Made by a program: the position numbers and the translations under genes. Positions 1 to 11,458 of a DNA stretch of 11,458 bases are shown here, piece after piece (position 1 is the first letter of the stretch; each line of letters begins with the position of its first letter). The DNA lies in NCBI GenBank assembly GCA_027482985.1, contig JAIXVO010000027.1:1-11458 (forward strand). Direction: 5' to 3'. This DNA is from Cyanobacteriota bacterium. GTDB lineage: Bacteria; Cyanobacteriota; Cyanobacteriia; Leptolyngbyales; Leptolyngbyaceae. The notes under the pieces were generated by a model. The model searched no databases. It had not been told where the DNA came from and saw only the letters and a program-made list of their open reading frames with translations.

Positions 1-227
1 CGACCCTGAGTTTCCGCCAGTGTGTAGCCCGTTAGCACTTCGGCGGCGGGATTCATATAAACGCACTGCTGCTGCTCGTTCATGATGAACAAAGCCAGTG
101 TCGCATTCTGGCAAATGACTTCCAGCTGGCGTTTATAGAACGCCGCCGATCGCTCATCTGAGGTCGACCCATTCTGGGGCGATCGCACGGTTGACCCAGA
201 TGTTGAAAATGTTGATTCAGAGGTCAT
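1..227 (-). CDS. PAS-domain sensory protein, N-terminal fragment (runs off left edge)
   Basis: Reading the minus strand from an ATG at 227..225 gives 75 uninterrupted codons to the window edge. The first ~27 residues are Ser/Thr-rich and low in complexity. From about residue 30 the sequence reads as the start of a PAS domain (FYKRQLEVICQNATLALFIM, then a YMNPAAEVLTGYT-type stretch), with the usual Asn-Pro-Ala-Ala and Gly-Tyr positions. PAS domains sense ligands, redox state or light, and usually sit at the front of histidine kinases, diguanylate cyclases or phosphatases. The output domain lies outside the window, so the protein class is unknown. No signal peptide or membrane segment is visible in this part. 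No strong ribosome-binding site is seen before the ATG, so the start is probable, not certain. The gene points the same way as the protease operon but is separated from it by 382 bases. Confidence 0.75.
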   Translation of the reverse strand, partial: MTSESTFSTSGSTVRSPQNGSTSDERSAAFYKRQLEVICQNATLALFIMNEQQQCVYMNPAAEVLTGYTLAETQG

Positions 228-609
228 AGTTGACTCGCTTCATTGGTCTCACTGGCAGATCTCACCTGACTACCTTGAGAACTTTCCCTGCTGTATTTTC
301 ACTTACTTTGGCTGATGATCACAATGATTCTCATAATTTGCTGAGTAAAATGCGGCAATGACTCGCACTAGACCCATCACAGGGTCACGATCGCGAGTCA
401 GTGAGAAAATACATTCTCGAACGATTAGAAGTCAATCATAAATTACATCTATCTTCCGATAGAGGTTCAGTGGAGTGAACGTTTGCATCGCTTCAATTGA
501 GATCTGAAAAATCAACATCTTCCAGGATCACGCATTGACGTAGGCACAACTGGCAGTTGCCTTGCCCCCAACCTCGCGATCGCGCTTTCCTGTGATCTGA
601 GCAATCCAT
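228..609. other. Intergenic region without a gene; nested inverted repeat
   Basis: This 382-base gap holds no convincing coding frame. It should carry the promoter of the PAS gene and the 3' end of the protease operon message. Visible structure: an 8-bp perfect inverted repeat (359-366 with 393-400) enclosing a second 5-bp one (371-375 with 382-386), and a small 5-bp repeat at 465-469/476-480. One HIP1 octamer lies near 550. No hairpin followed by a T-run, on either strand, was found that would mark a clear Rho-independent terminator. Confidence 0.6.
359..400. repeat. Nested double inverted repeat
   Basis: The arms TGACTCGC (359-366) and GCGAGTCA (393-400) are perfect reverse complements. 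Inside them GACCC (371-375) and GGGTC (382-386) pair around a 6-base loop. Together they could form a branched or stacked hairpin in RNA or a cruciform in DNA. No poly-T tract follows on either strand, so an intrinsic terminator is unlikely. It could be an intergenic repeat unit, a processing signal or a protein-binding site. The pairing is seen; the role is not known. Confidence 0.45.
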
Positions 610-1455
610 CTAGTTGTCTTCGTGCTCCTCTTGCAGCCAAGTCAGGGGATCGAGTTGGTAATACTGCCGTAATTGGTCATACAGGGTGGGGTGATGGCGT
701 TGGAGCGATCGCGGTTGTTCAAAAAAAGTTTCTGTGGCAACGGCAAAAAACTCAGCGGGATTGGTGGCTCCATAGGGATTGAGCACTGGTTTGCGCCCCT
801 GTTGTACCGCTGCACAGAGTTGCTGATAGACGGGTGTCATCACGGTTGCCCAGGTGTCATAATCTGTCCGCCGCCGTAAAATCGGCACCCCATCTGCTCG
901 CCCATCCGCCTGATCCAATTGGTGGGCGAACTCATGCAACACCAGATTATGTCCATCCTGCCAATGCTGCCGATCCCAGGCGATCGCATCCCACGCTAGC
1001 ACCACCTGATCCGCTGTCCAGGATTCCCCCAGGCGCGTTTCCTGCTGTTCCGTCACCACAAAGCGGTCAATCGCAGTGGTAGCTTTAACCCGATAAGCCG
1101 TGGGATACAGCAAAATCGATCGCAAGTTGGTAAACTCCCGTCCCGGCTCCGCCAACAGCAGCACACAGGCGATCGCCGCGATCGTTACTTGCATTTCGAC
1201 CGTGACTTGCAACCCGCCACAGCCAATAAACTGCTTTTCCGCTAAAAACACCTGAATCTGCCCCTGCAACCGGCGCCGTTGACTGGGGGACAGGCGATCG
1301 TAGGCAGGGAAAGTGTCACTGACAACAGCCTCCCAGAGCGGCGGAAAAGGTCTTTGTTGCCACCGCGATCGCTGCCACTGCCGCACCACCGGACGCAACC
1401 AAATCACGGCAATCATTGCCCCCATTAGCCCCACTACAATCGCCGCTTCTCCCAT
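610..1455 (-). CDS. Zinc-dependent peptidase, MtfA/M90 family, membrane-anchored
   Basis: The 281-residue product carries the zinc-peptidase motif HEFAH at residues 174-178, followed by QLD. The downstream stretch NPAEFFAVATETFFEQP (232-248) is the family signature that supplies the third zinc ligand (a Glu). This arrangement is that of peptidase family M90. The E. coli member MtfA (about 265 residues) binds the glucose repressor Mlc and has aminopeptidase activity; the cyanobacterial substrate is unknown. Residues 4-20 are hydrophobic and followed by basic residues, so the protein is probably anchored in the membrane with its catalytic part in the cytoplasm. It is the last gene of a four-gene minus-strand unit, 41 nt after the LuxR-type regulator. 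Its ribosome-binding site is weak, which fits translation from a shared message. All recognised catalytic residues are present, so it is likely active. Confidence 0.88.
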   Translation of the reverse strand: MGEAAIVVGLMGAMIAVIWLRPVVRQWQRSRWQQRPFPPLWEAVVSDTFPAYDRLSPSQRRRLQGQIQVFLAEKQFIGCGGLQVTVEMQVTIAAIACVLLLAEPGREFTNLRSILLYPTAYRVKATTAIDRFVVTEQQETRLGESWTADQVVLAWDAIAWDRQHWQDGHNLVLHEFAHQLDQADGRADGVPILRRRTDYDTWATVMTPVYQQLCAAVQQGRKPVLNPYGATNPAEFFAVATETFFEQPRSLQRHHPTLYDQLRQYYQLDPLTWLQEEHEDN

Positions 1456-1496
1456 CCGTCGCCCTGCTAATCTGTGCCACTTTCCAGTATGCCAAT

Positions 1497-2171
1497 TTAC
1501 AGCAGAATCAATCCCTGCCGAGCGCCCAAAATCACCGCTTCCGTCCGGCTAGAGGCGTGCAGCTTACTGAAAATCGACCCAATATGGAACTTCACCGTAT
1601 GTTCCGAAATCGCCAACCGCCGCGCGATCGCCTTATTGCCCAACCCTTCCGCCAACATCGTCAGCACCTCCACCTCTCGTGCCGTCAATGCCGCTTGGGG
1701 CGTGATGGCGGGTAACGGCTGCGGCACCCCCGCTAGCAGTGCTTCACTCAGATCCGGATGAAGCACCATGAGTCCCTGCTGCACCGCCGCGATCGCTGCC
1801 ACCAGTTCCGCCGCCGTCGCCGCCGCCGCCAACACCCCCCGCACCCCCGTCTGCAACACCAGCGGCACCGCCTCCACCTGCCAATCATCCACCCACAGCA
1901 CTACTGCCGGATTGGGAGCCAGCAACGGTTGACCCCATTGCAGATCCAACCGGGGCAAGCGATCGCTATGCAGCAACGGCCAGTGCAGCACGATCACATC
2001 CGGTAATTCCGGTTGCCAGTCATCCAGCGCCGCTAAATCCGCCACCTGGCCCACCACTTCCAGCCCCGGCTCAAGGCTCAGTAACGCCGCTAACCCAGCT
2101 TGCAGCACAATCGAACTGGCGACCACCAGCACTTGAATTACGCTGCCGTCGAGATCGAGTTCTTGCTGCAT
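1497..2171 (-). CDS. LuxR/NarL-type transcriptional regulator with degenerate receiver domain
   Basis: The product has 224 residues. Residues ~160-224 form a clear LuxR-type helix-turn-helix (LTAREVEVLTMLAEG, NKAIARRLAISEHTVKFHIG, then SKLHASSRTEAV). Residues ~11-142 have the length and secondary-structure pattern of a CheY-like receiver, but the phosphorylation residues are gone. The acidic pair after strand 1 is Ala-Ser (VLVVASS, 18-19), the phospho-Asp position is His63 in DVIVLHWP, and the conserved Lys near 115 is Ala (GVLAAAAT). This regulator is therefore unlikely to be controlled by phosphotransfer. The start codon lies inside the end of the upstream protease gene (34-nt overlap) and has no clear ribosome-binding site, which suggests translational coupling. 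The inter-domain and receiver regions are Ala-rich and GC-rich. Targets cannot be read from the sequence; autoregulation of this protease operon is a reasonable guess. Confidence 0.88.
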   Translation of the reverse strand: MQQELDLDGSVIQVLVVASSIVLQAGLAALLSLEPGLEVVGQVADLAALDDWQPELPDVIVLHWPLLHSDRLPRLDLQWGQPLLAPNPAVVLWVDDWQVEAVPLVLQTGVRGVLAAAATAAELVAAIAAVQQGLMVLHPDLSEALLAGVPQPLPAITPQAALTAREVEVLTMLAEGLGNKAIARRLAISEHTVKFHIGSIFSKLHASSRTEAVILGARQGLILL

Positions 2172-3016
2172 AAAATCACATTCACGTGCATGTCCTGTTG
2201 GTTCCGACGAATGGTTAGCGGCAACCCATCACCTGGTTGCGACTGCGCCAGAATTTGCGGCAATTCCGGCACCCGGCGAAAGGGTTGCCCCCGTACTCCC
2301 ACAATGACATCCCCCACCTGCAATTGGGCAGCGGCAGCGGGACTCTCGGCCTCGATCGCCGTCATCAACCAGCCGTAACTGGCGCGTCGAGCCACACCTA
2401 ACTGTACAGGTTGCACCGTGACTCCCAGATAGGCCGTTGCTTGCCCCCGCTCTAACCACTGCGCGATTGCGGTACTGGCGATCGCCACGCCCCGTCCCTG
2501 CACAATCATCGTATTCATGCCAATCACTTCACAGCGGGCATTCAGCAAAGGACCACCCGAATTCCCTGGAGCCAGGGCGATGTCGGCGTGCAGCCAATGG
2601 CGCGTCGGGCTGGAGGGTGTTCCGGTGGCATGAATAATCCCCGTTGTAACCGCGCCCGGTTGCCCATAGGGGTGACCAACCGCGACCACCACTTCTCCCA
2701 CTCGCACTTGATCCGAATCGCCCCAGGTGAGCGTCGGTAAATTCGTGGCGGGAATTTGCAAGACGGCAAGATCCCGGTGACTGTCTCGCTGGCGCACCGT
2801 GGCCGGGAATTGCCGCCCATCCGCTAATTGCACTTGCAACGAAGGACTTTGAATGACATGGGCATTGGTCAAAATTAGCCCGTTCGCTTGCCAGATCATG
2901 CCCGCTCCGGCTTCTCCTCTGCGTCCCGTAATTCGGACTGTAAATGGTTGGGCGGCACTGGCGATCGCGGCTAAGTCTGCCGCTATTTGCGGGGGTAAGG
3001 TACTTTGACTCGTCAT
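2138..3016 (-). CDS. Trypsin-like serine protease with PDZ domain (HtrA/DegP-like), cytoplasmic
   Basis: The chosen start is the ATG at 3016..3014. It is preceded by an excellent ribosome-binding site (AGGAGG on the minus strand, within 3021-3028) and lies one base after the stop of the preceding gene. A longer reading from 3049 would overlap that gene. The 292-residue product has the S1C triad: His53 in LILTNAHVI, Asp82 in SHRDLAVLQI, and Ser153 in APGNSGGPLL. A PDZ domain follows at ~195-283 (YLGVTVQPV, then LQVGDVIVGVRGQP). There is no signal peptide or membrane helix, unlike the exported cyanobacterial HtrA, HhoA and HhoB, so it should act in the cytoplasm. It is shorter than classical DegP (~450) because it has one PDZ domain and no export sequence. 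It is the second of two adjacent protease paralogues and the more canonical one. Confidence 0.93.
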   Translation of the reverse strand: MTSQSTLPPQIAADLAAIASAAQPFTVRITGRRGEAGAGMIWQANGLILTNAHVIQSPSLQVQLADGRQFPATVRQRDSHRDLAVLQIPATNLPTLTWGDSDQVRVGEVVVAVGHPYGQPGAVTTGIIHATGTPSSPTRHWLHADIALAPGNSGGPLLNARCEVIGMNTMIVQGRGVAIASTAIAQWLERGQATAYLGVTVQPVQLGVARRASYGWLMTAIEAESPAAAAQLQVGDVIVGVRGQPFRRVPELPQILAQSQPGDGLPLTIRRNQQDMHVNVILCSKNSISTAA

Positions 3017-3017
3017 C

Positions 3018-3938
3018 TTAGTCCTCCTGCGTGGGGCGTTCCCCAACAATGATGGTGATTTCCGTGAACATGCCCCCTCGAATCAGCCGCGCCGTCAGGG
3101 GTTGACCAATGCGATCGGGATCCAGCAGCGCTAGCACATCACTGACATCCCGCAGCGGCGTTGACCCCAGACTAATCAAAATATCTCCCAGCAAAATCCC
3201 AGCCTGGTCAGCGGGTGCTTGCGGTTCCACACTCACGACCATCACGCCCGTTGACTGGGTGAGAGCGAGCGTCGTCTGGAGGCGTTCCGGTAATTGAATC
3301 GCCTGCATCCCCACGCCTAAATACCCCCGCACAGCCCGCCCCCCACTCAGGAAATAATCCACCACGCGGTTAATCGTCGCGGCGGGAATGGTCATCGCCA
3401 TCTGGCGAGGTCCCGCCGTATTCATGCCGATCGCCTGCCCCGCCATATCCACTAACGCACTTCCCGAAAAGCCGGGATAAAGCAGCAACGCCGGACGAAT
3501 CAGTTGATCAATGCTGCCGCCTTGCCAACTGCGCCAACTCGCGCCCATTGTACTGATCACCCCCATGCTGGCACTCACCCCATGCTCGCGGGTGCGGGCG
3601 ATCGCCAGGACACAATGCCCCACCTGCGCGGTTGGCTCAGTGGCAAGAGTGACCGTGGGCAGGGACAAGTCAGGCACTTGCAAAACGGCGATGTCGGTGC
3701 CCGGATCGCGACCGATCAGGGTGGCCGTGACGGTCTGTTCATCGGGCAAAGTGATGGTAATTTCGTCTTCTCGATGCAGGGTGTGGTCAGTGGTGACCAG
3801 GATGCTCGATCGCCAGTGAATCCCACTGGCAGAACGGCGACGATGCCCATTGAGGGCCACGATCGCGGCTTGCGAGCGCGCCACCAAATCGGCTAACTGT
3901 TGAGAAAATTCCCCCAAGGGACTAACTGCTGTGGTCAT
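3018..3938 (-). CDS. Trypsin-like serine protease with PDZ domain, diverged paralogue
   Basis: The start is placed at the ATG at 3938..3936 because GAGG lies five bases upstream and the protease homology starts soon after. An upstream ATG at 4055 would add 39 residues of no recognisable character. The product has 306 residues. The triad positions are His52 (LVTTDHTLHRED), Asp82 (DPGTDIAVLQVP) and Ser158 in YPGFSGSALVD, where the family consensus is GNSGGP. A C-terminal PDZ domain spans ~205-298 (YLGVGMQAI, LLGDILISLGSTPL). No export signal is present. The changed serine loop (Gly-Phe-Ser-Gly-Ser) and the altered His neighbourhood suggest different specificity or reduced activity, although all three catalytic residues are retained. 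It is the first gene of the operon, one base before the second protease. The pair may form mixed trimers, since HtrA proteins are generally trimeric; this is inference. Confidence 0.9.
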   Translation of the reverse strand: MTTAVSPLGEFSQQLADLVARSQAAIVALNGHRRRSASGIHWRSSILVTTDHTLHREDEITITLPDEQTVTATLIGRDPGTDIAVLQVPDLSLPTVTLATEPTAQVGHCVLAIARTREHGVSASMGVISTMGASWRSWQGGSIDQLIRPALLLYPGFSGSALVDMAGQAIGMNTAGPRQMAMTIPAATINRVVDYFLSGGRAVRGYLGVGMQAIQLPERLQTTLALTQSTGVMVVSVEPQAPADQAGILLGDILISLGSTPLRDVSDVLALLDPDRIGQPLTARLIRGGMFTEITIIVGERPTQED

Positions 3939-4171
3939 GGCATCCTCGTTCGCAACGGTACTGTGATTCAAACTGCGATCGGAACTGTGCTCCGATGTCT
4001 TCCAGGATGCAAGTTGTGTGAGCAAATTAACATCGGCAAAACTGGTAGTTTGCACCCTGGAAAAATGGGTGGGAGCAAGGCAGAATTTGTATGGAATTTG
4101 TTGCTTCGGGCAATCAGTTATTAGTCATATGTGTCATTATTTTGCAGTTAAAATAGAAGTCTGATTAAGTC
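3939..4171. other. Operon leader and intergenic region without a gene
   Basis: The 233 bases upstream of the first protease contain no supported gene. The segment 3939-4055 is open in the protease frame, but the ribosome-binding site at 3938 argues against it being translated. The segment 4080-4170 is AT-rich and holds the best promoter candidate for the operon. It implies a long 5' leader if that promoter is right. No riboswitch was recognised. Confidence 0.5.
4086..4113 (-). promoter_or_regulatory. Possible sigma-70-type promoter of the protease operon
   Basis: On the minus strand TTGCCC (4113..4108) and TACAAA (4091..4086) are separated by 16 bases, about 148 bases before the ATG of the first protease. 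The -35 match is fair and the -10 is weak (TACAAA against TATAAT). The surrounding DNA is more AT-rich than the operon, as expected for a promoter region. The site is a guess from consensus only. Confidence 0.25.
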
Positions 4172-4516
4172 GTTGAGCAGTGTCATGAACAATTTTTTAC
4201 GCAGTTAGCTGATGTCCATGGCATCATTTTTGAACTGAAATCTTTGGCTCCAGGTGCGATCGCCAACCCAGAAATAACAAAAGCCGTCTTTACGCATTCA
4301 CGGCAGAAAAGTTTTGCTGCAATCCGCATGGCTTTTAACGCCACGACTAAAATTCGCGATCGCAGTGTCCTTAGCCTCTTTACAGGTGCACTCTTGTCGC
4401 AAACGGGCGACTTGGAAATCACTGCGGTAGTTGCAGTATCTCAGAGTATTCCATTTTTTCAGCCTAAATTGCATACCTTCCAGAAGCGACGAATGATTAG
4501 CAGTTGTCCTGATTAG
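4172..4516 (+). other. Unassigned open frame, probably remnant
   Basis: A plus-strand frame is open from just after a TAA near 4166 to a TAG at 4514-4516 (about 115 codons). It has no ATG or GTG; the first usable start is a TTG at 4244, giving 90 residues. The peptide contains plausible protein-like stretches (LAPGAIANPEITKAVFTHS, then FAAIRMAFNATTKI) but no family was recognised. The opposite strand also has two open frames here, so coding direction is uncertain. It stops in the same frame that continues into the ABC exporter remnant, but the sequence shows no Walker A or ABC signature. It is either a decayed gene or a conserved non-coding region. Confidence 0.25.
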
Positions 4517-4540
4517 GGACGAATTTCGGGGTGCCTCGTA

Positions 4541-4696
4541 CTCCTTAACACCGACCACTTGCTAACCCAAACAATTCGTCCTGCAGATCGCATTTATGTC
4601 TTACAAAATGGTCGCCTCTTGCAACAGGGCAACTTTGACGAATTAGCGGCTCAACCCGGGTTATTTCAACAACTGGTGGAACGACAAACAGTTTAG
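4541..4696 (+). pseudogene. C-terminal remnant of a peptidase/bacteriocin-type ABC exporter
   Basis: The plus-strand frame ending in TAG at 4694-4696 encodes about 50 residues typical of the very end of an ABC exporter ATPase domain. The reading is DHLLTQTIRPADRIYVL, NGRLLQQGNFDELAAQPG, then LFQQLVERQTV. In a complete protein this follows the H-loop helix (usually ...AHRLSTI..ADRI..L..G). The ending with a short Gln/Arg-rich helix is characteristic of NHLP/bacteriocin-type or HlyB-like ABC exporters. Walker A, Walker B, the LSGGQ signature and all membrane helices are missing, and an in-frame TAG lies at 4514. There is no start codon with a ribosome-binding site. The gene is therefore a dead 3' stub. 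It converges on the Uma2 gene downstream, and the two stops overlap by a few bases. Confidence 0.75.
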
Positions 4697-5259
4697 AGAA
4701 ATAGTCGCTCGACAGCACAGCTAAACTCAGGCAACAGCGGAGAGGTGAGAGTATCGTTGGGGAATAGGGTACAGACCAGTTTCAGTAAGGCTTGCTGGCG
4801 ACGGTACACTTCCACTTGGGGCGATCGCCAATCTAAGATCCAATATTCCTGAACGCCCCGTTCTGCATAAAGTTTGAGTTTGGCTTCCCGATCTCGTCGT
4901 TCGTTCTGTGTCCCCGCAGACAGCACCTCCACGATCAGTTCTGGAGCCAAGGTCAAGTGTCCAGCTTCATCCAACCCATTCGCCAATCGCTCGTTGCTAA
5001 TCCACACGACATCTGGAATCACATTATCGGCATCGCTAAAGATCACTCCCGGTGCTTGAACGGCCTCACCTAAACCCGTGGACAGTGACCAGGTATCGAG
5101 AGCATTACTAACACGGCTTGACGTTTTTTGATGTTTCCAATGTGGTGCTCTGGTCACAAACAGTTCTCCATCAATAATCTCGTAGCGGTTGCTGCTTTCG
5201 GGCAACAGTTCCAGATCGGAAGTTGTCCAGCGAACTCGCTCATCAGTAATCTGGTTCAT
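4693..5259 (-). CDS. Uma2-family PD-(D/E)XK endonuclease-like protein (copy 1)
   Basis: The 188-residue product has the Uma2 (DUF820) layout: NRYEIIDGELFV near residues 24-35, PDVVW with Asp83, LAPELIVEVLS with Glu111, and a Lys-bearing helix (EAKLKLYAERGVQEYWILD, 125-143). Asp, Glu and Lys make up the PD-(D/E)XK nuclease core, and all are present. Length is normal for the family (~180-200). Uma2 proteins are unusually abundant in cyanobacteria and often cluster in tandem; their biological role is not firmly established. The ATG at 5259 is preceded only by a weak GGA, so the start is less certain than the body. It is the downstream member of a tandem pair. Identity with copy 2 is limited to family motifs, so this is not a recent duplication. 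Its stop overlaps the stop of the ABC exporter remnant on the other strand. Confidence 0.9.
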   Translation of the reverse strand: MNQITDERVRWTTSDLELLPESSNRYEIIDGELFVTRAPHWKHQKTSSRVSNALDTWSLSTGLGEAVQAPGVIFSDADNVIPDVVWISNERLANGLDEAGHLTLAPELIVEVLSAGTQNERRDREAKLKLYAERGVQEYWILDWRSPQVEVYRRQQALLKLVCTLFPNDTLTSPLLPEFSCAVERLFL

Positions 5260-5303
5260 GGGGTGATCATCCAGAGCAGTTTTTTCATTTTAGTGGCTTG
5301 TTA

Positions 5304-5366
5304 CCAGGAAGTGGGATAGCGCTTCAATATTTGACAGTCAAAAAATATGTCAGGGCAATTTCCTGG
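5304..5366. repeat. Inverted repeat between the two Uma2 genes
   Basis: CCAGGAA (5304-5310) and TTCCTGG (5360-5366) are perfect 7-bp reverse complements. The loop between them holds the palindrome TTTGAC-A-GTCAAA. The structure could fold in the transcript between the two Uma2 genes. It has no terminal U-run in the expected place, so terminator function is unproven. Confidence 0.35.
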
Positions 5367-5384
5367 CACTGGCAATCTGCCTCA

Positions 5385-5954
5385 TTATCCTGCATTGAGC
5401 ATGGTTGCTGCTGTCAAATTGAGAGTCGGCAATTGGGGCGATCGCACCTGTTGGTCACCCTGATAAACCTGTTCCTCATACAAGCCGTTGACCCATTCCA
5501 AAACAGTCACCTTCTGGGCGATCGGGTCTACAATCCAGTACTCCGGAATTCGCCTGCCAGCGTACTCAGTCCGTTTGTAGCGATAGTCTCTGTCCTCCTG
5601 CTGCGGACTCACGACCTCCACGACAACTAATGGTGGGGGCATATCGTGAGTGATCAGGGATTGCTTGGCTCCTTCCAGAGCGATCGCAGCCTCTTCTGAC
5701 AGCACGATTAAATCAGGCTCCCGGACGGTCACTGTTGCCCCGCTGACTGCAATTTGGGTCTTGATTGCTAGCTGGTTGTCAGGAATTCCTAAGTTACTCA
5801 ATTGGGTGAGTAGAAAGACTGCAATTTGGATGTTCAGCCGACTTTCTGGAGGCATCGCAATCAATTCCCCATTGACGAGTTCGTAACGGGTATCGGTGCC
5901 ATCGTCATAATTCAGGTATTCCTCAAGGGTCATCGGTTTGGCTGCAACAGACAT
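5385..5954 (-). CDS. Uma2-family PD-(D/E)XK endonuclease-like protein (copy 2)
   Basis: The 189-residue product opens with the classic Uma2 N-terminus ([20 protein letters not shown], then [11 protein letters not shown]). It carries the nuclease core Asp81 in REPDLIVL, Glu113 in VVVEVVSP, and Lys127 within [20 protein letters not shown]. The C-terminus ([12 protein letters not shown]) matches the usual end of the family. The ATG at 5954 has a strong ribosome-binding site (GGAGGT, about eight bases upstream), so this start is well supported. It is the upstream gene of the tandem Uma2 pair, 125 bases before copy 1. It is divergent from the truncated secreted-protein gene. The protein is predicted to be soluble and intact; the substrate is unknown. 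Confidence 0.92.
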
Positions 5955-5981
5955 CGCGCTTACCTCCAGGCATCTACGCTT

Positions 5982-5987
5982 ACTATA
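5982..5987 (-). promoter_or_regulatory. Candidate extended -10 box for the Uma2 pair
   Basis: On the minus strand the sequence TGGTATAGT contains a good -10 hexamer (TATAGT, 5987..5982) with an upstream TG extended motif. It lies 28 bases before the ATG of Uma2 copy 2 and would give a short leader containing the GGAGGT ribosome-binding site. A good -35 box at normal spacing is not seen, as is often the case with extended -10 promoters. Confidence 0.4.
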
Positions 5988-6107
5988 CCAACTCAGCCAG
6001 GCGAGGATGACAGTCGTTTCAAGGTTCAGCGATCGCCATGCATATCTTCCCAGGCAGGAGAGTGATATATCTGTGAAAGCATTCTTTGCCTGTGGAGGAT
6101 TTGATAG

Positions 6108-6266
6108 ATGCCCCCTCGTCTGAAATCGGTTGGTTTGGCTCTGGCTCTGCTTGGTTCTGGCGCGTGCTGCTTGGCAGATACTGCGAGGGGCGCGTCGTTC
6201 GTTCCCACTGCGAATGCGTCAGTGGTTCAGGCTCAAACCCAACCCTCATTACCGCCAAAGGATTAG
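6108..6266 (+). pseudogene. Truncated secreted protein: signal peptide stub
   Basis: An ATG at 6108 has GGAGG at 6094-6098 upstream and opens a 52-residue frame ending in TAG at 6264. The peptide is a textbook export signal: a basic start (MPPRLKSVG), a hydrophobic core ([14 protein letters not shown]), and a candidate cleavage region after Ala (NASVVQAQ). After that only about ten residues remain (TQPSLPPKD) before the stop. A Cys pair in the core could hint at a lipoprotein, but the lipobox is poor. The good ribosome-binding site and signal peptide mark a real gene start whose mature part is gone. Transposase DNA begins within about 100 bases, so truncation by an insertion is the likely cause. 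The original protein cannot be identified. Confidence 0.6.
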
Positions 6267-6370
6267 CCTTCCTCAATTCAGCAGCTTTTGAGCACAGCAA
6301 AGCAGCAGTGCATTGATGTAAATGCAGGGAAAAATCATGATGAGAGTGGGTGTAAGTTGGTGAGCTAGGC
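6267..6370. other. Boundary between secreted-protein stub and IS1-like element
   Basis: These 104 bases carry no gene. The left end of the IS1-like element must lie here or slightly to the left, but no terminal inverted repeat can be assigned. The right end of that element appears lost, which removes the partner needed for comparison. Confidence 0.4.
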
Positions 6371-6727
6371 ATGAAACCGGAGTTGCTGTGTCCCACTTGC
6401 GGGTCAACCGATATCAAGAAAAACGGTACGACCCGACGGGGTAAACAGCCTCATCGATGTCGCGATTGCGGTCGGCAGTTTGGGCAAAACCCGCGATGGC
6501 AACCCCAGTTTTCTGACACGAAAGCAATCATTGATCGGTTGGTGGTGGAAAAGATCCCCCTAGCTGGGATTGCGCCGGCCCTGCAAGTCTCGGAAGCGTG
6601 GTTGCAACAGTATGTCAATGCGGCTGATACGGCGGTGCCCCAACAGGTTGCAGGCACGCCCAAAGCGCCACAACGCTTCAATGTGCAAATGGATGAGGTG
6701 TGGGCGGTGGTGGCTGATAAGGGCAAT

Positions 6728-7131
6728 AGACATTGCCGGAATAGCAAGGCACTGGAAAGCTTTACAGCCCAGCACTTCTAGCAATTTCAAGTTTAAGCTG
6801 CTTGGAGTTGACGATGAGTGAGCTGAAAGTTGTGCAGCCCACAAGCTGTTTCCATCACGTCATCGACAAAATGAGCGGCATGGTTACGAAACTGAATGGT
6901 GACCACCGCCATACCGACGCGCTCGCGGTTTTTGGATATGTTCTTGCTCAATGTACGCTTGCCACGCGGCATCGAAGCTTACCAGCAATTGCTCAAACTC
7001 TTGGGGCTTCCGTCCAGTCAGGCTTTGGAGCATATCGGGCTTGCCTTGAACTTTCGCATAGTCCAGCATCTGCTGCTGCTCCGAGTGTGCTCTGTCCTGC
7101 TTCTTCGACTAGCTTATTTCCGGGCAAGTCT
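6728..7131 (-). mobile_element. IS5-family (ISL2-like) internally deleted element, 404 bp
   Basis: The left end AGACATTGCCGGAA (6728-6741) and the reverse complement of the right end, AGACTTGCCCGGAA (7131..7118), match at 11 of 14 positions. The element is flanked by the direct repeat AAT (6725-6727 and 7132-7134). Three-base ANT duplications are characteristic of the ISL2 subgroup of IS5. Inside, on the minus strand, lie the first ~50 codons and last ~36 codons of one transposase, joined near 6900. A complete element of this type is roughly 0.85-0.9 kb, so about half is missing. It cannot encode a transposase but keeps both ends, so an active relative could still move it. Confidence 0.75.
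6793..7069 (-). pseudogene. IS5-family transposase remnant: N- and C-terminal ends fused out of frame
   Basis: From the ATG at 7069 the minus strand reads MLDYAKVQGKPDMLQSLTG, then KPQEFEQLLVSFDAAWQAYI and RARRYGGG. This is the helix-turn-helix N-terminus of DDE_Tnp_4-type IS5 transposases. After the GGG at about 6905 homology stops, and this frame ends at a TAA at 6884. In another frame the strand continues as FRNHAAHFVDDVMETACGLH, then NFQLTHRQLQAA and a TAA at 6795..6793. This is the characteristic C-terminus of the same family (VMExxCGLHNFR). The whole catalytic DDE core between them is deleted and the fusion is out of frame. No functional protein can be made. Confidence 0.75.
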
Positions 7132-7188
7132 AATCAGTCCAAGAATGCTTGTTGCTATTGGCTGCGCATCACCCAAACGAGGCATTGA

Positions 7189-7247
7189 ACGTACTCTTCT
7201 TAATTTTATTGATTGTATGTACTTGCTGGAGTAAGGTTGATTTTTAC
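7189..7247. other. Junction between IS1 debris and NRPS-PKS gene
   Basis: These 59 bases are AT-rich and hold no recognised gene. They contain GGAG at 7228-7231 and AAGG at 7233-7236, which could serve the TTG start at 7248 with wide spacing (11-16 bases). No convincing -35/-10 pair is seen. The NRPS frame is already open through this segment, so it could also be read through from upstream. Confidence 0.35.
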
Positions 7248-10200
7248 TTGATAGGGGTTCAGAATAAATTTGTTATTCAGCAATCTGGACAACCTCAATT
7301 GGATCAGTTTTTTGCAGCAGCGCAATCATTTTGGCAACAGCAGTTACAGAATTTTGTGACTGGCTCTTCTGGGGTTGCTCATTCCGATGCAAAAGGTGAT
7401 CAATTGAGCTTACCAGATTATGGATATCACCTTATTCAATGCCCTGAATCTCTGAGCGCTGAATCGATTGCTCTCTTAAATCGATACCGTTTAGATCAGG
7501 TCAGTTTATGGGTCAGTCTGTGGGCGATTCTACTGCACCGCTACAGTCGTGAAACTACGATTGTTTTTGGTGTACAGGTGCAGCAAGAAGCAGCTGGAGT
7601 TGTCGTTCAGACGGTCGATGCGATGCCCTTGCCCATGTGCCTTGCCGTCATACCTGATAGTTCAGTGTTGGCTTGGTTACAGGGAGTCCAAGCGCAGTAT
7701 GAGCAACTCCAGAAGCATGGGCAAATTAACCTGGCGCAATTGCAAGAATGGTGTGGCGTGCCAACCACAAGCCAGTTATTTGAGAGTGTGGTAGTGGTCT
7801 CCGATCGCATTCCCAGCCCAGCCGCCGAGGTCACCGTGCCCACGGGTACCGATCAGTTGCCACTGGTGTTGCTAGCGCACCAGGTGGAGCCCTTTACTTT
7901 GACAATTCGCTACGATCGCAATCATTTCAACGCCGATACGATCGCGCGTTTGGCTGGGCATCTCTACACCTTGCTGGCAGGGATGGTGACCCAACCGCAG
8001 CAAACGCTGCGAGATCTCCCCTGGCTTACGCCGCCGGAAAGACAGCAGATTTTGGTGGAGTGGAATCAGACCCAAACGCCTTATCCTGACGATCAAACTA
8101 TTCATCAATTATTTGAACGCCAAGTGCAGCAGACCCCGACGGCGATCGCCGTCGTGCTGCCAGCCACACCGTCGGGCACCGTTCGGCAATTGACCTATCA
8201 ACAACTGAATGATCGAGCCAATGCACTGGCAGTAGAGTTACAACAAGGCGGTGTGCAACGTGGCACCTTAGTGGCGATCGGGATGGAGCGGACACCCGAA
8301 ATGATCGTGGCGATCGTCGGCATTCTCAAAGCGGGAGGGGTATATGTGCCACTCGACCTGAGTTACCCCCGCGATCGCCTGGCTTGGATGCTACAGGATA
8401 CCCAGGCACCCGTCATTTTGACCCAATCTGATCGGATTCATGACTTGCCCCCCCACGCCGCTCAGGTGATTTGTCTAGATGCCAATTGGGGCGAGCAGGT
8501 TGCGACTGTGCGGCCTCAGAAATGTCAACTGACAAGCGACGATTTGGCGTACGTGAACTACACTTCTGGGTCAACCGGCACCCCCAAAGGAGTGGCCATT
8601 CCCCATCGTGGCGTAGTGCGATTGGTGTGCGGCACCGAGTTTACACCCCTCGATCGCCACCAAACGTTTCTCCAACTGGCTCCGATCTCCTTTGATGCCG
8701 CCACCCTGGAAATTTGGGGGGCACTGTTGCAGGGTGGCTGTTGTGTGCTTTACCCAGGTCTAGGTATTCCCGATCCCCACCTGTTGCAGACCATCATTCG
8801 CCAGCATGGGGTGACCAGTCTGTGGTTAACCGCTGCCTTGTTTAATAGCCTGATCACAGAAGCACCGGAGGCGTTGCAAGGCATTAAAGAACTGCTGACG
8901 GGCGGCGAGGCGCTGTCGATGCCACACATTCGCCGGGCGCAAGCGCGGTTGCCAGAGACGCAACTGATCAACGGCTACGGCCCCACCGAAAACACGACCT
9001 TTACCTGTTGTTATCGCATTCCGCGGCCGCTGCCAGAGCACCTGACCAGTATTCCGCTGGGCCGCCCGATCGCTAATACAGAAGTCTATATTCTGGATGA
9101 CACGCTGCAACCCGTTCCCGTCGGGGTAATGGGTGAATTACACATTGGTGGGGCAGGGTTAGCGAGAGAATATCTCAACCGTCCGGATTTGACTCAAGAA
9201 CGGTTTATTGCCCATCCTTTCAGCCCCGCTCCCGCTGCCCGACTGTATAAAACCGGAGATTTAGCGCGCTTCCGGCCCGATGGCACGATCGAATTCATCG
9301 GCCGCAAAGATAAACAGGTCAAGATTCGGGGCTACCGGGTGGAATTGGGCGAAATTGAAACCGTCCTGGGTCAGCAAGCGGGGGTCCGGGATGTCATTGT
9401 GATCAGGCGCGAAGATCGACTCGGTCAGCCGCAACTGGTTGCTTATGTGACCCCGTCATTGGCTCAAACCCTGAGTGTTAGCCAACTGCAACAAGGCTTA
9501 CAGGAGCGGTTACCCGCTTATATGGTGCCGAGTGCAATCGTGGTGCTAGATAAGATTCCCCTGACTCCCAATGGCAAAGTCGATCGCCAAGCTTTACCTG
9601 TGCCACCGCCACCCCGACTGGCGCAGTATGTGGCTCCGAGGTCAGGGCTGGAAACGGAACTGGCAGCACTTTGGGCCAATGTCTTGGGCTGCGATCGCGT
9701 TGGGGTTGAGGATAACTTCTTTGATTTAGGGGGCACATCGCTGCTGGGGATGCGATTGATTGCCCGAATTCAGCAGCAGTACGATGCTCAGTTGCGCGCG
9801 GTCATCCTGTACCAATATCCCACCATCCGCCGATTGGCTCAGTATTTGCAGGCAAAACCTGAGCCGGGGGTAAAGTCAATGCTTGCCGCCGAGCGATCGC
9901 CCGTCGCCCCTACAGGGATCGCCATCATTGGGATGGCGGGACGGTTTCCGGGAGCCAACAGTGTGGAGGAATTGTGGCAAAATTTGTGTGCTGGGAGGGA
10001 ATCAACGACCTTCTTCACGGATGCAGAACTGGATGCTAGCGTGCCGCTGGAACTGCGATCGGATCCCCATTACGTGCCCGCCAAAGGTATCGTTGCCGGA
10101 GCCGAAACCTTTGATGCGGCCTTTTTTGGTATCAGCCCAGGCGAAGCCGAGGTGATGGATCCGCAAGCGCGAGTGTTTCTGGAACTAGCACATACAGCCC

Positions 10201-11458
10201 TAGAAACAGCGGGTTATACCCCGGAATTCTTTACTGGACACATCGGCTTATATGCGGGTTCTGGGCAGAATACCTATTTTGAACGCCATCTCTGTGGGCG
10301 ATCGCCGATCATCGATCGCCTCGGTGCCTTCCAAACCATGCTGGCGAACGAAAAGGATTTTGTCACCACCCGCACGTCCTACAAACTCAACCTGACAGGT
10401 CCCAGCCTCAGTATCAATACCGCCTGTTCGACCTCGTTGGTGGCCGTAATTCAAGCCGTTGAGGGCTTAACCCGTGGTCAGTGCGATCTGGCTCTGGCAG
10501 GTGGCATTTCGATTCAGACTCCCCAAAACACGGGCTATCTGTACCAGGAAGGGGCGATGCTGTCTCCCGATGGGCGTTGCCGCCCCTTTGATGCCCAGGC
10601 TCAAGGCACGATGTTCAATAATGGTGCCGCGATCGTGGTGCTAAAGCGCCTGGAAGATGCGATTCAGGATGGCGATCGCATCTATGCCGTGATCAAAGGT
10701 GTCGGCATGAACAATGATGGAGCCGATAAAGTCAGTTTCACTGCGCCCAGTGTGCAGGGTCAAGCTACTGCCATTCGGACGGCACAAGCCAGTGCTGGCG
10801 TGCACCCGGAAACCATTACCTATATTGAAACCCATGGTACCGCTACCCCATTGGGCGACCCGATCGAAGTCGAAGCATTGACTCAGGCGTTTCGAGCGCA
10901 GACCGCCGCCACCCAATTTTGTGCGATCGGTTCCATTAAAAGCAATGTTGGGCATCTGGTGGCGGCAGCGGGGGCAGCGGGACTGATCAAAACGGCTCTG
11001 GCACTGTACCACCAACAAATTCCTGCCAGTTTGAATTTTCAGTCCCCCAATCCCGAAATTGATTTTGCCAATAGTCCCTTTTATGTCAATGCCCAGTTGA
11101 CAGAGTGGCGCACCGGGACGACCCCCCGGCGAGCTGGAGTTAGTTCTTTTGGGGTGGGTGGCACCAATGCCCATGTCATTCTGGAAGAAGCGCCGCCACC
11201 GATCGCGACCACTGCGGCTCGCCCGTGGCAACTGTTGTTGTTATCGGCAAAAACGGCAACTGCGCTCGATCAGGCGACGCTCAATTTGCAACAGCATCTC
11301 CAGACCTCCATGCCATCGTCAACCACCGCGATCGCAGATGTGGCTTATACGCTCCAAGTGGGGCGCAAAAGTTTTAATCATCGGCGGTTCGCGGTTTGTC
11401 AAACGTCCGCAGATGCGGTGCCGGTGTTAGCCCAACTTGATCGGCATCGCACCGCCAG
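7248..11458 (+). CDS. Hybrid NRPS-PKS: partial C, A (valine-like), PCP, KS; runs off right edge
   Basis: The frame is open from 7134 to the window end (no stop in about 4.3 kb). It has no in-frame ATG near its beginning; TTG at 7248, behind GGAG/AAGG, is the best start, giving at least 1403 residues. Residues ~6-265 are only the C-terminal lobe of a condensation domain (FWQQQL, then LLHRYSRETTIVFGV, ending RLAGHLYTLL); the HHxxxDG lobe is absent. The adenylation domain (~272-790) has YTSGSTGTPKGV (438), FDAATLEIWG (483), NGYGPTE (575), KTGDLARF, GYRVELGEIE and NGKVDR (Lys777). Its ten-residue code reads DALWLGGTFK, close to known valine codes. The carrier domain has DNFFDLGGTSL with Ser831. 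The ketosynthase (~890-1315) is complete: Cys1060 in NTACSTSL, His1196 in ETHGTAT and His1236 in KSNVGHL. A KS-AT linker follows. It would activate a valine-like residue and pass it to polyketide extension. Confidence 0.93.
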   Translation, partial: MIGVQNKFVIQQSGQPQLDQFFAAAQSFWQQQLQNFVTGSSGVAHSDAKGDQLSLPDYGYHLIQCPESLSAESIALLNRYRLDQVSLWVSLWAILLHRYSRETTIVFGVQVQQEAAGVVVQTVDAMPLPMCLAVIPDSSVLAWLQGVQAQYEQLQKHGQINLAQLQEWCGVPTTSQLFESVVVVSDRIPSPAAEVTVPTGTDQLPLVLLAHQVEPFTLTIRYDRNHFNADTIARLAGHLYTLLAGMVTQPQQTLRDLPWLTPPERQQILVEWNQTQTPYPDDQTIHQLFERQVQQTPTAIAVVLPATPSGTVRQLTYQQLNDRANALAVELQQGGVQRGTLVAIGMERTPEMIVAIVGILKAGGVYVPLDLSYPRDRLAWMLQDTQAPVILTQSDRIHDLPPHAAQVICLDANWGEQVATVRPQKCQLTSDDLAYVNYTSGSTGTPKGVAIPHRGVVRLVCGTEFTPLDRHQTFLQLAPISFDAATLEIWGALLQGGCCVLYPGLGIPDPHLLQTIIRQHGVTSLWLTAALFNSLITEAPEALQGIKELLTGGEALSMPHIRRAQARLPETQLINGYGPTENTTFTCCYRIPRPLPEHLTSIPLGRPIANTEVYILDDTLQPVPVGVMGELHIGGAGLAREYLNRPDLTQERFIAHPFSPAPAARLYKTGDLARFRPDGTIEFIGRKDKQVKIRGYRVELGEIETVLGQQAGVRDVIVIRREDRLGQPQLVAYVTPSLAQTLSVSQLQQGLQERLPAYMVPSAIVVLDKIPLTPNGKVDRQALPVPPPPRLAQYVAPRSGLETELAALWANVLGCDRVGVEDNFFDLGGTSLLGMRLIARIQQQYDAQLRAVILYQYPTIRRLAQYLQAKPEPGVKSMLAAERSPVAPTGIAIIGMAGRFPGANSVEELWQNLCAGRESTTFFTDAELDASVPLELRSDPHYVPAKGIVAGAETFDAAFFGISPGEAEVMDPQARVFLELAHTALETAGYTPEFFTGHIGLYAGSGQNTYFERHLCGRSPIIDRLGAFQTMLANEKDFVTTRTSYKLNLTGPSLSINTACSTSLVAVIQAVEGLTRGQCDLALAGGISIQTPQNTGYLYQEGAMLSPDGRCRPFDAQAQGTMFNNGAAIVVLKRLEDAIQDGDRIYAVIKGVGMNNDGADKVSFTAPSVQGQATAIRTAQASAGVHPETITYIETHGTATPLGDPIEVEALTQAFRAQTAATQFCAIGSIKSNVGHLVAAAGAAGLIKTALALYHQQIPASLNFQSPNPEIDFANSPFYVNAQLTEWRTGTTPRRAGVSSFGVGGTNAHVILEEAPPPIATTAARPWQLLLLSAKTATALDQATLNLQQHLQTSMPSSTTAIADVAYTLQVGRKSFNHRRFAVCQTSADAVPVLAQLDRHRTA

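Follow-up and report, generated by a model that had tools for sequence, protein, structure and literature searches.

Two HtrA-like proteins, A and B, and a NarL/LuxR-type response regulator, RR, are encoded by a three-gene unit that recurs in several bacterial phyla. A fourth gene adjoins them in the window, the 11,458-nucleotide stretch of cyanobacterial DNA (contig JAIXVO010000027.1) analyzed here, but it encodes an M90 peptidase that does not belong to the unit. The unit is arranged as an operon, is preceded by a conserved tandem-box element and a -10-like hexamer, and encodes an RR with degenerate receiver residues and a conserved C-terminal tail. It is very probably a conserved module that regulates itself. 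As the best overall explanation, to which we assign roughly even chances, we propose that the unit is a cytoplasmic protein-quality module that controls its own expression and in which A restrains RR.

The window contains four minus-strand open reading frames with spacings of 1, -34 and 41 nt, and the packing described in an earlier note on this DNA is confirmed. The A gene occupies 3018..3938 (306 aa from the ATG at 3938) and is followed by B (2138..3016, 292 aa from its ATG), RR (1497..2171, 224 aa) and M90 (610..1455, 281 aa). The listed open frame of A begins further upstream, at a GTG; the ATG at 3938 was used for the 306-residue protein. Pfam assigns Trypsin_2 and PDZ_2 to both A and B, with the trypsin-like domain preceding a C-terminal PDZ domain, and the fold of A agrees with this architecture. 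The His-Asp-Ser triad is intact in both proteins of the window. The PDZ domain of A (3048..3326, minus strand, residues 205-297) contains the carboxylate loop GYLGV. RR consists of a receiver-like fold and a GerE DNA-binding domain, with LiaR, ChrA and VraR as nearest folds; Pfam matches GerE and does not call the receiver model. M90 matches Peptidase_M90 at 310 bits, contains the HExxH motif as HEFAH and has an N-terminal hydropathy of 2.19, consistent with one membrane helix, and its score of 112.3 bits does not reach the 400 bits of the NCBIfam MtfA equivalog.

The earlier note had counted the MtfA-like peptidase as a component and envisaged a four-gene proteolytic unit. The same strand, the 41-nt gap and the lack of any minus-strand terminator-like site found within 300-4300 would fit such a unit, and a local co-transcript may exist. 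However, M90 is absent from all 80 relative loci and from all 7 further regions (two of which repeat earlier loci), and the link is seen only in the window genome. The M90 family occurs in 4 of 29 relatives, and one genome with A-B-RR (G007) carries its M90 elsewhere. We thus rejected M90 as a component and regard a four-gene unit as very improbable.

The clustering of A, B and RR is far above chance. Of 80 fetched loci, which come from several phyla, 70 have A and RR together in one same-strand cluster. The earlier note proposed to look in other genomes for all four gene families together; A, B and RR do recur in this way, and M90 does not. Likewise, the idea that the gene order might be unique to this genome fails for the three-gene core, since A-B-RR recurs, and applies, as far as was looked, only to the M90 link. 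The 80 loci (L031-L110) were kept from 135 relatives, and their diversity is that of a sample; L002, L141 and L034 represent one locus, as do L146 and L066, and the 85 aligned RR rows and 55 B sequences also include the window and L002-L005. In five of the 10 loci without A beside RR, the sequence breaks off no more than about 220 nt upstream of RR. When 8 genomes, corresponding to 8 of these 10 loci, were searched, 6 proved to carry an A of family grade (314-404 bits) at another place. The genomes of L073 and L070 yielded no family A, and L073 still keeps the RR tail and the element. Of 292 genomes of the phylum, 7 yielded RR; A turned up in these 7 and, as a weaker case, in one more. These are lower bounds, given that the best 8-10 candidates per genome were scored. 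The trees of A and RR are congruent (Mantel r 0.895, 0 of 999 permutations), which is also expected from shared inheritance. Beyond the unit, neighbor clustering returned generic sensor-kinase and ABC-type genes, one further frame in 7 loci and synteny that is local to Nostocales.

An anti-phage defense or conflict system is extremely improbable on this evidence. Weak PADLOC matches exist to the protease parts of RT-protease proteins, to PDC-M35A and to the HTH parts of CARF proteins, but they span only the generic-domain parts of the profiles, and neighbor clustering revealed no conserved defense gene. Two conflict-system papers contain no such operon in their available parts, and a literature search over partly available sources returned no published description of an A-B-RR system.

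Characterized HtrA/Deg members are usually exported or membrane-anchored, and most knowledge of HtrA proteins comes from the envelope. A and B are predicted to be cytoplasmic, lacking the usual HtrA export signal or membrane anchor. The 19-residue hydropathy in the first 60 residues is 0.84 for A and 1.17 for B, so neither has a hydrophobic N-terminus, in line with the earlier description of two PDZ proteases without export signals. Across the family, this region reaches 1.6 in 3 of 70 A sequences and in none of the 50 B sequences, by a measure that is crude enough for the soluble RR to reach 2.17 as well. Neither protein reaches the NCBIfam HtrA/Deg cut-off of 416.2 bits (best A 148.8, best B 211.4).

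Is proteolysis the common activity of the unit? The earlier note had suggested that one protease processes the regulator or a repressor, and several observations would suit such a switch: the B triad is intact in 55 of 55 complete sequences, the B-RR junction is a 4-nt stop/start overlap in 35 of 47 cases, and A is catalytically live in 36 of 69 complete sequences. However, A is catalytically dead in the other 33, and B is absent from 20 of 70 A-bearing loci. Because dead A and missing B coincide in 13 loci, A plus RR constitutes the core of the unit, and cleavage of the regulator does not hold as a general mechanism. No family B was recognizable elsewhere in five searched genomes with a dead A and no B at the locus (G029 was included as a genome with a short B, and L072 lay outside the search). 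The B search matches in these genomes were mostly frames of about 360-460 residues scoring up to 232 bits, and short B variants score in the same range, so this absence is not absolute. Short B proteins (182-216 aa), which lack most of the PDZ domain, account for 16 of 50 B in relatives. Altogether, we consider cleavage by A or B as the processing step unlikely.

Restraint of RR by A, our preferred reading, draws on the pattern of conservation within A. A quickly built tree implies at least 5 changes by which catalysis was lost, and the PDZ carboxylate loop is kept in 69 of 69 complete sequences; sequences shortened by contig or locus ends (below about 280-285 residues, L046 and L080 among them) were excluded from the triad, tree and element counts. 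Since catalysis was lost several times while the PDZ peptide site was kept, A, as the constant partner of RR, would sense rather than cut. Against this reading, A is live in all 14 complete sequences from Chloroflexota. Control of RR by A without proteolysis is slightly favored.

Broken receivers are common among response regulators, and RR seems to have one. In the window, RR has His at the usual phospho-acceptor position and Ala-Ser at the acidic pair. Among 85 aligned rows, the Thr/Ser switch position is replaced in 85 and the Lys position in 84, and the first acidic residue is replaced in all 82 rows that have a residue there. Judging from these residues, the receiver probably cannot be phosphorylated, and the claim that a phosphorylation-blind regulator stands beside two cytoplasmic HtrA-like proteins as a conserved unit is supported. 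RR could instead be a conventional response regulator whose kinase is encoded at an unlinked site, with A and B as the regulator's targets. The acceptor position holds Asp in 31 of the 85 rows and Glu in 27, and some loci have sensor-kinase-like genes nearby (the largest cluster in 11 of 80), as this alternative would predict; the replaced switch, Lys and acidic positions speak against it, as does the lack of a kinase as constant neighbor, and we judge it rather improbable.

The RR tail is the candidate ligand of the A PDZ domain. A G-hydrophobic-[ILV]-x-[LIFV] motif lies at the exact C-terminus of RR in 79 of 80 loci, including L046, whose frame ends in GLILL, and in all 120 database relatives among the matches listed, window included, where the free tail reads RQGLILL (1500..1520, minus strand). 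The sole exception, L054, ends early, apparently through a frameshift. The same tail occurs in 4 of 45 other NarL-type proteins. These controls derive from 51 of 55 loci that gave a row, less 6 family members; L128 and L140 resemble each other, and L134 matches poorly. Among them, 23 end in a hydrophobic residue, 7 end as hydrophobic-x-hydrophobic, and one ortholog group is uniformly of the GLV/GLI type, and thus a fixed C-terminal end needs no PDZ. In addition, the tail is predicted as coil with confidence (mean pLDDT 91 over the last four residues), and it may therefore pack on its own domain. Control of RR through the A PDZ domain and the RR tail is accordingly graded somewhat short of even.

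The tandem-box element lies before A at 4031..4073 on the minus strand (box 1, 4056-4073; box 2, 4031-4048) and is a predicted operator. It is recovered before the window A by nhmmer (E 2e-10), the match to model R1 spanning 4028-4074 with 39.9 bits. The element precedes A in 62 of 69 cases at E<0.01; 7 upstream regions lack it at this threshold, two of them entirely. It occurs in 1 of 80 RR upstream regions (L073, in which A is lost; 5 of the 80 are cut short), and a reversed-sequence control gave 0 matches. In 292 cyanobacterial genomes, scanned with stricter filters and the best 20 candidates scored per genome, the element scores 37 bits or more precisely in the 7 genomes that have both A and RR, once in each, and no more than 22.6 bits in any other; the model was seeded from the same loci, and at least 5 of these 7 genomes contributed rows to it. 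One strong site, before A, was present in 18 of 21 chosen genomes, none of which showed a second strong site indicative of a wider regulon, and G034, G323 and G324 carry the family with no strong site found. A control site that is shared and occurs about once per genome indicates that the unit most likely regulates itself, and its being the only strong site in nearly all genomes examined suggests that A, B and RR are themselves the outputs. The RR recognition helix is nearly invariant, and RR is likely to bind the element.

Downstream of box 2, a -10-like hexamer (CATCCT in the window, 4004..4009, minus strand) occupies a conserved position. Of 65 anchored elements, 63 have the pattern xAxxxT 24-26 nt downstream of the box 2 GATG (5 of 70 were not anchored; L141 and L146 were dropped), compared with a mean of 13.7 and a maximum of 23 in 500 shuffles. 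A generic promoter scan found no site before A. Because box 2 stops at the place expected for a -35 hexamer and the -10-like hexamer follows at a fixed distance, RR is predicted to activate the operon. Spacing is the one observation that separates activation from repression. The element could also be an RNA leader or attenuator of A, which we find quite improbable. Box 1 pairs as a 5-bp hairpin in many sequences, and, of five covariation measures, two tend to exceed shuffles (33 and 47 of 500), but paired cells are no better than in shuffles (76.1 vs 75.1%; 89 of 500), no Rfam match was obtained in the window and four loci, and the -10-like hexamer lies downstream of the element.

In the protein-binding reading that we prefer, RR, whose receiver probably cannot be phosphorylated, would most likely bind the element before A and activate the A-B-RR operon. 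A would most likely restrain RR, perhaps by holding the free hydrophobic RR tail in its PDZ domain. Peptides exposed by stress may compete for the A PDZ site, free RR and thus raise A and B, and B, where present, would degrade damaged proteins. In its most specific form, which we advance tentatively and below even chances, the proposal is that a repurposed and often dead HtrA serves as PDZ-based inhibitor and stress sensor of a kinase-independent RR by gripping its C-terminus. The pair would form a feedback loop with a single target that is conserved in Cyanobacteria, Chloroflexota, Acidobacteriota and others, and the active protease B would be optional.

Parts of this arrangement resemble known systems. 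HspR is a repressor of the MerR type, and the actinobacterial dnaK operon with hspR likewise encodes a regulator together with the proteostasis factors that it controls. However, HspR-DnaK pairs a repressor with Hsp70, whereas the unit pairs a NarL-type regulator, probably an activator, with an HtrA fold that is proposed, from co-conservation and the pairing of RR tail and PDZ domain, to bind it. The PDZ domain of DegS reads free hydrophobic C-termini; DegS shares with A an HtrA fold with one PDZ domain, and the folds closest to A include DegS-peptide entries. DegS, which acts in the DegS-RseA system, cuts at the membrane, whereas A is predicted to be cytoplasmic, is often dead and is encoded with its regulator. 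MamO is a degenerate HtrA that promotes proteolysis by the active HtrA MamE, and catalysis was lost independently in several lineages (PMC4794232). The pair resembles A and B but serves magnetite biomineralization, and the available part of that paper mentions no linked regulator. A review of cyanobacterial Deg proteins reports that Nostoc punctiforme and Anabaena variabilis have catalytically inactive members, for which it suggests neo-functionalization (PMC4877387). These inactive Nostocales proteins possibly belong to the A family, but the review, covering Nostocales and Gloeobacter in its accessible part, describes no regulator operon, element or spread beyond cyanobacteria. BldM and WhiI are also orphan, atypical NarL-type response regulators, but they act in Streptomyces development, and no protease partner is mentioned in the part of the source available (PMC4125116).

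If our proposal is true, it would add a new layer to protein quality control in bacteria, formed by a cytoplasmic HtrA branch that is widespread and has its own regulator, and A would clearly exemplify how a protease can become a signaling scaffold. To our knowledge, what switches response regulators with broken receivers is usually unknown. In this unit the switch is testable, given the adjoining partner gene, the free tail, a PDZ domain that outlives catalysis and one predicted operator per genome as a read-out. The tandem-box element before A, with its -10-like hexamer at a fixed distance, is new here.

The real unit is A-B-RR. On the minus strand of the window, it encodes an HtrA-like protein (A, 3018-3938, 306 aa), an HtrA-like protease (B, 2138-3016, 292 aa) and a NarL/LuxR-type regulator with a degenerate receiver (RR, 1497-2171). 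Pfam assigns Trypsin_2 and PDZ domains to both A and B, which reach none of the NCBIfam cut-offs, and a GerE domain to RR, whose receiver is recognized by no Pfam model. The last of the four minus-strand genes encodes a clear Peptidase_M90 (Pfam), the MtfA-like peptidase M90 (610-1455). The earlier note had joined all four genes in a suggested proteolytic signalling unit. Its coordinates and spacings (1, -34 and 41 nt) are reproduced here, and hydropathy agrees with its view that the two PDZ proteins lack an export signal, showing none for nearly all A and B. The four-gene composition holds only in part, as A-B-RR recurs in other genomes but M90 is found in 0/80 RR loci, 73 of which have at least 1.5 kb downstream. 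M90 is also missing from seven further regions examined, two of which duplicate loci L034 and L066. The M90 family is present in 4/29 relatives, and genome G007 carries A-B-RR with its M90 gene elsewhere. M90 is rejected as a unit component, given its absence from the 80 loci and its lack of linkage in G007.

How widely is the unit distributed? A search for RR using one genome per GTDB species yielded 135 relatives, from which the best 80 loci were retained. Their records are labelled Cyanobacteriota (44), Chloroflexota (21), Acidobacteriota (12) and, once each, Rokuibacteriota, Methylomirabilota and Altimarinota. Single phylum labels may be wrong because many records are metagenome bins, and the Altimarinota-labelled row clusters with cyanobacteria. 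A and RR form one same-strand cluster in 70/80 loci, and RR precedes A in four Chloroflexota loci. Among the ten loci without A in the RR cluster, five are truncated within ~220 nt upstream of RR. In the eight of these ten genomes that were searched, family-grade A lies elsewhere in six (L064, L075, L085, L089, L105 and L108) and was not found in two (L070 and L073). B accompanies A in 50 of the 70 loci (34 full length, 16 short), and the B-RR junction is a 4-nt overlap in 35/47. Across 292 cyanobacterial genomes, RR occurs in at least 7 and A in those 7 plus one weaker case; these are minimum counts, since scoring was limited to 8-10 candidates per genome. In all 7 genomes having both, A and RR lie within ~1.3 kb on the same strand; thus, the cassette is sparsely distributed, but its parts go together. 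Trees of A and RR are congruent (r 0.895, 0/999 permutations, 69 pairs), a congruence that shared descent would also produce.

Alignment of A upstream regions reveals the same block in clades of different phyla. This element, a predicted operator at 4031-4073 on the minus strand in the window, consists of two tandem boxes with the consensus cCTAgCCAtTTtTCtAGG, about six bases, then CTacCCa.tt..c.GATG. A model iterated from 31 pattern seeds finds it in 62/69 A upstreams at E<0.01 and 67/69 at 0.5, located 63-165 nt before the A start codon in all but one (L034, 313 nt); in G007, it lies ~400 nt ahead of the A frame. The seeds were drawn from the A upstreams searched, and the controls therefore matter. 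The 80 RR upstreams (5 short) give one match, in L073, a locus having lost A, and reversed sequences give none. Throughout 1.14 Mb of fetched sequence, every match at E<0.01 precedes A, save the L073 one, which precedes RR, and a match in L144 that is the same site read in reverse. The sequence model R1 scores at least 37 bits in exactly 7 of the 292 genomes, those with A and RR, at one site each, and no more than 22.6 bits elsewhere. At least five of the seven supplied rows to R1, so the absence elsewhere is the telling part. Among 21 chosen family-carrying genomes, 18 have a single strong site, located before A, and no other site above 18 bits except the reverse reading in G008; the strong site is absent in three.

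A -10-like hexamer, xAxxxT, follows at a fixed distance in 63/65 anchored elements (500 shuffles: mean 13.7, maximum 23). Box 2 therefore ends near the -35 position, a predicted placement that suits an activator. An RNA structure was also considered for the element, and pairing was unsupported on the main measure. In the clade of L056, L059, L060 and L065, the RR recognition helix reads HTIKYHTSAIF instead of the usual HTVKFHISSIF, and box 2 ends in GGGG instead of GATG. From the sequences, this looks like a joint change, which binding would predict, although one clade is one event.

Judging from the key receiver positions, RR probably cannot be phosphorylated. Its first acidic residue is replaced in 82/82 rows, the Thr/Ser switch position in 85/85 and the Lys position in 84/85; of 85 rows, 31 carry Asp at the acceptor position, 27 Glu and 15 Ala, and the window has His there. 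The predicted structure (pLDDT 89.3) resembles LiaR, VraR and NarL. RR ends exactly with G-hydrophobic-[IVL]-x-[LIFV] in 79/80 loci and, out of 1866 relatives detected, in all 120 that were listed, which include the window. Four of 45 other NarL-type control proteins share this end, 7 end hydrophobic-x-hydrophobic and 23 end in a hydrophobic residue. The tail is consistent with a class II PDZ ligand. It may instead pack on its own protein, and one group of the controls also has a uniform end; a PDZ-ligand role is therefore put forward as a hypothesis. Separately, L006 (G023:C44:249876-250109) holds an 80-residue frame that matches only the DNA-binding half of RR and has the tail GLIML, either a headless RR relative or a remnant.

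B keeps His-Asp-Ser in 55/55 complete sequences. A keeps it in 36/69, including the window's A; the other 33 lack His, Ser or more, and 17 of these read Glu-Asp-Ala. A quick tree requires at least five changes for this catalytic loss or change. The PDZ carboxylate loop [GPA][YF][LIV]G[VLI] is retained in 69/69 A, dead A included, and 13 loci combine a dead A with no B. The predicted structure of A (mean pLDDT 93.9) resembles DegP, Deg1 and DegS. A-like HtrA proteins scoring 231-241 bits (G039:C128:48686-49603, G328:C11:99317-100228 and G332:C412:29063-29977), between family A and ordinary HtrA, are a possible sister family.

We propose that RR would most likely drive its own operon from the single element site and that A would most likely restrain RR by binding. 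The C-termini of damaged proteins would compete with RR for A, and B would remove damaged proteins in loci retaining B. HspR and DnaK work by the same logic, built on different folds. MamO is an earlier example of an HtrA that helps without catalysis (PMC4794232), and a 2016 review noted inactive Deg proteins in Nostocales (PMC4877387). A full-text literature search, with most subscription papers outside its reach, returned no account of the A-B-RR operon or the element.

Other frames lie in the rest of the window. A large hybrid NRPS-PKS gene starts on the plus strand (7149-11458) and continues past the window end, with adenylation, carrier and ketosynthase motifs recognized by eye. Within 6371-7069, a plus-strand frame whose zinc ribbon resembles that of IS1 InsA (Pfam score 22.8 bits, under the cut-off) and a short minus-strand transposase-like frame, seen by eye, are probably insertion-sequence remnants. 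Two adjacent minus-strand genes (4693-5259 and 5385-5954) belong to the Uma2 family (PF05685, Pfam). A plus-strand open frame (4532-4696), like an ABC-transporter ATPase tail by eye with its front missing, is apparently a remnant of such an ATPase. The N-terminal part of a PAS-domain protein (Pfam) is truncated at the window edge (3-227, minus strand).
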